This document shows positions 1 through 64,000 of a DNA stretch of 64,000 nucleotides, piece by piece. Positions within the stretch are counted from its first letter, which is position 1, and every line of letters starts with the position of its first letter. The notes beneath the pieces were generated by a model that did no database searches, was not told where the DNA came from, and worked only from the letters and a program-made list of their open reading frames with translations. The position numbers were made by a program, and so were the translations under genes. Location of the stretch: positions 1 through 64,000 of the forward strand of contig NZ_DAHVNP010000063.1 of NCBI RefSeq assembly GCF_027319265.1, given 5' to 3'. The stretch comes from Ferrimicrobium sp. GTDB taxonomy: Bacteria > Actinomycetota > Acidimicrobiia > Acidimicrobiales > Acidimicrobiaceae.

Positions 1-140
1 GCCAACTTCGGGGTATCAACCTCGTCGGTGCCGACCTCGTTGAGGTCTCACCGAGTTACGACCACGCTGAGATCACCGCGATCGCAGCCAGTCACATCAT
101 CTACACCATGATCGGACTCATGACCGCAACCATGGTCTAG
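1..140 (+). CDS. Agmatinase/ureohydrolase-family protein, C-terminal end (partial)
   Basis: Reading from base 3, the frame stays open to a TAG at 138-140 and gives the last 45 residues of a protein whose start lies outside the window. The stretch [12 protein letters not shown] followed by AEITA is the C-terminal signature of the agmatinase/arginase (ureohydrolase) family, where it forms the last strand and helix of the fold. Family members hydrolyse agmatine or related guanidino compounds to urea at a binuclear manganese site. The metal-binding motifs would lie upstream and cannot be seen, so substrate is unknown. It is the only clear plus-strand gene before the minus-strand block that fills the next 33 kb, apart from the small toxin-antitoxin pair. 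Confidence 0.75.
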
Positions 141-567
141 CAGTTCTGGACTGGGATCTCGGGCATAGCTCTCTCAGTCCTTCGCGCTCTTGAAACGGGC
201 GTCACCGGCTCACGATCACTTTTCGTTCATCGGGTCGCCTCGGAGACCGATGATCATCTCAACTTGTCGTAGCATAGGGGTCGTCATCTTCTAGAGCAAG
301 GCGATCCTACAACCATGGGTGCCTGGGTCCACCAGCGCACAACAAACTGGGCCATATCACAGCCGACGTCGCCTGGGCGGGCGCGACCAGCGCGTGAGTC
401 GGTAAAGCTTGCTCACGCACGCACGATGGTCGAAGCAACGATCGTGGTTGGTGCCGGGTGAGTCACTCGACGCCGAGAGGTCACGGTGCCGGGGACGCCG
501 ATACAGACGAAGCCAGATCCAGCCAGGATCAAGCGACGCCGCCACGCTCGAGCCCTAGCAGTCTCGC
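141..567. other. Intergenic region without a convincing gene
   Basis: This 427-bp stretch lies between two convergent genes. I see no reading frame with family resemblance; the only short frame, on the minus strand, is arginine-rich and looks like noise. An imperfect inverted repeat sits at 148-180 (arms GGACTG and CAGTCC extended by two more pairs, loop about 15 nt) directly after the agmatinase stop. It could help end transcription, but no T-run follows it. Confidence 0.4.
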
Positions 568-1707
568 TTAGCCGTTCACACCCTCTGGAATCGAGAGCGA
601 GCCACTCTTGACAAATCCGCGCGTTCCATCACGCCAGAGCGTGATCGTGGTGTCATTTGGATTAGCCGCAACGACGAGAGCATGACCACCACTGGAGATC
701 CCAATTCCCTGACCCTCCTTTGGTCCGCTTCGGTCGGCGAGGAGGGCTCCGGTTGGCGAGTACTCGATGACTTGACTCTTCCCGCCCGCCAAGGGAACCA
801 GCACCCAGTCGCCACTCGCAGAGACCGCAAAGGAGGGAGAGGCGATGGGTCGTCCATGAAGCTTGGCCATCGGCGCCCCAGCAGGCGATCCGACCAGACT
901 GACCTCATCGGCGCCACCCCCAACGGGGGCGAGCACCGCTGCCGCCACCGATTCGGTTCCGTTAGTAAGGTCCCCCACTGCGGAGAATCCAAGGTATCGG
1001 TACCCCTTTGGGGGACGCTCGGCGACGATACTTCTCGTCAACGGGGAGACGAACGCGACCTCCGAACCGGAGCGACACGCCGCGAGCAGCGTTGGATTTG
1101 AGAAGGAGCCCGTAAGGCTCTCGTACACGGGAGCTCCACAGTGCACCGTGGCCCCAAGGTGCAAAAGGGTGGGATTCGTGGCCAGCATCTGCGTCACCGA
1201 ACCCGTCGCGCTAATTCTGACGAGTTCCTGATTACCAGCCCCATGCGCCTTCGAACCAACGATCGCCATGGCATTGTTGCCATCGACAGGAAGGATCGAT
1301 CCGGGGAAGGGCGCCACCGCCGTGGGAAGCTCAGCGGCGTGCCAGTCATCGATGGGCCCGACATAGATCGGGCTCACATAGAGCTCAAGGTGAGCCATCA
1401 CCGCCGCCCAGCTGGTTCTCCCACCTGGGGTCAGCGCGAGGCTCACTCCACCGCGGGTAGAGACTCCCTGCGGCGTCATCAGGCGGAGAACGCCACTTTT
1501 TGCCTCAAGGACTTGCCCGTGCTGGTAGGCCTGCGCCTCAGTAAAGAGGTTACCCGATGGTGATTCGAGCACCGTGGCATAGTTCGCAGCGAGTGATTGC
1601 GGTCCACGATGAGCGCTCACCGCAACCGACGAGCTGCCACACGCTGCCAGGACAAGACTCCCTACCCCCAGAGAGAGGGCCAACTTCGTAAGTGGTCGAA
1701 TCTTCAC
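568..1707 (-). CDS. Putative secreted lipoprotein of unknown function
   Basis: About 379 aa. The N-terminus has a basic start, a hydrophobic segment and the lipobox LAAC followed by serines, so it should be lipid-anchored on the outer face of the membrane. The rest is rich in Gly, Ala, Ser and short beta-like repeats with no motif I recognise; a beta-propeller-like fold is possible but is a guess. I chose the GTG at 1707 because a GGAGGG lies at a suitable distance and the signal peptide then begins normally; an ATG at 1737 is also in frame. It starts 73 bp after the membrane-SCO fusion gene and is probably co-transcribed with it, which hints at a role near respiratory copper chemistry (inference). 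Confidence 0.65.
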   Translation of the reverse strand: MKIRPLTKLALSLGVGSLVLAACGSSSVAVSAHRGPQSLAANYATVLESPSGNLFTEAQAYQHGQVLEAKSGVLRLMTPQGVSTRGGVSLALTPGGRTSWAAVMAHLELYVSPIYVGPIDDWHAAELPTAVAPFPGSILPVDGNNAMAIVGSKAHGAGNQELVRISATGSVTQMLATNPTLLHLGATVHCGAPVYESLTGSFSNPTLLAACRSGSEVAFVSPLTRSIVAERPPKGYRYLGFSAVGDLTNGTESVAAAVLAPVGGGADEVSLVGSPAGAPMAKLHGRPIASPSFAVSASGDWVLVPLAGGKSQVIEYSPTGALLADRSGPKEGQGIGISSGGHALVVAANPNDTTITLWRDGTRGFVKSGSLSIPEGVNG

Positions 1708-1780
1708 CAGGCGACGCTCACCCTCCATGCACGGCATGGACTTCCAGTAGCAGGAGGCGCGCCTGGGGCTTGGAGATCCT

Positions 1781-3550
1781 TCACTGCACTCCCTTCACGA
1801 GTGAATCCACCAATGAGGCAAAACTCGACTGGATCGCATTGGTATCGGAGGGATCTGCCGGAATCATCCACCGCTCGACTCCCGCACGATCCACGATGTA
1901 GACCAGGTCAGGGTGGACCACCATCACCCCATTTTGGGGCACCGAGAGTCCCACACCATAGCTCTGCCAAACAGCAGCCAAGCTTTTGAGCGATGGACTG
2001 GTCAAGAAGTACCAGTTCGGCAAGGATGCCATGCCTTCGCGGTCGGTGAACAGATGCACTGCACTCACCGAGTGAAAGATTGGATTAGCCGCGACAGCGA
2101 TTACGTCCGTGTTGGCTCGCTCAGCCGGCGTGAGCTGTTCATCAGCCTGCCGCAGTTCAGAGGCGATGAGAGGACAGGTGTCGGTACAGACCGGATCCAA
2201 GAAGGTCACGATCAACGTCTTACCCTTAAACTGCGACGATGAGACCGGAGTACCCGACTGGTCAAGCAGTGTAAAGGGTGCCGCCGGCCGATCGATCTGA
2301 AAAGGCGCACCAGAGGTCGCTAGCGCCGCCTCGATCGAGTAGCTGGTATCGGCTGCCGAGAAACCAAGCGGCACCAAGCCCACGGCGGCGAGGACGACGA
2401 CCCACATGCCAAAGAGTCGGCCCGCCTGACCCAGCGTCTCTGGCCACAGATGCACTGGCGCATGCTCGGGCACCTCCGCAGAGGAGAGCCCCATCACCAT
2501 CGCAACCACCAGGAGCAACTCGGGGATCATCGAGTTGGGATCAGTGCCGGTACCTCCAAGGAAACCGAGATCTTGAACGAACCACCAGACCAAGACGGAA
2601 AAGACGGCAAAGACGGGGACGCTTACTCGGAGACCCCGTCGTAAGATCAACGAGATACCAACCATGACGAGTATCGCCACCGTCAGGCCGTTGAGGACTT
2701 CGCTCCCATGAGCGCCCAACAGCCGATGGAATCCTCGTAGACTCCCGGCGATGATGGCGGGCTGGGGAACGGCCGCCATCGACTTGACCATGTCAGGGAT
2801 CTGGAAACTCCAAAAGCCTCGACCAGGCAACGCCTCCTGAACCCCAAAAGCGATCAACATGAGACCGATACCAGCGAGCACCCAACGGGGGAGCTTGTCC
2901 CGCTGCCACCAGGCATAGGGCGCGAGCAGGATGAGCGCCCCAACGGCATAGAACAAGACTCCACCAGGAGCGCCAAAGAGCCAGGAGCCACCGTGACCAA
3001 AGGTCTGCCCCATCGCCTCCCCAAAAACCCAGACAAAGAGGCCCCATCCGGCTGCCAAGACATAGCCAAGGCGAGCGAACCAGCCCTCTCGCCCCAGTAC
3101 AAGCCAGAGCCCAATCGCGATCTGCAGCCAGATCACCCCTGAGGCCGACCAGATAGGGTGACGAATCCAAGCGTCGGTCCCCCACCCCATGAGGGTCACC
3201 AGCCAATGGGGTTGACCCACCTGGGTTGGCGTTACCACCTGGGAGATCATCGACGAAGGCATCGCACTCTGCAGCTGCAGCAGCCCATCGAGAATCCAGA
3301 GTGCGCCAAAACCATAACGCAAGACGGCACGTGCACGCGGCTCCCGAACCCGCACAGCGACACCGGCCTCATCTCCACCTCGCACCGCGAGTGCCGGCGT
3401 GCTACGAAACGCGGTACCATAGAGCAGGAAACGCGCGGCAATCAAGACAAAGGCGACCACCGCCAGCAACAGTGCCTCCAACGCGACACGGTGATAGAAC
3501 GGAGCCGCTAGCCCAAATGAGCCAAGGCTCGGATTCCCCATCCCAGGCAT
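1781..3550 (-). CDS. Multi-pass membrane protein fused to a C-terminal SCO1/SenC domain
   Basis: 589 aa. Roughly residues 1-410 hold many hydrophobic segments, consistent with 9-11 membrane helices. From about residue 415 there is a thioredoxin-fold SCO domain: the copper motif CTDTC (CxxxC) near residue 457 and the distal histidine in VVHPDLVYIVD near 545 are both present. SCO proteins deliver copper to, or reduce thiols of, the CuA site of cytochrome c oxidase outside the membrane. Classical SCO proteins have one anchor helix and about 200 residues, so this is a large fusion. A start at 3550 is supported by AAGGAG eight bases upstream and a promoter at 3596-3623. The lipoprotein gene at 568-1707 follows. 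The membrane half is unrecognised. Confidence 0.8.
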   Translation of the reverse strand: MPGMGNPSLGSFGLAAPFYHRVALEALLLAVVAFVLIAARFLLYGTAFRSTPALAVRGGDEAGVAVRVREPRARAVLRYGFGALWILDGLLQLQSAMPSSMISQVVTPTQVGQPHWLVTLMGWGTDAWIRHPIWSASGVIWLQIAIGLWLVLGREGWFARLGYVLAAGWGLFVWVFGEAMGQTFGHGGSWLFGAPGGVLFYAVGALILLAPYAWWQRDKLPRWVLAGIGLMLIAFGVQEALPGRGFWSFQIPDMVKSMAAVPQPAIIAGSLRGFHRLLGAHGSEVLNGLTVAILVMVGISLILRRGLRVSVPVFAVFSVLVWWFVQDLGFLGGTGTDPNSMIPELLLVVAMVMGLSSAEVPEHAPVHLWPETLGQAGRLFGMWVVVLAAVGLVPLGFSAADTSYSIEAALATSGAPFQIDRPAAPFTLLDQSGTPVSSSQFKGKTLIVTFLDPVCTDTCPLIASELRQADEQLTPAERANTDVIAVAANPIFHSVSAVHLFTDREGMASLPNWYFLTSPSLKSLAAVWQSYGVGLSVPQNGVMVVHPDLVYIVDRAGVERWMIPADPSDTNAIQSSFASLVDSLVKGVQ

Positions 3551-3595
3551 CTTTTACTCCTTTATGCATCCACGGCGCGAGCCGCGACTCCTCCG

Positions 3596-3623
3596 ATTCT
3601 ACCGTACTCATCCCAGTAACCAA
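3596..3623 (-). promoter_or_regulatory. Candidate promoter of the membrane-SCO fusion gene
   Basis: On the minus strand a TTGGTT (3623-3618) is followed after 16 bp by TAGAAT (3601-3596), resembling a housekeeping sigma promoter. It lies about 46 bp before the start codon at 3550, just outside the end of priA. Confidence 0.45.
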
Positions 3624-3676
3624 GAACCTCGAACTCGACGATGCCGCCATCTGTATACCGAAAACCTTCAGTTTTC

Positions 3677-5656
3677 TCACAACTCCAACGGGTCGAAGCG
3701 GAAGCGGCAGCTGCGGCTATCGCTTGGCCAGTTGCCCTTGGCCAGCCGTTCATGCAGGTCAATAGCCTTATCAGCAACGAAAAGACAACTCGAATCAGAC
3801 TCGATGATCACCTCAATACCCTCGAACAGTTCACGCGGTTGTGCATCCACAAGCTGGCGGGCCCGTAGCCCGCTCAACCGTGCGATGGACCTCGATGGGG
3901 GCAACCCCAAACGTTGGCGTGACGCCAGTTCCCGCTTATAGAGCGGTCGAAGATTGCGTGCGGTGAGACCGCCAAGGAGATCATCGTCGGCGCCATCGGT
4001 GAAGAGAAGGAGATGATCGGCGAGCGCCGCACCACGATTGCAATAGTAGAGTGCAAGAGCGAGGCCCTCCAGCGAGGAGACACCATAGAAAGACTCAACG
4101 TTGAGGAGTGCAACCACGTCACTCTTTTCAATGCGGTCGAGCAGACCATAGCCACCAACGACGATCTTCCATGTCGGTGAGGGATCCCCATCGCCAGTGA
4201 TCACCTCCACCGCGACGTTGGTAGCGCCAGCCAGCAACGCGCGCACCCGCTCCGCCGAGAGCGAACTCATCGCTACCTTCCGACTTGCGCACTGAAGACA
4301 GCGCAGCGGAAAGCGATCCTGACAACTTGGACACCGCATCGCATCGACAACCATGCCGTGTCGCACCAACGCGAGGCGTTCACTCACCCCCGGACGTTCT
4401 ACCTCGAGAGGCAGTGGTGCAAGGGGGATGTGGCACGTTGGACAGCGCTGGAGTGTCTGACAACTCTGACAACGAAGCCAGCCACGCCAGCCAGCACTCG
4501 GCACGATCACCGCTAGACGCCGCGACGGGTCGCGCCCCAGACCTCGATCGATGATCGCACCGACCACGCCGCGACCCGGATCGAGCTCCGCCGTCCGTAC
4601 GATATCGAATCTCGGCCACCGTTGGGCCTCAATCCGAAACGGTTCGCGATAGACCTTCGCGCTGGCCGCCACTGCCAACGGTGGAGCGGCAGTGATGACC
4701 GTCACTCGGATCCCCTCGAGAGCCCCTCGTAGTCGGGTGACCTCGAGACCACCAGCATACGGAGACGACTGTTCTCGCATGTTTGGGTCGACAGGATCGA
4801 GAACGACGAGATAGTCGACCGGGTCCAACGGCGCGAAGGCGGCAAAACGGCTCCCCACCACAACCTCGATCTCCCCCAACGCGATCTTGGACCAGTCAGT
4901 CTCCACATCGCCAGCGTTATGGCCCTCTTGCATCAGCGCCAGCAACATCCGTTCGCGTTGGCGCTGCGTCGGGCACACAATGATGCCGTTGGCCCCCGCA
5001 TGCGCGCGCACATAGGTCAGTGCCGCCTCAACCGAACTGACCCCAATCGCGTGCCAAAGGAGATCAATAGGGGCTAACGTGACCGGCCAGGGGAGTAGCT
5101 CACCGAGGGCACCATACCACAACGGTGCCTCGTCATCCCCCTCGCCTTCTCCACCTGGAGTGTCGGCGCTGTTGGCGTTGGAACGGGTACCGTTAGCACT
5201 GGTGCAGCTGGCGAAGTCGCTAGCACTCCTGCCGCCATCAGCCGAGATGCCACGACCCGGAGCACCCTCTTGAGAGACGTCGATTGGATCCCCCACCCCA
5301 TCGGCGTAGCGCTCGTTCAACACCGCAATCACGGAGGCTGCATCTCGTATCCGGCGACTCCTCGACTTACGAAGAAAATAGACCGGTGAGCAGACATACC
5401 ACCGCGATGCCAGCAGGGCTAGTTCAAAGACGCGGCGACTGACACTTGGACGCCGACGCCGCAGGACCTCCTTGAGCTCCGCCGTGGTGTCATCGACGGT
5501 GATGGCAACCACCCATGCGACAATGCGCCTAGTCTGCAGTTCGACGATGACCTCATCACCAAGCTGGGGGGTGCCGAGTTGCGTCGGCCAGCGGTAGCGG
5601 TACGGTCCCGGCCGCCCGACAATCTCGACGACGACTTCAACGACGCTAGAGGCCAA
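3677..5656 (-). CDS. priA: PriA-like primosomal protein N', ATPase-degenerate type
   Basis: About 659 aa. The C-terminal half contains four CxxC pairs in order (CQSC, CPTC, CPSC, CLQC), the paired zinc-binding arrangement of the replication-restart protein PriA. The N-terminus carries the PriA 3'-DNA-binding-like segment ([17 protein letters not shown]). No Walker A motif of the GxxGxGKT type is visible where the helicase lobe should begin, as known for actinobacterial PriA proteins, which are thought not to be active helicases. No ATG or GTG fits the N-terminus; the TTG at 5656 overlaps the metK stop by 11 bp and is the best start. Position after metK matches the conserved actinobacterial order coaBC-metK-priA. 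Confidence 0.8.
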
Positions 5657-6833
5657 GCTCCGCCTTGAAGGCATCCAATCGCGAGGTCTCCTCCCAGGTA
5701 AAACCAGCCGAGGTGCGACCAAAGTGTCCATAGGCGGCAGTACGTCGATAGATGGGACGACGAAGATCAAGCGCCTCAATAATGGCGGCAGGGCGAAGGT
5801 CGAAGATCGTGCGGATCGCTGTCTCGATCTTGGCGGGGTCAACGACCTCAGTGCCAAAGGTGTCGACCATAATGGAGACCGGGTGGGCAACACCGATCGC
5901 ATAAGCGATCTGGACCTCACAACGACTCGCCGCTCCGGAGGCGACCACATGTTTGGCAACCCAACGGGCTGCATAGGCAGCTGATCGATCGACCTTTGAG
6001 GGATCCTTCCCCGAGAAGGCCCCTCCGCCGTGCCTTGCAGCCCCACCATAGGTATCGACGATGATCTTGCGACCGGTCAGACCAGTATCCGCATGGGGCC
6101 CACCGATCTCGAACCGGCCGGTGGGGTTCGTCAGCACCTCCATGCCGTCTACGTCGATACCGCGAGGGAGCATTGGTTCGATGACGATGGAGGTCAAGTC
6201 TGGCTTGAGTAACGTCTCTAGGTCGATACCCGCCTGATGCTGCGTAGAGATGAGCACCTTATCGATACGGACCGGACGATAACCCTCGTACTCGACCGTG
6301 ACCTGAGTCTTACCATCTGGACGCAGGTACGGCAACAGTCCCGCGCGTCGCACCTCCGTCAATCGCTGTGCGAGGCGGTGAGCAATCCAGATCGGCAACG
6401 GCATCAGATCAGGGGTCTCATCACAGGCGAACCCAAACATCATCCCCTGGTCACCAGCACCGAGTGACGAGAGTGGATCACCCTGACCGGCCCGCCGCTC
6501 GTAGGCCGTCAGCACACCGTTAGCGATGTCACGCGACTGTTCGTCGAGAGAGACCACCACGCCACAGGTGTTGCCGTCAAAACCATAGGTCTCGTTGTCA
6601 TAACCGATATCACAGATCGTGCGACGCACGATCTTCGGGATGTCCACATAACCCTCGGTAGTGATCTCCCCCGCTACGACGACGAGACCGGTGGTAAGGA
6701 GTGTCTCGCAGGCGACACGAGAGACCGGGTCCTGGGTGAGTATCTCATCGAGAATGGCGTCAGAGATCTGATCGGCCATTTTATCGGGGTGCCCCTCAGT
6801 CACGGACTCCGAAGTGAATAGGTATGAACGCAT
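5646..6833 (-). CDS. metK: S-adenosylmethionine synthetase
   Basis: 395 aa, the normal family length. It makes S-adenosylmethionine from methionine and ATP in the cytoplasm. The N-terminus [20 protein letters not shown] contains the methionine/ATP-binding signature, and [10 protein letters not shown] and the glycine-rich [16 protein letters not shown] loop are intact. The ATG at 6833 has GGGAG close upstream. It begins 33 bp after the coaBC stop, so there is no room for a SAM riboswitch of its own and it is presumably read from the rpoZ-coaBC transcript. Its end overlaps the proposed priA start. Confidence 0.97.
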
Positions 6834-6866
6834 AATGCTCCCAACAGTTGCAAATCTGCACCCAGT

Positions 6867-8048
6867 CTAGACCTCAGTCAGTGCGGCAATCGCCGTGAGG
6901 ATAGCACTCGCGATCTCCGTCTTTTTGGCGAGAGGGAGGTGTTGGGAACGCCCCAGACGATCGAGGAGATAGACCGCATTGGTCGTAGAACCAAACTCCG
7001 ACCCTGGAACAGCCACATTGTTGCCCACCATGAGGTCGACACCCTTGGTGGCAAGTTTATGAGCCACGCTCTCCTCAAGCCTCTCAACCTCAGCCGCGAA
7101 TCCGACAATGAGCTGCCCTTTGGTACGATGGGCGACAAGCTCAGCCAAGATATCCGGGTTCGGAGTCAACGATAACTCCAGCCGATCCCGATCGGCCCGC
7201 TTGACCTTACCAGCGAAGGGCTCTGCGATCCGATAATCAGCGACAGCAGCACTCATGATCAACAGGTCAGCCTCCGACTGCGCGCTGCGCATGGCCGCCA
7301 ACATCTCCTCGGCGCTCTCAACCCGGATCACCTCGATCAGATCGGGCGGCATCGGCGGATCCACGGTGGCGACACAGCGCACCGATGCACCGGCGACGGC
7401 TGCCACTTTGGCGAGCGCATACCCCTGACGTCCGCTCGAGCGATTGCCGACGTAGCGGACAGCGTCAATCGGCTCGCGGGTACCGCCAACCGATACCGTC
7501 ACCCGCCAACCCGACAACGACTTCGCGGTTGGCTTGAGCCAGTATCGGACTGCCTCGACAACCCACGAGGGATCGACGAGACGCCCAACACCGACGTCAC
7601 CACCAGCGAGTCGGCCCTGTGTCGGTCCGATGACATGCACGCCATCTGCGATCAAGGTGGCGATATTGCGTTGGGTCGCCTTGGCTTCCCACATCGCTGA
7701 ATGCATCGCTGGTGCGAGCACGACCGGGCCATCAAAAGCAAGGATCAGTGTCGAAGCAAGATCATCCCCAAAACCATTGGCCATCTTGGCCAGGAAATCA
7801 GCGGTGGCTGGCACCACCACCACAAGGTCAGCCCACTCGGCTAACTCGGTGTGCGGGGATGGTGAGGCCCCAAACATCACACGGTAGGGGGGCCTATGGG
7901 CCGTAGCGGCGACGGCTTGAACCCCGACAAACTGCTCCGCAGCCTCAGTGAGGACCGTCTCCACTTCGTAACCCGAGTCGATCAGCGTGCGAATGACCTC
8001 AAGTGACTTGAACGCCGCGACACCCCCGGTGATGAGAACGACGACACG
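6867..8048 (-). CDS. coaBC: Bifunctional phosphopantothenoylcysteine synthetase/decarboxylase
   Basis: About 393 aa in total. CoaBC joins cysteine to phosphopantothenate and decarboxylates the product, two steps of coenzyme A synthesis. The N-terminal flavoprotein decarboxylase half begins with VVVLITGGVAAFKSLEVIR and has the VLAPAMHSAMW motif; the C-terminal synthetase half has SVGGTREPIDAVRYVGNRSSG and the lysine-containing end. The conserved N-terminus is encoded up to about 8048, but between the in-frame stop at 8099-8097 and the first conserved strand there is no ATG, GTG or TTG. The first such codon, GTG at 7964, would cut off the decarboxylase strand and loop. The start is therefore non-canonical, a +1 frameshift out of rpoZ, or affected by a sequence error. 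Confidence 0.88.
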   Translation of the reverse strand, partial: RVVVLITGGVAAFKSLEVIRTLIDSGYEVETVLTEAAEQFVGVQAVAATAHRPPYRVMFGASPSPHTELAEWADLVVVVPATADFLAKMANGFGDDLASTLILAFDGPVVLAPAMHSAMWEAKATQRNIATLIADGVHVIGPTQGRLAGGDVGVGRLVDPSWVVEAVRYWLKPTAKSLSGWRVTVSVGGTREPIDAVRYVGNRSSGRQGYALAKVAAVAGASVRCVATVDPPMPPDLIEVIRVESAEEMLAAMRSAQSEADLLIMSAAVADYRIAEPFAGKVKRADRDRLELSLTPNPDILAELVAHRTKGQLIVGFAAEVERLEESVAHKLATKGVDLMVGNNVAVPGSEFGSTTNAVYLLDRLGRSQHLPLAKKTEIASAILTAIAALTEV

Positions 8049-8061
8049 GGGGCTTCGGGTA

Positions 8062-8346
8062 TTACTCTGGTTCGTCGTCGTCGATCGGCTCCTCGACTAC
8101 TTCCTCAGGAAATTCTGGGACAATCTTGCCAGCGGCGATCTCATCGAAGGCCAGGGAGAGTGACTTCGCAGCATCTGACTCCATCTGCGGTGGGATCAAC
8201 GTTCCAAGGCCATCGCCGAGCCGACTACGGTACTCATTGATCTGGCGCGCTCGCTTGGCTGCAAGGGAGACGAGGATAAATTTTGATCCTGTCTCCTCAA
8301 GAAGGACCTCGATCGGTGGCATAAGCATCGATCTTGAACGTTCCAT
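8062..8346 (-). CDS. rpoZ: RNA polymerase omega subunit
   Basis: About 94 aa. Omega helps fold and hold the beta-prime subunit of RNA polymerase. The segment KFILVSLAAKRARQINEYR is the omega core, and an acidic tail (EEVVEEPIDDDEPE) ends the protein. I chose the ATG at 8346 because GAGGAG lies six bases before it and the family begins near the sequence MERSRSMLMPPIEVLLEE; an upstream in-frame ATG at 8412 would translate through a tandem repeat. Gene order rpoZ-coaBC-metK-priA is the actinobacterial standard, but the expected upstream gmk is 9.3 kb away. Confidence 0.9.
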   Translation of the reverse strand: MERSRSMLMPPIEVLLEETGSKFILVSLAAKRARQINEYRSRLGDGLGTLIPPQMESDAAKSLSLAFDEIAAGKIVPEFPEEVVEEPIDDDEPE

Positions 8347-8360
8347 AGTTGGCTCCTCAA

Positions 8361-8411
8361 TGTTGTAGAACTCTGTCTGTCGTAGAGCTCTGTATGATGT
8401 AGAACTCTGCA
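8361..8411. repeat. Three tandem 17-bp repeats with palindromic cores before rpoZ
   Basis: Three head-to-tail 17-bp units lie at 8361-8377, 8378-8394 and 8395-8411. Each has the core GTAGARCTCTG; the middle unit contains the perfect palindrome AGAGCTCT and the outer units AGAACTCT. They lie 15 bp upstream of the rpoZ start codon. They could be an operator array or RNA hairpins in the leader; copies could pair with each other through G-U wobble. Confidence 0.8.
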
Positions 8412-8465
8412 ACCGGGGCGGACGCTCCGTGACACACCAGCAAATACCGGCCTACCACGACCGCT

Positions 8466-8471
8466 ATTCTA
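8466..8471 (-). promoter_or_regulatory. Possible -10 element for rpoZ
   Basis: TAGAAT on the minus strand (8471-8466), 120 bp before the rpoZ start. No good -35 hexamer is seen at 16-18 bp. If used, the three 17-bp repeats would be inside the 5' leader. Confidence 0.25.
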
Positions 8472-8487
8472 GTCGTCTGCAATGGAT

Positions 8488-8517
8488 TCACCTCTGTGCT
8501 AATCATCTCTGTGCTAA
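8488..8517. repeat. Tandem pair of 15-bp repeats
   Basis: Units at 8488-8502 and 8503-8517 read TCAYCTCTGTGCTAA and differ at one base. They lie between the IS607 remnant and rpoZ, just upstream of the possible rpoZ promoter. No function is evident; they may be debris of the insertion event. Confidence 0.75.
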
Positions 8518-8574
8518 AACATCTGCCCACTAATGGACAGAGCTTGAGGTCTCTTCGCACGCGGCCCCTCGGTC

Positions 8575-8730
8575 TCAGTACCCGTGATTTGTTGCCCAGG
8601 CAAGGACTCTGGCTACCTGACGGTCTAGGTCTTGTTTCTGATCCGCGGAAGACACTCGCGCAGATATAACGGCAGACTTGGATATAGACGGCTGTGACTC
8701 TACATCGCCCGCCAAGGTGATCCCTAGGTC
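8575..8730 (-). pseudogene. IS607-type serine recombinase, internal fragment (second copy)
   Basis: The frame here encodes LAGDVES followed by SAVISARVSSADQKQDLDRQ and VARVLAWATNHGY, then a stop. This matches residues about 37-83 of the first copy next to it (VGDLASE, SSVIYVRVSSSDQKPDLDRQ, VARVLAFATEHGY) but differs at several positions, so it derives from a second, related element. It lacks the HTH N-terminus and everything after the first third of the resolvase domain. It joins the first copy head to tail near 8730. Confidence 0.8.
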
Positions 8731-9241
8731 CATGTAGTCGGATACACAACGATGTGAGTAACTCTGTGACATCGCGGACAAGGTCGTTGTCTACCTCGGC
8801 TGAGTCTACCACAACCAAGTTCCTTGACTGGGCCGCAAGCGCGGCCTCTATGAAGTCGGCTCCAAACCGACAGAGGCGATCTCGGTGCTCAACCAGAATG
8901 TTTTCCACTTCTGGATCACTCAATAGTGACAAAACCTTGCGTCCATGTCCATTGAGAGCGGAGCCAACTTCGGTTACTACGCGGTCCACCGAATAACCAT
9001 GTTCGGTAGCGAAAGCTAGTACTCGTGCCACTTGTCTGTCTAGGTCTGGTTTCTGGTCAGAGGAGGATACTCGCACATAGATAACCGACGATCCATGTTT
9101 TGGATCTTCCGATGCTAAATCTCCAACCAGGATGAGCTGGCCAACCTTGGGTGCTGGGACAGGCGACTTCTCTGTCCGATACCATCTATATGCGGTTTGT
9201 GGATGTATACCCTGGGACAGTGCCCAATCACGCAGGTTCAT
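8731..9241 (-). pseudogene. tnpA: IS607-family transposase (serine recombinase TnpA), truncated
   Basis: The ATG at 9241 opens a frame with a MerR-like helix-turn-helix (residues about 1-35, with QTAYRWYRTEKSPVPAPKVG) followed by a serine recombinase catalytic domain (VIYVRVSSSDQKPDLDRQ with the nucleophile serine, EHRDRLCRFG, DLVRDVTELLTSLCIRLHG). This is the layout of IS607 TnpA. Homology ends at about residue 170, before the C-terminal helix usually rich in basic residues, where the second copy is joined. The frame runs on to 8357 but with no further family resemblance. No TnpB gene is present. The element is almost certainly inactive. Confidence 0.85.
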
Positions 9242-9250
9242 TACTTATCA

Positions 9251-9580
9251 TTATGGTGTATCTCTACGACAACTGTTGGAACCCTGATGAGCTTTCGCGA
9301 TGAAACTGCCCCTCGCCTTGCCTATGCCATCAGTATTCCCGAAATATGGCAGGTCATGAAGGGTTTGGCAGGCGATGCCCTTCCTGTGGCGACACGCATC
9401 ACATGAGTGGCAGCGGTTTTCGGATTGTGCCGAGAACTGATGGAGGCGACTCTCGTATACGGCACCGAGTTGGCCGGGAAGATCGATGCCAAACACAGCG
9501 CAACCGATGAGGCCTAAGCACAGCATTGACGCAAGCACGATCCATAGACAGAGATCCCGGGGAAATTGAACATCACACAA
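9251..9580 (-). CDS. Possible small Cys-rich membrane protein (doubtful)
   Basis: A 109-residue frame has one convincing hydrophobic helix near the N-terminus (about residues 11-33) followed by a cluster of cysteines and histidines (CHSCDACRHRKGIAC). I recognise no family. The apparent start is a GTG with no ribosome binding site, and the frame ends only 10 bp before the IS607 start, so it could be chance or a decayed passenger gene. It is listed because the remaining sequence between the IS607 remnant and the antitoxin holds nothing else. Confidence 0.2.
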   Translation of the reverse strand: MCDVQFPRDLCLWIVLASMLCLGLIGCAVFGIDLPGQLGAVYESRLHQFSAQSENRCHSCDACRHRKGIACQTLHDLPYFGNTDGIGKARGSFIAKAHQGSNSCRRDTP

Positions 9581-9703
9581 ACATCACGGAACGCTTGAGC
9601 AATGAAGCTCGCGGTTGCTCTCAAAACTTTTCACGGTTGGGCAATCCGATTCCCGTGGCTTGACTCGGGTATCTACAACTGGCAAATAATGCGGCATTAC
9701 TGC

Positions 9704-9718
9704 TATGCTGTCAATGTG
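9704..9718 (+). promoter_or_regulatory. Candidate leaderless promoter of the antitoxin gene
   Basis: TATGCT at 9704-9709 is followed by exactly six bases and then the GTG start at 9716, the spacing expected when transcription begins at the start codon. The hexamer is preceded by TGC, as in extended -10 promoters. Confidence 0.45.
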
Positions 9719-10003
9719 GCTAAAGAGAAGACTTTTATCGTGGTCCAGAGTCGGGGGGTAATCGCAATTCCACCAGCGATCCGGCGCCGCTTAGGCTTGG
9801 ACCAGGCAGGTGCACAGGTCGAGGTGATCGAGCGCGACGGAGAGATCGTTCTTCGTCCACACCTCGCAGTGCCAATGGACCAGGCGTGGTTCTGGTCCGA
9901 GCGTTGGCAGCAGCTAGAACGCGAGGCCGACGAAGCCATCGCCTCCGGGCATGTCACTGACGCGGACGGCATCGACGAACTGCTGGGCGAACTTGACTCG
10001 TGA
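9716..10003 (+). CDS. AbrB/SpoVT-type antitoxin
   Basis: 95 aa from the GTG at 9716. The N-terminal half is a swapped-hairpin DNA-binding domain (IAIPPAIRRRLGLDQAGAQVE, then VIERDGEIVLRPH). The C-terminal half is acidic and helical, as in antitoxins that wrap their toxin. It overlaps the next gene by four bases (GTGA), the usual antitoxin-toxin coupling. Such proteins neutralise the toxin and repress their own promoter. I chose this start because it gives a normal family N-terminus and fits a leaderless promoter; longer in-frame starts at 9602 or 9692 would add unrelated residues. It is a plus-strand island among minus-strand genes. Confidence 0.75.
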   Translation: MAKEKTFIVVQSRGVIAIPPAIRRRLGLDQAGAQVEVIERDGEIVLRPHLAVPMDQAWFWSERWQQLEREADEAIASGHVTDADGIDELLGELDS

Positions 10004-10326
10004 GATTCGAGAGAACCGATCCGTTCAAGGCCGACTATCGGCGACTCTCCGAACAAGAACGCCAGCTATTTCGCGATGCGGCTCGCCAGTTTAACATAGC
10101 CTGTGAACGATTCGTCGAGACTAAGGGTCTGGCTACGTGGCCAGCCAACCTGCGCGTCAAGCCCGTCGTGAACGCTCCGGGTGTCTTCGAGATGACGTGG
10201 AGCTTTAGCGGTCCAGATGGTCGGGCAACCTGGCAATGGATAACCTTGCAAGACGCTAAGGGTGAGGCGGTACCCGCAGTACGTTGGCGAAGACTAGGGA
10301 GTCACAGGATCTTCCATCAACCGTAA
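10000..10326 (+). CDS. RelE/ParE-like toxin of a type II toxin-antitoxin system
   Basis: 108 aa, starting at a GTG inside the antitoxin stop. The sequence reads like RelE/ParE-superfamily toxins: an N-terminal helix region (FKADYRRLSEQERQLFRDAA), central beta strands (VFEMTWSFSGPDGRATWQW) and the C-terminal strand VRWRRLGSHRIF. Relatives are either mRNA endonucleases acting on the ribosome or gyrase poisons; which applies here cannot be told from sequence. Together with the upstream gene it forms a compact module inside the block that separates gmk from rpoZ, and may stabilise that block. Confidence 0.7.
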   Translation: MRFERTDPFKADYRRLSEQERQLFRDAARQFNIACERFVETKGLATWPANLRVKPVVNAPGVFEMTWSFSGPDGRATWQWITLQDAKGEAVPAVRWRRLGSHRIFHQP

Positions 10327-10878
10327 AAGGAGCAAACCAGAGGGTTGTATGGTAGTCGCGATCCACCTCGCCCATGGGCCTGCCCGGACAAGCACCACAG
10401 AGCGAAGCTTCACCTGTACTATCGCAACTCCATCCTCGCAAGAGAAGGCGTCCCCAAGAGATCTCACGGTTATTGGCCTCGATCTGGCCGGTTCCTACCG
10501 GCTGCGTCTTGCGTACCGTTCTTCGCAACGCCACCGCGGTGGGGTGAGCAAGTTCACCTCAGCAAGATCGCCTGAAAACAATTGCCTTCCTGTGGTGAGG
10601 AAAAGTGTACAGCAGAACATACCGGGTCGCCCTGAAATGAAGGTCCCGCTCCAACCAACCACCCTCGCAACCAGCTACCGATTCCTCGTCGCCTCTGATG
10701 TCGCCCAAGCGCTTCTTTCCGAAGATCCCGTTACGGTTATCACTAGCCGGCCCTCACACGATCAGCAGCTTCTCACGGATGCCGACAAGGGGCCATGAGG
10801 TCATTCGAGGTCGGAGAAGGCAGTGACGCTATTCACGTATGCGACGCAAGACCACGACCGTGTGCCCCTATTGCGACA
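10327..10878. other. Intergenic region without a recognised gene
   Basis: About 550 bp between the toxin gene and the end of the convergent DHOD-like gene. A plus-strand frame from 10349 to 10798 (149 codons) has an AAAAGGAG upstream but its composition and sequence resemble no family, and spacing to the start is long. I treat the stretch as non-coding or decayed accessory DNA. Confidence 0.35.
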
Positions 10879-11882
10879 TCACCAAGGGCCTTGCCAATTC
10901 GCATTGGCGACGCGAAGGGTATCCACGTACTGTGCCCGTTGCCATGTGGCGGCATCGTTGCCCTGGGAAACCGCGAGTAGGCCCCGAACCTGATCAAGTG
11001 CCACAAACCCCTTCCGGGCCATCCATAGTGTAAGCCCCTCCGCGAGACTCTCGGCATACGCTGGCCCATGACGAAGGAGCGCTGAGGTGGTCATCACCAC
11101 ATCAGCACCGGCAAGAAGATAGCTCACGACGTCCTCAACCCCCTCGACCCCGCCACTCGCTCCGATGGCAGCCTGGAGATGTCCATGCAACAGCGCCACC
11201 CAGGTCTGTGGAAGACGAGACTCGACAGGATTTGAGAGATCAACGCTAGGAATCACCTCCAGTGCCTCGGGGTCGATCCGAGGATGCGGGAACCGGCTAA
11301 AAAGCACCACCGCATCGGCGCCAGCCTCATCGAGACGGGATGCCATCTCCGCAACGGAGCTAAAGAAGGGGCTCAACTTCACCGCAACGGGCACGCGCAC
11401 CGCGGCCTTCACCTGCTGGAGGATCTCGACATGGAGGTCCTCGACTCTGCGTCCATCGATACCTGGACCAACAGGCACCATATGGATGTTGAGCTCAATC
11501 GCCGCCGCACCAGCGTCCTCAATCTCTCGGGCATGCGCGGTCCAACCGCCAGGTGTCGCGCCGTTGAGACTCGCGATCACCGGCACCTCAGCCGTGGTCA
11601 CAGCCTGTTCGAGTAACCGGAGATAGTGCGTAGCCTTCTTGGATGGCAACGGATCAGGAAAGTAGGATAACGATTCAGCGAAGCTCTCGGATCCGACCTC
11701 CAGGAGTCGAGCTCGTTGCTCTGCATCGGCAAGCAACTCCTCCTCGAACAGTGAGTGCATGACAATCGCACCGACGCCTCCCATGGAGAGACGTCGCACC
11801 CCGTCGAGGGTGTAGGTCAACGACGATGCCGAGGCGACAATGGGATTCTTCAGGTCAATACCCATGTAGGTGGTCGATACAT

Positions 11883-11886
<4 letters not shown>
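10879..11886 (-). CDS. Dihydroorotate dehydrogenase-like FMN protein (PFOR-associated)
   Basis: 335 aa. It has the TIM-barrel features of the dihydroorotate dehydrogenase family: an N-terminal NPIVASASSLT strand, conserved lysine in VAVKLSPFF, and the FMN-phosphate region near IGASGGVEGVEDVVSYLLAGAD. The class 1 active-site SCPN motif is replaced by ELNIHMVP, so it is unlikely to oxidise dihydroorotate, and a regular pyrD is present at 19558-20484. Its ATG overlaps the stop of the PFOR gene by four bases (ATGA). Genes of this kind are, from memory, often found beside nifJ-type PFOR, which suggests a flavin electron-transfer role with PFOR; this is inference. Confidence 0.75.
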
Positions 11887-15454
<3,568 letters not shown>

Positions 15455-15458
<4 letters not shown>

Positions 15459-17083
15459 CGCACCTCAGGAATCATCTCAATAGCGTGAACCGGGCACTGC
15501 TCGAAGCAGCTCCCGCAGCCGGTACAACGGTCGTAGTCAAAACGGTAGCGCTGACCCACCCCAAGTTTGATCACCGCATCCTCCGGGCAGGCCCCTAAGC
15601 AGCCATCGCATTCAAAGCAGTTCCCGCAGGAGAGACAACGAGCAGCTTCATAGGTCGCCTCCTCTGCCGATAGCCCCGCCACAACCTCAGCGAAGTCGAC
15701 GACCCGCTCATCCGGCGCAAGCTCGGCCTGGGTGCGGCGCTGTGTAGCACCGAAGTACCAGAGATGGAGGGTATCAAAGGTGGCGGTCTGTGGCTTGGGT
15801 TGGTCCACATCATGTCGATGTGCGAGCCACGCATCGATGTGTCGTGCCGCCTTCTTGCCATGTCCAACTCCTACCGTCACCGTACGTTCAGCAGGGACAG
15901 CATCGCCACCGGCGAATATCCCCGGGTGACCGGTCATCATCGAGTCGGAGACCTTCACGGTTCCGTCGGCACTAAACTCCACCCCTGGAATCGAACGCAA
16001 GAAACCACTCTCGGTCTCTTGGCCCAGCGCCAGGATCAGGGTGTCCGTCGCAAGATGCTCAAAACGGCCGGTCGGATGTGGAACTCCCTGTTCATCGATC
16101 TCCATCACCTCGACGGTGAGTTCGGGAGCATCGAAGGCGGTAATCGTCCGCAACCAGTTAATTCGCACCCCTTCCTGTTCGGCGTCGGTGGCCTCTTCTT
16201 CATGCGCTGGCATCTGCGCACGGGTTTGGCGATAGACAATCATCGCCTCATCCGCTCCAAGCCGTCGGGCGGTTCGGGCCACATCCATAGCGGTATTGCC
16301 AGCACCGTAGACAGCGACTCTCCTCCCTATCACTGGAGACTCACCCGCAGCAACATCCTCTAAGAACGAGACCGCGTCAAGGATGCGACCAGCGTCGCGG
16401 GCTGGTATATCCACCCGCTTGGAGAGGTGTGCACCAATCGCCACAAATACCGCGTCGAAACCGCCCTCGCGACGCTCCTCCTCTAGGTCGACGACTCTGT
16501 GGTCTCCGATGATTCGGACGCCAAGGGAAGCTATGCGCTCCAGCTCTCCAGTGAGTACCTCCCTGGGGAGCCGATAGGCGGGAATGCCATAGCGCATCAT
16601 CCCACCAGGCTCCGAACCGGCGTCATGAATCTCGACCTCATGGCCACGTCGTGCCAGGTGGTAGGCGGCAGAGAGGCCACTCGGTCCCGCACCGATGACC
16701 AGAACACGCTTACCAGTATGCTCGCTGGGACGTTCAAACTCCCAACCATGATCCAAAGCGCTGTCACCAAGAAATCGCTCTAACGCATGAATCGAGATTG
16801 CACTGTCGAGCTCTACCCGATTACAACTGCTCTCGCACGGGTGGTAGCAGACCCTGCCATGGATTGATGGAAACGGGTTATCGAGGACGAGCTGGCGCCA
16901 TGCCTGTTCGAATTGACCAGCGTCGACATGAGCAAGCCACGATTGCACGTTCTCCCCAGCGGGACAGGCGACATTGCAAGGTGGTAGCAGATCGAGATAG
17001 ATTGGCCTCCTCGAACGGCTTGGTCCGGTGAGCGATCGTCCGCGCAACAAGTCGGGTAACGGAGTGATGTCAGGCAGGGTCAT
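15455..17083 (-). CDS. GltD-like FAD/NAD(P) oxidoreductase with N- and C-terminal Fe-S motifs
   Basis: 542 aa. Residues about 36-90 carry the cysteine pattern of the glutamate-synthase small-subunit Fe-S domain (CNVACP, CYHPCESSCNR). An FAD-binding VIGAGPSGLSAAYHLA lies near 129 and an NAD(P)-binding VYGAGNTAMDVA near 258, with GIFAGGDAV further on. Two ferredoxin-type clusters close the protein (CLSCGNCFECDGCLGACP and CTGCGSCFEQCP). No glutamate synthase large subunit is nearby, so it is not a normal GltD. Beside PFOR it probably moves electrons between NAD(P)H and ferredoxin (inference). It is the first gene of the three-gene operon; the ATG at 17083 overlaps nothing upstream. Confidence 0.85.
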
Positions 17084-17621
17084 CGGTTCCCCAGCTCCTT
17101 ACGAGCATCCCCTCTGACCGTTCTCCAGATGATGACGTTGCGAACAGCACACCATGACCCCTGATTCGACCGTCGTTGCTGTCCACGCCCCACTCGCTTC
17201 TCACACTCCATGGTCTACCTTCCTCGCTGCAATACTCCCAATACTATCGAAGCAAGCAGGGCCCGCGGAAATTAGCAGTTGATCGATGGTGCACGCATGC
17301 AGAGCTGTTCATCTGGCACGGCGCTTACGGACCAAGGAATAGGGCGGTCGCGAGCGCATCGCCCATGCGTCAAGCATGCACAGGGCTGAGGCTTTGGCTA
17401 TCCTTGCAACCGGTTGCGATACTACGTGACGTTGGGAACGCAGTAGTGCACGCCCGGTCAGCTATGTATCGGAACTTGTACGCCGCGGGCGATTACCGAG
17501 TCGAACCAGCGGCTCGAAAAAGAACACTCTCCCCACAAAGGAAGTGGAACGGGGACGAGGAACCTTCTAGCGATCGCTCGCGCAGCTCCATCGAGGGATA
17601 TGGTGCCACCACACAATCTTC
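17084..17621. other. Intergenic region between gmk and the PFOR operon
   Basis: About 540 bp of DNA separates the end of gmk from the start of the GltD-like gene; both are on the minus strand. It must contain the promoter of the PFOR operon, but I cannot pick one convincing -35/-10 pair. A long plus-strand frame crossing this region continues antisense through gmk and is not supported. This is one breakpoint of the gmk-rpoZ split. Confidence 0.4.
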
Positions 17622-18173
17622 TCACTCACCACGCGTCCTCGTCGCCAACCAGTCTTCGATCCTCTCCACCACCGAATCGACCGTCTCTGGAAGGTCGTTG
17701 TTGACGATTATCCAATCGGCAACGTCTCGCGCGACACGCATCTCGTCGGCGGCGATAGCGAGTCGACGCTCGATATGGCGGGTATCATCGCCTCGTTGGG
17801 CCATCCGTTCACCCAACGTCGCCAAGGAAGGTGGTTCAAGGCCGATAATCAACGCAGTGGGCGAGAGGCGTCGAACCGTACGCGCACCCTTGGCATCAAT
17901 CTCCAACAGGAGCACGCTTCCAGGACGAGGAGAGGCACGTGGAGTCCCATAGAGATTCCCGTTGAACTCCTCCCACTCCAGAAAGAACCCATCGCGAGCA
18001 GCCGCTAAGAACTGCTCGCGATTCACGAACGTATAGGCATCAACCGACTCACCGGGCCTAGCCTCCCTGGTCGTCCACGACCGGGAGAGTGACAGTACCG
18101 GAAGTCGTTTGACCACCTCGCCTGCGACCGTCCCCTTACCGACCCCTCCGGGCCCACAGAGGACGACGATCAG
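17622..18173 (-). CDS. gmk: Guanylate kinase with no canonical start codon
   Basis: About 183 aa. It phosphorylates GMP to GDP. The P-loop GPGGVGKGT, the motif SRSWTTREARPGE, the GMP-binding YTFV and FLEWEEFNGNLYGTP, and the C-terminal NNDLPETVDSVVERI are all present. After the in-frame stop inside mihF no ATG, GTG or TTG occurs before the P-loop; the first such codon, GTG at 18116, lies behind it and would delete the ATP site. The CTG at 18173, nine bases after TAGGA, gives a natural N-terminus (LIVVLCGPGG), so I place the start there. It follows mihF by 11 bp, as in other actinobacteria. Confidence 0.88.
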   Translation of the reverse strand: MIVVLCGPGGVGKGTVAGEVVKRLPVLSLSRSWTTREARPGESVDAYTFVNREQFLAAARDGFFLEWEEFNGNLYGTPRASPRPGSVLLLEIDAKGARTVRRLSPTALIIGLEPPSLATLGERMAQRGDDTRHIERRLAIAADEMRVARDVADWIIVNNDLPETVDSVVERIEDWLATRTRGE

Positions 18174-18184
18174 TGGCCCTGATC

Positions 18185-18520
18185 CTACTCCTCGACGGGA
18201 GGCTTGCGTTTGGTCTCCTCAATGAGACGCTTGCGCTGCACCGCTCCTAGCCCCTGGACACGTCGAGTCTCGGCGATGCCGATCTCTTCCATAATCCGGC
18301 GGGCTTTGACCTTACCGATCCCTGGAAGTGACTCGAGCACTGAAAGCACCTTCATCCTCCCGACGACCTCATCGTTCTCAGCATCGGCGAGCAAGTCCGC
18401 TAGCGGCAAGCTCCCCAACTTCAGGCGTTCCTTCACCTCGGCGCGGGCCCTTCTCACCTCAGCACCCTTTGCAAGTGCTGCGGCCCTCTGTTCTGGTGTC
18501 AACTGTGGTGGCAATGGCAT
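18185..18520 (-). CDS. mihF: Integration host factor, actinobacterial type
   Basis: 111 aa. This is the actinobacterial IHF, a nucleoid protein unrelated in fold to the proteobacterial IHF. It has the helix-two-turn-helix type segment LESLPGIGKVKARRIMEEIGI and the downstream RRVQGLGAVQRKRLIEE, both typical. In Mycobacterium it is essential and lies directly before gmk, as here. The ATG at 18520 has no Shine-Dalgarno; instead TAATTT sits six bases upstream, so the message may be leaderless. The KPPVEE tail beyond the conserved core is a little longer than usual. Confidence 0.93.
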   Translation of the reverse strand: MPLPPQLTPEQRAAALAKGAEVRRARAEVKERLKLGSLPLADLLADAENDEVVGRMKVLSVLESLPGIGKVKARRIMEEIGIAETRRVQGLGAVQRKRLIEETKRKPPVEE

Positions 18521-18532
18521 AACCGCAAATTA
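18520..18532 (-). promoter_or_regulatory. Candidate leaderless promoter of mihF-gmk
   Basis: TAATTT (18532-18527, preceded by TGC) is followed by six bases and the mihF ATG at 18520. This spacing would place the transcription start on the start codon. Confidence 0.45.
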
Positions 18533-18591
18533 GCAGACACCAGGGCCGAAAGGGACCGTTTTGACAAGAAAACAGAAAAAACCCAGGTTTC

Positions 18592-19290
18592 TCACCCTTC
18601 GAGCCCTGCCAGAAGGGACGCTGCGACCGCGATCGGATCCGCTGCCTCCGTGATCATCCTCCCGATGACGAGATAGTCGGCCCCCGCTGCGAAGGCCTCC
18701 TTAACGGTGGCCGAGCGTGCCTGATCGTGAGCCGGACCACCCTCTGCACGAATACCAGGGACCATCGAGATCATCCTCGGTGCAACTCTCTTTGTCACGC
18801 TGAGATCCTCTGCACCAGCAACGTACCCCTGGACGCCTGCCGCGAGCGCCGTTGAGATGCGCGTCTCAAGCCGGCCCTCCTCCTCGGTCGGCTCAGAGGT
18901 TAAGACCGTTACCGCCAGGGCAATGGGCATATCCTCGCCTGCATTAGTGGCACCCTCCATCAACCCCTGGACGCCCATGCGCAGCATCTCTACACCGCCA
19001 ACGGCGTGCATGGTAACAAAAGCCGGTCCAAGTGATCCTAAGACACGAGCACTACGATACACCGTCGTAGGAATATCGTGGAGCTTAAGGTCGATAAAGA
19101 CCCTGAACCCTGCCTCCCTCAGTGCAAAAACCACTGAAGGCCCGGCTGCCGTGAAAAGTTCCAGACCCACCTTTGCAATCGCAAAATACTCTCGAAGGCC
19201 ACTTGCCAATCGAAGCGCCGCGACGGCGTCATCACGATCTAATGCTAACGCAAAGCGTTCTCGCGTTGGTGCATGCATTGCTTCTCCCAT
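18592..19290 (-). CDS. pyrF: Orotidine 5'-phosphate decarboxylase
   Basis: About 232 aa. It converts OMP to UMP, the last step of the pathway. The catalytic motif DLKLHDIP (DxKxxD) lies near residue 67, and VPGIR and YLVIGRMIT, which form the phosphate-binding end of the barrel, are intact. This is the roughly 230-aa bacterial form, not the longer mycobacterial class. Two starts are possible, ATG at 19290 and ATG at 19278, each with a purine-rich site upstream. It is separated from pyrD by 267 bp, a larger gap than elsewhere in the operon, containing a tandem repeat. Confidence 0.95.
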   Translation of the reverse strand: MGEAMHAPTRERFALALDRDDAVAALRLASGLREYFAIAKVGLELFTAAGPSVVFALREAGFRVFIDLKLHDIPTTVYRSARVLGSLGPAFVTMHAVGGVEMLRMGVQGLMEGATNAGEDMPIALAVTVLTSEPTEEEGRLETRISTALAAGVQGYVAGAEDLSVTKRVAPRMISMVPGIRAEGGPAHDQARSATVKEAFAAGADYLVIGRMITEAADPIAVAASLLAGLEG

Positions 19291-19309
19291 TACTTCCTCT
19301 CGCCACCCT

Positions 19310-19349
19310 ACCTACGAACGTCATGTACCACCTACGAACGTCATGTACC
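19310..19349. repeat. Perfect tandem pair of 20-bp repeats between pyrD and pyrF
   Basis: Two identical units at 19310-19329 and 19330-19349 (unit begins ACCTACGAACG and ends ATGTACC). They lie just upstream of the pyrF start on the minus strand. Nothing else recognisable is in the 267-bp spacer. They could be a recent slippage duplication or a protein-binding pair. Confidence 0.85.
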
Positions 19350-19557
19350 GCCAAGACGATCGACGCCCTCCCAGTGTCAACCGCCTTCTCCATGAGCCAC
19401 ATCGAGCACCGCTGGCACAAGACGACTCCAGCTCACAGTGCCTGGTACGAGACACTCCATCTCACAAGATGCCCCACTCACCATTGAGTCCCCTCGCAAC
19501 ACCGACACACCCGAGATCATCTGCCAGACCGCTTGCCCAACAGGCGGAACGAAGCAG

Positions 19558-20484
19558 CTATGAGTTTCGGAGATCCATCAGATATTCGCGAAGGGAGTCA
19601 CTGCCGATGCTTCTCAGCCTAGCCGCTAGCTCCTCAACAAGCAATTGCGGGCGGCGAGGGTCGACGAAGTTGGCCGTCCCGATTTGCACAGCATCCGCCC
19701 CTACCGCCAGCATGCTAATAACAGTATCCACGGTACTAATACCGCCTACCCCAACAATAGGAATATCAGGGAAGTGGGCTCGTAGGTCAGCAACAATACG
19801 CAAAGCGATTCCGTGAATTTGCGAGCCAGAGAGACCGCCACCGCGGCGCGTACCGAGCACAGGTTCCCCACCTCGCAACCACTGCCCAAAGACGGTGTTG
19901 ATGGCGACGAGACCGCTCGCCCCGGCCTCTATCGCCGCGGTTGCGACCTCGACCACGTGCTCGGTATTGGGAGAGAGCTTGACAAAGAGATCCTGCGTGC
20001 AGACCCGCCGGCATCGACGAACGATAGCCGTGGTTGCCTTGGCATCATGAGCAAACAGCCGATCACCTGCTTCAGTGTTCGGACAGGAGATGTTGAGCTC
20101 GACAAAGGCGACCTCTGGGGCTCCCGCGAGCAACACCTCGAGCGCCTCGACATACTCGTCGATGGTCCTCCCCCAAATACTCACCCCGAAGTTCGCACCT
20201 GACCGGAGCAGCGGAGGGTAGTACTCGCGCAACCAACCCTGAACACCAGGACCTGGCAATCCCACCGCGTTCAACATGCCACCTGGCAGGGGTGCGAGTC
20301 GTGGTCTCGGGTTACCCGCGTGAGCAAAGATAGCGAGCGACTTGACCACATGGGCACCAAGCACACTGAGATCGATGACGTTGGAGAACTCAACCCCATA
20401 GCCAGCGGTACCCGCCGCCGTCATAATAGGGTTCCGCAGGCGTTGTGTACCGAGGGTGACACCAAGGTCAACCGCGTCGGTCAC
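19558..20484 (-). CDS. pyrD: Dihydroorotate dehydrogenase, class 1 (1B-like)
   Basis: 308 aa. It oxidises dihydroorotate to orotate. The active-site stretch ELNISCPN carries the cysteine base typical of class 1 enzymes rather than the serine of membrane class 2 enzymes; [10 protein letters not shown] and [11 protein letters not shown] bind FMN. Length and the position right after carB fit class 1B, which normally works with the electron-transfer subunit PyrK. No pyrK is between carB and pyrD or elsewhere in the window. The ATG at 20484 overlaps the carB stop by four bases. The DHOD-like gene at 10879-11886 is a separate paralogue lacking SCPN. Confidence 0.93.
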
Positions 20485-23400
20485 CCGTGATACTCCTGAA
20501 TTGGCGCCACCGCGTACCCAGAGGCCCGTAGCGCACGAATCCCACCGAGGGCCGCTAGCGCAGCTGACATCGTCGTGATACAGGGGACCCGGAGGCGTTG
20601 CGCGCTCGCTCGTATACGCTGGCCATCAACTCTCGGCCCCGAACCCTCCGGTGTGTTGATGACCAAGACGACCTGTCTCGAGTTCAACAGCCAAACGGCG
20701 TCAACAGAGCCGTCCCGAGCGGTGCCGATATCTTTGACCCGTTCCTCGTGTACCTTGTCAACAAGGATCTCGATCGGGACCTGGTTGCTTCGAAGAAAGC
20801 CTGCCGTGCCATAGGTCGCAGCGAGTGTAAAACCAAGATCAACGAGCTGTCGAGCCAGGGCTAAGCCACTCGCCTTGTCCCGATTGGCGAGGGACAAGAA
20901 AACCATACCGTCATGGGGGAGCACGGTACCGGCGGCGATCTGTGATTTTGCAAAAGCGAGCTCAAAGGTCGTATCAACCCCCATCACCTCACCGGTCGAT
21001 CGCATCTCGGGACCCAGCAACGAATCGGCCCCCGGGAAACGATGGAAGGGAAGGACCGCCTCCTTGACCGAGTAATGCGAACCGCGTCGACTGGTCGGAA
21101 CCCCACTATCCCGCAGCCGGGCAAGGGTCTCTCCCACCATCACCCGCGCCGCAATCTTGGCCAAGGGGATGCCGGTGGCCTTGGCGACGAAGGGAACGGT
21201 GCGAGAGGCACGCGGATTGGCTTCGATCACATAGACCGTCTCATCCTTGATGCCAAACTGCATATTGATGAGACCGACGACCTCTAGCTCATTGGCGACC
21301 GCCCGTATGATCTCCTCAACCCGCGCCAACACTGTCGGGCTTAGCGTCACCGGTGGTAGTACGCAGGCGGAGTCACCAGAGTGGATGCCGGCCTCCTCAA
21401 CGTGCTCCATGATGCCACCGATAAGCACCTCTCCCGTGCTGTCGCGCACAGCGTCGACATCCACCTCGATCGCATCCTCGAGGAACCGGTCGATGAGCAC
21501 GGGGCGCGACTGCGAGATCTGGCCCTCATCGGCGAGCGAAGCGAGGCGAGCGAAGCTATGACGCAGGTCAGTCTCGTTCGCCACGATCTCCATCGCCCGG
21601 CCACCAAGGACATACGAAGGGCGAATGAGTACCGGGTAACCGACCTTGGCTGCCGCTGCGAGTGCCTCCTCAAGGTTCGTCACCGTAGCTCCGGGTGGCT
21701 GGAGAATACCCAACGACTCACATAACGCTGACCACCGGTTCCGATCCTCTGCACGGTCGATCGCTGCACCAGAGGTGCCAAGGATGAGCTCCGGATCGAG
21801 ATGACGAGCGAGTTTGAGAGGTGTCTGCCCACCGAAGGCGACAAAGACCCCACGTAGATCCGACTGCGCCCGCTCAGTCTCAATGACGTCCAATACGTGT
21901 TCGAGCGCCAAAGGCTCCATGTAGAGCCGTGAGGAGGTGTCATAATCGGTCGAGACTGTCTCAGGATTGGAGTTCACCATCACCGTCCGGTACCCCATCT
22001 CCTGGAGCGCGAAGCTCGCGTGCACACAGCAGTAGTCGAACTCAATCCCTTGACCGATCCGATTCGGGCCAGAGCCGAGGATGATCACCGTCGGGACCCC
22101 AAACCCGGTGACCTCCGTCGCCTCCTCATTGGAGGAGTAGAAGTAGGGCGTGTGGGCCTCGAACTCCCCTGCACAGGTGTCAACGGATTGGTACGTCGTC
22201 GCTAACCCAAGACTGAGGCGCCGCGACCGCACCTGCGATGGGTCGACCCCGAAGAGATAACCCAGCTGTGCATCACCGAAACCGGCACGCCGTGCGGTGA
22301 GCAGCTCGCGACGACCGAGGTTCGCGAGGTCTCCCGACAGACCCTCTAACCAACGCCGAATGCGAACGATGCGATCGATCTCACCCAGAAACCAACGGTC
22401 GATACGTGTCGTGGCGTGCACCTCATCGATGCCCACGCCACGATAGAGCGCCTCGGCGACCAAGAAGATACGACTCGGCGAGGCGATCGCCAACTCTTCA
22501 CGCAGCTCCTCATCACGCAGCTGCCGAAAGGGTCGTTCGCCCTCGTCGGCGTTGAGTCCATCCCGCGAGCGCTCAATGGAACGGAGTGCCTTTTGTAGCG
22601 CCTCAGCAAAACTACGGCCGATCGCCATCGCCTCGCCAACTGACTGCATCGACGTCGAGAGGACCTCGGGAACTCCCTCGAACTTCTCAAAGACCCAACG
22701 CGGGATCTTGACCACCACATAGTCAAGCGCTGGCTCAAAACTCGCTGGTGTCACCACCGTAATATCGTTGCGAATCTCATCCAGGGTATAGCCGAGGGCG
22801 AGCTTGGTTGCGATCTTCGCGATCGGGAAGCCCGTCGCCTTCGAGGCCAAGGCCGAGGAGCGCGATACCCGAGGATTCATCTCCACCACGACCATCCGGC
22901 CGGTAGCGGGGTCGACCGCGAACTGGACATTGGATCCACCGGTCTCGACACCCACCCCACGGAGTACCGCAAAGGAGAGCGATCGCATCTCCTGGTACTG
23001 AGCATCTGTCAGCGTCTGGATCGGTGCCACCGTAATGGAGTCCCCAGTGTGGACCCCCATCGGGTCAAAATTCTCGATCGAGCAGACGACCACACAGTTA
23101 TCTCGGGCGTCGCGCATGACCTCGAGCTCGAACTCCTTCCAGCCAGCGATCGACTCCTCGATGAGCACCTCGTTGACCGGAGAGGCCTGCAGACCGGCCT
23201 CCATCATCAACTGGAACTCCTCCTCGGAGCGAGCAATGCCCGTGCCTGCTCCCCCGAGAATAAAGGATGGCCGTAGCATCACCGGGAAACCGAGGCTGGT
23301 CACAATACCCCTCGCGTCCTCCATGGAGCGAGCGATGCCGCCCTTGATGGTAGCCTGCTCATAACCCATCGAGATGAGCAGCTGCTTAAAGTCCTCACGA

Positions 23401-23783
23401 CTCTCAGCGACCTGAATCGCCTCCGGTTTCGCGCCGATCATCCGCACGCCATAGCGCGCAAGGGTGCCACTGGCGTCAAGCTCCATCGCAAGATTCAGTG
23501 CGGTCTGGCCACCGAGCGTCGGGAGCAAGGCATCGGGTCGTTCTCTTGCGATGATCTTGATCATGACGTCCAGGGTGAGAGGTTCAAGGTAGGTGGCATC
23601 CGCGAACTCAGGATCGGTCATAATGGTCGCTGGGTTGGAGTTGGCCAAGATCACCCGAATGCCCTCCTCGCGGAGCACCCGACAGGCCTGCACGCCGGAG
23701 TAGTCAAACTCGCTGGCCTGCCCAATCACGATAGGCCCTGACCCGATCACCAACACCGATGCAATCCCCGCCACCCTAGGCAT
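20481..23783 (-). CDS. carB: Carbamoyl-phosphate synthase large subunit
   Basis: About 1100 aa, the normal length. It makes carbamoyl phosphate from ammonia, bicarbonate and two ATP. Two homologous ATP-grasp halves are visible, each starting with the same motif ([20 protein letters not shown] and [20 protein letters not shown]), followed by the allosteric domain with [13 protein letters not shown]. The true start is the ATG at 23783, preceded by GGAAGGAAA and overlapping the carA end by 8 bp; an upstream in-frame codon would add 48 residues that overlap carA and lack homology. Confidence 0.96.
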
Positions 23784-25026
23784 GCGCGTTTCCTTCCCCG
23801 TCGATGAGGCCAGCGATCGCAGACGCCATATAACTGCGCTCCTCGAGGGGACCAGGGGCCGCCTCCGGATGATACTGGACACTGAGCGCCCGTAGCTCGG
23901 GACAGCGAAAGCCCTCGACCACACCATCGAAGAGGTTGCGATGGGTGATCTCCACCTTCACCGATAGATCGGCGAGCGAACCCTCATCGACGGCATAGTT
24001 GTGGTTCTGCGCGGTGATCGCAACGCTTTGATCACCCAGACGAGCAACCGGATGATTAGAACCGTGATGACCAAACCTGAGCTTGTAGGTCCTAGCACCA
24101 AGGGCCAGACCGAGCAACTGGTGGCCGAGACAGATCCCGGCAATCGGTACCTCCCCCAAGAGCGCGGCGATGGTATCCACCTTCTCACCGAGTGCACCTG
24201 GATCGCCAGGTCCATTGGAGAGAAACACCGCCGAGGGATTAAGGGAGCGGATCTGGTTCGCGCGAAGAGCCGCGTTGACCACCACGATCTCCCACGGACC
24301 CCGCAAGCTCGCTAACATCGCTCGCTTGATCCCGTAGTCGATCACCACAAGTCGCGCCATCGACCCAGCTGGTGACCCAGCGAGCGGTGCGATGGTATAC
24401 CCCGACGTCGTCGACACCTCGTCGACCAGGTTTTTGCCGTCGGTACCGACGGCCTCACGGACCTGGGCAAAGGCCACCTCTGGATCCTCGGTCGTCAACC
24501 GGCCTGGAATCGCACCCACATCGCGAAGATGGCGCACTAGAGCCCGCGCATCGAAGTTCACAAAGAGTGGCACTCCAGCAAGCTCCAGCACCTCAAGGAG
24601 GGAACGCTCAGCCGCAAAGTTCGAGACGCGGGTGGTGTAGCGCGGCGCAAGCACCGCCCCCACCCAGACCCTCTCACTCTGGAAATCAGCCGCGGTCACC
24701 CCGTAGTTTCCGAGTTGGGCGGTCGTGAAACAGACCATCTGGCCGTAGTACGAGGGGTCACTGATCACCTCTTGGTACCCACTCATCGCGGTATTAAAGA
24801 CCACCTCAGCCGTAACCGGCTCCACCGGGGTGGACTGAGCGGTATGCACGAACTCACCAGGAAAGCGTGTGCCATCTTTAAGAACGAGCCAACCCGGTGT
24901 CGTGTGCAGATCCTCGCCCTTGAACCGCTCCGATCCTGCGTACCTCAAGGAGTCTTGGGCTCCAAGATCAGGGTGGGGCTGCTGGAGCGGTGAAGCATCA
25001 TCCTCGTTGCGCTTACCCTCAGACAC
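23776..25026 (-). CDS. carA: Carbamoyl-phosphate synthase small subunit
   Basis: About 416 aa. It hydrolyses glutamine and channels ammonia to CarB. The class I glutamine amidotransferase domain has the nucleophile in [15 protein letters not shown] near residue 300 and the catalytic histidine in [11 protein letters not shown]. There is an N-terminal extension of about 40 residues before the usual start of homology ([13 protein letters not shown]), rich in charged residues. I prefer the GTG at 25026, eight bases after GAGGTGAT; a TTG at 25032 is also possible. The start overlaps the pyrC end by 8 bp. Confidence 0.95.
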
Positions 25027-26353
25027 CGACAATCACCTCACCATCTGCGACCATCTGCCTACCCGCCAACCAAAGCGCATCGACTCGACCCATGAGAGTC
25101 TCCTGACGGTAGGGGGAGTTCGGCGAGCGGTACCACCGACTCGGGACCTCCCTTGGCCCTCGATTGGGATCGATCACTACCAGATCCGCGGGCTTGCCAG
25201 CATCCAAGCCTATTGAGCGACCTAAAATCTGGCCCGGCCCAGAGGTGAGCGAGCCCAACAACCGACCAAGCGCCTTCCACGATGGCCCAGAAGGCTCGTG
25301 GCCAAACTCCACCCGCACCTGTTCATCCCCAAAACCACGCCCAAGCGCCGTCCAAGCGGCCGCCATGGCCTCGGCGAGACCCAGCATGCCAAAGGCCGCA
25401 TCAGCGAAGGGGAGATCCTTGCGCGACGGAGGGTGGGGGGCATGATCCGTTGCGAGCACATCAAAGGTTCCATCCAACAACCCTTGGGCCAACGCCATCT
25501 GCGTCGCTACCGAACGCAGCGGAGGATTGACCTTGAAGTTCGGATCTCCCGATGCCACGTATCGATCAGAGAGCAGGAGATGATGGGGCGTCACCTCGGC
25601 CGAGATTCGTAGGCCCTCACGTTTGGCCTGCCGGAAGAGGTTAAGCGATTCCCGCGAGGTCACGTGCTGGAGATGCAATCGTCCCGGAATAACCTTGAGC
25701 AGTTCGATATCGCGGGCAACCATCACCGATTCCGCAACCTCAGGTATCGCGGACAACCCTAGCTCCTGGGCGAAAGGCCCATCGTTGACGGACCCACCGG
25801 AGGCCAACAGCGCATCCTCGCTGTGTTGCGCGATGACGACATCCCAAGACGCGGATGCCTCCAATGCATCGCGCATCACATCACTGCGTTGAATACCGGA
25901 TCCATCATCGCTAAACACCACCGCACCCGCCTGGGCAAGCGCGGCGAAATCCACCAACTCCTGACCCTCACGGCCCATCGTGACGGCCGCTGCTTGGACC
26001 ACCTCGACCGGGAGCCCAACGTAGGATGCTAACGCTTTCTCCCATCGAGGAAGCGAATCGATTGCGGGTACCGTGTTGGCCATCGCGACAATCACACCAA
26101 AGCCACCGGCAAGCCCGGCAGCGGCGATGCTGGCCGGATCGTCAGCCTCACCCATCCCTGGATGCCGTAGATGCGCATGAAGATCGATGAAGGAGGGTGC
26201 GAGCACCCGCTGCTCACAGTCGACAATGCGTTCAACATCACCTCGACTCAAGCCTGGTCCGATCGCGACGATACGGTCATCCACTACGAGGACATCAGCC
26301 GCTCGAAGTTCGTGCCCCGTAAAAACGATCCCATCGGTGAAGAGCGTCTGCAC
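25019..26353 (-). CDS. pyrC: Dihydroorotase, class I
   Basis: About 444 aa. It closes carbamoyl-aspartate to dihydroorotate. The zinc-site motif DLHAHLRHPG, EVTPHHLLL and ATDHAPH are intact, so it should be catalytically active and is not the degenerate dihydroorotase seen in some pyrBC complexes. The GTG at 26353 has a perfect AAGGAGG eight bases upstream, 13 bp after the pyrR stop; an earlier ATG at 26389 would overlap pyrR. The usual pyrB (aspartate carbamoyltransferase), which lies between pyrR and pyrC in mycobacteria, is missing. Confidence 0.95.
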   Translation of the reverse strand: MQTLFTDGIVFTGHELRAADVLVVDDRIVAIGPGLSRGDVERIVDCEQRVLAPSFIDLHAHLRHPGMGEADDPASIAAAGLAGGFGVIVAMANTVPAIDSLPRWEKALASYVGLPVEVVQAAAVTMGREGQELVDFAALAQAGAVVFSDDGSGIQRSDVMRDALEASASWDVVIAQHSEDALLASGGSVNDGPFAQELGLSAIPEVAESVMVARDIELLKVIPGRLHLQHVTSRESLNLFRQAKREGLRISAEVTPHHLLLSDRYVASGDPNFKVNPPLRSVATQMALAQGLLDGTFDVLATDHAPHPPSRKDLPFADAAFGMLGLAEAMAAAWTALGRGFGDEQVRVEFGHEPSGPSWKALGRLLGSLTSGPGQILGRSIGLDAGKPADLVVIDPNRGPREVPSRWYRSPNSPYRQETLMGRVDALWLAGRQMVADGEVIVGV

Positions 26354-26366
26354 TCCGAATGCCTCC

Positions 26367-26897
26367 TTATGCCCGATGAATCGTGACACCCTGAGGGGTC
26401 ACGGCCACATACTCCGACAGCGCCGAGGGCAGGTTCTTCCCCACATAATCTGGGCAGATCGGCAGTTCCCGATGGCCGCGGTCGACCAGGACGGCCAATT
26501 GAATCAGTGCCGGCCGGTAGTTCGAGAGAATGGCCTCCAATGCAGCCCGAGCCGTCCTCCCACTCTGGATCACGTCATCGACGAGGATCACCACGCCACC
26601 CTCGGCTGGGAGTCGCTGGTCGACCCCTGCCGCATCAAGGACCGCCGTCCTCGGACGATCATCACGGAAGGAGGCGATATTGATCTCGGAGAAGGCGATC
26701 TCAAGCTTCGCATACTCGATCAAGCGATCGCTGAGCTTCTGTCCCAACCACACACCACCGGAACGTATACCGACGACCGACAAGGACAGTCGATCAGAGG
26801 CGGGTGAAAGATGGAGCCGCTCAATAATCTCATGGGCCATGCGCGCAACCACGCGCTCCACATCAACCCCGTCTAGCAGTACCGAACTACGCGACAT
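26367..26897 (-). CDS. pyrR: Bifunctional pyr operon RNA-binding regulator/uracil phosphoribosyltransferase
   Basis: 176 aa. PyrR binds pyr mRNA when UMP is high and lowers pyr expression; it also has uracil phosphoribosyltransferase activity in many species. The PRPP-binding loop VVILVDDVIQSGRTARAAL lies near residue 105 and the basic stretch GIRSGGVWLGQKL near 43. The ATG at 26897 has GAAGGAG before it. A sequence matching the PyrR binding loop lies 18 bp upstream, so this gene and the operon are probably autoregulated at translation, as shown for Mycobacterium smegmatis. Confidence 0.95.
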   Translation of the reverse strand: MSRSSVLLDGVDVERVVARMAHEIIERLHLSPASDRLSLSVVGIRSGGVWLGQKLSDRLIEYAKLEIAFSEINIASFRDDRPRTAVLDAAGVDQRLPAEGGVVILVDDVIQSGRTARAALEAILSNYRPALIQLAVLVDRGHRELPICPDYVGKNLPSALSEYVAVTPQGVTIHRA

Positions 26898-26911
26898 GCA
26901 TCTCCTTCCGT

Positions 26912-26931
26912 CCGAGCCTCACGGGACTCAG
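26912..26931 (-). promoter_or_regulatory. PyrR RNA-binding loop in the pyr operon leader
   Basis: On the minus strand 26928-26915 reads AGTCCCGTGAGGCT, a full match to the PyrR binding-loop consensus ARUCCNGNGAGGYU. Flanking CTGAG and CTCGG can form a five-pair stem (26931-26927 with 26916-26912). It ends 14 bp before the start codon, close to the ribosome binding site, with no terminator between, which favours translational repression over attenuation. Confidence 0.8.
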
Positions 26932-26946
26932 TTAACGGTCGATACG

Positions 26947-26952
26947 ATCCTA
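26947..26952 (-). promoter_or_regulatory. Possible -10 element of the pyr operon
   Basis: TAGGAT on the minus strand (26952-26947). Transcription from about 26940 would give a short leader of about 43 nt that includes the whole PyrR loop. A weak TGTCAG lies 17 bp upstream. Confidence 0.35.
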
Positions 26953-27070
26953 GTCGTGTCATCTGGCCCCTGACACGCCCCTGCCATTGAGATCCGGCCG
27001 ACACCGATTCGGCTCACGCACCCGCCGCGTTATCGAACCAGAACACGAGGGTGACCGACCATTGGGCCCC

Positions 27071-27104
27071 AAAACGAGGAAGAGCCCCGGCAACACCGGG
27101 ACTC
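27071..27104 (-). terminator. Rho-independent terminator of the oxidase locus
   Basis: Arms CCGGGACTC/GAGCCCCGG (27096-27104 and 27082-27090, one mismatch) enclose a five-base loop; on the minus strand the hairpin is followed by TTCCTCGTTTT. It lies 21 bp after the 42-aa peptide gene and marks the end of the cox transcript before the pyr operon. Confidence 0.75.
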
Positions 27105-27124
27105 ACACCTCACCACTTGCCGAC

Positions 27125-27253
27125 CTACCGGCGCTTTGACAACTTCTTCCGAGCGAAGAAGCCATAGAGCACCGACAGAGCAAAGATACCAATCGGGATG
27201 GCAAAAGTCATATCAGCACCAGCTGTATACCCAGTTACACTTCCGAACATCAT
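27125..27253 (-). CDS. 42-aa single-helix membrane peptide at the end of the oxidase locus
   Basis: The frame starts with a double ATG at 27253/27250, with a strong GGGAGGTGA site formed by the end of the preceding gene, and ends with TAG at 27127-27125. It encodes 42 residues: a short polar N-terminus, one hydrophobic helix (MTFAIPIGIFALSVLYGFFA) and a basic tail (RKKLSKRR) that should stay in the cytoplasm. I recognise no family. Its translation site, position as the last gene before the terminator, and topology resemble the small subunits of terminal oxidases (CcoQ, CydX, CtaF-like), but assignment to the oxidase is inference. Confidence 0.7.
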   Translation of the reverse strand: MMFGSVTGYTAGADMTFAIPIGIFALSVLYGFFARKKLSKRR

Positions 27254-28054
27254 TCACCTCCCTTCAACGCGCCCCCGCCTCACCTGATTAACCTTAACCG
27301 AACGTCCGAAACGATGCACCGGAGAGGCAAAGCTCACCACCGCCTCACGCTCCTCTGACTCCAACCACAGTCGCATCTTCTGCGTACCGATGAGGAACCA
27401 CGGAGCACCTCCCAGGATGACGAAGATGACGGCGGCAATCTGTTGCTCCGCCTCTTGGTGCAACGCCGCAGCCGAAGCGGAGACGAAACCGAACCAAGGA
27501 CCGGAGAGCCCCAACGAGACTCCTAACGCCATGATCACCATCGCAGACGACCAGGCGATGATCACCTGACGTACATGCGTCACCCGTGGCCGACCATCAC
27601 CAGAGAGCACATAGATAATCGCACCCGAGGTAATAACCTCAAGGTACGTCAATACTGCCAAAAGTAACGGGTCATTCACCGCAGCGTGTTCAAAGCCATC
27701 CTGGAAGCCAACCCAGAGCAGGATATCTTGGAGTACGACCAGCCCCCAGACCCACTGGAGACCCAGCTCGGCCCAGCGACCCCGATCCTTGATCCGGTCG
27801 ATACCGCGGATAACCTCCTTGGAGAGCACCACCAAGATGAGCCAGAGCGAGACAAGCACCAGCAGCAACGAATGGAACCAGAGAGAGTGGGTAGCAAAGT
27901 CGACGGCGACAGGGTTCATCAGGACACCGAGTGCAACCACCGCGAGTCCCAACCTCCCCCGAATACCCCGAACGCTGCCTGCTCGCCGGACGAGATACCC
28001 GCCGCCGAGGACGCACGAAAGCGAGAGGAGACCAATGACAATAAACGAAATCAT
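27254..28054 (-). CDS. CtaG-like membrane protein, probable oxidase assembly factor
   Basis: 266 aa with about seven hydrophobic segments. Histidines in THSLWFHSLLL, and the segment HQEAEQQIAAVIFVILGG near the C-terminal third, recall the Caa3-type CtaG family, in which a D/E-Q-x-x-A/G stretch and membrane histidines are conserved. CtaG proteins help build the copper centre of cytochrome c oxidase. The match is from motif pattern only and is weak. It follows the subunit III gene after 100 bp and runs directly (no gap) into the 42-aa peptide gene. Confidence 0.5.
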   Translation of the reverse strand: MISFIVIGLLSLSCVLGGGYLVRRAGSVRGIRGRLGLAVVALGVLMNPVAVDFATHSLWFHSLLLVLVSLWLILVVLSKEVIRGIDRIKDRGRWAELGLQWVWGLVVLQDILLWVGFQDGFEHAAVNDPLLLAVLTYLEVITSGAIIYVLSGDGRPRVTHVRQVIIAWSSAMVIMALGVSLGLSGPWFGFVSASAAALHQEAEQQIAAVIFVILGGAPWFLIGTQKMRLWLESEEREAVVSFASPVHRFGRSVKVNQVRRGRVEGR

Positions 28055-28154
28055 CGAACACTCACCTCTCTACTCACCATCGTGAACACGACTCCCTCTG
28101 ATTCCAACTCGTAACTACCGATTAACCAACAACATCGACCGTGCGAACGCCCTC

Positions 28155-28814
28155 CTAATGCAGGACGTAGAACAGGTACCAGGACAGGATCGACAACAGC
28201 GCGAAGAAGATGCTATAGGCTCCGAAACCATCGAGGTTGGCCCGGAAGTTCTCGGCTGCACGATGCGCCGATACCCCAATACCACCATCAGCACGGTAGA
28301 AGTTATAGCTCCTGATCGCACGCATCATCAACGTAAACACCCAATAGGCACTGAGCCCAATAACCAGTGCATTAATTGGTGCGAACGCGATAAAGACCCC
28401 GGAATACCCGCTCGCTGCTGGCGGAAATGGGAGCCGTGTGAGCTCCCAGATCTGCAGACCGGTGGCGATCACCAGGAACAACGCATTCGAAGCAGCACCG
28501 ACGATGAAGTCCGTACTGAATCCTCTGCGTAGCCGTCGTCCCGCCATCAACTGAAAGGCCGTCCCAACAAGGACCAACAACAGTATCGATAATCCGATGA
28601 TCTTCGACGCCGTCTGCCCATGCGGATCCCACAACCCATTCGAGTTGAGCGACCGCAGGTAGAAGTAGGCGAAGTAGATGCCACCAAAGGTCGCCGCTAC
28701 CACCGGTATCAAGGTACGCGAAGCCGTCCAGAGCGCTCCTAACTGGGCGTCATGGTAGTACTGCTCCTCATCGATGACCGGCTGAGCATCGGCTGATTGT
28801 ACATCAGTTGCCAC
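28155..28814 (-). CDS. ctaE: Heme-copper oxidase subunit III
   Basis: 219 aa, five predicted membrane helices. Patterns typical of subunit III are FGGIYFAYFYLRSL near the N-terminus, INALVIGLSAYWVFTLMMRA in the middle and the C-terminal helix ending FALLSILSWYLFYVLH. Subunit III stabilises the proton uptake of subunit I. The start is a GTG at 28814 that shares one base with the coxA stop and has a perfect GGAGGTGAT site, so translation is coupled to coxA. The N-terminal soluble part with several acidic residues is ordinary. Confidence 0.8.
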   Translation of the reverse strand: MATDVQSADAQPVIDEEQYYHDAQLGALWTASRTLIPVVAATFGGIYFAYFYLRSLNSNGLWDPHGQTASKIIGLSILLLVLVGTAFQLMAGRRLRRGFSTDFIVGAASNALFLVIATGLQIWELTRLPFPPAASGYSGVFIAFAPINALVIGLSAYWVFTLMMRAIRSYNFYRADGGIGVSAHRAAENFRANLDGFGAYSIFFALLSILSWYLFYVLH

Positions 28815-30763
28815 TATGCATCACCTCCAGTCACCACAGCAGCCTTATCACCCACGGGATTCAAGTCAGCCACTGGCGTATCATCACCGGTCCCGTAACC
28901 GTACGGATCACGATGCACGACGGGAATCTTCACGAAGTTATCACGTGGCACTGGGTAACCCACCTGCCACTCGAGACCTCGAGACTCCCACGGGTTCGGA
29001 CCAGCAGGCGTCCTGGTGACCGCGAGCGACCAGATGAGGTTGAACACGTACAACAAGATACCGAAGCCCAAGACATACGAGGAGACCGAGACCCACTGGT
29101 TCAGGTGCTGCAGACGAATCGCATACTCAAAGACACGTCGGGGCTGACCCAACAGACCGATCATGAACAACGGCAGGAAGGTGGAGTTAAAGGCCACAAA
29201 GATGATCCAGAAACTGACCTTTCCAAGCTTGTCGTTCAACCTGATACCAAAGATCAAGGGGACGTAGTAATAGACGCCCGCAAAGACCGCGAAGATGAGC
29301 TGCCCCATAATCGTGAAGTGGAAGTGCGCCATGACGAAGAAGCTTCCGTGCACCAATGCATCCACTGGAACGTCAGAGTTATAGACGCCAGTCACACCAC
29401 CCCAGAGGAAGTTCCAGAACACTGCCAACAGGAAGAGCATTGGAACCTCGAAGCGGATCTTGCCACGCCAGACCGTACCCATTGCCACCAGATACAAGAA
29501 CCCAGTAGGAATGGAGATCAGCTCTGTCGTCAACATGAACAACGGACGCATATCCGGGTTCATCCCCGACATAAAGAGGTGATGCTGCCACACGAAGAAG
29601 CTCAACACCGCCACTCCGATGAGACCCGCTGTCGAAGTCTTCAACGCAAAGACCGGCTTACGCGCAAAGACGGGGAGCAACTCAACAGTGAGGGCGAAGC
29701 CCGGCAACGCCAACAGGTAGACCTCGGGATGTCCAAAGAACCAGAAGAGATTCTCCCAAAGGAAGGAGCTCCCTCCATGGCCCGCATAGAGCATCGCGGT
29801 ACGCACTCCACGGTCAAGACTCATCACATAGAGCCCATCGAAGAGGACCGGCACAGAGAGCAACATCGTGAAGGCCACCGTAATCATACCCCAGGCAAGG
29901 ATCGGCATCCGCGACCAGCGCATACCCGGTGCTCGGTAGTTGATAATGGTGGCGGTCATATTGATCGACGCCGCAATCATCGACAGGGCCATCAAGGCGA
30001 AGGCAACATCATAGTCGCTTTGACCTGGACCTCCTTGAATCGATAGCGGAGCGTACCCGGTCCAACCAGACTGAAACCCACCCTGCCACAGAGCAGAGAG
30101 TAGGATCAAGAACGACGGAACCGTGAACCAGAAGGACGAGGCCTCGAGTCGTGGAAACGCCATCTTCTTCGACCCAATCATGAGCGGAATCAGATAGTTA
30201 CCGAACGGACCCATGATGATAGAGGTCATCATCATCATCATCATGGTGCCATGCTCACCCACGATCTCGATGTAGGTATCCGGTGCCCAGATATGGTTCA
30301 CCGGCGAGAGCAACTCGGTGCGAATACCAAGTGCCAACAACCCTGCAACGAGGAAGTAGAGCAACATGCCGAACAGATACTGCACACCGACGACCTTGTG
30401 ATCCGTCGAGTACGTGAAATGCTCCCAAAACGACCGCTTCTCACTCTTCGGAGGATCGATCGGCTCCAGTCCCAGAAGCTTCTGGACAGGATAGTTCAGC
30501 GCACCAAGCCCTATGAACCACCCAAGACAACCGATGATCAGCGAGAGGTAGATCGCCACCTCATTGCCAGCACCATCAGCCACAACGGAGTAGTTCGAAG
30601 CAATGGCGTTACCCAGCCAGTGGCCAAAGGCGTAGCCGATCGCTCCACCAATGAGGGCGGTCAGCATATTGCCAGTAAACCAAGGCTTGGCGGCTTTGAG
30701 GCCCCGAGCTTCGAGGTCGGTTGGAGAACCCACCCCGGCAGCTGGCGTCATGTCAATTGCCAT
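28814..30763 (-). CDS. ctaD: Cytochrome c oxidase subunit I with altered proton channels
   Basis: 649 aa. It is the catalytic subunit: helix-II heme ligand in GEHGT, CuB ligand and cross-linked Tyr in GHPEVY (near 345), CuB pair in WQHHLF, and the heme pair in AHFHFTI are all present. An N-terminal extension of about 110 residues adds two helices. Compared with textbook A-type enzymes, the D-channel entry Asp in the DMAFPR motif is Lys (KKMAFPRLEA, near 200), the nearby Asn is Glu, and the K-channel Lys after PTG is Leu (IPTGFLYL, near 420). The Glu of GHPEVY is kept. Six successive Met follow the helix-II histidine. The ATG at 30763 follows AAGGAG. Confidence 0.93.
   Translation of the reverse strand: MAIDMTPAAGVGSPTDLEARGLKAAKPWFTGNMLTALIGGAIGYAFGHWLGNAIASNYSVVADGAGNEVAIYLSLIIGCLGWFIGLGALNYPVQKLLGLEPIDPPKSEKRSFWEHFTYSTDHKVVGVQYLFGMLLYFLVAGLLALGIRTELLSPVNHIWAPDTYIEIVGEHGTMMMMMMTSIIMGPFGNYLIPLMIGSKKMAFPRLEASSFWFTVPSFLILLSALWQGGFQSGWTGYAPLSIQGGPGQSDYDVAFALMALSMIAASINMTATIINYRAPGMRWSRMPILAWGMITVAFTMLLSVPVLFDGLYVMSLDRGVRTAMLYAGHGGSSFLWENLFWFFGHPEVYLLALPGFALTVELLPVFARKPVFALKTSTAGLIGVAVLSFFVWQHHLFMSGMNPDMRPLFMLTTELISIPTGFLYLVAMGTVWRGKIRFEVPMLFLLAVFWNFLWGGVTGVYNSDVPVDALVHGSFFVMAHFHFTIMGQLIFAVFAGVYYYVPLIFGIRLNDKLGKVSFWIIFVAFNSTFLPLFMIGLLGQPRRVFEYAIRLQHLNQWVSVSSYVLGFGILLYVFNLIWSLAVTRTPAGPNPWESRGLEWQVGYPVPRDNFVKIPVVHRDPYGYGTGDDTPVADLNPVGDKAAVVTGGDA
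30227..30244 (-). repeat. Trinucleotide repeat (ATG)6 inside coxA
   Basis: Six perfect CAT/ATG triplets encode six successive methionines in predicted helix II, right after the heme-ligating histidine. The tract keeps the frame; length changes would add or remove whole residues. Confidence 0.9.
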
Positions 30764-30776
30764 TTACAAGCTCCTT

Positions 30777-31694
30777 CTAGTACGTCACCGCATGACCGTT
30801 AGGGTCATACGAAGGATAATAACCTCCACCTGCACCGGAGTACGAGGGAGTATAAGTAGTCGCGAAAGGCGGCAACAGCTTCGTCACCGAAGCGTTCTGT
30901 GCCTCCATATTCGACGCCCATGTGTAGAACGCCGACTTCGATACCACGTGTCCATAGTTATACATAGCTCCATGCCAGATACCACAGAGCTCATCACAAC
31001 GAACCGTGAAACGACCCAGCTGATTTGAGGTCGTGGTGTAGGCAACATTATTGACATCCGGGTTCGCATCGGCCTTGACGCCAAGTTGATAGGCCCAGAA
31101 GTCGTGAATCACGTCAAGTGAGGTCACGTCGAACTGGATGGTCGTATTCGCTGGGAGATCGATCGAAGTGGTCTCCATCCCGCCGAACTGAGGCCAACGG
31201 TAGGTAAAGCGCCACTGCTGGGCGATAACCTGCACCACCAACATGTGCTTCGCCGTCGGCTTCCAGATCGGGGAAGGTCCCTCGCCAGTGCCAACGCCAT
31301 TCCCGTTGATCAACTCATAGGTACCGAATCCAGCTAGGAAGAGAACCAGGACCGCAGAACCAACGTACCAAATACCCTGGACCTTGCGGTTTCCGCGTAG
31401 TGGAATCCCGTCCCCACGATCCTCCTTGGTGGCACGGAAGTTGATCAACGACCAGGCCCCATAGACCCAGACCATCAACAACACCGGAACGACCATCGCA
31501 GTCAACACCTTGAAGTCGAACTGCTGGCTGGCAGCCGAAGTCGTCATATCGCCCGGGGGCATATGCGGTCCCCACACGTAGAGCACCAGCGCTATACCGA
31601 TCAACGACAGGACGAGCCAGATCGCAAAGATACGCCAACCGGCCTTCTTCGCATACTCCTTGCGCTCGTTCATGTCCTCTTGGGTTACCGCCAT
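30777..31694 (-). CDS. ctaC: Cytochrome c oxidase subunit II with CuA site
   Basis: About 305 aa. Two N-terminal membrane helices precede a periplasmic-side cupredoxin domain. The CuA site is complete: an upstream His in DVIHDFW, then CDELCGIWHGAM (C-x3-C-x3-H-x2-M) near residue 235. It takes electrons from a soluble or membrane-bound donor and passes them to subunit I. The C-terminal tail is rich in Tyr, Gly and Ser. The start at 31694 overlaps the preceding gene's stop by one base (TGATG). No cytochrome c domain is fused, so this is not a caa3 form. Confidence 0.93.
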   Translation of the reverse strand: MAVTQEDMNERKEYAKKAGWRIFAIWLVLSLIGIALVLYVWGPHMPPGDMTTSAASQQFDFKVLTAMVVPVLLMVWVYGAWSLINFRATKEDRGDGIPLRGNRKVQGIWYVGSAVLVLFLAGFGTYELINGNGVGTGEGPSPIWKPTAKHMLVVQVIAQQWRFTYRWPQFGGMETTSIDLPANTTIQFDVTSLDVIHDFWAYQLGVKADANPDVNNVAYTTTSNQLGRFTVRCDELCGIWHGAMYNYGHVVSKSAFYTWASNMEAQNASVTKLLPPFATTYTPSYSGAGGGYYPSYDPNGHAVTY

Positions 31695-32374
31695 CAGGCC
31701 ACCACCTTCCAGAAACCAGCCATATACCCAGTCTCGGCCATCGGACCACCATTCCCATTCAAGAAGCCAACACCACAGGGAATGAAGCACTGCCAACGAT
31801 AGTTATGAGGATGGTTGCCGGTATAGAAGGTAAAGGTCTCGGTGTTGTGCGCGTTCGCTAGCGTGCACGGCCCCGACTGACAGAAGGTCTTCTCGGTACC
31901 GGACAGCCCCCACATGGGGACCGACAGATTCAACGCAGGAGCGACCATGGTATGCGCGACGCCATTGCCTGCCGCCGCATCAAGCACGCTCACTCTCTTG
32001 CCATTGAGAACAGCATCGTTTCCAACCGTACCCGTGATCTTTCCCCAGTATGGATTACGAAGCGGACCGCCCGAATCATACTCATAGACCGTCACGTGCA
32101 CATACGTCTTCTCAGGCACCTGGTAGAGGGTGGTACGCACCCACTTGCCCTGTGCATCCTTTGCATACCAGCCCACCCAGTTTGGGTGAGGCCCTGTTCC
32201 TACTGCTCCCTCAACCTGTAACGTCACATCAACCGTATGTGGTTGTGTAGGAGAAGGTGTAAACACAACCGTTGGCGGATAGGTTCGCAGATACCCAAAG
32301 ATACCAAACAAAATCAATCCAACAGCGACTGCGGCAGAGACAAGAACAATCGAAATTCTTGCACCCTTATTCAA
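31694..32374 (-). CDS. Membrane-anchored cupredoxin-like protein of the oxidase locus
   Basis: About 226 aa. One N-terminal helix (about residues 8-28) anchors a beta-rich outer domain. Near residue 190-215 it has FYTGNHPHNYRWQCFIPCG and GNGGPM: a CxxxC pair with the same spacing as a CuA site and nearby His and Met, but without the third-position His of CuA. This suggests a copper-binding cupredoxin, perhaps an electron carrier into subunit II or an assembly factor; I do not recognise a named family. Another CxC-like pair (CQSGPC) lies upstream. The start is probably TTG at 32374, after AAAGGGGGTGA. It is the first gene of the coxB-coxA-coxC transcript. Confidence 0.6.
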   Translation of the reverse strand: MNKGARISIVLVSAAVAVGLILFGIFGYLRTYPPTVVFTPSPTQPHTVDVTLQVEGAVGTGPHPNWVGWYAKDAQGKWVRTTLYQVPEKTYVHVTVYEYDSGGPLRNPYWGKITGTVGNDAVLNGKRVSVLDAAAGNGVAHTMVAPALNLSVPMWGLSGTEKTFCQSGPCTLANAHNTETFTFYTGNHPHNYRWQCFIPCGVGFLNGNGGPMAETGYMAGFWKVVA

Positions 32375-32497
32375 CCTTCACCCCCTTTCTCAATCCCAAT
32401 ATTCCCATATCCAACCCGACACCCCTCACAAGGGTTGCGACCAAGGACCTCAACGATCCCTTGGCCGGTTCCGGTGATGACTCACCAGAAACTTGCC

Positions 32498-33118
32498 TCA
32501 TTCAATCCGCGAAAGCCAATGCGTCAAGACCTGCGAGGTCATCTGACCCTGTACCACTGCCACTACCTTGCCGCTTGCTGCTACAAAGACCGTCGTCGGC
32601 AAACCTATCAGGAGGTACTTGCCCTGAAGCGACGCATGATCGGTGACGACAGGATAGTCCACATGATCCTTCGCAATAAAGGCCTCGGCCTTGGCCGCGG
32701 TATCATTCTCATCGATCCCAAGGAAGTCGACCTTCTGAGCGAACTCTTTAGCAACGGAAGCCACCATCGGCGTCTCCGCCTGGCACGCCGTACACCACGA
32801 GGCAAAGAAGTTGATGACCAGAGGATGTCCCGCGAAATCCGCCGGGGAGACTGAGCCCGAAGCTGGCTTGGCATCAGCGGTCAACTCTGGCAACGAAAAG
32901 CCCGGGACGGGTTTGCCGACGAGGGGCGACGTACCAGAACTGGTCTCGGGGAGCGAGCCAAGCGAGGCCGACGCGGTCGTTGAACTGCCTCCAGAGAGCG
33001 ATGCAGCGTAGACTGCATAGGCTACCACCACGATCGCCGATACCACCAGCAAAAAGATCCAAACTCGAGGGCCAAAACGGGAGACCCGTGGTCGCTCAAG
33101 AGGCTCATGAACCGCCAT
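32498..33118 (-). CDS. Membrane-anchored thioredoxin-like protein (TlpA/ResA type)
   Basis: About 206 aa. An N-terminal helix (FGPRVWIFLLVVSAIVVVAYA) is followed by a linker and a thioredoxin fold with the redox pair in FFASWCTACQAETP (WCTAC, near residue 110) and the cis-Pro in IGLPTTVFV. Relatives reduce apocytochrome c cysteines or the cysteines of the CuA site outside the membrane. Its place between ctaB and the oxidase subunits favours a role in oxidase maturation. The start at 33118 shares one base with the ctaB stop. An ATG further upstream would overlap ctaB and is rejected. Confidence 0.85.
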   Translation of the reverse strand: MAVHEPLERPRVSRFGPRVWIFLLVVSAIVVVAYAVYAASLSGGSSTTASASLGSLPETSSGTSPLVGKPVPGFSLPELTADAKPASGSVSPADFAGHPLVINFFASWCTACQAETPMVASVAKEFAQKVDFLGIDENDTAAKAEAFIAKDHVDYPVVTDHASLQGKYLLIGLPTTVFVAASGKVVAVVQGQMTSQVLTHWLSRIE

Positions 33119-34023
33119 CAGTGACCCCGCACCGCCACATCGACTGCCATCCCAACAAAGAGCAACGACAAGTACGTGATCGAATACGAGAACATACGCA
33201 TCGCAACCTTGGGGGTGAGATCTCGGTAGAGCTTGATCGCATAGCCGATAAAGCCGGCGTTGAGAGCGATCGCAGCAACAGCGTAGACCCATCCGAGATG
33301 AGCGACGAATCCGAGTGCGCCGGTGGTCGCGGCTAGCACAAAGGTGTAGATCAAGATATCACGTGCAGAACGCTTTCGCGTCGCCACCGACGGAAGCATC
33401 GGCACTCCCGCCGCGCTGTAGTCATCGGAGTAACGGAAGGCCAAACCCCAGAAGTGGGGTGGAGTCCAGATGAAGATGACCAAGAACATGAGCCAGGCAG
33501 CGAGGGAGAGCGAATCGGTGACCGCAGCCCAGCCGACAAGAACGGGGACCGCACCGGCAGCCCCGCCGATCACAATGTTTTGCGAAGTCGAGCGCTTCAA
33601 CCACATCGTATAGATAAAGACATAGAAGAGCGCGGCAGAGAGGGCTAGTGAAGCGGAGAGCACGTTGTCGCCGACGGAGAGCATCGTAAAGGCGACGATC
33701 TCTAAAGCGATCGCAAAGATCAGGGCTCCGGTCGGCGAGACAGCACCAGTGACCAGCGGCCGGTTCTTGGTTCGTTTCATCAGCGCATCGATGTCGCGGT
33801 CGTACCACATGTTCACTGCGTTGGCACCGCCAGCAGCGAGGGTACCGCCAGCCACCGTGATGACGATGGACCAGAGCGAGGGCAGCCCGTGCTTGGCTAC
33901 CACCATCGCTGGCACCGTCGTGATCAATAGCAATTCGATGATGCGTGGCTTGGTGAGGCCGACATAGCCTTTGACCGTCTTGGTCCAGTCCCAACTGCCC
34001 TCAGACAACGGCAAGGTTCTCAT
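33118..34023 (-). CDS. ctaB: Protoheme IX farnesyltransferase (heme O synthase)
   Basis: 301 aa with eight or nine membrane helices. It transfers a farnesyl group to heme B to give heme O, precursor of heme A for the oxidase. The UbiA-family aspartate-rich motif NAVNMWYDRDIDALMKRTKN and the second site FIWTPPHFWGLAFRYSDDY are intact. The ATG at 34023 follows GAGGATGAGG. It heads the minus-strand oxidase assembly block and is divergent from the peptidase gene at 34165. No ctaA (heme A synthase) is in the window. Confidence 0.95.
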   Translation of the reverse strand: MRTLPLSEGSWDWTKTVKGYVGLTKPRIIELLLITTVPAMVVAKHGLPSLWSIVITVAGGTLAAGGANAVNMWYDRDIDALMKRTKNRPLVTGAVSPTGALIFAIALEIVAFTMLSVGDNVLSASLALSAALFYVFIYTMWLKRSTSQNIVIGGAAGAVPVLVGWAAVTDSLSLAAWLMFLVIFIWTPPHFWGLAFRYSDDYSAAGVPMLPSVATRKRSARDILIYTFVLAATTGALGFVAHLGWVYAVAAIALNAGFIGYAIKLYRDLTPKVAMRMFSYSITYLSLLFVGMAVDVAVRGH

Positions 34024-34164
34024 CTAGACCTCATCCTCTTCGCGTTTCAACACACATAGCCCCTGCACACACACGACACACTACTGACACACTCGTGGTA
34101 CCCCATCAGCACGCAGTAGAGTCTCTACCAATAGAGATCAATCTAGCACAGAGGGAGAACCTAG

Positions 34165-35334
34165 ATGACAATGCGATCAAATTATTTGCATACGCAAACC
34201 GGCAATTCCCGGGCAATTCACAGGAACCCCTCAGAAGACCTTGGGAGCGTTGCTGGCACCACCCGTCTCGCTAAGATCACCCAGATTCTGGATGATTGTG
34301 GTGCAGACTTCCTGTTCAGCGACCATCTAGAGCTCATTCATTACCTGACCGGTTTTCGCGGATCCAACGGAACCCTCCTGCTTCGACGCCATCCAGAACC
34401 GACGACCTATCTGTGTACAGATGGACGGTACCTCGAACAAGCTGCCCTACAGGCACAACGACATGGTGCTGATGTTCAGATCGGCACCCGTCCGATCCTC
34501 GGTCCTGAAGGATTACTTATCACCTTTGCAATAGCGGGCCAAATTGTCGTGGATTTGGCATCTCTTCAACTGACCAACTATCTCGCACTCGAGAAGTCTG
34601 GTCTGGGACTCACCGACATCTCGGCTTCACTTGCGATGATGCGGGCCCACAAGGAGGATGGCGAGATCGCCTCTATCAGTTCTGCCGCTGAGATTGCCGA
34701 TCGCGCCATCACTAAAACGCTCTCCCACCTAGCCGGCGCCCCCACCGAACTCGAACTCGCCGGCTGGTTTGAGTACTACGTGCGTGAATGCGGAGGCGAA
34801 GGGGTATCGTTCCCGACCATCGTGGCGTCTGGTGGGCGCACCTCACTCCCCCATGCGCAACCGACTCGCCAGCGGATCGAGGCTCCTACGCCAGTCGTCA
34901 TCGACTTCGGGGCGATGGTTGATGGCTATTGCTCGGATTCGACGCGCTCCTTCTACCTCGGCGATCCCCCCGACCGTTATCGCCGTGCCTATGAGATCGT
35001 CCTGGCGGCGAAGGCCGCCGGTGTCGCCCAGTTGCGACCGGGCAACACCGTCAATGCCGTGGAGGTGGCGACCCGTGCGTATCTACAAGATCAAGGAGTC
35101 GAAGAGCACCTCCTTCATGGGGTCGGGCATGGGGTTGGTCTTGAGATCCATGAGTTCCCCTTCACCTCAACAGCGGTCGATATCGCCGTTGAACCGACGA
35201 TGTGCATCACGGTCGAGCCTGGGCTGTACTACGCCGAAGACTTCGGGATCAGACTTGAAGATCTGTATCTGACCACGTCAACCTCGCCCATTGCTCTCTC
35301 CAACTCCGCAGAAGTGGGGATCAGCCTCGGCTGA
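34165..35334 (+). CDS. M24B-family Xaa-Pro aminopeptidase/dipeptidase
   Basis: 389 aa. An N-terminal creatinase-like domain is followed by a pita-bread metallopeptidase domain. The five metal ligands are seen: two Asp in VIDFGAMVDGYCSDSTR, His in HGVGHGVGLEIHE, Glu in VEPGLYY and Glu in LEDLYL. Such enzymes cut the bond before proline. Location directly before efp is a common arrangement in actinobacteria and Firmicutes, where the gene is called pepP or pepQ; I cannot tell which activity it has. The ATG at 34165 follows GAGGGAG. The first 30 residues look poorly conserved, and a later start is possible. Confidence 0.9.
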   Translation: MTMRSNYLHTQTGNSRAIHRNPSEDLGSVAGTTRLAKITQILDDCGADFLFSDHLELIHYLTGFRGSNGTLLLRRHPEPTTYLCTDGRYLEQAALQAQRHGADVQIGTRPILGPEGLLITFAIAGQIVVDLASLQLTNYLALEKSGLGLTDISASLAMMRAHKEDGEIASISSAAEIADRAITKTLSHLAGAPTELELAGWFEYYVRECGGEGVSFPTIVASGGRTSLPHAQPTRQRIEAPTPVVIDFGAMVDGYCSDSTRSFYLGDPPDRYRRAYEIVLAAKAAGVAQLRPGNTVNAVEVATRAYLQDQGVEEHLLHGVGHGVGLEIHEFPFTSTAVDIAVEPTMCITVEPGLYYAEDFGIRLEDLYLTTSTSPIALSNSAEVGISLG

Positions 35335-35423
35335 ATCAGCCATCTGACAGGTAGAATGGGCCGACAGGGCAATTCCTGCCGTTAGCCATACGCGTACCAG
35401 TCACCCAATACGAGGAGCAATCG

Positions 35424-35990
35424 ATGTCGGTCTCAACCACCACCAACGACTTGAAGAATGGAATGACCCTGGAGATCTCCGACGGTCTCTTCACGGTGAT
35501 CGAGTTTCAACACGTCAAGCCTGGCAAGGGGGGAGCCTTCGTCCGCACCAAGCTGAAGAATCTCCGCACCGGGGCCGTGATTGATCGCACCTATCGTGCC
35601 GACGAGAAGATCGAGCAGGCGATCATCGACAAGCGCGAGATGCAGTACCTCTACAACGATGGGGTCGACTACATCTTCATGGATTCTCAGACCTACGAAC
35701 AACTCAGTGTCTCCGATGCCGCCCTCGGAACGACCAAGAACTTTCTCGTCGAAAACGCTACCGCGACGATCTCCACCTACGAGGGCACCATCGTCGGCGT
35801 CGAGCTCCCTGCGGCCGTCGAGCTCACAATTACAGCGACTGAACCCGGGCTCCAGGGGGATCGAGTCTCTGGTGCCCGCAAGCCAGCAACCTTAGAGACT
35901 GGGTACGTAGTACAGGTTCCGCTCTTCGTGAACCAGGGAGACCGCATCAAAGTTGACACCAGAAGCGGTGAATATCTCACCCGTGCCTAG
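35424..35990 (+). CDS. efp: Elongation factor P
   Basis: 188 aa, the usual length. EF-P enters the ribosome E site and helps make peptide bonds at proline stretches. The three-domain sequence is standard, with the tip-loop KPGKGGAFVRTKLKN near residue 30 and the C-terminal DRIKVDTRSGEYL. The tip residue that carries modification in other species is Lys here (KPGK); actinobacterial EF-P is thought to work unmodified. The ATG at 35424 follows GAGGAG. nusB begins three bases after its stop, so both are co-translated. Confidence 0.96.
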   Translation: MSVSTTTNDLKNGMTLEISDGLFTVIEFQHVKPGKGGAFVRTKLKNLRTGAVIDRTYRADEKIEQAIIDKREMQYLYNDGVDYIFMDSQTYEQLSVSDAALGTTKNFLVENATATISTYEGTIVGVELPAAVELTITATEPGLQGDRVSGARKPATLETGYVVQVPLFVNQGDRIKVDTRSGEYLTRA

Positions 35991-35993
35991 ACC

Positions 35994-36431
35994 ATGACGC
36001 AACACCGCTCACACGCCGATGCCGTTGAGCATTCGCGTGTACTCAGAGAACAAGTGATCAGTATCCTCTATGAATCCTTGCTCCGCCAGCTGTCCCCGAT
36101 GGCCGTCTTGGGGGACAAGGCCCGCTCCTATCCCCCTTTTGTGACCGAGCGCATTGCGGCTATCGATCGCGAGCAGGTCGTCATCGAAGCAATCATCGCA
36201 GAGCACCTCTATGACTGGAGCCTCAGTCGACTCAACCCTGTCGACCGCTCGATCCTGACCCTTGGGGTCTGGGAATTACGCTTCAAACCTGAGATCCCGA
36301 CCTCGGTAGTCATCGCAGAGGCGCTCAGACTCGGTGACCTCCTCTCGACTGAGGACTCACCCAAGTTCCTCAATGGCGTTCTTGGGGCGGTCGCTAGCCA
36401 GTATCGCCCTCATCCGCCAGCATCGCGCTAA
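35994..36431 (+). CDS. nusB: Transcription antitermination protein NusB
   Basis: 145 aa, all helical. NusB with NusE binds boxA RNA and prevents early termination of rRNA transcripts. Family markers are REQVISILYE near residue 19, DWSLSRLNPVDRSILTLGVWEL in two adjoining pieces near 75-95, and STEDSPKFLNGVLG near 125. It follows efp by three bases, the usual actinobacterial efp-nusB pair. Downstream, the gene for an unrelated membrane protein converges on it after 100 bp; a weak inverted repeat there (CTGACA/TGTCAG) is too poor to call a terminator. Confidence 0.95.
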   Translation: MTQHRSHADAVEHSRVLREQVISILYESLLRQLSPMAVLGDKARSYPPFVTERIAAIDREQVVIEAIIAEHLYDWSLSRLNPVDRSILTLGVWELRFKPEIPTSVVIAEALRLGDLLSTEDSPKFLNGVLGAVASQYRPHPPASR

Positions 36432-36531
36432 CCCGCTGTCACACGATGCAACGATCACTGACAGGGTCGCCAGTGTCAGCATCATGGCCCTCCCCCTTCA
36501 GGGTCATCGGGATACGAACACCACCCAAATG

Positions 36532-37188
36532 CTATAGCTGGGCACGGACAAAGGATGGCATATCCGTTAAGGGATTCAAACTCACCGTTTGGGGCGTAAG
36601 GTGCAGCTGAGCTGAGACCTTGCTTAAGTCACTGTTGACGGACTTGAGCAGCATATCCATGTTGTGCACACGAGTCCGCAAGTTCTGGATCGCTCCCTGG
36701 TTGTCCGGTTGGGTGAGCAACGTCTCGGAGTCAGCCAAGATGCCAGCCGCACCGGGATAGGCCCAAGCATAGAGGTTGTGGGCGACCGGGGTCAAGTTGA
36801 ACTGATTCAGATCATTCGGGGGTGAAAGCGTTGCTAGGTTGTACAGATCCGAGTTTACGGCCAGCGTACAGTAGGCCTCGTCCTGTTGAAGAATGGTGTT
36901 GGCCACACTCAGCTGCTTCGTATCTCCACCATGGATCCGTGCAAGGGCATGATAGCCGTCCTGCAAGGCGACTTGGCATCCAAGCACGTCACTGCGCATC
37001 GAGACGACAAAGGACTTAAAGTCCGCCTGCTGTTCCACCTTGGTGATTTTGTTGGGATAGACAATCAACAACTCCACGATGACGGCGACGGCCACGATCA
37101 GCACCGCCCAGAGCAGACGCCGTTGCTTCCTCTTTGGGGTCTCCGCCGCAAGGGTATAGTCAGCTCTGTTACGCGGTCTCGACGACAC
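36532..37188 (-). CDS. Hypothetical membrane-anchored protein
   Basis: 218 aa. A basic N-terminus (KRKQRRLL) precedes one hydrophobic helix near residues 26-44, so the bulk should lie outside the membrane. The outer part is helical, contains two cysteines (LGCQVAL and EAYCTLA) that could form a disulfide, and has no family I recognise. The ATG at 37188 sits 171 bp from the aroQ end. It is separated from the shikimate genes by DNA holding no recognised element and may be its own unit. Confidence 0.6.
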   Translation of the reverse strand: MSSRPRNRADYTLAAETPKRKQRRLLWAVLIVAVAVIVELLIVYPNKITKVEQQADFKSFVVSMRSDVLGCQVALQDGYHALARIHGGDTKQLSVANTILQQDEAYCTLAVNSDLYNLATLSPPNDLNQFNLTPVAHNLYAWAYPGAAGILADSETLLTQPDNQGAIQNLRTRVHNMDMLLKSVNSDLSKVSAQLHLTPQTVSLNPLTDMPSFVRAQL

Positions 37189-37360
37189 GGCTCTCCTTCT
37201 TTATGTCCCACTCATGTCGGTCCGCTGTCCGCGTTCACCACCGATACCATCGTTTGGCAAGGATCCGGCGCGACCACGCCACGAGTTAGGGAATCCTTAG
37301 ACGATACTAATGCCAACGTGGACGCTATCTGGATACAGATGGCCAAGACCCAGCGAATCC

Positions 37361-37855
37361 TCAGCCGCGGCGGCTGTCGCCTCCCTGGTCGAGCAGGGCC
37401 GCCGCCTGGACCGCCAAGACATACCCGATCGAGCCAAATCCAGCAATCGATCCACTCGCTACCGCCGAGAGCACAGAGATAGTGCGAAAATCCTCACGCG
37501 CTGCCGGGTTGGAGATATGCAGCTCGATCGTGGGAACACGCTTTGCAGCGATGGCATCCGCGATCGCCCAAGAGTAATGGGTGAAGGCACCCGCATTCAG
37601 GATCAGTGCCGCAGTCTCAGCACCAAGCGCATGGATCACATCGATGAGCTCCGCCTCGCTGTTGGTTTGGTGATTCACGAACCCATAACCTAGCTCTGTG
37701 GCCGTCTGCGCTGCTAACTGCGTAAGCTCATCGAGTGTCGTGGTTCCATAGATCTCGGGTTGTCGCAGACCAAGTAGGTTCAGGTTGGGTCCATGCACCA
37801 ACACGATCAAACGCAATGCGACCCCGCTCCTAGGGCGTGCTTCAGTGGGTTCCAT
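37361..37855 (-). CDS. aroQ: 3-dehydroquinate dehydratase, type II
   Basis: About 164 aa. It converts 3-dehydroquinate to 3-dehydroshikimate. Type II markers are VHGPNLNLLGLRQPEIYG at the N-terminus (with the catalytic Tyr), NHQTNSEAELID, ILNAGAFTHYSWAI and the His in ELHISNP. The ATG at 37855 follows GGGAGG by six bases and overlaps the aroB end by 14 bp; a longer start at 37885 lies deeper in aroB. The C-terminal tail (about 20 residues) is longer than usual. It is the last of the aroC-aroB-aroQ operon. Confidence 0.95.
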   Translation of the reverse strand: MEPTEARPRSGVALRLIVLVHGPNLNLLGLRQPEIYGTTTLDELTQLAAQTATELGYGFVNHQTNSEAELIDVIHALGAETAALILNAGAFTHYSWAIADAIAAKRVPTIELHISNPAAREDFRTISVLSAVASGSIAGFGSIGYVLAVQAAALLDQGGDSRRG

Positions 37856-38951
37856 CCTTGGCCTCCCTTCTTGGATACTCCTCAAGTGTGCGGCGAATCA
37901 CGGATTCGTCGACATCGTGGACGAGTTCAAGTCCCGCTGGACCATCGAGAACGAAGCTGAAGCCCCCGTAGTTCTTCTTATCGTGGCGCATGTAGCGCAA
38001 CAGCTCGTCGATCTCGAGTCCGAACGGAAGCTTGGATTCCAACCCGTACGCCGCAACGACACGCTGATGCTCGATCACACGTCCCTCATCAATGCGGCCG
38101 AGACGCTCCGCCAGTCGCGCAGCGAAGACCAGACCCACGGCCACCGCCTCACCGTGGGAGATATCGCCATGTGATCCCTTGGCAAGCATGGCTCCCTCAA
38201 TGCCATGTCCGAGGGTGTGCCCATAGTTGAGGAGGCTCCGACGTCCCGCCTCGCGCTCGTCACCTGCGACAAAGGACTCCTTGAGACGCTGAGCCGCGTA
38301 GATCTGATCAGCCAACCCCAAGCCTGCGATTGGCTCCGATGTCAAAAAACTGTATTTCGCTAACTCACCAGCTCCGCTCAACCATTCACGCCGCGGCAGC
38401 GTGGTCAAGAAAGTCAGGTCGCACACGAGGGCACTCGGCTGCCAGAACGAACCATACAGATTCTTCCCTCCAGCCAGATTGACCGCTGTCTTGCCGCCAA
38501 TGGCCGCGTCCACCATCCCAAGCAACGTCGTAGAGACGTTCAGGTACTCGATACCTCTCATATAGGTTGAGGCGACAAAGCCCACGAGGTCGGTAACGAC
38601 TCCACCGCCCACGGCGATCAGTCCTGATCGGCGATCCAACCCTAACTCCACTAACCGCTGGGCTAGTTCCTCGGCCACGGATGCCTTCTTGGCCGCTTCG
38701 CCAGCGGGGATGAACACCCACGTCGCATCGGAATCAAGTGCGAAGTTCCCAGGGATCGCGCTCTGGGTGATGAGCACGACTTGGGACCAATGAGTAGGGA
38801 TCAACTCCCCCAAGGAATCCCATGCATGGGCGCCAAGAAGTACCGGGATCTGCGCACCACCTACGCTTAGGTCGTACACTCGTGGTTGGCCATGGTCCCC
38901 ATCGAGATCAGCGACGTTCACAAAGGCCGGCTGTGGCTCGAATTCACTCAT
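37842..38951 (-). CDS. aroB: 3-dehydroquinate synthase
   Basis: 369 aa. It forms the carbocycle of the shikimate pathway from DAHP, using NAD and a metal ion. GGGVVTDLVGFVASTYMRG, the TLLGMVDAAIGGKTAVN stretch, KNLYGSFWQP and the metal-binding NYGHTLGHGIE are all in place. The ATG at 38951 overlaps the aroC end by 8 bp. aroK, which commonly lies between aroC and aroB in actinobacteria, is instead at 54404-54907. Confidence 0.96.
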   Translation of the reverse strand: MSEFEPQPAFVNVADLDGDHGQPRVYDLSVGGAQIPVLLGAHAWDSLGELIPTHWSQVVLITQSAIPGNFALDSDATWVFIPAGEAAKKASVAEELAQRLVELGLDRRSGLIAVGGGVVTDLVGFVASTYMRGIEYLNVSTTLLGMVDAAIGGKTAVNLAGGKNLYGSFWQPSALVCDLTFLTTLPRREWLSGAGELAKYSFLTSEPIAGLGLADQIYAAQRLKESFVAGDEREAGRRSLLNYGHTLGHGIEGAMLAKGSHGDISHGEAVAVGLVFAARLAERLGRIDEGRVIEHQRVVAAYGLESKLPFGLEIDELLRYMRHDKKNYGGFSFVLDGPAGLELVHDVDESVIRRTLEEYPRREAKDGTH

Positions 38952-40170
38952 CTATGAGATGCTTATGCTCGGCCGACTCCCCAGCATCAGACCGAATCAC
39001 CGCCGACGGTGTCGCCGTAAGATGATCACAAAATCCTTGCCAATTGCGCACCAACTCCGCCACCGAATCACCGCCAAACTTGCGCGTCACCTCGTTTGCC
39101 AACACCAGTGCCACCATCGCCTCTGCAACCACACCCATCGCCGGCACCGCAACGACATCTGTGCGCTCCTTGAATGACAATGCTGACTCCTTGGTCATGG
39201 TGTCAACGGTCTCAAGCACTGGGCGATTCAGTGTCGCCAATGGCTTCATCCACACCTCGGCAACGACAGGAGCTCCGTTGGATATGCCCCCTTCGATGCC
39301 GCCCGAAAGCCAGGTGGGGCGCAGATACTGCCCGGTGGTGGGATCGAACTGGATGGCATCGTGTGCATCAGATCCATGACGTCTGGCGACTTCGATGCCA
39401 GCACCGATGCTCACCGCCTTGACCGCCTGGATCGACATCAGGGCGCCGGCGAGCTGGCTGTCGAGCTTGCGATCCCAATGCACGTGGCTACCGAGGCCCA
39501 CGGGTACCCCGTGAGCGACGACCTCGACCGACCCCCCCAGCGAGTCACCAACCTTGGCGGCCGCTTTGATCTCGGCGATCATCCGTCCCGCAACTTCCTT
39601 GTCGAGACAGCGCACCTCTGAGTCATCGATACGATTGAGGTCCGATGGCGACGGGATGCTACTCCTATCGGACTTGACCTCTCCGATCTGCACCACATGC
39701 GAGAGGATCTGGATCCCGATCTGAGCAACCAACGCCTTCGCAAGCGCTCCAGCGACCACACGTGCCGCCGTCTCTCGTGCGGAGGCTCGCTCCAGCACGT
39801 CCCTAGCATCGTCAAAACCATACTTGAGCATCCCGGCAAGGTCCGCGTGACCTGGGCGCGGCTTGGTCAACTTCTTAGTCGGATATCCCGGCGCAGGGGA
39901 CATCTCTTCGGTCCACTTGCGCTCCCACTCCGAGTTCTTGATCTCGATCGCGACGGGGGAGCCCAACGTGCGGCCATGACGTACCCCCGCCAGCAACACG
40001 AGTTCGTCCGCCTCAAAGCGCATTCTCGGGCCGCGACCATAGCCGAGTCGCCGGCGAGCAAGCTCGGCACCAACCTGTTCAACGGTGACCTCCAAACCGG
40101 CAGGGAGCCCTTCGACGATCACGACCAACGATTGGCCGTGTGATTCACCAGCCGTGAGATACCTAAGCAT
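38944..40170 (-). CDS. aroC: Chorismate synthase
   Basis: 408 aa. It makes chorismate from EPSP with reduced FMN. The start MLRYLTAGESHGQSLVVIVEG is the signature, RRRLGYGRGPRM and the C-terminal KFGGDSVAEL are typical. It is the first gene of the aroC-aroB-aroQ operon; 43 bp separate it from the end of the pilus gene cluster on the same strand, so transcription may continue from that cluster. The acidic C-terminal tail reaches into the aroB start. Confidence 0.96.
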   Translation of the reverse strand: MLRYLTAGESHGQSLVVIVEGLPAGLEVTVEQVGAELARRRLGYGRGPRMRFEADELVLLAGVRHGRTLGSPVAIEIKNSEWERKWTEEMSPAPGYPTKKLTKPRPGHADLAGMLKYGFDDARDVLERASARETAARVVAGALAKALVAQIGIQILSHVVQIGEVKSDRSSIPSPSDLNRIDDSEVRCLDKEVAGRMIAEIKAAAKVGDSLGGSVEVVAHGVPVGLGSHVHWDRKLDSQLAGALMSIQAVKAVSIGAGIEVARRHGSDAHDAIQFDPTTGQYLRPTWLSGGIEGGISNGAPVVAEVWMKPLATLNRPVLETVDTMTKESALSFKERTDVVAVPAMGVVAEAMVALVLANEVTRKFGGDSVAELVRNWQGFCDHLTATPSAVIRSDAGESAEHKHLIDE

Positions 40171-40213
40171 GGCTAGAGATTAGCAGCCCACGAACGTGAT
40201 CGCCCCGGCAGCA

Positions 40214-40588
40214 TCAGCCAGAAGGCAGGGTCGAGGATCCCGGACCAGTCTGGATCATCTTGGGCACAAATGGGTTCTTAACAGTGAAATACTCACTGCT
40301 CGGGACCGGTGCGCTGGCCGTGGCGTGGGCCACCACCGGCGCTGGTGCTGATCGTCCCGTCTCGGACGAGGGAACGCTCGGGCGTTGGGTATCAGCCACT
40401 GCGGTGTTAGTCGATGGCGGGTGTCCCGCCAGCACAAAGTACGCGCCAACACCAAGTCCCACAAGGAGGATTACCCCTACCACCACGACCAGAAGGCGTG
40501 GTCGCCGATGCCGTGTCTCCTCTTGTCCAACCTCTGGCACCCGGGGCTCTTCGAGAAGCGATGCGATCTCCATGCTGGTCATCTTCAC
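40214..40588 (-). CDS. Small membrane protein with PilP-like end
   Basis: 124 aa. A short cytoplasmic N-terminus, one hydrophobic helix (near residues 31-53), a Ser/Pro/Thr-rich linker, and a C-terminus ending YFTVKNPFVPKM. The N-P-F-x-P stretch resembles the R-D-P-F-x-P motif of the pilus alignment protein PilP and its functional analogues. It follows pilO by 5 bp, where PilP normally lies. There is no lipobox, so it is not a classical PilP lipoprotein. Assignment rests on position and this motif only. Confidence 0.5.
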   Translation of the reverse strand: MKMTSMEIASLLEEPRVPEVGQEETRHRRPRLLVVVVGVILLVGLGVGAYFVLAGHPPSTNTAVADTQRPSVPSSETGRSAPAPVVAHATASAPVPSSEYFTVKNPFVPKMIQTGPGSSTLPSG

Positions 40589-40593
40589 ACCTC

Positions 40594-41169
40594 CTAGCGG
40601 TGGTAATACACGACACCGGTAAACGAAAGATTGATCTTGGGGTTGTTGCTAGCGCCACCAGAGAGTGACGATAACTGGATGGTCGAGATATTGACCAGTT
40701 CTCCAAGATGATCAAGGCCGTGCAAAAAATGCATCAACGCCACGAATGTACCCGTCGCCTCTGCCGTGAAGGCAACCGAACTGACCCCTGGTACGATCGC
40801 CGAGCTGGCCCCAGTACTCGGCGCCGCACCTGGCTGCAATGGGGTGATCTGGAGCAACGGCACACCAGCCTTACTGGCCGTTGCATCAGCCTGACTGATG
40901 AAGGAGGCGAGAGAGAAGGTGGTGGGCAACGCCGAAGTAAGAGCTCTGAGCTGTGCGCGTAGAAGAGGTGCCTGATGTTTGTCGTCGATCAGCTGCGACA
41001 GCTGCACTCGATCGTTGGCCAGCTGAGACTGATCTACACCCACCTGGGTCTGCGTAGTGGCGATATGGGCAGCCAGCGGCGCATACAGGCCAAAGTACCA
41101 CCCCACTCCAATGATGACGGCTAGCGCGCCAGCCAGAACCGTCGTGATCGTCGATCGAGTGATTTTCAT
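40594..41169 (-). CDS. pilO: PilO-like type IV pilus assembly protein
   Basis: 191 aa. One N-terminal helix (TTVLAGALAVIIGVGWYFG), a coiled-coil-like region (QTQVGVDQSQLANDRVQLSQ) and a C-terminal ferredoxin-like domain match PilO. PilO pairs with PilN in the inner-membrane alignment complex. The C-terminus (SFTGVVYYHR) fits the family's final strand. The ATG at 41169 overlaps the pilMN stop by four bases. Identification is by architecture and context more than sequence. Confidence 0.75.
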   Translation of the reverse strand: MKITRSTITTVLAGALAVIIGVGWYFGLYAPLAAHIATTQTQVGVDQSQLANDRVQLSQLIDDKHQAPLLRAQLRALTSALPTTFSLASFISQADATASKAGVPLLQITPLQPGAAPSTGASSAIVPGVSSVAFTAEATGTFVALMHFLHGLDHLGELVNISTIQLSSLSGGASNNPKINLSFTGVVYYHR

Positions 41170-42869
41170 GAGGATGCCCCCAACTGTCGCAGGTACGACG
41201 CACTTCGGTACTGAGCAAAGTTATTCGAGATGATGGCCGACCCTTGATAGGTTGTCATGCCAGCTTCAACCATCTCAGCAGAGGGAACGCCGACGCCACA
41301 GGACGGAGTGGTGTTCCCTGGTGGCGTCAAGGTCGACGAGGAGACCCAGAGGTTCTCGAGGAAACTGAGTTTACTCATCGAGTCGAGCCAATGGGCGGGT
41401 GCAAGCTGTGAGCAACCTTCGAGACTAAAGCTGACACCTAGCCCTGAAGCACCTCCCGTCGAGGTGGTCGGTGCGCCAATACTGAGACTGGTCAGCCACG
41501 AGTCAGATGGGGTAGCCCCGGCGATCTGGGTCAACAGCTGGGGAAAATCGATCGATGACGCAAGCTGCTGGGTCACCGTCGATCGAGCTGAACGAACTCC
41601 TTGGGCGAGGGCACCGTACGTTGCGTACCGAGCCATCTGGCCGCTTAGCACGCCAAGCTGCGTCGTCAACGATGTTTGCGTCGCTTGGACCTGTTGGAGC
41701 TGTTGATAGCGCTGGAGGGTCAACAATGCACCCGCGCCAATCAGCACCACGCCCGCCGCGCCGACCAGCATGAGCTGGCGGCGATGCTGACGGCGTGCTC
41801 GGACACGCGCAGGGAGGAGATTGACATACTTGACTCCTTTGTCATGGGTGCGTGCGCGCATCACCGCGCCAGTCATTTCGACCCAGTTGCTCGATGAATC
41901 CTCCACAAAAGCATCGGCTTCGATGAGTCTGAGCACCTGTCGTGGTCCCGGTCGTTCCACCTTCAGGGCGAGTTTGTCGCCCAGCTCCACGCCAAGCCGC
42001 TCGACCGCCGATGAGCCACCTACGAGCACCAGCCGGTCGATGTCGGTGTAGCCCCTTTGAATAGCGAAGTAATCGATCGAGGAGGCAACCTCTTGCACAA
42101 TGGCGCGCACACCATCGGCGACGATACCATCTGCTGTGGCGAACCCGTCGAGCTGATGGATCTCCTCTGATGCTTGGATCGCTATCGCTCTCTTGAGACC
42201 CTCAGCCGCCTCGTACGCCACCTCTAGGCGTCGAGCGATCTCTTGGGTGATGAGCTCGCCACCCATCCTGATCGAACGAACGAGTTGTGGTTGGTCTCCC
42301 ACCACCACCTCGATCGTGGTGGTGGTGGCCCCGACCACCACCAGGTAATAGCCCTCGCCTTCGGTTCTCGAGAGCTCACTCACGGCGCGTGCCGCCGCCA
42401 GCGGCCCCACATCGACCCAATCGACACGCAAGCCACTACGTTCGGCAACATCGATCGCCTTAGCGATGGTGGCCTTGGGAGCACCGGCCATGACGACGTT
42501 CGGGTTCGGCGATCGCCCCTTAGTCGCGGTCTCATAATCGACCACAAGTTCATCGAGGGGAAGTGGTAAGACCTCTGTCATCGCGAATCCAAAGGTCATC
42601 TCCAGCTCATGCTTGTCGGAGCTCGGAACATTGAGGCTTCGCACCACAAGATCCGGATCGGTCACGATCAACCGTGTCGCCTTGGTTCGGGTACCTGCCT
42701 CTCGGAGCAGACCTCGAAGCGTCTCCACCACCTTCTCAGGATGCTCGTGCGCCCCATCGGGCAAGACGCGATGGGCGAGCCAAAGCGGTGGTCGCGAACG
42801 CCGAGACACCTCGATCTCGCATGCCTTGATGGAGAATGCTCCGATCTCTAAGAGTATGAGTTTTTCCAT
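41166..42869 (-). CDS. pilM: PilM-PilN fusion protein of a type IV pilus system
   Basis: About 567 aa. Residues 1 to about 350 form an actin-like PilM domain (LLEIGAFSIKACEIE, GPLAAARAVSEL, VLVGGSSAVERLG). Then comes YVNLLPARVRARRQ, the cytoplasmic N-terminal motif of PilN that normally docks into PilM, followed by a membrane helix (LMLVGAAGVVLIGAGALL) and a PilN-like outer domain. In most bacteria these are two genes. The fusion covalently fixes a known PilM-PilN contact. I chose the ATG at 42869; a longer frame would add 17 unrelated residues. It overlaps pilO downstream. Confidence 0.85.
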   Translation of the reverse strand: MEKLILLEIGAFSIKACEIEVSRRSRPPLWLAHRVLPDGAHEHPEKVVETLRGLLREAGTRTKATRLIVTDPDLVVRSLNVPSSDKHELEMTFGFAMTEVLPLPLDELVVDYETATKGRSPNPNVVMAGAPKATIAKAIDVAERSGLRVDWVDVGPLAAARAVSELSRTEGEGYYLVVVGATTTTIEVVVGDQPQLVRSIRMGGELITQEIARRLEVAYEAAEGLKRAIAIQASEEIHQLDGFATADGIVADGVRAIVQEVASSIDYFAIQRGYTDIDRLVLVGGSSAVERLGVELGDKLALKVERPGPRQVLRLIEADAFVEDSSSNWVEMTGAVMRARTHDKGVKYVNLLPARVRARRQHRRQLMLVGAAGVVLIGAGALLTLQRYQQLQQVQATQTSLTTQLGVLSGQMARYATYGALAQGVRSARSTVTQQLASSIDFPQLLTQIAGATPSDSWLTSLSIGAPTTSTGGASGLGVSFSLEGCSQLAPAHWLDSMSKLSFLENLWVSSSTLTPPGNTTPSCGVGVPSAEMVEAGMTTYQGSAIISNNFAQYRSASYLRQLGASS

Positions 42870-42941
42870 CCTTGAATCCTCGCTAAACTCCCAAGAGGGC
42901 ATCGGCCAAAACGGCGACAAAGTTGACCAATTGCCCCGCTA

Positions 42942-43688
42942 TCAGTGAAAAATAACAACACTAAGAGTAGTGAGCACAAACCCAACGGTGAGGAATGGTC
43001 CAAAAGGGAGTTGTGCTCGAAGGTTAGACCGTTTTGCGAGTATCAAACCAACCCCCACCACTGACCCAGCAAAAAAGCTCGCAAGGACAGCGAGAACGGT
43101 ACTCCAAATACCGAACGCTGCGACACCAAGGACCAAGACTGCCGCAAGCTTCGCATCGCCGAGACCCATGCCTCCGCGTGAAACAACCCGCAGGAGAACA
43201 AAGAACACGAGGATCGCTACGGCAAGGCCGATGGTGAGGACGAAGGGGCTCCACCGACCAGAGATCCACGCGTTCGCGATGCCGAGCACGAGGAGAAGGA
43301 GTGCCGCTGGATAGGTTAACGCATTCGGAATCCGATAGGTCCTCTGATCGATCACGGCGGCCCCAAGCCCGACCAGGAGTGCCAGACCACAGCTGAACTT
43401 GTCGAGCGTATCGACGGGAGTGAGTGCCGCAACCACCCCGATCGCTGCACCCGCTAGCTCCGTCAGGGGATAGCGCCACGGGATGGACGCCGAACAGTCA
43501 CGACAACGCCCCCGTAACCACAGATAGGCAAACACGGGCACGTTATCGCGAGCTCGAATCGGGTGCGAACACGATGGACACTTCGATCGGTCCATCATCA
43601 GCGGGAGCCCCTCGGGAATCCGATAGGTCAGTGAGGTCATCGCCGATCCACCAATGAGGCCAAAGACAAGACCGATCACCACACCCAT
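42942..43688 (-). CDS. pilD: Prepilin peptidase (A24 family)
   Basis: About 248 aa from the ATG at 43688. This membrane aspartyl protease removes the leader of type IV prepilins and may methylate the new N-terminus. Two CxxC pairs form the zinc-binding loop (KCPSCSHPI and RCRDCSASIPWRYP), and the two catalytic Asp lie in VIDQRTYRIPNALT and GGMGLGDAKL. Upstream in-frame codons up to 43865 could extend it, but the conserved sequence begins near GLIGGSAMTSLTYRIPEG, and a longer form would overlap the divergent pilin gene. It lies 72 bp after the pilin promoter region boundary and is divergent from pilA. Confidence 0.9.
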   Translation of the reverse strand: MGVVIGLVFGLIGGSAMTSLTYRIPEGLPLMMDRSKCPSCSHPIRARDNVPVFAYLWLRGRCRDCSASIPWRYPLTELAGAAIGVVAALTPVDTLDKFSCGLALLVGLGAAVIDQRTYRIPNALTYPAALLLLVLGIANAWISGRWSPFVLTIGLAVAILVFFVLLRVVSRGGMGLGDAKLAAVLVLGVAAFGIWSTVLAVLASFFAGSVVGVGLILAKRSNLRAQLPFGPFLTVGFVLTTLSVVIFH

Positions 43689-43875
43689 GATTAGTGCCTT
43701 CGGACGAAATCGCGGGCGAGTTGAATAGCGCGCCAACCGCAGCCGCGCCTCCCACAACAGATAATTCTCACTTGCAGCGTTTATTTCATTCAAGTTTTCC
43801 CATCCAGCGCGCCGAAGCAGAGGAGGTACCGGAATTCCGGTGCACGGAGACGTGAAAGCCAGCAAGGAGAAAAGG

Positions 43876-44415
43876 ATGTCTCAGATCTATCGGAAATTAA
43901 CAAAAAGTGATGAGTCCGGGTTTACACTCATCGAGTTGATGGTGGTCATCCTGATCATGGGTATTCTCGCCGCGATCGCGATCCCTACCTTTCTCGGAGC
44001 CCGAACCTCGGCCCAGAATAAGGCCACAGAGACCGACCTACGGAACCTTTTGACCTCGGAGTCGGTGGCCTATACCAACAACCAGAGTTACGTGGATAGT
44101 GCGGGGCTGATAAAGCTCGATCCGGCTTACACGAAGGCACTCACTGACAACACGATTAGCGTCCTCCTTCCGAGTTCATCCGGCAGCACTTCGTCAGGCT
44201 CGAGTTCAAGCGCAACACCAGAGACCTCTGTCTGTCTGGCGGAAACAGCCGCATCCGGGACCAGCTTCGCGATCGAAGATGTCGCACTCGGGGCTGGAGC
44301 AGGTACCTACTACTACTCGGGAACGAGCCCAATAACATCCTGCGCAGCAACACCCACCATTAGCACCACCGCTGGCTCTGGCTGGCACAGCTCGGCTGCG
44401 AGCGCAGGTTGGTAG
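43876..44415 (+). CDS. pilA: Type IV pilin-like protein
   Basis: 179 aa. A class III signal peptide has the cleavage site Gly-Phe in ESGFTLIELMVVILIMGIL with Glu at position 5 of the mature protein, followed by the long hydrophobic alpha1 helix. The rest holds a Ser-rich low-complexity stretch (SSSGSTSSGSSSSATPE) and two cysteines (SVCLAE and TSCAAT) that could make the pilin disulfide loop. The ATG at 43876 has AAGGAG six bases upstream. The PilD processing enzyme is encoded divergently next to it. A hairpin follows at 44458-44490. Confidence 0.9.
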   Translation: MSQIYRKLTKSDESGFTLIELMVVILIMGILAAIAIPTFLGARTSAQNKATETDLRNLLTSESVAYTNNQSYVDSAGLIKLDPAYTKALTDNTISVLLPSSSGSTSSGSSSSATPETSVCLAETAASGTSFAIEDVALGAGAGTYYYSGTSPITSCAATPTISTTAGSGWHSSAASAGW

Positions 44416-44457
44416 GCCGATAACACCTGTTGGCTCACCACTTCTGATGAAACCATC

Positions 44458-44490
44458 AGGCCGACCTCCTCGATCTGAGGGGGTCGGCCT
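44458..44490 (+). terminator. Strong hairpin after the pilin gene
   Basis: Arms AGGCCGACC and GGTCGGCCT extended by inner CTC/GAG pairs. No T-run follows, because the promoter-like TAACAT of the next gene starts two bases later. Probably a terminator or insulator between pilA and the phosphatase gene. Confidence 0.6.
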
Positions 44491-44491
44491 C

Positions 44492-44506
44492 TAACATGGA
44501 ACCATG
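44492..44506 (+). promoter_or_regulatory. Candidate leaderless promoter of the phosphatase gene
   Basis: TAACAT at 44492-44497, six bases, then the ATG at 44504. There is no Shine-Dalgarno, and the upstream hairpin leaves no room for a leader. Confidence 0.45.
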
Positions 44507-45253
44507 ACCACTGACCTACCCAGCCAGTTCCTCCCCTGGGATGGCCTCTATAACCTCCGAGAGCTCGGTGGCTATCCAACGGTAGATGGACGCGTCACTC
44601 GTAGCGGTCTCCTCTTCAGATCGGAGGCGTTCTTTCGCCTCTCCGATGCGTCGAGGAACCAACTGTTCGCGAATCTTCGCCTCAAAACCGTGATCGATCT
44701 CCGATCGAACGAAGAACGCCAAGAACAGGGCTATCTCGAGTCAGCCCAAGGCCAGCGCCTCCTCCATCTACCCCTCATCGATGTCTCCGTCGAATCCGAC
44801 CTCGACCGCCTGGACCCCGACTACCTTGCCCAGGTGTATCGAGCGATTCTGACGAGTCGACCGGACTCGCTCAGCGAAGCGATGGCGATCATCTTGGACC
44901 CCGATAACTGGCCACTCCTCTTTCACTGTGCTGCAGGGAAAGATAGAACTGGCATCGTGGCGATGTTGACGCTCTCCATGGCACAGGTGCCAGATGCCCA
45001 GATCGCAGCCGACTACGCCCTCACCCAGTATGCGCTACGTCGTGTACTCGCCGCGAACGATCCCGACATCGACAGAGCAAGCTGGAAAGATCTCCCCGCA
45101 ACGGTGGTGGCCTCGACCCCAGAGACTGCCGAGAAGACCCTCGACTTCCTCAACACCAGCTACGGCTCAGTCACTAACTACCTCATCGAACTTGGTCTCA
45201 AACCCGACCTTCTCGCCAGGTTTCATGAGACCTTCACGATGCCATCAGCTTGA
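44504..45253 (+). CDS. Tyrosine-protein phosphatase, MptpB-like family
   Basis: 249 aa. The active-site loop HCAAGKDRTG (Cx5R, with the extra Lys-Asp typical of the MptpB/atypical lipid-phosphatase group) lies near residue 146. The N-terminus NLRELGGYPT and TVIDLRSNEE are family markers. Members remove phosphate from phosphotyrosine or phosphoinositides in the cytoplasm or after secretion; no signal peptide is seen here. It stands alone between the pilin gene and a 255-bp spacer with nothing recognised. Substrate is unknown. Confidence 0.88.
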   Translation: MTTDLPSQFLPWDGLYNLRELGGYPTVDGRVTRSGLLFRSEAFFRLSDASRNQLFANLRLKTVIDLRSNEERQEQGYLESAQGQRLLHLPLIDVSVESDLDRLDPDYLAQVYRAILTSRPDSLSEAMAIILDPDNWPLLFHCAAGKDRTGIVAMLTLSMAQVPDAQIAADYALTQYALRRVLAANDPDIDRASWKDLPATVVASTPETAEKTLDFLNTSYGSVTNYLIELGLKPDLLARFHETFTMPSA

Positions 45254-45508
45254 GTTCACGCACCAGCGAGTCAGCCGGTCAACCTCGGCCGCCAAACGCA
45301 ACGCAACATCGCAGTACAAGGGTTTCGGCGCAGTACAAGAGCTCCGGTCCTGCAAGAACGATTTGAACTAGCGCCACCAGTCTCCCCCCATCCGCTGGTG
45401 GAGAACATGGCCAGCGACGCAGCCTTGCAATCACCGAATAGGCGTGCGAACCAGCGTGGCGAAGCGTCACAGTTGCTTGGCGACCGGCCTCTTCTTCAAG
45501 GATCTGGG

Positions 45509-45985
45509 CTACGCCTGTTGGCGAAGCTCCTCTTGATGCGCAACAACCCGATCAAGCACCGCCCTCAGCGAGTCCAATTCCGCCACATCGAGTCGATTGG
45601 TCAACATCTGCGTTAGGACCTCATCATGAGTCGGGACCGACTCCTTGAGCTTTTCTCTGCCGGACTCAGTCAGCACCGCAAAGGTTCCCCGGCGGTCAGT
45701 AGGACAGCTACGACGCAAGACCCAGCCCTGGGCGACGAGGGAATCCACTCTTCGCGACAGGGCACTGCGCGACAACAAGGCGAGTTGTGCAAGTTCAGAG
45801 AGACGCAGCTCTCCACCTACAGCTGCTTGAAGATGCAACATGACCTCAACGTCGGCAAAGCTCAACCCATGGCGTTCATTGAGTTGAAGATCAAGCTGCC
45901 ACAGAAGTCGCGCATGGGCGCCGAGCAGCGACCTGAAAGCGTTCAAGGTAACTGCGTGGACTGATGAATTCGCACACTCTTGCAT
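45509..45985 (-). CDS. MarR-family transcriptional regulator
   Basis: About 158 aa. A winged helix domain with the recognition region LSELAQLALLSRSALSRRVD and wing RRSCPTDRRGTFAVLTESG is typical of MarR. It should bind as a dimer to a palindrome and release it on binding a ligand or on oxidation. It is divergent from yceI, and candidate operators overlap the yceI promoter (45991-46019), so it probably controls itself and yceI. I take the ATG at 45985; a TTG at 46003 is in frame but would fall within the promoter. Confidence 0.88.
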   Translation of the reverse strand: MQECANSSVHAVTLNAFRSLLGAHARLLWQLDLQLNERHGLSFADVEVMLHLQAAVGGELRLSELAQLALLSRSALSRRVDSLVAQGWVLRRSCPTDRRGTFAVLTESGREKLKESVPTHDEVLTQMLTNRLDVAELDSLRAVLDRVVAHQEELRQQA

Positions 45986-45990
45986 AAATG

Positions 45991-46019
45991 GTTGCACCCG
46001 CAATTATTTCGTCTACAAT
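45991..46019 (+). promoter_or_regulatory. yceI promoter with MarR-type operator
   Basis: TTGCAC (45992-45997) and TACAAT (46014-46019) are 16 bp apart. The palindrome TTGCACCCGCAA (45992-46003) covers the -35 hexamer, and CAATT/AATTG arms flank the spacer and -10 (46001-46021). These are suitable sites for the divergent MarR protein. Confidence 0.55.
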
Positions 46020-46058
46020 TGAACCATCAGTCTAACCGACAAGCGAAAGGAAGAAGAC

Positions 46059-46613
46059 ATGGCAAGTACGTCAGCAAAGGATCTTGGGATCGAGCCAGGG
46101 GTATGGAACCTCGATGCCGCCCATTCGAGCGTAGAGTTCACCGTTCGACATCTCATGGTCTCAAAGGTTCGTGGCCATTTTGAGAAGTTCACCGCGAGTG
46201 TCACCATCGATGAGGATGTCACTAAGAGTTCCGTCACCGCTTCGATCGATGCCAGCTCCATCACGACCCGAGACGAGACCCGAGACAACCATCTCAAAAG
46301 TGCTGACTTCTTCGAGTCCGACAAGTACCCGACGATCGAATTCGCCTCCACCGCAATCCGCCCCAACGGGGACGACTGGAAGCTGCTTGGGAACCTCACC
46401 ATCCGCGGGGTCACCAAGCCCATTGAACTCGACCTTGAGTTCAATGGAACACAGGCCGACCCCTATGGCGGTGTGCGCACTGGCTTTAGCGCTACCGGTG
46501 AACTCTCGCGGAAGGACTTTGGCATCGAGTGGAACGCCGCAGTAGACGGCGGCGGTGTCGTTGTTGGAGACAAGGTGACCATCAATCTAGAGGCCGAACT
46601 CGTTAAGGCCTAA
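46059..46613 (+). CDS. YceI-family lipocalin-like protein
   Basis: 184 aa. The fold is a beta-barrel that binds polyisoprenoids or other lipids in known members. Family markers are WNLDAAHSSVEFTVRHLMVSKVRG split over the first 40 residues, ITTRDETRDNHLKSADFF in the middle and GGVRTGFSATGELSRKDFG near the end. There is no signal peptide, so this copy is cytoplasmic. The ATG at 46059 follows AAAGGAAG. A strong terminator ends the gene. Physiological role is unknown; acid and envelope stress roles have been proposed in other bacteria. Confidence 0.93.
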   Translation: MASTSAKDLGIEPGVWNLDAAHSSVEFTVRHLMVSKVRGHFEKFTASVTIDEDVTKSSVTASIDASSITTRDETRDNHLKSADFFESDKYPTIEFASTAIRPNGDDWKLLGNLTIRGVTKPIELDLEFNGTQADPYGGVRTGFSATGELSRKDFGIEWNAAVDGGGVVVGDKVTINLEAELVKA

Positions 46614-46650
46614 TCGCCAACGACAAGCACCACTGATCGAGAACGCACTT

Positions 46651-46677
46651 CACCCCGCCGACACCGGCGGGGTGTTT
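46651..46677 (+). terminator. Rho-independent terminator of yceI
   Basis: Ten-pair GC-rich stem CACCCCGCCG/CGGCGGGGTG (46651-46660, 46665-46674) with a four-base loop, followed by TTT. It lies 38 bp after the yceI stop. Confidence 0.85.
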
Positions 46678-47058
46678 GCATTGGCTGGCATCGTCCTTGC
46701 CCTCCTCGCTCAACCATAGTGCACCTGAGCAGTCAAGTGGCGAAACTGATGATGGGCCCAACTCCAGCACGGTAGCCGCGATCAAGCGACGCCAGAGAGA
46801 AGGGCAGACTCGATGACCGCGCTTGGCTCCAGACGGCCCGCAAAGGGCTCTTCATCACGACGTGAACTCCTCGCCCCACGCAGCACGGTGCGATTCGTCC
46901 CCATAGCCTCAGCTTGGGAACCCGCTGACACCTCTGCCTGCTGGCGCGCTCAGCGGTCTCACAAGGCGATGTACCATGCGTCAGGTCTGGCTGGAGCGTT
47001 GCAGTTGTATGCGACCGCAACCAAACCTGCGTGCAACCCCCTCGTGTTGCCTGATCGC
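46678..47058. other. Intergenic region between yceI and nfuA
   Basis: About 380 bp between convergent genes. Short frames on both strands have no family resemblance and overlap each other. I see no RNA gene, repeat or promoter. Confidence 0.4.
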
Positions 47059-47676
47059 TTATTTCTTGGCAGGTTGGTAGTAGGGATTGTTGCCAGCAGC
47101 ATGGTTGGTGACATCAACGACGTCGATGATCTCTGGAACTGCATCCTGAATCGCCGTGGCGATACCCTGCGACAGTGTCATGGCCGCCAAGCCACAACCT
47201 TGGCAACCTCCGCCCATCAACACATAGGCACGCTCTTCAACGACTCCCACGAGCTCGGCATACCCGCCGTGCGCAGCAATCGCTGGATTCACCTGCTCTT
47301 CGAGGATAGCGTTAACCCGCAGGGCGAGGTCATTGGCGAGTGCGTCCGGACCCAGATCGGGTAGGTCGGTAGCCTCAGGGGTTGGGGTGTTCGGGTTCGT
47401 GATGGCCAGCTCGCCGTCGCTGCCGACCTCCATGGTCGCTCCTGCAAGTCGTGAGATGGAGTCTTGAGGAATGACCACATTGAGCTCACCAAAACGGAGC
47501 TGTAGGTCCTGGGGATCCACCTGCGTTAACTCCTGGAAATAGACATCGTACATGAATGATGTTCCGTCGTTACCAGCGACCTCGACCCAAAGTGCGAGTG
47601 TCTCAGACGAGCCCTCGTCGGCCAACGCCTCCAACACCACTCCTACCGCCGCATCTGTTACCCGAAAATCGCTCAT
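47059..47676 (-). CDS. NfuA-like iron-sulfur cluster carrier
   Basis: About 205 aa. The N-terminal half resembles the A-type (HesB/IscA) carrier fold but lacks its cysteines, as in NfuA. The C-terminal NifU-like domain has the cluster-binding CxxC in MGGGCQGCGLAAMTLS near residue 167 and the helix VNPAIAAHGGYAELVG. NfuA-type proteins deliver [4Fe-4S] clusters to target enzymes. An Ala/Pro/Asp-rich linker joins the halves. I take the ATG at 47676, nine bases after GAGGA. It is divergent from the ATP-grasp gene, and its neighbourhood includes a radical SAM enzyme that needs such a cluster. Confidence 0.85.
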   Translation of the reverse strand: MSDFRVTDAAVGVVLEALADEGSSETLALWVEVAGNDGTSFMYDVYFQELTQVDPQDLQLRFGELNVVIPQDSISRLAGATMEVGSDGELAITNPNTPTPEATDLPDLGPDALANDLALRVNAILEEQVNPAIAAHGGYAELVGVVEERAYVLMGGGCQGCGLAAMTLSQGIATAIQDAVPEIIDVVDVTNHAAGNNPYYQPAKK

Positions 47677-47793
47677 CGCTCCCATTCCTCACTTCTTTGA
47701 AGTGGTCTCTCCACGACGAAACAGCCAAGCACATGAGCACCGACCCGTCGTGTTGAACGCAATCACTATCGTTCGTAGTACCATTCTAGACAC

Positions 47794-49011
47794 ATGCAAC
47801 ACATCGTCCTCGTCGTGCCAGCCGAGAGCTATCGAGCAGACGCCTTTTTACAGGCGGGGGCGCGCACCACACAACGGCTTACCTTGCTCACTGACGCAAG
47901 CCTTCCCCTAGGAGATGCAAGTCTTCATGTGAGCACGATGCCACCAGATGCTGAGGAGTTAGCACAACTCGTCGACCGACTCTTCGACCTCGCACCGACG
48001 CTCATCATTGGCATCGATGAACCCTCTACTCGCCTCGCTGCACTCCTCAGTGATCGACTCGGCCTCACCGTCGGCCGAGCCCAGGCCGTCGAGCGTGCCG
48101 TCGACAAGCTCTCCTTACGCAGAGCCCTCGACGAAGCGGAACTCAGCCAGCCAAAGCACCTCTTCACGACGCTGGAGGCACTTTCGCAGCTCGGCACCGC
48201 GGCAATCGATGACCTCGTCGCAGATCTCGGGGAACGCTTCATCGTAAAGCCCCCACGGGAAACAGCATCACGCGGGGTCATCCGGGTCAACAGCGCAACG
48301 CTTAGCCAGGATCTGGAGATCCTCAACGGAGTGATCGACCCGGGCACGCCGCTGCTCCTCGAGAGCTACGTCGAAGGGCCCGAGTTCGCCATCGAAGGTA
48401 TCCTCAACGGTGAGGATCTTGAGGTTCTCATGATCTTTGCAAAACCCGACATCGGTGAAGGCCCGTACTTCTGGGAGTCGACCTACGTCGGGCCAGCCAG
48501 GCTCACACCGGCCCAGCAGCACGAACTCACGAGCACAGTGGAGCGCGGCGCTCGTGCCCTTGGGTTGGCGGACACCCCTCTCCACGCTGAATTGCGTCTC
48601 GCCAAGGGGCATGCAACCATCCTCGAACTCGCCCCTCGATCGATCGGCGGCCGTTGCTCCGCAGCGATTCGCTTTGGAGACGGACAGCGCCTTGAGGACA
48701 TCATCTTACAACGAGCCCTTGGAGACACGAGCCCCATCAGGCGTCGGAACCGGTCGGTGGGCATCTACATGATAGCGACACCAGCGAGAGGTATTTTCCG
48801 CGAGGTCAGGGGTCTCGAGGCGGCGCTCGCAACCAGCGGTGTCACCGGTATCGAGATCACCGTCAACCCAGGGACCATGGTCTATCCACCGCCGTTGACC
48901 GATCGCTATCTCGGCTTTATTTTCGCAGAAGGGCTGAGCCATGCGAGCGTGCAACATACCCTCGCAGACGCGAGCGCCCAACTCAGAATCGTGATCGACT
49001 CAACCCAGTAA
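47794..49011 (+). CDS. ATP-grasp ligase paired with a radical SAM protein
   Basis: 405 aa. The ATP-grasp fold is clear: RFIVKPPRETASRGV binds ATP, LLLESYVEGPEFAIEG is the central strand pair, and ILELAPRSIGGRCS provides the Mg ligands. Enzymes of this fold join a carboxylate to an amine or thiol through an acyl phosphate. The N-terminal third (VVPAESYRADAFLQAG) is a Rossmann-like pre-ATP-grasp domain. The C-terminal 90 residues resemble the lid found in L-amino-acid ligase-type members. The radical SAM gene starts 36 bp later, suggesting a two-enzyme pathway. The substrate is unknown; it is not a recognised purine, biotin or D-Ala enzyme. Confidence 0.8.
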   Translation: MQHIVLVVPAESYRADAFLQAGARTTQRLTLLTDASLPLGDASLHVSTMPPDAEELAQLVDRLFDLAPTLIIGIDEPSTRLAALLSDRLGLTVGRAQAVERAVDKLSLRRALDEAELSQPKHLFTTLEALSQLGTAAIDDLVADLGERFIVKPPRETASRGVIRVNSATLSQDLEILNGVIDPGTPLLLESYVEGPEFAIEGILNGEDLEVLMIFAKPDIGEGPYFWESTYVGPARLTPAQQHELTSTVERGARALGLADTPLHAELRLAKGHATILELAPRSIGGRCSAAIRFGDGQRLEDIILQRALGDTSPIRRRNRSVGIYMIATPARGIFREVRGLEAALATSGVTGIEITVNPGTMVYPPPLTDRYLGFIFAEGLSHASVQHTLADASAQLRIVIDSTQ

Positions 49012-49035
49012 ACCAATCCAGTAAACGCGGCCCGG

Positions 49036-49050
49036 TAGACTGGTCTCATG
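49036..49050 (+). promoter_or_regulatory. Candidate leaderless promoter of the radical SAM gene
   Basis: TAGACT at 49036-49041, six bases, ATG at 49048. If active, the radical SAM gene can be transcribed apart from the ATP-grasp gene. A short direct repeat CCAGTAAAC lies just upstream on both sides of the ATP-grasp stop. Confidence 0.45.
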
Positions 49051-50403
49051 TCGGTACTCTTCATCTCCACGTACGAACTCGGCCACCAGCCACAGCTTGC
49101 CGCCGAGGTCGCAGCGGAGTTGCCTGAAGGACGTCTTGAAGTTCTCGACCTGTCAAAGGTTCCGTTGACGGTCGCCGCCGATGCGATGAGCCATGCCACA
49201 CGTGTCATCCTCACGGCACCGATGCTCACCGGCGCGCTCGTCGCCAGGGATCTCCTTGCCGCCCTCGAACCCGATCAACCAGAACGTCAGCTGATCGTCG
49301 TCGGGCTCTATGCCACGGCACTGCGGGAGTCGCTCCACCGTCCACCGGAGGCCCTCTGGCTGGACCGAGCGACCGCCTCCGAGCTTGCTGCGCTGGTGCA
49401 ATCCTCCTTCATCGATACCCAAGCCCACACGCAAACCGCCAAGGCGACCAATCGACGATCCTATCGTGTCAATCGAACACCGCTTATGCCACTCGATAGC
49501 TATCGCAGTGTCAGCATCGCTGGCCACGACCTTGTGACCGGCTATCTCGAGACCTCGGTAGGTTGCCGACACCGATGCCTTCACTGCCCGGTGGCTGCCA
49601 CCTGGAACGGAAGAATTGCCATCAACGATGCGGAGGCGGTCATCACGGATGGTCTCGCGCAGATCGAAGCGGGTGCCCAGCATCTCAGCTTTGGCGATCC
49701 GGACTTTCTCAACGCTCCCAAGCACTCATTGAAGGTGCTCACCACCTTGGCCGAGAAGGCGCCATGGGTCACCTTCGATATCACCACCAAAATCGCTGAG
49801 ATCCTTCGTCACCGCGACCTCATCCCCACGTTGGCGGCAAGTCACGTCAACTTCGTCATCTCCGCCGTGGAGAGCCTTAACGATGACGTGCTCGGTCACC
49901 TGGACAAGGGCCACACTGGCGCCGATGTGCCAATCGCAAGAGATCTCCTCTATGCCAATGGCATCGCTCTACATCCGACCTTCGTGCCATTTACCCCCTG
50001 GACGACAATGAGTGACCTCGTTGCTATCGTTGACTTCATCGTCGACTCCGACTTAGTTGACGTGGTTGAACCGATCCAGTACTCGATCGAACTGCTCACG
50101 CCGACCAACTCCTTGCTACCAGTCAATGACACGGATTTTGGCCCCTACGATGCCCGAGTGATGGGCTACACCGTTCGTTACCGCGATGAGCGCCTACCCT
50201 ATCTGCGCGATCGGCTATACCAGATTGCCGCCCAAGCCGGTGAGGATACCTTTGGCACAACGTTTCGGCGTATCTACGCCGCAACCTATGAGGCCAATGG
50301 ATTGTCTACACCGAGCGCTCCAACGGCACGGGTACGTGCACCGAGCACCGCCATCATGAGCGAACCTTGGTTCTGCTGTGCCGCCCCCGCGCAGCCACGG
50401 TAG
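49048..50403 (+). CDS. Radical SAM protein with CCAAP tail (CUAEP/CCAEP-tail type)
   Basis: 451 aa. Residues about 1-120 form a Rossmann-like domain similar to B12-binding domains. The SAM cluster motif CRHRCLHC (Cx3Cx2C) lies near residue 173 within LETSVGCRHRCLHCPVAAT. The protein ends SEPWFCCAAPAQPR. From memory this resembles a family named for a C-terminal CUAEP or CCAEP motif, in which U is selenocysteine; here both are Cys and the Glu is Ala. The tail cysteines may take part in catalysis or bind a second cluster (inference). The function of the family is not known to me. The ATP-grasp gene precedes it, and a helicase gene starts 3 bp after the stop. Confidence 0.8.
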   Translation: MSVLFISTYELGHQPQLAAEVAAELPEGRLEVLDLSKVPLTVAADAMSHATRVILTAPMLTGALVARDLLAALEPDQPERQLIVVGLYATALRESLHRPPEALWLDRATASELAALVQSSFIDTQAHTQTAKATNRRSYRVNRTPLMPLDSYRSVSIAGHDLVTGYLETSVGCRHRCLHCPVAATWNGRIAINDAEAVITDGLAQIEAGAQHLSFGDPDFLNAPKHSLKVLTTLAEKAPWVTFDITTKIAEILRHRDLIPTLAASHVNFVISAVESLNDDVLGHLDKGHTGADVPIARDLLYANGIALHPTFVPFTPWTTMSDLVAIVDFIVDSDLVDVVEPIQYSIELLTPTNSLLPVNDTDFGPYDARVMGYTVRYRDERLPYLRDRLYQIAAQAGEDTFGTTFRRIYAATYEANGLSTPSAPTARVRAPSTAIMSEPWFCCAAPAQPR

Positions 50404-50406
50404 CCG

Positions 50407-52257
50407 ATGCCAAATCCAGCACAACTCCTTGAGGGTCTGAGCTCCGAACAACGCGAAGCGGTCATGGCGGCCGCGCCGGTGCTCATCGTTGCTGGGGCTG
50501 GCTCAGGCAAGACTCGCGTGATCACTCACAGAATTGCCTACCAGATCGCCACGCAAGCGAACCGCAGTACCCAAACGGTCGCGATCAGTTTCACGCGGGC
50601 CGCCGCATGGGAGGTCTCACGGCGGCTCTATCGACTCCTCGACGGACCACCACCGGCCTGTGGCACCTTTCACTCCCATGCCCTTGGGTTGGTTCGTGAG
50701 GGTTCAGCGATGCTGGGTAGGCCGCTCCCGCATCTCATCGGTGACACGACGACACTCCTAGCCGACCTCGGGTTGCGCCTCCCCGAGGCTCGTCGTCGTG
50801 GCGTCATGGCTGAGATCGAGCGCCTTCGTGCGCTCGGCCATGACGCTGAGGGTCTCCAGCGCAACCCAACCATCATCGCAGTGCCAAACCCTGATGAGCT
50901 CATCGCCATCTTCGTGGCTCTTGAGCGCGCCAAGGCGCGCCAACGCCTCATGGACCTGACCGATGTTCTACGGATCGCCACCGAACTCGTCACACGCGAT
51001 GACGGCGTCGGCGAAGCCCTCCGCCTCCAGGCTCGCTGGGTCTACATCGATGAGTTTCAAGACGTCAACCCCCTCCAGCTTCGCTTCATTGAGAGATGGA
51101 TGGGCAATAACCTCTCAGGACTTACCGTCGTCGGAGATCCGAACCAAGCGATCTATGGCTGGAACGGATCGGATCCGGCGCTGATGACGCAGCTTTCGAG
51201 CCACATCCCAACACTGACCCACCTCACCCTCTCCACCAACTATCGCAGCACCGCCGCGCTCGTTGCAGCGGCCAGCCCTGTCGCCAGTGATGATCGGCGA
51301 ATCAGCATGCGGGCGCAGCGCCAGGGAGGTCAGCTCCCCAGTCTCTTCGGGACGGACTCGGTAGCCGCGGAGGGATTGCGTGCCGCCAGGGCAGTGGTGG
51401 AGCTGGCTCATCGCGACATTCCCTACTCCTCAATGGCGATCCTCGCGCGAACCATTCGCCAACTATCCCCGATCGAGGAGGCCTTTCGCCGTTTCGATAT
51501 CCCCCACAGTGTCCTCGGGCTGACCCCACTCGCCTCAGCCCCAGAGGTGATTGCACTCATGCGAAGCGCGCGCACAGAACGCCTCCAGATCACAGAGATC
51601 TGCGACACCGTCGAGGAGGCGCTCCTCTCCTCAACACCGACTCGCACCCCCAACCTACGGATACTGCTTGAAGTGGCGAACGAACTCCGACGGCAGGACC
51701 CCAGGTCAGATTATCTTGCCCTCGAAGAGCTGCTACGTGGACTCCAGATCAAGGGAGTCGATGCGGTGAGCATCACCACTTTCCATCGCGCAAAGGGCCT
51801 CCAATGGTACCATGTGCACCTTGTCGGTATTGGCGAGAAGAGTTACCCCTCTCGCCACGGGCTCTCCTCGAGTGCACTCGCTGAAGAACGACGACTTCTC
51901 TATGTGGCGATGACGAGAGCGACTGACTCGCTCACCATCAGTTGGTCAAAACCCAGTCGCGGACCGTCGACCCTACTCGCCCATCTCGACTCCGCAGAGG
52001 TGAAGCCCCACACACGAATCCCCCACTCGCAGGCCCACCCCTCCATCGCAACCCGATTGGACCGTTGGCGTGTAACCGTCGCCAAGGAGCGTCAGTTGGC
52101 CTCCTATCTCGTCCTCTCAGACGCCGACGTTCGCAGACTCGCGCGCCTTCGTCCCTCCGATAGGGAATCGGTCGCCGCCCTCGTGAGTACCCCGCTCGTC
52201 AGGGAGTCGCCTGAGCTCATCGACCGTCTCTGGGGAGAGTTCCTTCGGGTTCCCTAG
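50407..52257 (+). CDS. uvrD2: UvrD2-like superfamily 1A helicase with C-terminal HRDC domain
   Basis: 616 aa. Helicase motifs in order: Walker A AGAGSGKT at 29-36, motif Ia AISFTRAAAWE, motif II IDEFQDVNP near 216, motif III VGDPNQAIYGWNG, motif IV TNYRST, motif V HRAKGLQWYHV, motif VI VAMTRATD. The last 60 residues look like an HRDC nucleic-acid-binding domain (ASYLVLSDADVRRLARL). This layout matches mycobacterial UvrD2, although without its tetracysteine region. It is somewhat shorter than typical UvrD proteins. It begins 3 bp after the radical SAM stop and its end overlaps the convergent exonuclease gene by four bases. Confidence 0.85.
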   Translation: MPNPAQLLEGLSSEQREAVMAAAPVLIVAGAGSGKTRVITHRIAYQIATQANRSTQTVAISFTRAAAWEVSRRLYRLLDGPPPACGTFHSHALGLVREGSAMLGRPLPHLIGDTTTLLADLGLRLPEARRRGVMAEIERLRALGHDAEGLQRNPTIIAVPNPDELIAIFVALERAKARQRLMDLTDVLRIATELVTRDDGVGEALRLQARWVYIDEFQDVNPLQLRFIERWMGNNLSGLTVVGDPNQAIYGWNGSDPALMTQLSSHIPTLTHLTLSTNYRSTAALVAAASPVASDDRRISMRAQRQGGQLPSLFGTDSVAAEGLRAARAVVELAHRDIPYSSMAILARTIRQLSPIEEAFRRFDIPHSVLGLTPLASAPEVIALMRSARTERLQITEICDTVEEALLSSTPTRTPNLRILLEVANELRRQDPRSDYLALEELLRGLQIKGVDAVSITTFHRAKGLQWYHVHLVGIGEKSYPSRHGLSSSALAEERRLLYVAMTRATDSLTISWSKPSRGPSTLLAHLDSAEVKPHTRIPHSQAHPSIATRLDRWRVTVAKERQLASYLVLSDADVRRLARLRPSDRESVAALVSTPLVRESPELIDRLWGEFLRVP

Positions 52258-53021
52258 TCGTGATCCTCGAACTCCACCACCAGCGGTGCGTGATCCGATG
52301 GCTTGGTCGCAGCGCGCGCTGCTCGATCGACCGCCACGGAACGCACTCTCTGCTGCAGTGACTCCGACGCCAGAACCAGATCAATCCGCATACCCATGCC
52401 ACGCCGAAAGGCTCCCTGACGATAGTCCCACCACGTGAAGCTGGGTTCATCGGAGGGCTGCCTCGCCCCACAATCGACCAACCCGAGATCGAGCAGCCGC
52501 TGCAGGGCCATCCGTTCGGGTTCACTCACGTGAGTGGCGCCCTCGAGAGCGGCTGGGTCATAGACATCTGCATCGGTAGGGGCGATATTGAAATCCCCAG
52601 CGATGATCACTGGACCCCGCTGTAGCTCCTCCGCGACGCGTTGGCGAAGTAACTCGAGCCACTCCAACTTGTAGACATAGTGGGGGTCATCGAGAGAGCG
52701 ACCATTAGGAACATAGACCGAGAATACTCTGATACCCCCAACGATTCCGGTGATGCAGCGCGCCTCTTCTGCATCGTCAACGATCCCGAGGCCAAGCTGC
52801 TCGACTGGTTCACGGGTGACCAAAGCAACCCCATTCCAAGCCGAAACGCCCCAGTGGGCAACGTGATAGTTGACCTCTGCGAAGAGATCTTCCGGGAACT
52901 CCGCATCCTTCACCTTGGTCTCTTGCAGGCAAAGGATATCGGGTTGCTGCTCACGGAGCCACTGAGCAACCAACTCACGTCGAGCTCGGAGTGAATTCAC
53001 GTTCCAGGTTGCGAACCGCAT
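52254..53021 (-). CDS. xthA: Exonuclease III (AP endonuclease)
   Basis: About 255 aa. It cuts DNA at abasic sites and degrades 3' ends in base excision repair. Motifs of the endonuclease/exonuclease/phosphatase fold are complete: MRFATWNVNSLRAR at the start, LCLQETKVKD, YVPNGRSLDD, IAGDFNIAPTDADV, RIDLVLAS and the final SDHAPLVVEF. The ATG at 53021 lies one base from the fabZ-like stop; longer frames run into that gene. Convergent with the helicase gene. Confidence 0.95.
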   Translation of the reverse strand: MRFATWNVNSLRARRELVAQWLREQQPDILCLQETKVKDAEFPEDLFAEVNYHVAHWGVSAWNGVALVTREPVEQLGLGIVDDAEEARCITGIVGGIRVFSVYVPNGRSLDDPHYVYKLEWLELLRQRVAEELQRGPVIIAGDFNIAPTDADVYDPAALEGATHVSEPERMALQRLLDLGLVDCGARQPSDEPSFTWWDYRQGAFRRGMGMRIDLVLASESLQQRVRSVAVDRAARAATKPSDHAPLVVEFEDHD

Positions 53022-53022
53022 C

Positions 53023-53454
53023 TTAGGATCCAGCAGGAGCGATGATAAAGAACAGGCCCACCTCGGCACATAGCTCACCCTCTACCGTGGCGCGGCCCTG
53101 GCCCTTGCCGGCGCGTGCCGAGAGGCTCGTCATCTCAATCGTCAGCTCCAGCAGATCGCCAGGCCGTACCACTCTCCGAAATCGGGCGCGATCAATACCC
53201 CCAAAGAGAGGCAGCGACCCCGCATAGCGCTCATCACTGAGCACCACGGCAGCACCAAGCTGAGCAATCGCCTCCACCTGGTACACGCCAGGCAAGACGG
53301 GGTTACCTGGGAAATGGCCAGCGAGCACCGCGAGATCAGTGGGGATACGGTAGATCCCACGACCCGAGGAACCAGGATCGAGATCGGTGATCTGGTCAAC
53401 AAGCAAGAACGGCGGACGATGCGGGATGAACTCCCGAGGATCATAGGACGTCAT
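53023..53454 (-). CDS. fabZ: FabZ-like 3-hydroxyacyl-ACP dehydratase
   Basis: About 143 aa. It dehydrates 3-hydroxyacyl-ACP in fatty acid synthesis. Hot-dog-fold markers are IPHRPPFLLVDQITDLDPG, the catalytic His in GHFPGNPVLPG and the acidic residue in YQVEAIAQLGA. It is probably a FabZ or a close relative; specificity cannot be read. Most actinobacteria use other dehydratases, so a FabZ is worth noting. A start at 53454 gives a normal N-terminus; an ATG at 53496 adds 14 residues. It is tightly followed by xthA. About 235 bp upstream hold nothing recognised. Confidence 0.85.
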   Translation of the reverse strand: MTSYDPREFIPHRPPFLLVDQITDLDPGSSGRGIYRIPTDLAVLAGHFPGNPVLPGVYQVEAIAQLGAAVVLSDERYAGSLPLFGGIDRARFRRVVRPGDLLELTIEMTSLSARAGKGQGRATVEGELCAEVGLFFIIAPAGS

Positions 53455-53731
53455 AACCGATCTCTCCCTCTCCCACCAGCCATCACCATCGGTCATCGCA
53501 CCTGATCGAGAGGGTTCTGCCTCTACTCAATCGAACGTCCTCACCATGGCCACCGAACCTATCGCCAAGATACCCTAGTGGCAACGACTATGCTCCCACC
53601 CGTCAGCGAGCACGGCGTCGCATGAAGTGAGCCTCTACGCAGGGCATGTGTCAGGGCGAACGCATAGCGTGATCACCCGCCAGTCACCGAAGCAGGCAGA
53701 CCAGTTCTGGGCTGGATGTGCGCGCGAAGTC

Positions 53732-53908
53732 TTAGCTCACCAGCTGGATATGCTCGCGTACGACTGCCACGAGTTCATCATCGATGGTGGTAATGCCGTG
53801 GGCCTCGGCCACATGATCGGCGATCAGGGACATCAACTCTCCTTCATCAGCCACCTGCATCGTCCAGTTACAACCCGCTACCACATCTCCACATGCGAAC
53901 CGTTTCAT
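53732..53908 (-). CDS. DUF1059-family small protein
   Basis: About 58 aa from the ATG at 53908, preceded by GGAGGA. The sequence MKRFACGDVVAGCNWTMQ with two cysteines, then an alpha helix with ADHVAEAHGI, matches the DUF1059 family of small soluble proteins of unknown function. The two Cys and the His could bind a metal. It stands alone, convergent with nothing close by; 495 bp separate it from aroK. Confidence 0.8.
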   Translation of the reverse strand: MKRFACGDVVAGCNWTMQVADEGELMSLIADHVAEAHGITTIDDELVAVVREHIQLVS

Positions 53909-54403
53909 CGCGTCGACATCCTCCATCTTGGGAACCCACAGACCTCGGTCGAGGTCTACCAAAGCTTCGGTACACTTGCTGATTCCCTTAATCGTTTTTC
54001 GACCCAAACACCCCGCGGTGCTCACCCGCCAACCGACCCATGGACTGCCGCCTATAGAACGCCTGGTGATCTATTGACGAGCGCGAGCGAAGCGCAAAAA
54101 AGGAGCGCAGCCAACCTTGGCGCATGCGGGCTTCACGAGGCCCTACCACACCGAGCGAGGTAGCAATGGTCGCCAACATGAACCCTCGCAAGAGCCAATC
54201 GTTTGCATGCAAGTAGCGTCGTCATCCATAGGACACACCATCAACACCACGGGGCAACACCACGAAGATCGTCCCGACAACGAGCCAGCTGCAAATGATC
54301 ATCGTTTGCGTACTTGGCGTTAGGCTCCTACACGATGATTCACTGACAGCGGAGAACGATAACGATTACAAACAACAAGGAATCACCAGATTGGCCCCAG
54401 ATC
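53909..54403. other. Divergent intergenic region between DUF1059 gene and aroK
   Basis: About 495 bp. It must hold promoters for both flanking genes. Frames crossing it have no family resemblance. A short CGATAACGATTAC-type duplication lies at 54356-54369, just before aroK; the in-frame ATT at 54365-54367 there is a possible alternative start for aroK. Confidence 0.4.
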
Positions 54404-54907
54404 GTGCTCATTGGTTTCATGGGTGCTGGCAAGAGCACACTGGGTCGCCTCCTCGCAGACCATCTGGGGACGGCCTTCTACGACAGCGACACCCTGATCG
54501 AGGAGGCGACTAGCCAAAGCATCGCCGCCCTCTTTACCACAATGGGGGAACCCAACTTTCGCGAACTCGAACACCACGTCATCGCGACCGTAGCCGCCCA
54601 GCGTTCCACCGTCCTCGCACTGGGAGGAGGCGCGATCATGCATGAGGACACCCAGGAGCTCCTCAGGTCTACCTACATCATCTACCTCGAGATCGGTGCA
54701 ACGACCGCCATCAGGCGTATCGGAGCCACCGCCGATCGCCCTCTCGCTCGCAGCGGAGATCTCCAAACCCTACTCGAGACGCGGATCGCCATCTATCGAT
54801 CGGTGGCCTCGCTGACGCTGCGTGAACAAGAGGGTGAGACACCGCAGAGTACCCTGACTCGACTCATCGCCCTCCTCCCCAAGCTCTACCAAGCCGAACG
54901 AACATGA
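54404..54907 (+). CDS. aroK: Shikimate kinase
   Basis: About 167 aa from the GTG at 54404. It phosphorylates shikimate. P-loop GFMGAGKST, DSDTLIEEATSQSIAALF, FRELE, LALGGGAIM and the lid ADRPLAR are present. With this GTG the first strand is cut to two residues and no ribosome binding site lies nearby; an in-frame ATT at 54365, ten bases after GGAG, would give TNNKESPDWPQIVLIGFMG, a more usual N-terminus. No ATG or TTG is available. The gene is 14 kb from aroC-aroB-aroQ, with which it commonly clusters. Confidence 0.93.
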   Translation: MLIGFMGAGKSTLGRLLADHLGTAFYDSDTLIEEATSQSIAALFTTMGEPNFRELEHHVIATVAAQRSTVLALGGGAIMHEDTQELLRSTYIIYLEIGATTAIRRIGATADRPLARSGDLQTLLETRIAIYRSVASLTLREQEGETPQSTLTRLIALLPKLYQAERT

Positions 54908-54934
54908 CGTACGCTGAGGCCTGAGCGGCACAGA

Positions 54935-56344
54935 TTAACAGACACCCTCCATTGCCGAACCTCCGGCCGAGAAGACATCAGCGAGAAAACTGATAATCCG
55001 CTCCATCCGGATGATGCCAACAGGCTCGCGTTGCTCACCAACGCAGACGATGGGATCGAAACGAGTAGCTACCGGACGATTGATCGCCCGCACCGCTACC
55101 TCTCGAATCCCCTCCTCCGGATGGGCCACCATGGGTGTGACCAATACGCGCCATCCGCCCAGATCAGGAACGAGCACGCGAACAAGCTCATGATTGCGCC
55201 CGACGACACAGACTGCGAGCTTTTCGCAGGTATCACCAGCAGCGACGGGACTCGTCGCCCTATCCACCGGCGAGGTCGGGCTGGACTCGACGAGTGTCTC
55301 GGCCTTGACCAGAACGGGATCCATCAGCATCGAGAGGCAATCGACCCGGGCGCGACGTGAGTCGTGATAGGAGCGCAACCATTCAGCGAGGTCGGCCCGT
55401 AAGGGTTCTGGCTGTCGTGCCGGGCGACCAATCACCCATCCCTGCACCAACGGCACACCGATCTGCACCACGCGGGCCAACTCCGCTTGGGTCTCGACCC
55501 CCTCCGCCAACAGCCAGCCGTCGAGCCGTCCCACGAAATCGCCGAAGGAGGCGCACATGAGTGCCTTCACCTCGTCGGTATCGATATCGCTCACCAATTC
55601 CCGGTCGAGCTTGACGATATCTGGACGGACCTGCGTGATCATCTGCAGTCCGGCATACCCTGATCCAGCGTCATCCATCGCTATGAGCGCACCACGCGCA
55701 CGCAACCATGTCAGCGAGTCGCGCAGTGCCTCCACATCGAGCACACGGACGTGTTCGGTGAGCTCTACGACGATACCGCTCAGATCCCGATCGAAGACCC
55801 TCCGCAGGATCGGTTGACCGAGCAGATGTGGGCTGACGTTTACCGTGACAAAACAGTCACGGGGTACACGACGACGCTCCTTGAGGGCCCGCGCGAGAAT
55901 CAGAGCCTCTAATTCGGCGCCGAGCCCGATCGCATCTGCCTCGAGGAAGATCTGATCGGGTGTGATCTTCGCGGGAACATCAAAACGAGTGAGCATCTCG
56001 TAACCCACGACTCTCGGCCCAAAGACATTCGCGATCGATTGGAACCGCATCTCAAAGGAACGCTGGCCACTCAAAATTGTGCGGACATACTCGCGCAATT
56101 GAAGAACATCCTGTCGCGTGGTTTCGATGCTCTGAACGGTATCCGTACCTTCGATCACACCAAAACGTGGTCTTCCATTACCCATTCCTAGAACTTCGAC
56201 GCATGGCGTCAAATACTTGACACGCGCCAGGAGCAATCCCAACGAGGTTCGAGGTAGACCCAACCCCAGCCCCTCGAACCTTTGCCAACTGTCGTCGCCT
56301 TGCGCCACCGGTCGCAGCTGCATCGAGTTTTCTTCGACCGGCAA
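54935..56344 (-). CDS. EAL-domain cyclic-di-GMP phosphodiesterase with C-terminal sensor-like domain
   Basis: About 469 aa. An EAL domain spans about residues 98-340. Catalytic positions are intact: Glu in GYEMLTRF, Asn in VNVSPHLL, Glu in ELTEHVRV, both Asp in MDDAGSGYAGLQ, Lys in VKLDREL and Glu in LAEGVET, so it may hydrolyse c-di-GMP. The C-terminal 110 residues resemble CBS-type or related ligand domains found after EAL in some bacteria. There is no GGDEF domain. The N-terminus is uncertain: the frame opens at a TTG (56344), and an ATG at 56185 is an alternative. It is divergent from kgd, 22 bp apart. Confidence 0.8.
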   Translation of the reverse strand: MPVEENSMQLRPVAQGDDSWQRFEGLGLGLPRTSLGLLLARVKYLTPCVEVLGMGNGRPRFGVIEGTDTVQSIETTRQDVLQLREYVRTILSGQRSFEMRFQSIANVFGPRVVGYEMLTRFDVPAKITPDQIFLEADAIGLGAELEALILARALKERRRVPRDCFVTVNVSPHLLGQPILRRVFDRDLSGIVVELTEHVRVLDVEALRDSLTWLRARGALIAMDDAGSGYAGLQMITQVRPDIVKLDRELVSDIDTDEVKALMCASFGDFVGRLDGWLLAEGVETQAELARVVQIGVPLVQGWVIGRPARQPEPLRADLAEWLRSYHDSRRARVDCLSMLMDPVLVKAETLVESSPTSPVDRATSPVAAGDTCEKLAVCVVGRNHELVRVLVPDLGGWRVLVTPMVAHPEEGIREVAVRAINRPVATRFDPIVCVGEQREPVGIIRMERIISFLADVFSAGGSAMEGVC

Positions 56345-56365
56345 AGATGACTAGACTTATAAGGC

Positions 56366-59300
56366 GTGGCAGATACCTTTGAAACTGACTTTGGACCCAA
56401 TGACTGGCTCGTCGAGGAGATGCTCGACCACTACCGTGACAACCCTGAATCGGTGCCACCAAGTTGGCAACAATACTTCAAGAGCCGAAACATTGCACCA
56501 AGGTTCGCCAATTCTACCGTGACCGACGCGGTTGCCACCGAGGGCCGCAACGGCCATGCAGCTGCTGCCAACCCCACCGGGGCCACACCAGCAACCACCA
56601 CCACCGTAGCGCCTGACGATATCGCTCGGAGTCCAGCACCCACGAGTCCAGCAGCCCCCACGAGTCCAGCAGCACCAGTACGCCCGATGCAACCAGCGAC
56701 AAATGGCAACCTTCAAACCTCTTCGCCGACAGATGGCACCACACCGACGCGCACCGCAGCTACCGCAGCTACCCCAGCTACGTCGCCCGTGGACAAGCCA
56801 GTCTCTCCAGAGAGTGTCGACGACGCCACCTTGAGTCCACTCCGCGGAGCCGCCCTCGCCCTCGCGCGCAACATGGATCAATCGCTCACCTTGCCAACCG
56901 CAACGAGCGTGCGCGTGATACCCGCGAAGGCACTCGAAATCAACCGATCCATCATCAACAACCAACTGAGCCGTGAGGGCCGCCCGAAGGTCAGCTTTGG
57001 CCACCTGATCACCTGGGCCATCATCAAGTCACTCACCAAACACCCCAGAATGAACGCGAGCTTCGTGCCCGCAACTGATGGGACTGCGGCCTCGATCCGG
57101 ACCTTCGAACACGTCAACCTCGGCGTCGCAGTCGATATCGTACGACGTGATGGGCAACGAACACTGATGGTACCAGTTTTAAAGAACATCGAATCCAAAA
57201 CGTTCGTTGCGTTTCTCAGCGCCTACGATCAGCTGATCGCCAAGGTCCGCGAGAACCGAGCCACGGTCGACGATTTCCAAGGAGCATCCGTCAGCATCAC
57301 GAATCCCGGGACGATCGGAACCGAACACTCGATTCCACGATTGATGAATGGGCAGGGCGCCATCATCGGCGTTGGTGCCATTGGCTATCCAGTCGAGTTC
57401 GGCGCCGCCGATCCCCGCACCCTAGGTGAGCTTGGAATCTCCAAGACCGTTACCCTCACCTCAACCTACGATCATCGCATCATCCAAGGGGCCGAGTCCG
57501 GTCAGTTCCTGGCCGACGTCGCCGCACTCCTTGAGGGCAAGGAGCACTTCTATCAGGACATCTTCTCCTCCCTCGATGTCGCCTATCCACCGGCGGTCTG
57601 GTCCCCAGACCATGGATCCCTGACTGGGGACGCATCGGAGCGCGCCGAGAAGCAGATCCATGTGCAGACGTTGATCAACAACTACCGCGTACGCGGTCAC
57701 CTCCTGGCTCACCTGGATCCACTCAATCTCGTCAAGCCTACGATGAGCCCGGAGCTAGACCCAGAGACCTACGGACTCACCCTCTGGGATCTCAGCCGTG
57801 TATTTCTCACCGATGGTCTCGCGGGCACGACCGAGTCAAGCCTCGCAGAGATCCTGCAGCTCCTTCGCGATAGCTACTGTGGCTCAATCGGTTATGAGTA
57901 CATGCATATCCAGAACCCCGAAGAGAAGCATTGGATACAAAACCGCGTTGAAGGGGTTCATCCGAACCTCTCCAAGGAAGATCAGCTCCGCATCCTCACC
58001 ACCCTCAACGATGCTGAGGCGTTTGAAAAGTTCCTCTCTACTCGCTACATCGGTCAAAAGCGCTTTGGACTCGAGGGTGCGGAGAGTGCCATCGTCTTCC
58101 TCACTGAGGTTCTCAATCAGGGAGTACGCGCCTCCATCACCTCTGCCATACTCGGCATGGCCCACCGTGGTCGGCTCAACGTACTTGCGAACATCGTTGG
58201 CAAGTCCTATCGCATGATCTTTGAGGAGTTCGAGGGCAACCTGGACCCAACATCGGTCCAGGGCTCTGGCGACGTCAAGTATCACAAGGGTTTCGAGGGC
58301 ACCTACTACACCCCCGACGGCACCGCAGTGCCCATCACTCTCGCCTCAAACCCCTCACACCTCGAAGCCGTCGACGGCGTCGTCGAGGGGATGGTGCGTG
58401 CCACCCAAGATCTTCGAGGCAATCTCTTCGAGTTCGCCGTCCTCGGTATTCTCGTACACGGAGATGCCTCATTTGCCGGACAGGGAGTGGTTGCCGAGAC
58501 ACTCAACCTCTCACAACTCCCCGGCTATCGAACAGGTGGAACGATTCACCTGGTCATCAACAACCAGGTAGGTTTCACAACCAACCCCAACGAAGCACGA
58601 TCCTCTGTCTATGCCAGCGACATCGCCAAGATGATTCAGGCCCCGATCATCCACGTCAACGGCGACGATCCCGAAGCGGTGCTTAGAGCTGCGCAGATCG
58701 CCATGGACTATCGGGAAGCCTTCCACAAAGACATCGTGGTCGATATGGTCTGCTATCGACGCCATGGGCATAACGAGGGCGACGAGCCTAGCTACACCCA
58801 GCCGGTGATGTACCGGGTTATTGATACGCAGCCCTCAGTGCGCAAGCTCTACCTTGAACGCCTCGTACGATCCAAAGCTATCACCGTGGAGGAGGGCGAA
58901 CAGGCTCTCGACGCCTATCTCGCACGACTTCAGCAGGCGCTGGTAGAGACTCGAGAGGCGGCACCGCCCAAACCTACCAATCTGCCGGCACCACCACCCC
59001 AAAACGTCGCGGTACAGACCGTCTCGACAGGGGTGATCAAGGAGCGTCTCGACTATGTCGTAGAGATCCTTAACCGCACCCCGGAAGGTTTCACGCTGCA
59101 CCCCAAACTGGCAAAGCAGTTCCAGGCTCGCGCAGAGCTCTATGCCGAAGGTGAGGTCGACTGGGCCCTTGGAGAGGCCTTCGCCTTCGCTACGATCATG
59201 CTCGATGGGCATGACGTGCGTCTCTCCGGCCAAGACTCGCGGCGTGGGACCTTCTCGCACCGCCACGCTGCCCTGTATGACTACGAGACTGGTGCCACCT

Positions 59301-60232
59301 ACCAACCCCTCGCCGCGATACGCGATGACGCCGAGGCGCCAACCGATGGCACTTCGCCTGGTCGCTTCATGATCTACGACTCCTCGCTCTCCGAGTACGC
59401 AGCCATGGCGTTTGAGTACGGCTACTCCTTGATCCACCAGAAGGCACTCACCATCTGGGAGGCGCAGTTCGGCGACTTTGCCAACGGTGCCCAGATCGTG
59501 ATCGACCAGTTCATTGCCGCTGCCCACGACAAGTGGAAACAGGAGTCAGGTCTGACGCTGATGTTGCCGCATGGGTACGAAGGACAGGGTCCGGAACACT
59601 CCTCGGCCAGGCTTGAGCGCTTCCTCTCCCTGGCAGCGGGGCCGAATATGACGATCGCTAACCCGACCAACGCAGCGCAGCTGTTCCACCTGCTGCGAGC
59701 CCAGGTCGAGCGGACCAACCAGCGACCGTTGATCATCCTCACGCCAAAGTCCTTGCTGCGGGCCAAGCAATCGCGCAGCCCAGTCGAGGCGTTCACCAGC
59801 GGATCCTTCCAACCATTAGTAGACGATCCGCATTGGCTGCAGGACTCCGCTGGCCGCTTCGATGTTCGGCGCATCGTTCTCTGTTCGGGCAAGATCGGCT
59901 ACGAAGCCCTCGCTCAGCGGGACCGTACCACCTCAGTTCCTACCGCCGTTGTGCGCGTCGAGCAGCTCTACCCCTGGCCAGAGCGCGAGATCACCGAGTT
60001 GATCGAGAGCTATCCATCAGCGACCGAGCTCGTCTGGTTACAGGAGGAGCCAGAGAACATGGGTGCCTGGCCTTTTGCCCACGCGCGACTGCACCGCGCC
60101 GGTGCACACCGACTGACCCTGGTCCACGTCTCCCGTGTTGCAACCGGATCACCAGCCACCGGGTCAGCAGCGATGCACGCCCTCGAACAGAGCGACATCC
60201 TCGAGCGAGCCGTCTCCAAGCCGCTGAACTAG
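56366..60232 (+). CDS. kgd: Multifunctional 2-oxoglutarate metabolism enzyme (Kgd/OdhA type)
   Basis: 1288 aa. Order of parts: a short E1 N-terminal helix (NDWLVEEMLDHYRDNPESV), a Pro/Ala/Thr-rich linker with repeats (TSPAAP), an E2-like acyltransferase domain with the active His in STYDHRIIQGAESG near 370, then the thiamine-dependent E1 domain (GMAHRGRLNVLAN, HGDASFAGQGVVAE, VINNQVGFTTNP). Such fusions are specific to actinobacteria and act as E1/E2 of the 2-oxoglutarate dehydrogenase complex or as a decarboxylase. No lipoyl domain is fused, as usual. The start is GTG at 56366, with TAGACT eight bases before it, so the message may be nearly leaderless. Confidence 0.96.
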   Translation: MADTFETDFGPNDWLVEEMLDHYRDNPESVPPSWQQYFKSRNIAPRFANSTVTDAVATEGRNGHAAAANPTGATPATTTTVAPDDIARSPAPTSPAAPTSPAAPVRPMQPATNGNLQTSSPTDGTTPTRTAATAATPATSPVDKPVSPESVDDATLSPLRGAALALARNMDQSLTLPTATSVRVIPAKALEINRSIINNQLSREGRPKVSFGHLITWAIIKSLTKHPRMNASFVPATDGTAASIRTFEHVNLGVAVDIVRRDGQRTLMVPVLKNIESKTFVAFLSAYDQLIAKVRENRATVDDFQGASVSITNPGTIGTEHSIPRLMNGQGAIIGVGAIGYPVEFGAADPRTLGELGISKTVTLTSTYDHRIIQGAESGQFLADVAALLEGKEHFYQDIFSSLDVAYPPAVWSPDHGSLTGDASERAEKQIHVQTLINNYRVRGHLLAHLDPLNLVKPTMSPELDPETYGLTLWDLSRVFLTDGLAGTTESSLAEILQLLRDSYCGSIGYEYMHIQNPEEKHWIQNRVEGVHPNLSKEDQLRILTTLNDAEAFEKFLSTRYIGQKRFGLEGAESAIVFLTEVLNQGVRASITSAILGMAHRGRLNVLANIVGKSYRMIFEEFEGNLDPTSVQGSGDVKYHKGFEGTYYTPDGTAVPITLASNPSHLEAVDGVVEGMVRATQDLRGNLFEFAVLGILVHGDASFAGQGVVAETLNLSQLPGYRTGGTIHLVINNQVGFTTNPNEARSSVYASDIAKMIQAPIIHVNGDDPEAVLRAAQIAMDYREAFHKDIVVDMVCYRRHGHNEGDEPSYTQPVMYRVIDTQPSVRKLYLERLVRSKAITVEEGEQALDAYLARLQQALVETREAAPPKPTNLPAPPPQNVAVQTVSTGVIKERLDYVVEILNRTPEGFTLHPKLAKQFQARAELYAEGEVDWALGEAFAFATIMLDGHDVRLSGQDSRRGTFSHRHAALYDYETGATYQPLAAIRDDAEAPTDGTSPGRFMIYDSSLSEYAAMAFEYGYSLIHQKALTIWEAQFGDFANGAQIVIDQFIAAAHDKWKQESGLTLMLPHGYEGQGPEHSSARLERFLSLAAGPNMTIANPTNAAQLFHLLRAQVERTNQRPLIILTPKSLLRAKQSRSPVEAFTSGSFQPLVDDPHWLQDSAGRFDVRRIVLCSGKIGYEALAQRDRTTSVPTAVVRVEQLYPWPEREITELIESYPSATELVWLQEEPENMGAWPFAHARLHRAGAHRLTLVHVSRVATGSPATGSAAMHALEQSDILERAVSKPLN

Positions 60233-60260
60233 CAGGTCAACGGATCTACCCGTAAGTCCT

Positions 60261-61034
60261 TTAACGGTCCTGGATTTTTAATTGCTGGCCCAAGACCTCA
60301 ACAAGCGCGTCTGGACTGGTCAGGTGAGCCCCGTGGCGCGAGTTGCGCACGCAATAGGTAGTGGCTTCAGTCGCCGTTACAAGTCTGGCCAACCCCAACT
60401 GATGATGGCTGGAGGGACGCGAGGAGATTCCAGCGACCACGTCGGTCTTAATAGCATCGAGGTCAAAGCGCACTGCTCCATCGACGAGTTGCCCCAGCTC
60501 AAGAATAAAGGCCGCTCCCTCAGCCCGTCGCAAAGCCTTGGTGCGTTCTGGCAGGAGCTCCCAAGTCGCGTCGGAGATCATCCGTCGCAGGAATCTCTCG
60601 GCCACCGCCTCGGATCGTTCGGGAGGGACTCGGCCTAAGGCGGCGTCATGGGGATCGATGTCCCAGCCCTTTCCCCACCAAGCGCCTCCCGGAAGCGGAG
60701 ACTCGAAGGTCGATACGCCAAGGAGATTAGGATGCCCTAGCGATGCCAGCCACAGTGCATAGGTCCCTCCGAGAGAGTGGCCAAAGACGAGCGCTGGCTT
60801 GTCATCGAGAATCCCAACAAGATCCGCCAAATGGTCCTCAGCCCCAGCCGGTGCAACATCGATCGAATGCGCATAGCCCGCCCGATCCCAGATGACCACC
60901 TCGATCGAGGGAAGCAACTTAGCGAGCGCACGAAAAGAGTTGCCTCGATCCATTGCACCATGGATGGTCACCACCCGAGGGGCAGATGCGTCCTGATTCA
61001 GAATCTCTACGTGAATTGATCGTCTAGGGGGCAT
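60261..61034 (-). CDS. Alpha/beta-fold hydrolase
   Basis: About 257 aa. The oxyanion region VTIHGAMDRGNSF and the nucleophile elbow FGHSLGGTYAL are clear; a C-terminal His in NSRHGAHLTSP is a likely third member of the triad. The substrate is unknown. I use the ATG at 61034; the upstream ATG at 61043 is equally possible, and the long extension to 61190 would cross into the promoter of the divergent gene. TAGGAT seven bases before the start suggests a nearly leaderless promoter. It converges on kgd with 28 bp between stops. Confidence 0.8.
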   Translation of the reverse strand: MPPRRSIHVEILNQDASAPRVVTIHGAMDRGNSFRALAKLLPSIEVVIWDRAGYAHSIDVAPAGAEDHLADLVGILDDKPALVFGHSLGGTYALWLASLGHPNLLGVSTFESPLPGGAWWGKGWDIDPHDAALGRVPPERSEAVAERFLRRMISDATWELLPERTKALRRAEGAAFILELGQLVDGAVRFDLDAIKTDVVAGISSRPSSHHQLGLARLVTATEATTYCVRNSRHGAHLTSPDALVEVLGQQLKIQDR

Positions 61035-61126
61035 AGCACCCATCCTATTGGATGGCCTGGGGATCCACCCAAGAAACAGAAGTGCAGGTACCAGCGGGGA
61101 CCGCGCCTTGGTCAGGGGAATTTGGC

Positions 61127-61141
61127 TAGAGTGATGGCATG
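61127..61141 (+). promoter_or_regulatory. Candidate leaderless promoter of the PaiB-like gene
   Basis: TAGAGT at 61127-61132, six bases, then ATG at 61139. No Shine-Dalgarno sequence is present. Confidence 0.45.
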
Positions 61142-61774
61142 TCGCCAGCAAGAATCTTTTACACCGATAACGTACCGACGCTCCTCGCAATGGCCGAGGA
61201 GTATCCCTTTGGAGATCTGATCACCGTTGGCCCTACGGGACCAATGACCACTGCCCTGCCCCTACTCGTGATGCGCGAAAGAGAAGAGCTACTGATCAAG
61301 GGGCACCTCACTCGCACTAACCCCCAGTGGCGCCAATCACGACCTGAGTTTGCGGCGATGGCCGTCTTTCGTGCCGAACATGGCTATGTGTCACCGAGAT
61401 GGTATCAGAGCACCGCCGCAAACCAACAGCACGTGCCGACCTGGAACTACTCACGGGTTGAGGCGACCGGCTCGGTGGAGTTCTTCGACGATGCACAAGA
61501 ATTGCTGGGGTTAGTCACGACACTCACGGCGCGTTTTGAACCTCCCGCCCCGACTGGTTGGAGCCCCGATCGGAGTCCGCAAGACTACATCCACAACCAG
61601 CTCAAGGCCATCGTTGGTTTCACCATCACGGTCAGCGAGCTGCGCGGCATCCGCAAACTCTCTCAGAACAAACCGATCGAAGATCGCGAGGCGGTCATCT
61701 CTTCCTTCAGTCAGCTCGGTCAAACCACCCTAGCCACCCGGATGCAGGAGCTCTTAAAGGAGCAAGAAGGCTAA
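61139..61774 (+). CDS. PaiB-family FMN-binding protein
   Basis: 211 aa. The split-barrel flavin-binding fold is indicated by IKGHLTRTNPQWR, the motif YVSPRWYQ, VPTWNYSRVEATGSV and KLSQNKPIEDRE, all typical of the PaiB family, once described as a transcriptional repressor of sporulation and protease genes in Bacillus and more likely an FMN- or heme-linked oxidoreductase or regulator. No DNA-binding domain is visible. The stop overlaps the end of the convergent epimerase gene by four bases. Confidence 0.9.
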   Translation: MSPARIFYTDNVPTLLAMAEEYPFGDLITVGPTGPMTTALPLLVMREREELLIKGHLTRTNPQWRQSRPEFAAMAVFRAEHGYVSPRWYQSTAANQQHVPTWNYSRVEATGSVEFFDDAQELLGLVTTLTARFEPPAPTGWSPDRSPQDYIHNQLKAIVGFTITVSELRGIRKLSQNKPIEDREAVISSFSQLGQTTLATRMQELLKEQEG

Positions 61775-62718
61775 CGGGTCGCGGCGATGAGCCCCCTCAT
61801 CGCCTCCTCAAGCTGGGTAGAGGAGAACGAGAATCCCGAGGCTTCGAGGACGCTAGGGGTAATGCGCTGAGAGACGAGAGCGAGTTCGCGCGCCATCTCC
61901 TTGCCAAGCACGAGTTCTAACGCGGGCGCAGGTACCGTAAAGATCGCCGGACGACCGAGAACTCCGGCGAGCACCTTGGTGAACTCCCGGTTGGTGACCG
62001 GGTTTGGGGCGACGAGGTTCACCGGTCCTCGCACCGTCTCGTGGTCGAGACAGTACTGGATCGCTCGAACCTCATCGGTGAGCGTAATCCAGCTCATGTA
62101 CTGCTCGCCAGTAGCGAGGCGGCCACCGAGGCCAAGCTTGAAGAGTGGCAAAAGACGCCCGAGCAGACCACCCTTCGCATCAAGGACCAACCCGGTGCGC
62201 AACAGCACCACCCGTTTGGCGATCGACTCTCCCATGCGCGCCTCAGACTCCCAGTCAGCGACCACCTTTGCGAGGAAGCCTTTCCCGGGTTCTGACTCCT
62301 CCGTCAGCATTGTGCTCCCCCGGTCTCCATAGATGCCCGAAGCCGACGCAAAGAGCAGCGTGGCAGGAGGTTGCTCAAGGGTCTTGAGCGCCTCCACGAG
62401 CGAGCGAGTCCCATAGACCCGCGAGGCATAGATACGAGAGCGAACCCGCGCGTCCCAGCGATGCTCACCAATTGGCGCACCTGCCAGGTGGATCAGCGTA
62501 TCATAACCCTCCAGAGCGCGAAGATCTCCCTCGCCACCATCGGGGTCAAAGAAGGGAGTGGGAATACTCTCATCAGACTGCGTCTGGTGCATGTCGGCGC
62601 CCCGTCGCTCGGAGGAACCCCGTCGCTCGATCGCCGTCACCTCGTGGCCACTCTCGACGAGCGCGCTTACAAGGGCTGATCCGATCAACCCGTGGCTTCC
62701 TGTCAGTCCAATCCGCAT
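61771..62718 (-). CDS. TIGR01777-type NAD-dependent epimerase-like protein
   Basis: About 315 aa. An extended short-chain dehydrogenase Rossmann fold starts with MRIGLTGSHGLIGSALV (GxxGxxG), followed by DTLIHLAGAPIGEHRW, SASGIYGDRG and MSWITLTDEVRAI. The C-terminal DUF1731-like segment (PAPALELVLGKEMARELALVSQR) is diagnostic for this subgroup, known in E. coli as YfcH. Function is not established; relatives have been linked to cell division in cyanobacteria and plants. The ATG at 62718 follows AAGGA by eight bases. Confidence 0.92.
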   Translation of the reverse strand: MRIGLTGSHGLIGSALVSALVESGHEVTAIERRGSSERRGADMHQTQSDESIPTPFFDPDGGEGDLRALEGYDTLIHLAGAPIGEHRWDARVRSRIYASRVYGTRSLVEALKTLEQPPATLLFASASGIYGDRGSTMLTEESEPGKGFLAKVVADWESEARMGESIAKRVVLLRTGLVLDAKGGLLGRLLPLFKLGLGGRLATGEQYMSWITLTDEVRAIQYCLDHETVRGPVNLVAPNPVTNREFTKVLAGVLGRPAIFTVPAPALELVLGKEMARELALVSQRITPSVLEASGFSFSSTQLEEAMRGLIAATR

Positions 62719-62781
62719 CGCGCACATCCTTCGTTATCGCATCCGTCTCACTCTACAGCAGCACCGAACGACTAAACATTC

Positions 62782-62809
62782 CTCCGGCCCACCCATTGGC
62801 GGGCCGGAG
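62782..62809 (-). terminator. Strong hairpin between hsp20 and the epimerase gene
   Basis: Perfect nine-pair arms CTCCGGCCC/GGGCCGGAG with a ten-base spacer. It lies 17 bp after the hsp20 stop on the minus strand; a short GAATGTTTAG follows, so it is a likely but not ideal terminator. Confidence 0.6.
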
Positions 62810-62826
62810 CATTGCAAGGACTCTCC

Positions 62827-63249
62827 TTAGCCCGCGATCGCGGTCGTCGCCTGCTGATGGTTCACCGCAATCCGTCGCGGTTTCGCCGCCTCGTGGACGG
62901 GGATCGACACCGTTAACACGCCGTCGGCGTAATCGGCTACCACGCCCTGCGGATCCAGATCAGACCCGAGATACAAAGACCGCTCCAGCGAACCACTAAA
63001 GCGCTCGGCCACTACCATCTGTTCGTGATCATCGTGCTTGATCTCACGGTTGGCACGAACTGTCAAGACATTGCGCTCCACCGTCACCTCGAGTCCCTGT
63101 GGGTCGATCCCAGGAAGATCGAACTGCACGACATAGGTATCGTTGACTCGAAATGCATCGACCGGCATTGCCGCCCTCGTATCTCGTTGCACAAGCGACT
63201 GGAACATCCGATCGAACTCCCGGTAAGGATCAATACGCATAACCATCAT
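62827..63249 (-). CDS. hsp20: Small heat shock protein (Hsp20/alpha-crystallin)
   Basis: 140 aa. The alpha-crystallin domain runs from about residue 30 to the end: VVQFDLPGIDPQGLEV, VTVERNVLTVRANRE and the A-x-x-x-n-G-V-L motif ADYADGVLTVSIPV. These ATP-independent holdases stop unfolded proteins from aggregating. The C-terminal anchor is RRIAV, close to the I-x-I/V motif. The ATG at 63249 follows a perfect AAGGAGG. A promoter and an inverted repeat lie upstream; no HAIR (HspR) box is complete. Confidence 0.93.
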   Translation of the reverse strand: MMVMRIDPYREFDRMFQSLVQRDTRAAMPVDAFRVNDTYVVQFDLPGIDPQGLEVTVERNVLTVRANREIKHDDHEQMVVAERFSGSLERSLYLGSDLDPQGVVADYADGVLTVSIPVHEAAKPRRIAVNHQQATTAIAG

Positions 63250-63292
63250 GAACCTCCTTTATCAAGAGCAGCACCACTGCTCACTCCTATCA

Positions 63293-63310
63293 ATGCTGGC
63301 ATCGCAGCAT
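63293..63310. promoter_or_regulatory. Inverted repeat in the hsp20 leader
   Basis: ATGCTG and CAGCAT arms with a six-base spacer, 44 bp upstream of the hsp20 start and just downstream of its promoter-like -10. It could be a regulator site or an RNA hairpin. Confidence 0.4.
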
Positions 63311-63319
63311 CTATTCCCG

Positions 63320-63325
63320 AGTATA
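63320..63325 (-). promoter_or_regulatory. Candidate -10 element of hsp20
   Basis: TATACT on the minus strand (63325-63320), about 70 bp before the start codon. The region 17 bp upstream reads TGTGAA, a poor -35. Confidence 0.4.
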
Positions 63326-63406
63326 CCAGATTTCCTTAGTCGTTCACACTCAAGTTTTGCGATAGATTATGGTTAGGTTTCTTAAGTCGTGAGACAATCT
63401 TTGTCA

Positions 63407-64000
63407 CTACTGCGGGGGATGCCGCTGTAACCATGGCTGTTCCGCCTCGCCGATCGGCGTCGTCGGCGGCGCCGCCACGAATGGCCAGATCTCGCTCGCT
63501 ATCGCGCGCCAGTTCGCCGTTGCCCCAAGATAGCCAAGCAGTGCATACAGCCCGAGGTTGATGCGCTGGAGGACCACGAATGCGCGGGGGACATTCAAGT
63601 ACTTAGCGACGGGATGGCTATGATCAAAGGTGTGTCGTAGCAAAGCACTCGCGTAGGCACTCGTCACCGAAAACACACGATCATCGGCGACGATGTCATA
63701 GAAATCCCGGAAGAAGTCGGCAATCGCCTCTGGATCGAGATCGTCCTTGGTGACGAGTCCAGCTGCATAGACGATTTTGGCAAAACGTGGCTTATCCCGG
63801 TCGAGCACCATCGCCTGAATCATCGACTCAAAGAGTTCAATCTCCGCTTGGGTGAACTCCTTGGTAAATCCGAAGTCCAAGAAGCCAATGCGACCGTCCT
63901 TGAGAAAGAGGTAGTTACCTGGGTGCGGATCACCATTGAAGAGTCGGAGCCGATAGAGGCTGCGAAAAACGAAACGAAAGAGCACCTCGCCATAGGCATC
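63407..64000 (-). CDS. ABC1/UbiB-family atypical kinase (partial, N-terminus outside window)
   Basis: The last 197 residues of a gene that enters from beyond 64000. NGDPHPGNYLFLKDGRIGFLDF covers the catalytic loop and metal-binding DFG-like motif of the ABC1 (UbiB/ADCK) kinase-like family (in two adjoining pieces). Members support quinone or other lipid metabolism through ATPase activity. The C-terminal helices (LQRINLGLYALLGYLG) fit those of the actinobacterial members. The ATP-binding lysine and the family-specific KxGQ motif would lie outside the window. Confidence 0.88.
   Translation of the reverse strand, partial: DAYGEVLFRFVFRSLYRLRLFNGDPHPGNYLFLKDGRIGFLDFGFTKEFTQAEIELFESMIQAMVLDRDKPRFAKIVYAAGLVTKDDLDPEAIADFFRDFYDIVADDRVFSVTSAYASALLRHTFDHSHPVAKYLNVPRAFVVLQRINLGLYALLGYLGATANWRAIASEIWPFVAAPPTTPIGEAEQPWLQRHPPQ

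Follow-up and report, generated by a model that had tools for sequence, protein, structure and literature searches.

An ArsL-related radical SAM protein and an L-amino-acid ligase-like ATP-grasp protein as conserved partners at a Ferrimicrobium locus: a candidate biosynthetic pathway

At one locus of Ferrimicrobium sp., the gene for an ATP-grasp ligase is followed by that of a radical SAM protein (rSAM) with a C-terminal CCAAP tail. We asked whether these two enzymes belong to one pathway, and which chemistry they may carry out. The window, that is, the whole stretch of 64,000 nucleotides analyzed, carries the gene for an NfuA-like Fe-S carrier (208 aa, 47059..47685) on the minus strand, divergent from the ATP-grasp gene (405 aa, 47794..49011); the rSAM gene (451 aa, 49048..50403) follows 36 bp downstream, with both ORFs on the plus strand. 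This arrangement, as given in the original prediction, was confirmed by the ORFs and by profile matches. The stop codon of the rSAM gene is 3 bp from the start of a UvrD-type helicase gene. The intervals between these genes (108, 36, and 3 bp) are too short to contain a separate precursor gene. No transporter was found among the ORFs of at least 80 aa listed at 44-55 kb of the window, and both results agree with the original prediction, in which neither a transporter nor a precursor peptide was seen. The UvrD, YceI, and MarR genes also hold their positions within Acidimicrobiaceae, but were not retained as pathway parts because their linkage is confined to this family.

To which family does the rSAM belong? 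It matched NF040546, the model for CUAEP/CCAEP-tail radical SAM (seleno)proteins, over positions 1-463 of 468 with 349.7 bits, under the curated cut-off of 500 bits. The next-best profile was NF040542 (ArsL), with 185.9 bits and a curated cut-off of 450 that was not reached. The C(U/C)AEP motif that gives NF040546 its name is absent and CCAAP stands in its place. In a FastTree tree, the protein descends within the NF040546 family, beside the Ferrithrix group (fork support 72, several wider forks 95-100), as a divergent branch. It has in common with this family the near-full-length homology, the nested position, and the same ATP-grasp and NfuA partners. It differs by CCAAP for C(C/U)AEP, by the changes R348E, H251E, and Y186W of its clade, and by a clade tail that stops 2-4 residues past the Pro, compared with 7-40 in the family. 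The cluster motif CX3CX2C (C173, C177, and C180; 49564..49587, plus strand) was invariant in two alignments, in 32 of 32 and 67 of 67 family rSAMs.

The AlphaFold model of the rSAM had a mean pLDDT of 93.2 and a pTM of 0.92, with lower confidence in the tail (residues 441-450, mean pLDDT 74). Its structural matches to AprD4 (Z 24.3), OxsB (23.1), CysS (22.7), and MgmA (22.5) start from residue 1 or 2, and the N-domain has in the model a B12-binding-type fold, bearing out the B12-binding-like domain that had been read from the sequence. Compared with AprD4, OxsB, MgmA, and TsrM, the model is alike in overall fold (Z 21.6-24.3, rmsd about 4) at 13-16% identity in the structural alignments. A fold shared in this way, as modeled, shows neither function nor cobalamin binding. 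When the rSAM sequence alone was compared with those of solved structures, no match was obtained.

The ATP-grasp protein contains the Pfam domains ATP-grasp_4 (74.4 bits, E 1e-20, cut-off 27) and LAL_C2 (the C-terminal domain of L-amino-acid ligase; 52.1 bits, E 8e-14, cut-off 29.4). The closest solved structure was 3vot, the L-amino acid ligase BL00235, with an E value of 2e-63 (217.9 bits) for an alignment query and 9e-20 for the single ATP-grasp sequence. By these similarities, it belongs to the L-amino-acid ligase family and is closest to the dipeptide-forming ligases; no assigned pathway was found for it, in line with the earlier view of an ATP-grasp ligase without a known pathway. While both domains are shared with BL00235 and BacD, the ATP-grasps of rSAM loci form their own clade in the tree and are tied to the rSAM, and W227 of the window's clade (codon 48472..48474, plus strand) is aligned with a Glu in BL00235.

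We next consider how widely these genes occur and how constantly they are found together. All 7 genomes searched in the genus contained the rSAM, as did 34 of 36 in the family, source genome included; the two family genomes without it are MAGs of 84-85% completeness. In the phylum, 19 of 396 genomes had a protein above the NF040546 cut-off, below which the rSAM of the window stays. Among the best 80 of 570 matches in the cross-phylum record scan, titles from Actinobacteria, Chloroflexi, Proteobacteria, Nitrospirae, Rokubacteria, and Gemmatimonadetes were found, along with Poribacteria, Ignavibacteriales, Bacteroidetes, Calditrichia, and others. Searching the plasmid collection produced 17 matching records, one of which, from Thermomicrobium roseum, belongs to the CUAEP/CCAEP-tail family; within 8 kb of its rSAM gene, the ATP-grasp and the NfuA partner are both unannotated.

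Among 140 rSAM loci surveyed, 130 were distinct. In 91 of these 130 loci, the rSAM gene has an ATP-grasp gene of this type at a distance of at most 1 kb; a limit of 4.2 kb raises the number to 95. Genes for NfuA-like proteins that share the NifU-type C-terminus accompany the rSAM gene in 80 loci (within 1.8 kb in 77) and were not found nearby in 50. When the count is restricted to the 82 loci flanked by 3 kb or more on either side, ATP-grasp was found in 64, NfuA in 60, and DUF169 in 11, and 15 had neither ATP-grasp nor NfuA nearby. The gene order varies: Actinobacteria and some Chloroflexi have NfuA (divergent), ATP-grasp, rSAM; four Rhodospirillaceae/Rhodospirillales loci have NfuA, rSAM, ATP-grasp; and three loci of Rokubacteria have rSAM, NfuA, ATP-grasp.

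Whole actinobacterial genomes gave a concordant picture. An ATP-grasp orthologue scoring at least 442 bits was present in 29 of 30 rSAM-positive genomes, the next listed paralogue reaching 91 bits; in the single exception, the rSAM gene sits at a contig end. No orthologue was found in 49 rSAM-negative genomes (best score 164 bits), of which 33 gave no match to the rSAM and the other 16 gave weak matches of at most 98 bits to other rSAM kinds. In five genomes (G081, G170, G177, G221, and G446), the ATP-grasp gene is clearly distant from the rSAM gene, and in all five the NfuA-like gene adjoins the ATP-grasp gene. The NfuA-like gene also adjoins the distant ATP-grasp gene in a sixth genome (G413), where the start of an rSAM gene follows ATP-grasp at the contig end and the separation may be a contig break. 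In one MAG (G412, 71% complete), a single open frame spans ATP-grasp and rSAM, perhaps by fusion or by an assembly slip. The original prediction had proposed a genome-context survey as its check, with a random gene neighborhood as one outcome that would speak against it; the other, a known pathway for the ATP-grasp, did not arise either, as stated above. What emerged was a constant ATP-grasp partner, and a random neighborhood was rejected on the locus counts, the phylum-dependent orders, and the genome counts. It is nearly certain that ATP-grasp and rSAM work in one pathway, and the NfuA-like protein is likely its third part. The latter has a NifU domain and scored 93.4 bits against TIGR03341 (NfuA), under the cut-off of 269.35. 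It is like NfuA in its NifU-type C-terminal domain with CXXC and in a weak full-length match, and unlike NfuA in its score and in being kept beside the ATP-grasp or the rSAM gene.

The rSAM tail SEPWFCCAAPAQPR (50359..50400, plus strand) contains Cys443-Cys444 at 50374-50379, followed by Ala446 in place of Glu. A tail family with a selenocysteine option had been predicted, and Cys and Sec do exchange across the family: the 125 tails used for the tree comprise 38 with Sec and 87 with Cys, requiring at least 14 Cys/Sec changes (FastTree). With a threshold chosen at 65 bits (curated, 47), tRNA-Sec was detected in 11 of the 15 genomes with a Sec tail and in 3 of the 15 with a Cys tail (Fisher p 0.009, kinship ignored), and at this threshold it was absent from the source genome of the window. 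Of the four Sec-tail genomes without tRNA-Sec, two MAGs (G017 and G140) reach a completeness of 95% or more, and the Sec reading of their tails is not confirmed.

The Glu-to-Ala change, called unusual in the original prediction, is no lone oddity. Ala446 occurs in 11 distinct sequences and goes back to a single event at the root of a clade nested within the family, so tail decay in this strain was rejected. In a larger alignment of 135 rows, which include a few repeats, five rSAM positions separate the 13 Ala-tail rows (11 distinct) from the 122 others without exception: 62 (G versus A/S), 186 (W versus Y/F), 251 (E versus H/L), 348, and 446 (A versus E). Position 348 is E in all 13 Ala-tail rows (codon 50089..50091, plus strand, in the window), and R in 114 and K in 8 of the others. 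Positions 153, 298, and 334 split the same groups with at most one exception. Both partners also carry changes. In the ATP-grasp, positions 87, 221, 227, 281, and 324 are clade-specific (11 of 11 versus 0 of 38), with W227 in all 11 clade members, where the 38 ATP-grasps paired with Glu-tail rSAMs have Glu, Ala, or Pro. At the NfuA-like C-terminus, the clade has TNH in all 13 cases, and TDH is found in all 74 others in which the motif was read. At the level of sequence, the Ala-tail change together with the partner changes looks like remodeling rather than decay. As the clade arose once, these co-changes are no proof of residue contact, and coupling is without statistical support. We infer that R348 may pair with E446 in Glu-tail proteins, with the tail in the active site.

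For the chemistry of the rSAM, the best lead is its relationship to ArsL, which the original prediction missed. A profile built from 67 family rSAMs scored 310-373 bits against four ArsL-type proteins (one annotated ArsL and three RCCLKC-tail proteins) and 89-109 bits against six other B12-type rSAMs. Eleven positions (Y152, D219, D244, T246, A273, P310, W318, L349, S355, C443, and C444, with Sec counted as Cys) are identical in 67 of 67 family rSAMs and 4 of 4 ArsL-type proteins, and in at most one of the six outgroup proteins. The ArsL tail is short and the family tail longer, and their alignment depends on the Cys-Cys pair itself. The RCCLKC tail of ArsL is absent from the window's rSAM, whose tail FCCAAPAQPR has the Cys-Cys alone in common with it. 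According to one report, ArsL alone yields hydroxyarsinothricin in E. coli, an ACP radical is proposed, and arsinothricin needs no ligase (PMC8552651). An in vitro study of ArsL is cited as Yao et al., JACS 2024, in PMC12159101 and PMC11048331.

Of the four ArsL-type loci on plasmids, those of Alicyclobacillus, Priestia, and Pantoea also contain an ATP-grasp gene; the fourth had none in the 6 kb covered. All three ligases contain ATP-grasp_4, two of them with a sub-threshold LAL_C2. They scored 94-133 bits against the ligase profile of the present family, for which other paralogues gave 52-166 bits. We rejected them as orthologues of the window's ATP-grasp on account of these paralogue-level scores and of a quick tree with long branches, in which they are not its sister group; the parallel between ArsL clusters and the rSAM family may be convergent. 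The window's rSAM and ArsL have in common an end-to-end homology, the 11 specific residues, the C-terminal Cys-Cys, and often a nearby ATP-grasp gene, and differ in tail motif and length and in the clade of the ATP-grasp. At ArsL-type loci there are arsM, arsR, transporter, or arsN genes, which the loci of the present family lack as a rule, and no NfuA gene was present at the four ArsL-type loci viewed.

Based on these relationships, we speculated that the rSAM would perform an ArsL-type ACP transfer from SAM to an acceptor, giving an amino acid, with the tail docking in the active site. The ATP-grasp would then couple this amino acid to a second one through a peptide bond, and the NfuA-like protein would supply or restore the cluster of the rSAM. 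The acceptor is probably not arsenic: ArsM-like genes accompany just 2 of the 130 loci, which speaks against it. Candidates are sulphur, selenium, or an atom connected with Fe-S metabolism. In the Ferrimicrobium/Acidimicrobium clade, where both enzymes are altered, the product may differ. Peptide ligation by the ATP-grasp is probable, and ArsL-type ACP chemistry by the rSAM is somewhat favored, bearing in mind that relatives of ArsL need not keep the ArsL reaction. The two combined in one biosynthetic module come out a little short of an even chance. More tentative, and on balance doubtful, is the fuller picture of a multi-phylum pathway in which a heteroatom amino acid is made via an ACP radical at a Cys-Cys or Cys-Sec tail, capped as a dipeptide, and tied to Fe-S assembly, with a chemically different version in acidophilic Acidimicrobiaceae.

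Alternatively, the chemistry may be more ordinary: the ATP-grasp would make a dipeptide first (or a protein would be the target), and the rSAM would then act on it by a 5'-deoxyadenosyl radical or, with cobalamin in the N-domain, by methylation. The closest folds (AprD4, OxsB, CysS, MgmA, and TsrM) fit this reading, several of them being cobalamin enzymes by their entry titles, although AprD4 has the B12-type fold and is not known to use cobalamin. The sequence, in contrast, is far nearer to ArsL than to the six other B12-type rSAMs, in which the ArsL-common residues are replaced. We regard this alternative as rather unlikely.

Less probable is a protein- or cluster-directed role, in which the rSAM and the ligase would not make a free metabolite but would modify a protein, for instance their NfuA-like partner or a different factor of Fe-S assembly. 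The NfuA link is consistent with it, as are SufT-like genes near loci L130, L132, L135, and L169 (one of these tested) and, among 116 of the 232 neighbors listed at loci outside Actinobacteria, two SufS-type and two lipoyl synthase matches. The commonest families in this sample were YggX (5), formyltransferase (4), and DUF169 (4), followed by SufT-type, beta-eliminating lyase, aminotransferase, and TPR matches (3 each). These neighbors give thin hints of Fe-S metabolism; few Fe-S genes besides NfuA appear, and the YggX matches may reflect mutY-yggX pairs only. Moreover, the ATP-grasp resembles ligases that act on free amino acids. DUF169, near 18 of 130 loci, was considered as a core partner; the parts of the literature searched gave no function for it.

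An organoarsenical pathway, with As(III) as the acceptor as for ArsL, is less probable still. The homology to ArsL, including the Cys-Cys tail, would favor it, and so would the habitat of Ferrimicrobium, an acidophile of metal-rich water found in acid mine drainage that is often rich in arsenic. However, when 12 ArsL-locus proteins were used as queries within 6 kb of the 130 rSAM loci, only two ArsM-like matches (L177 and L200) and one ArsR-like match (L200) were obtained, and an arsenic context as a rule was rejected. Among the best 80 of 570 matches, the family is also common where a link to arsenic is not obvious. Finally, adjacency from inherited gene order alone is very improbable: UvrD, YceI, and MarR likewise keep their places in Acidimicrobiaceae, but do not recur as linked clusters outside it, whereas the ATP-grasp and NfuA links cross phyla in differing orders, and presence and absence agree even with the genes unlinked, which contradicts this explanation.

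The ACP-transfer and ligation reading concerns a family that had a database name and for which no substrate was found; it now has a constant ligase, a frequent NfuA-like partner, and a tie by sequence to ArsL, an enzyme of unusual chemistry. The pathway had been predicted to be undescribed, and no description of the family or the pathway was found in the literature searched, which excludes subscription journals and preprints, where one may exist. The CUAEP/CCAEP family name occurred in no paper searched, and matches to the motif or model name were unrelated. In their passages on radical SAM proteins, a 2022 review names one radical SAM selenoprotein family other than the present one (PMC9312934), and a 2026 review of prokaryotic selenoproteins names two (PMC13188914). 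If the proposed ACP transfer and ligation are correct, bacteria would use C-gamma-S cleavage of SAM broadly, and not as a rare reaction confined to diphthamide and arsinothricin, and there would be a metabolite of wide occurrence still to be isolated.

Two candidate roles were also compared by presence and absence. The first was that the pathway might replace mycothiol. MshC-like matches of at least 390 bits, none of them over the cut-off, were found in 12 of 20 rSAM-positive and 19 of 20 rSAM-negative genomes, including the window's genome and its family. The eight rSAM-positive genomes without such a match lie outside the window's order, so that kinship explains this pattern. Form I CO dehydrogenase was over the cut-off in 2 of 20 rSAM-positive and 4 of 20 rSAM-negative genomes.

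Among the 130 distinct loci compared around the radical SAM gene, an ArsM-like gene was found within 6 kb of it in only two, L177 and L200, the latter with an additional ArsR-like match. We also observed an L-amino-acid-ligase-like ATP-grasp gene in three plasmid clusters of the ArsL type, in which the radical SAM enzyme has an RCCLKC tail: L202 (1436-2668), L203 (483-1706) and L204 (5572-6777). The presence of these genes hints that arsinothricin-like amino acids may be converted to peptide derivatives.

In locus L109, from the incomplete MAG G412, ATP-grasp and radical SAM sequences share one open frame of 836 codons on the minus strand (3145-5652), which represents either a fusion or an assembly slip. 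Another radical SAM gene of the CUAEP/CCAEP family, together with an ATP-grasp gene, lies on a contig labelled as a Bifidobacterium breve MAG (L167). Its ATP-grasp protein shows 96% identity to one of our five query ligases, all of which come from the phylum of the window and none of which is labelled Bifidobacterium; the record is probably misbinned.

A tRNA-Sec scoring at least 65 bits is still present in three genomes with a Cys tail (G406, G036 and G118), indicating that the Cys tails cannot be put down simply to loss of Sec decoding.

Downstream in the window, a short UvrD-type helicase of 616 aa with an HRDC match (50407-52257, plus strand) starts 3 bp after the radical SAM stop, a position conserved within Acidimicrobiaceae only. 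Across several phyla, a DUF169 protein is encoded near the radical SAM gene in 18 of the 130 loci, among them L078 (8539-9267, minus strand), L093, L146, L150, L163 and L172. A SufT-like gene lies nearby in L130, L132, L135 and L169, of which the L130 gene was tested. Upstream in L130 and L135 are also SufD- and SufS-like genes, named by eye.
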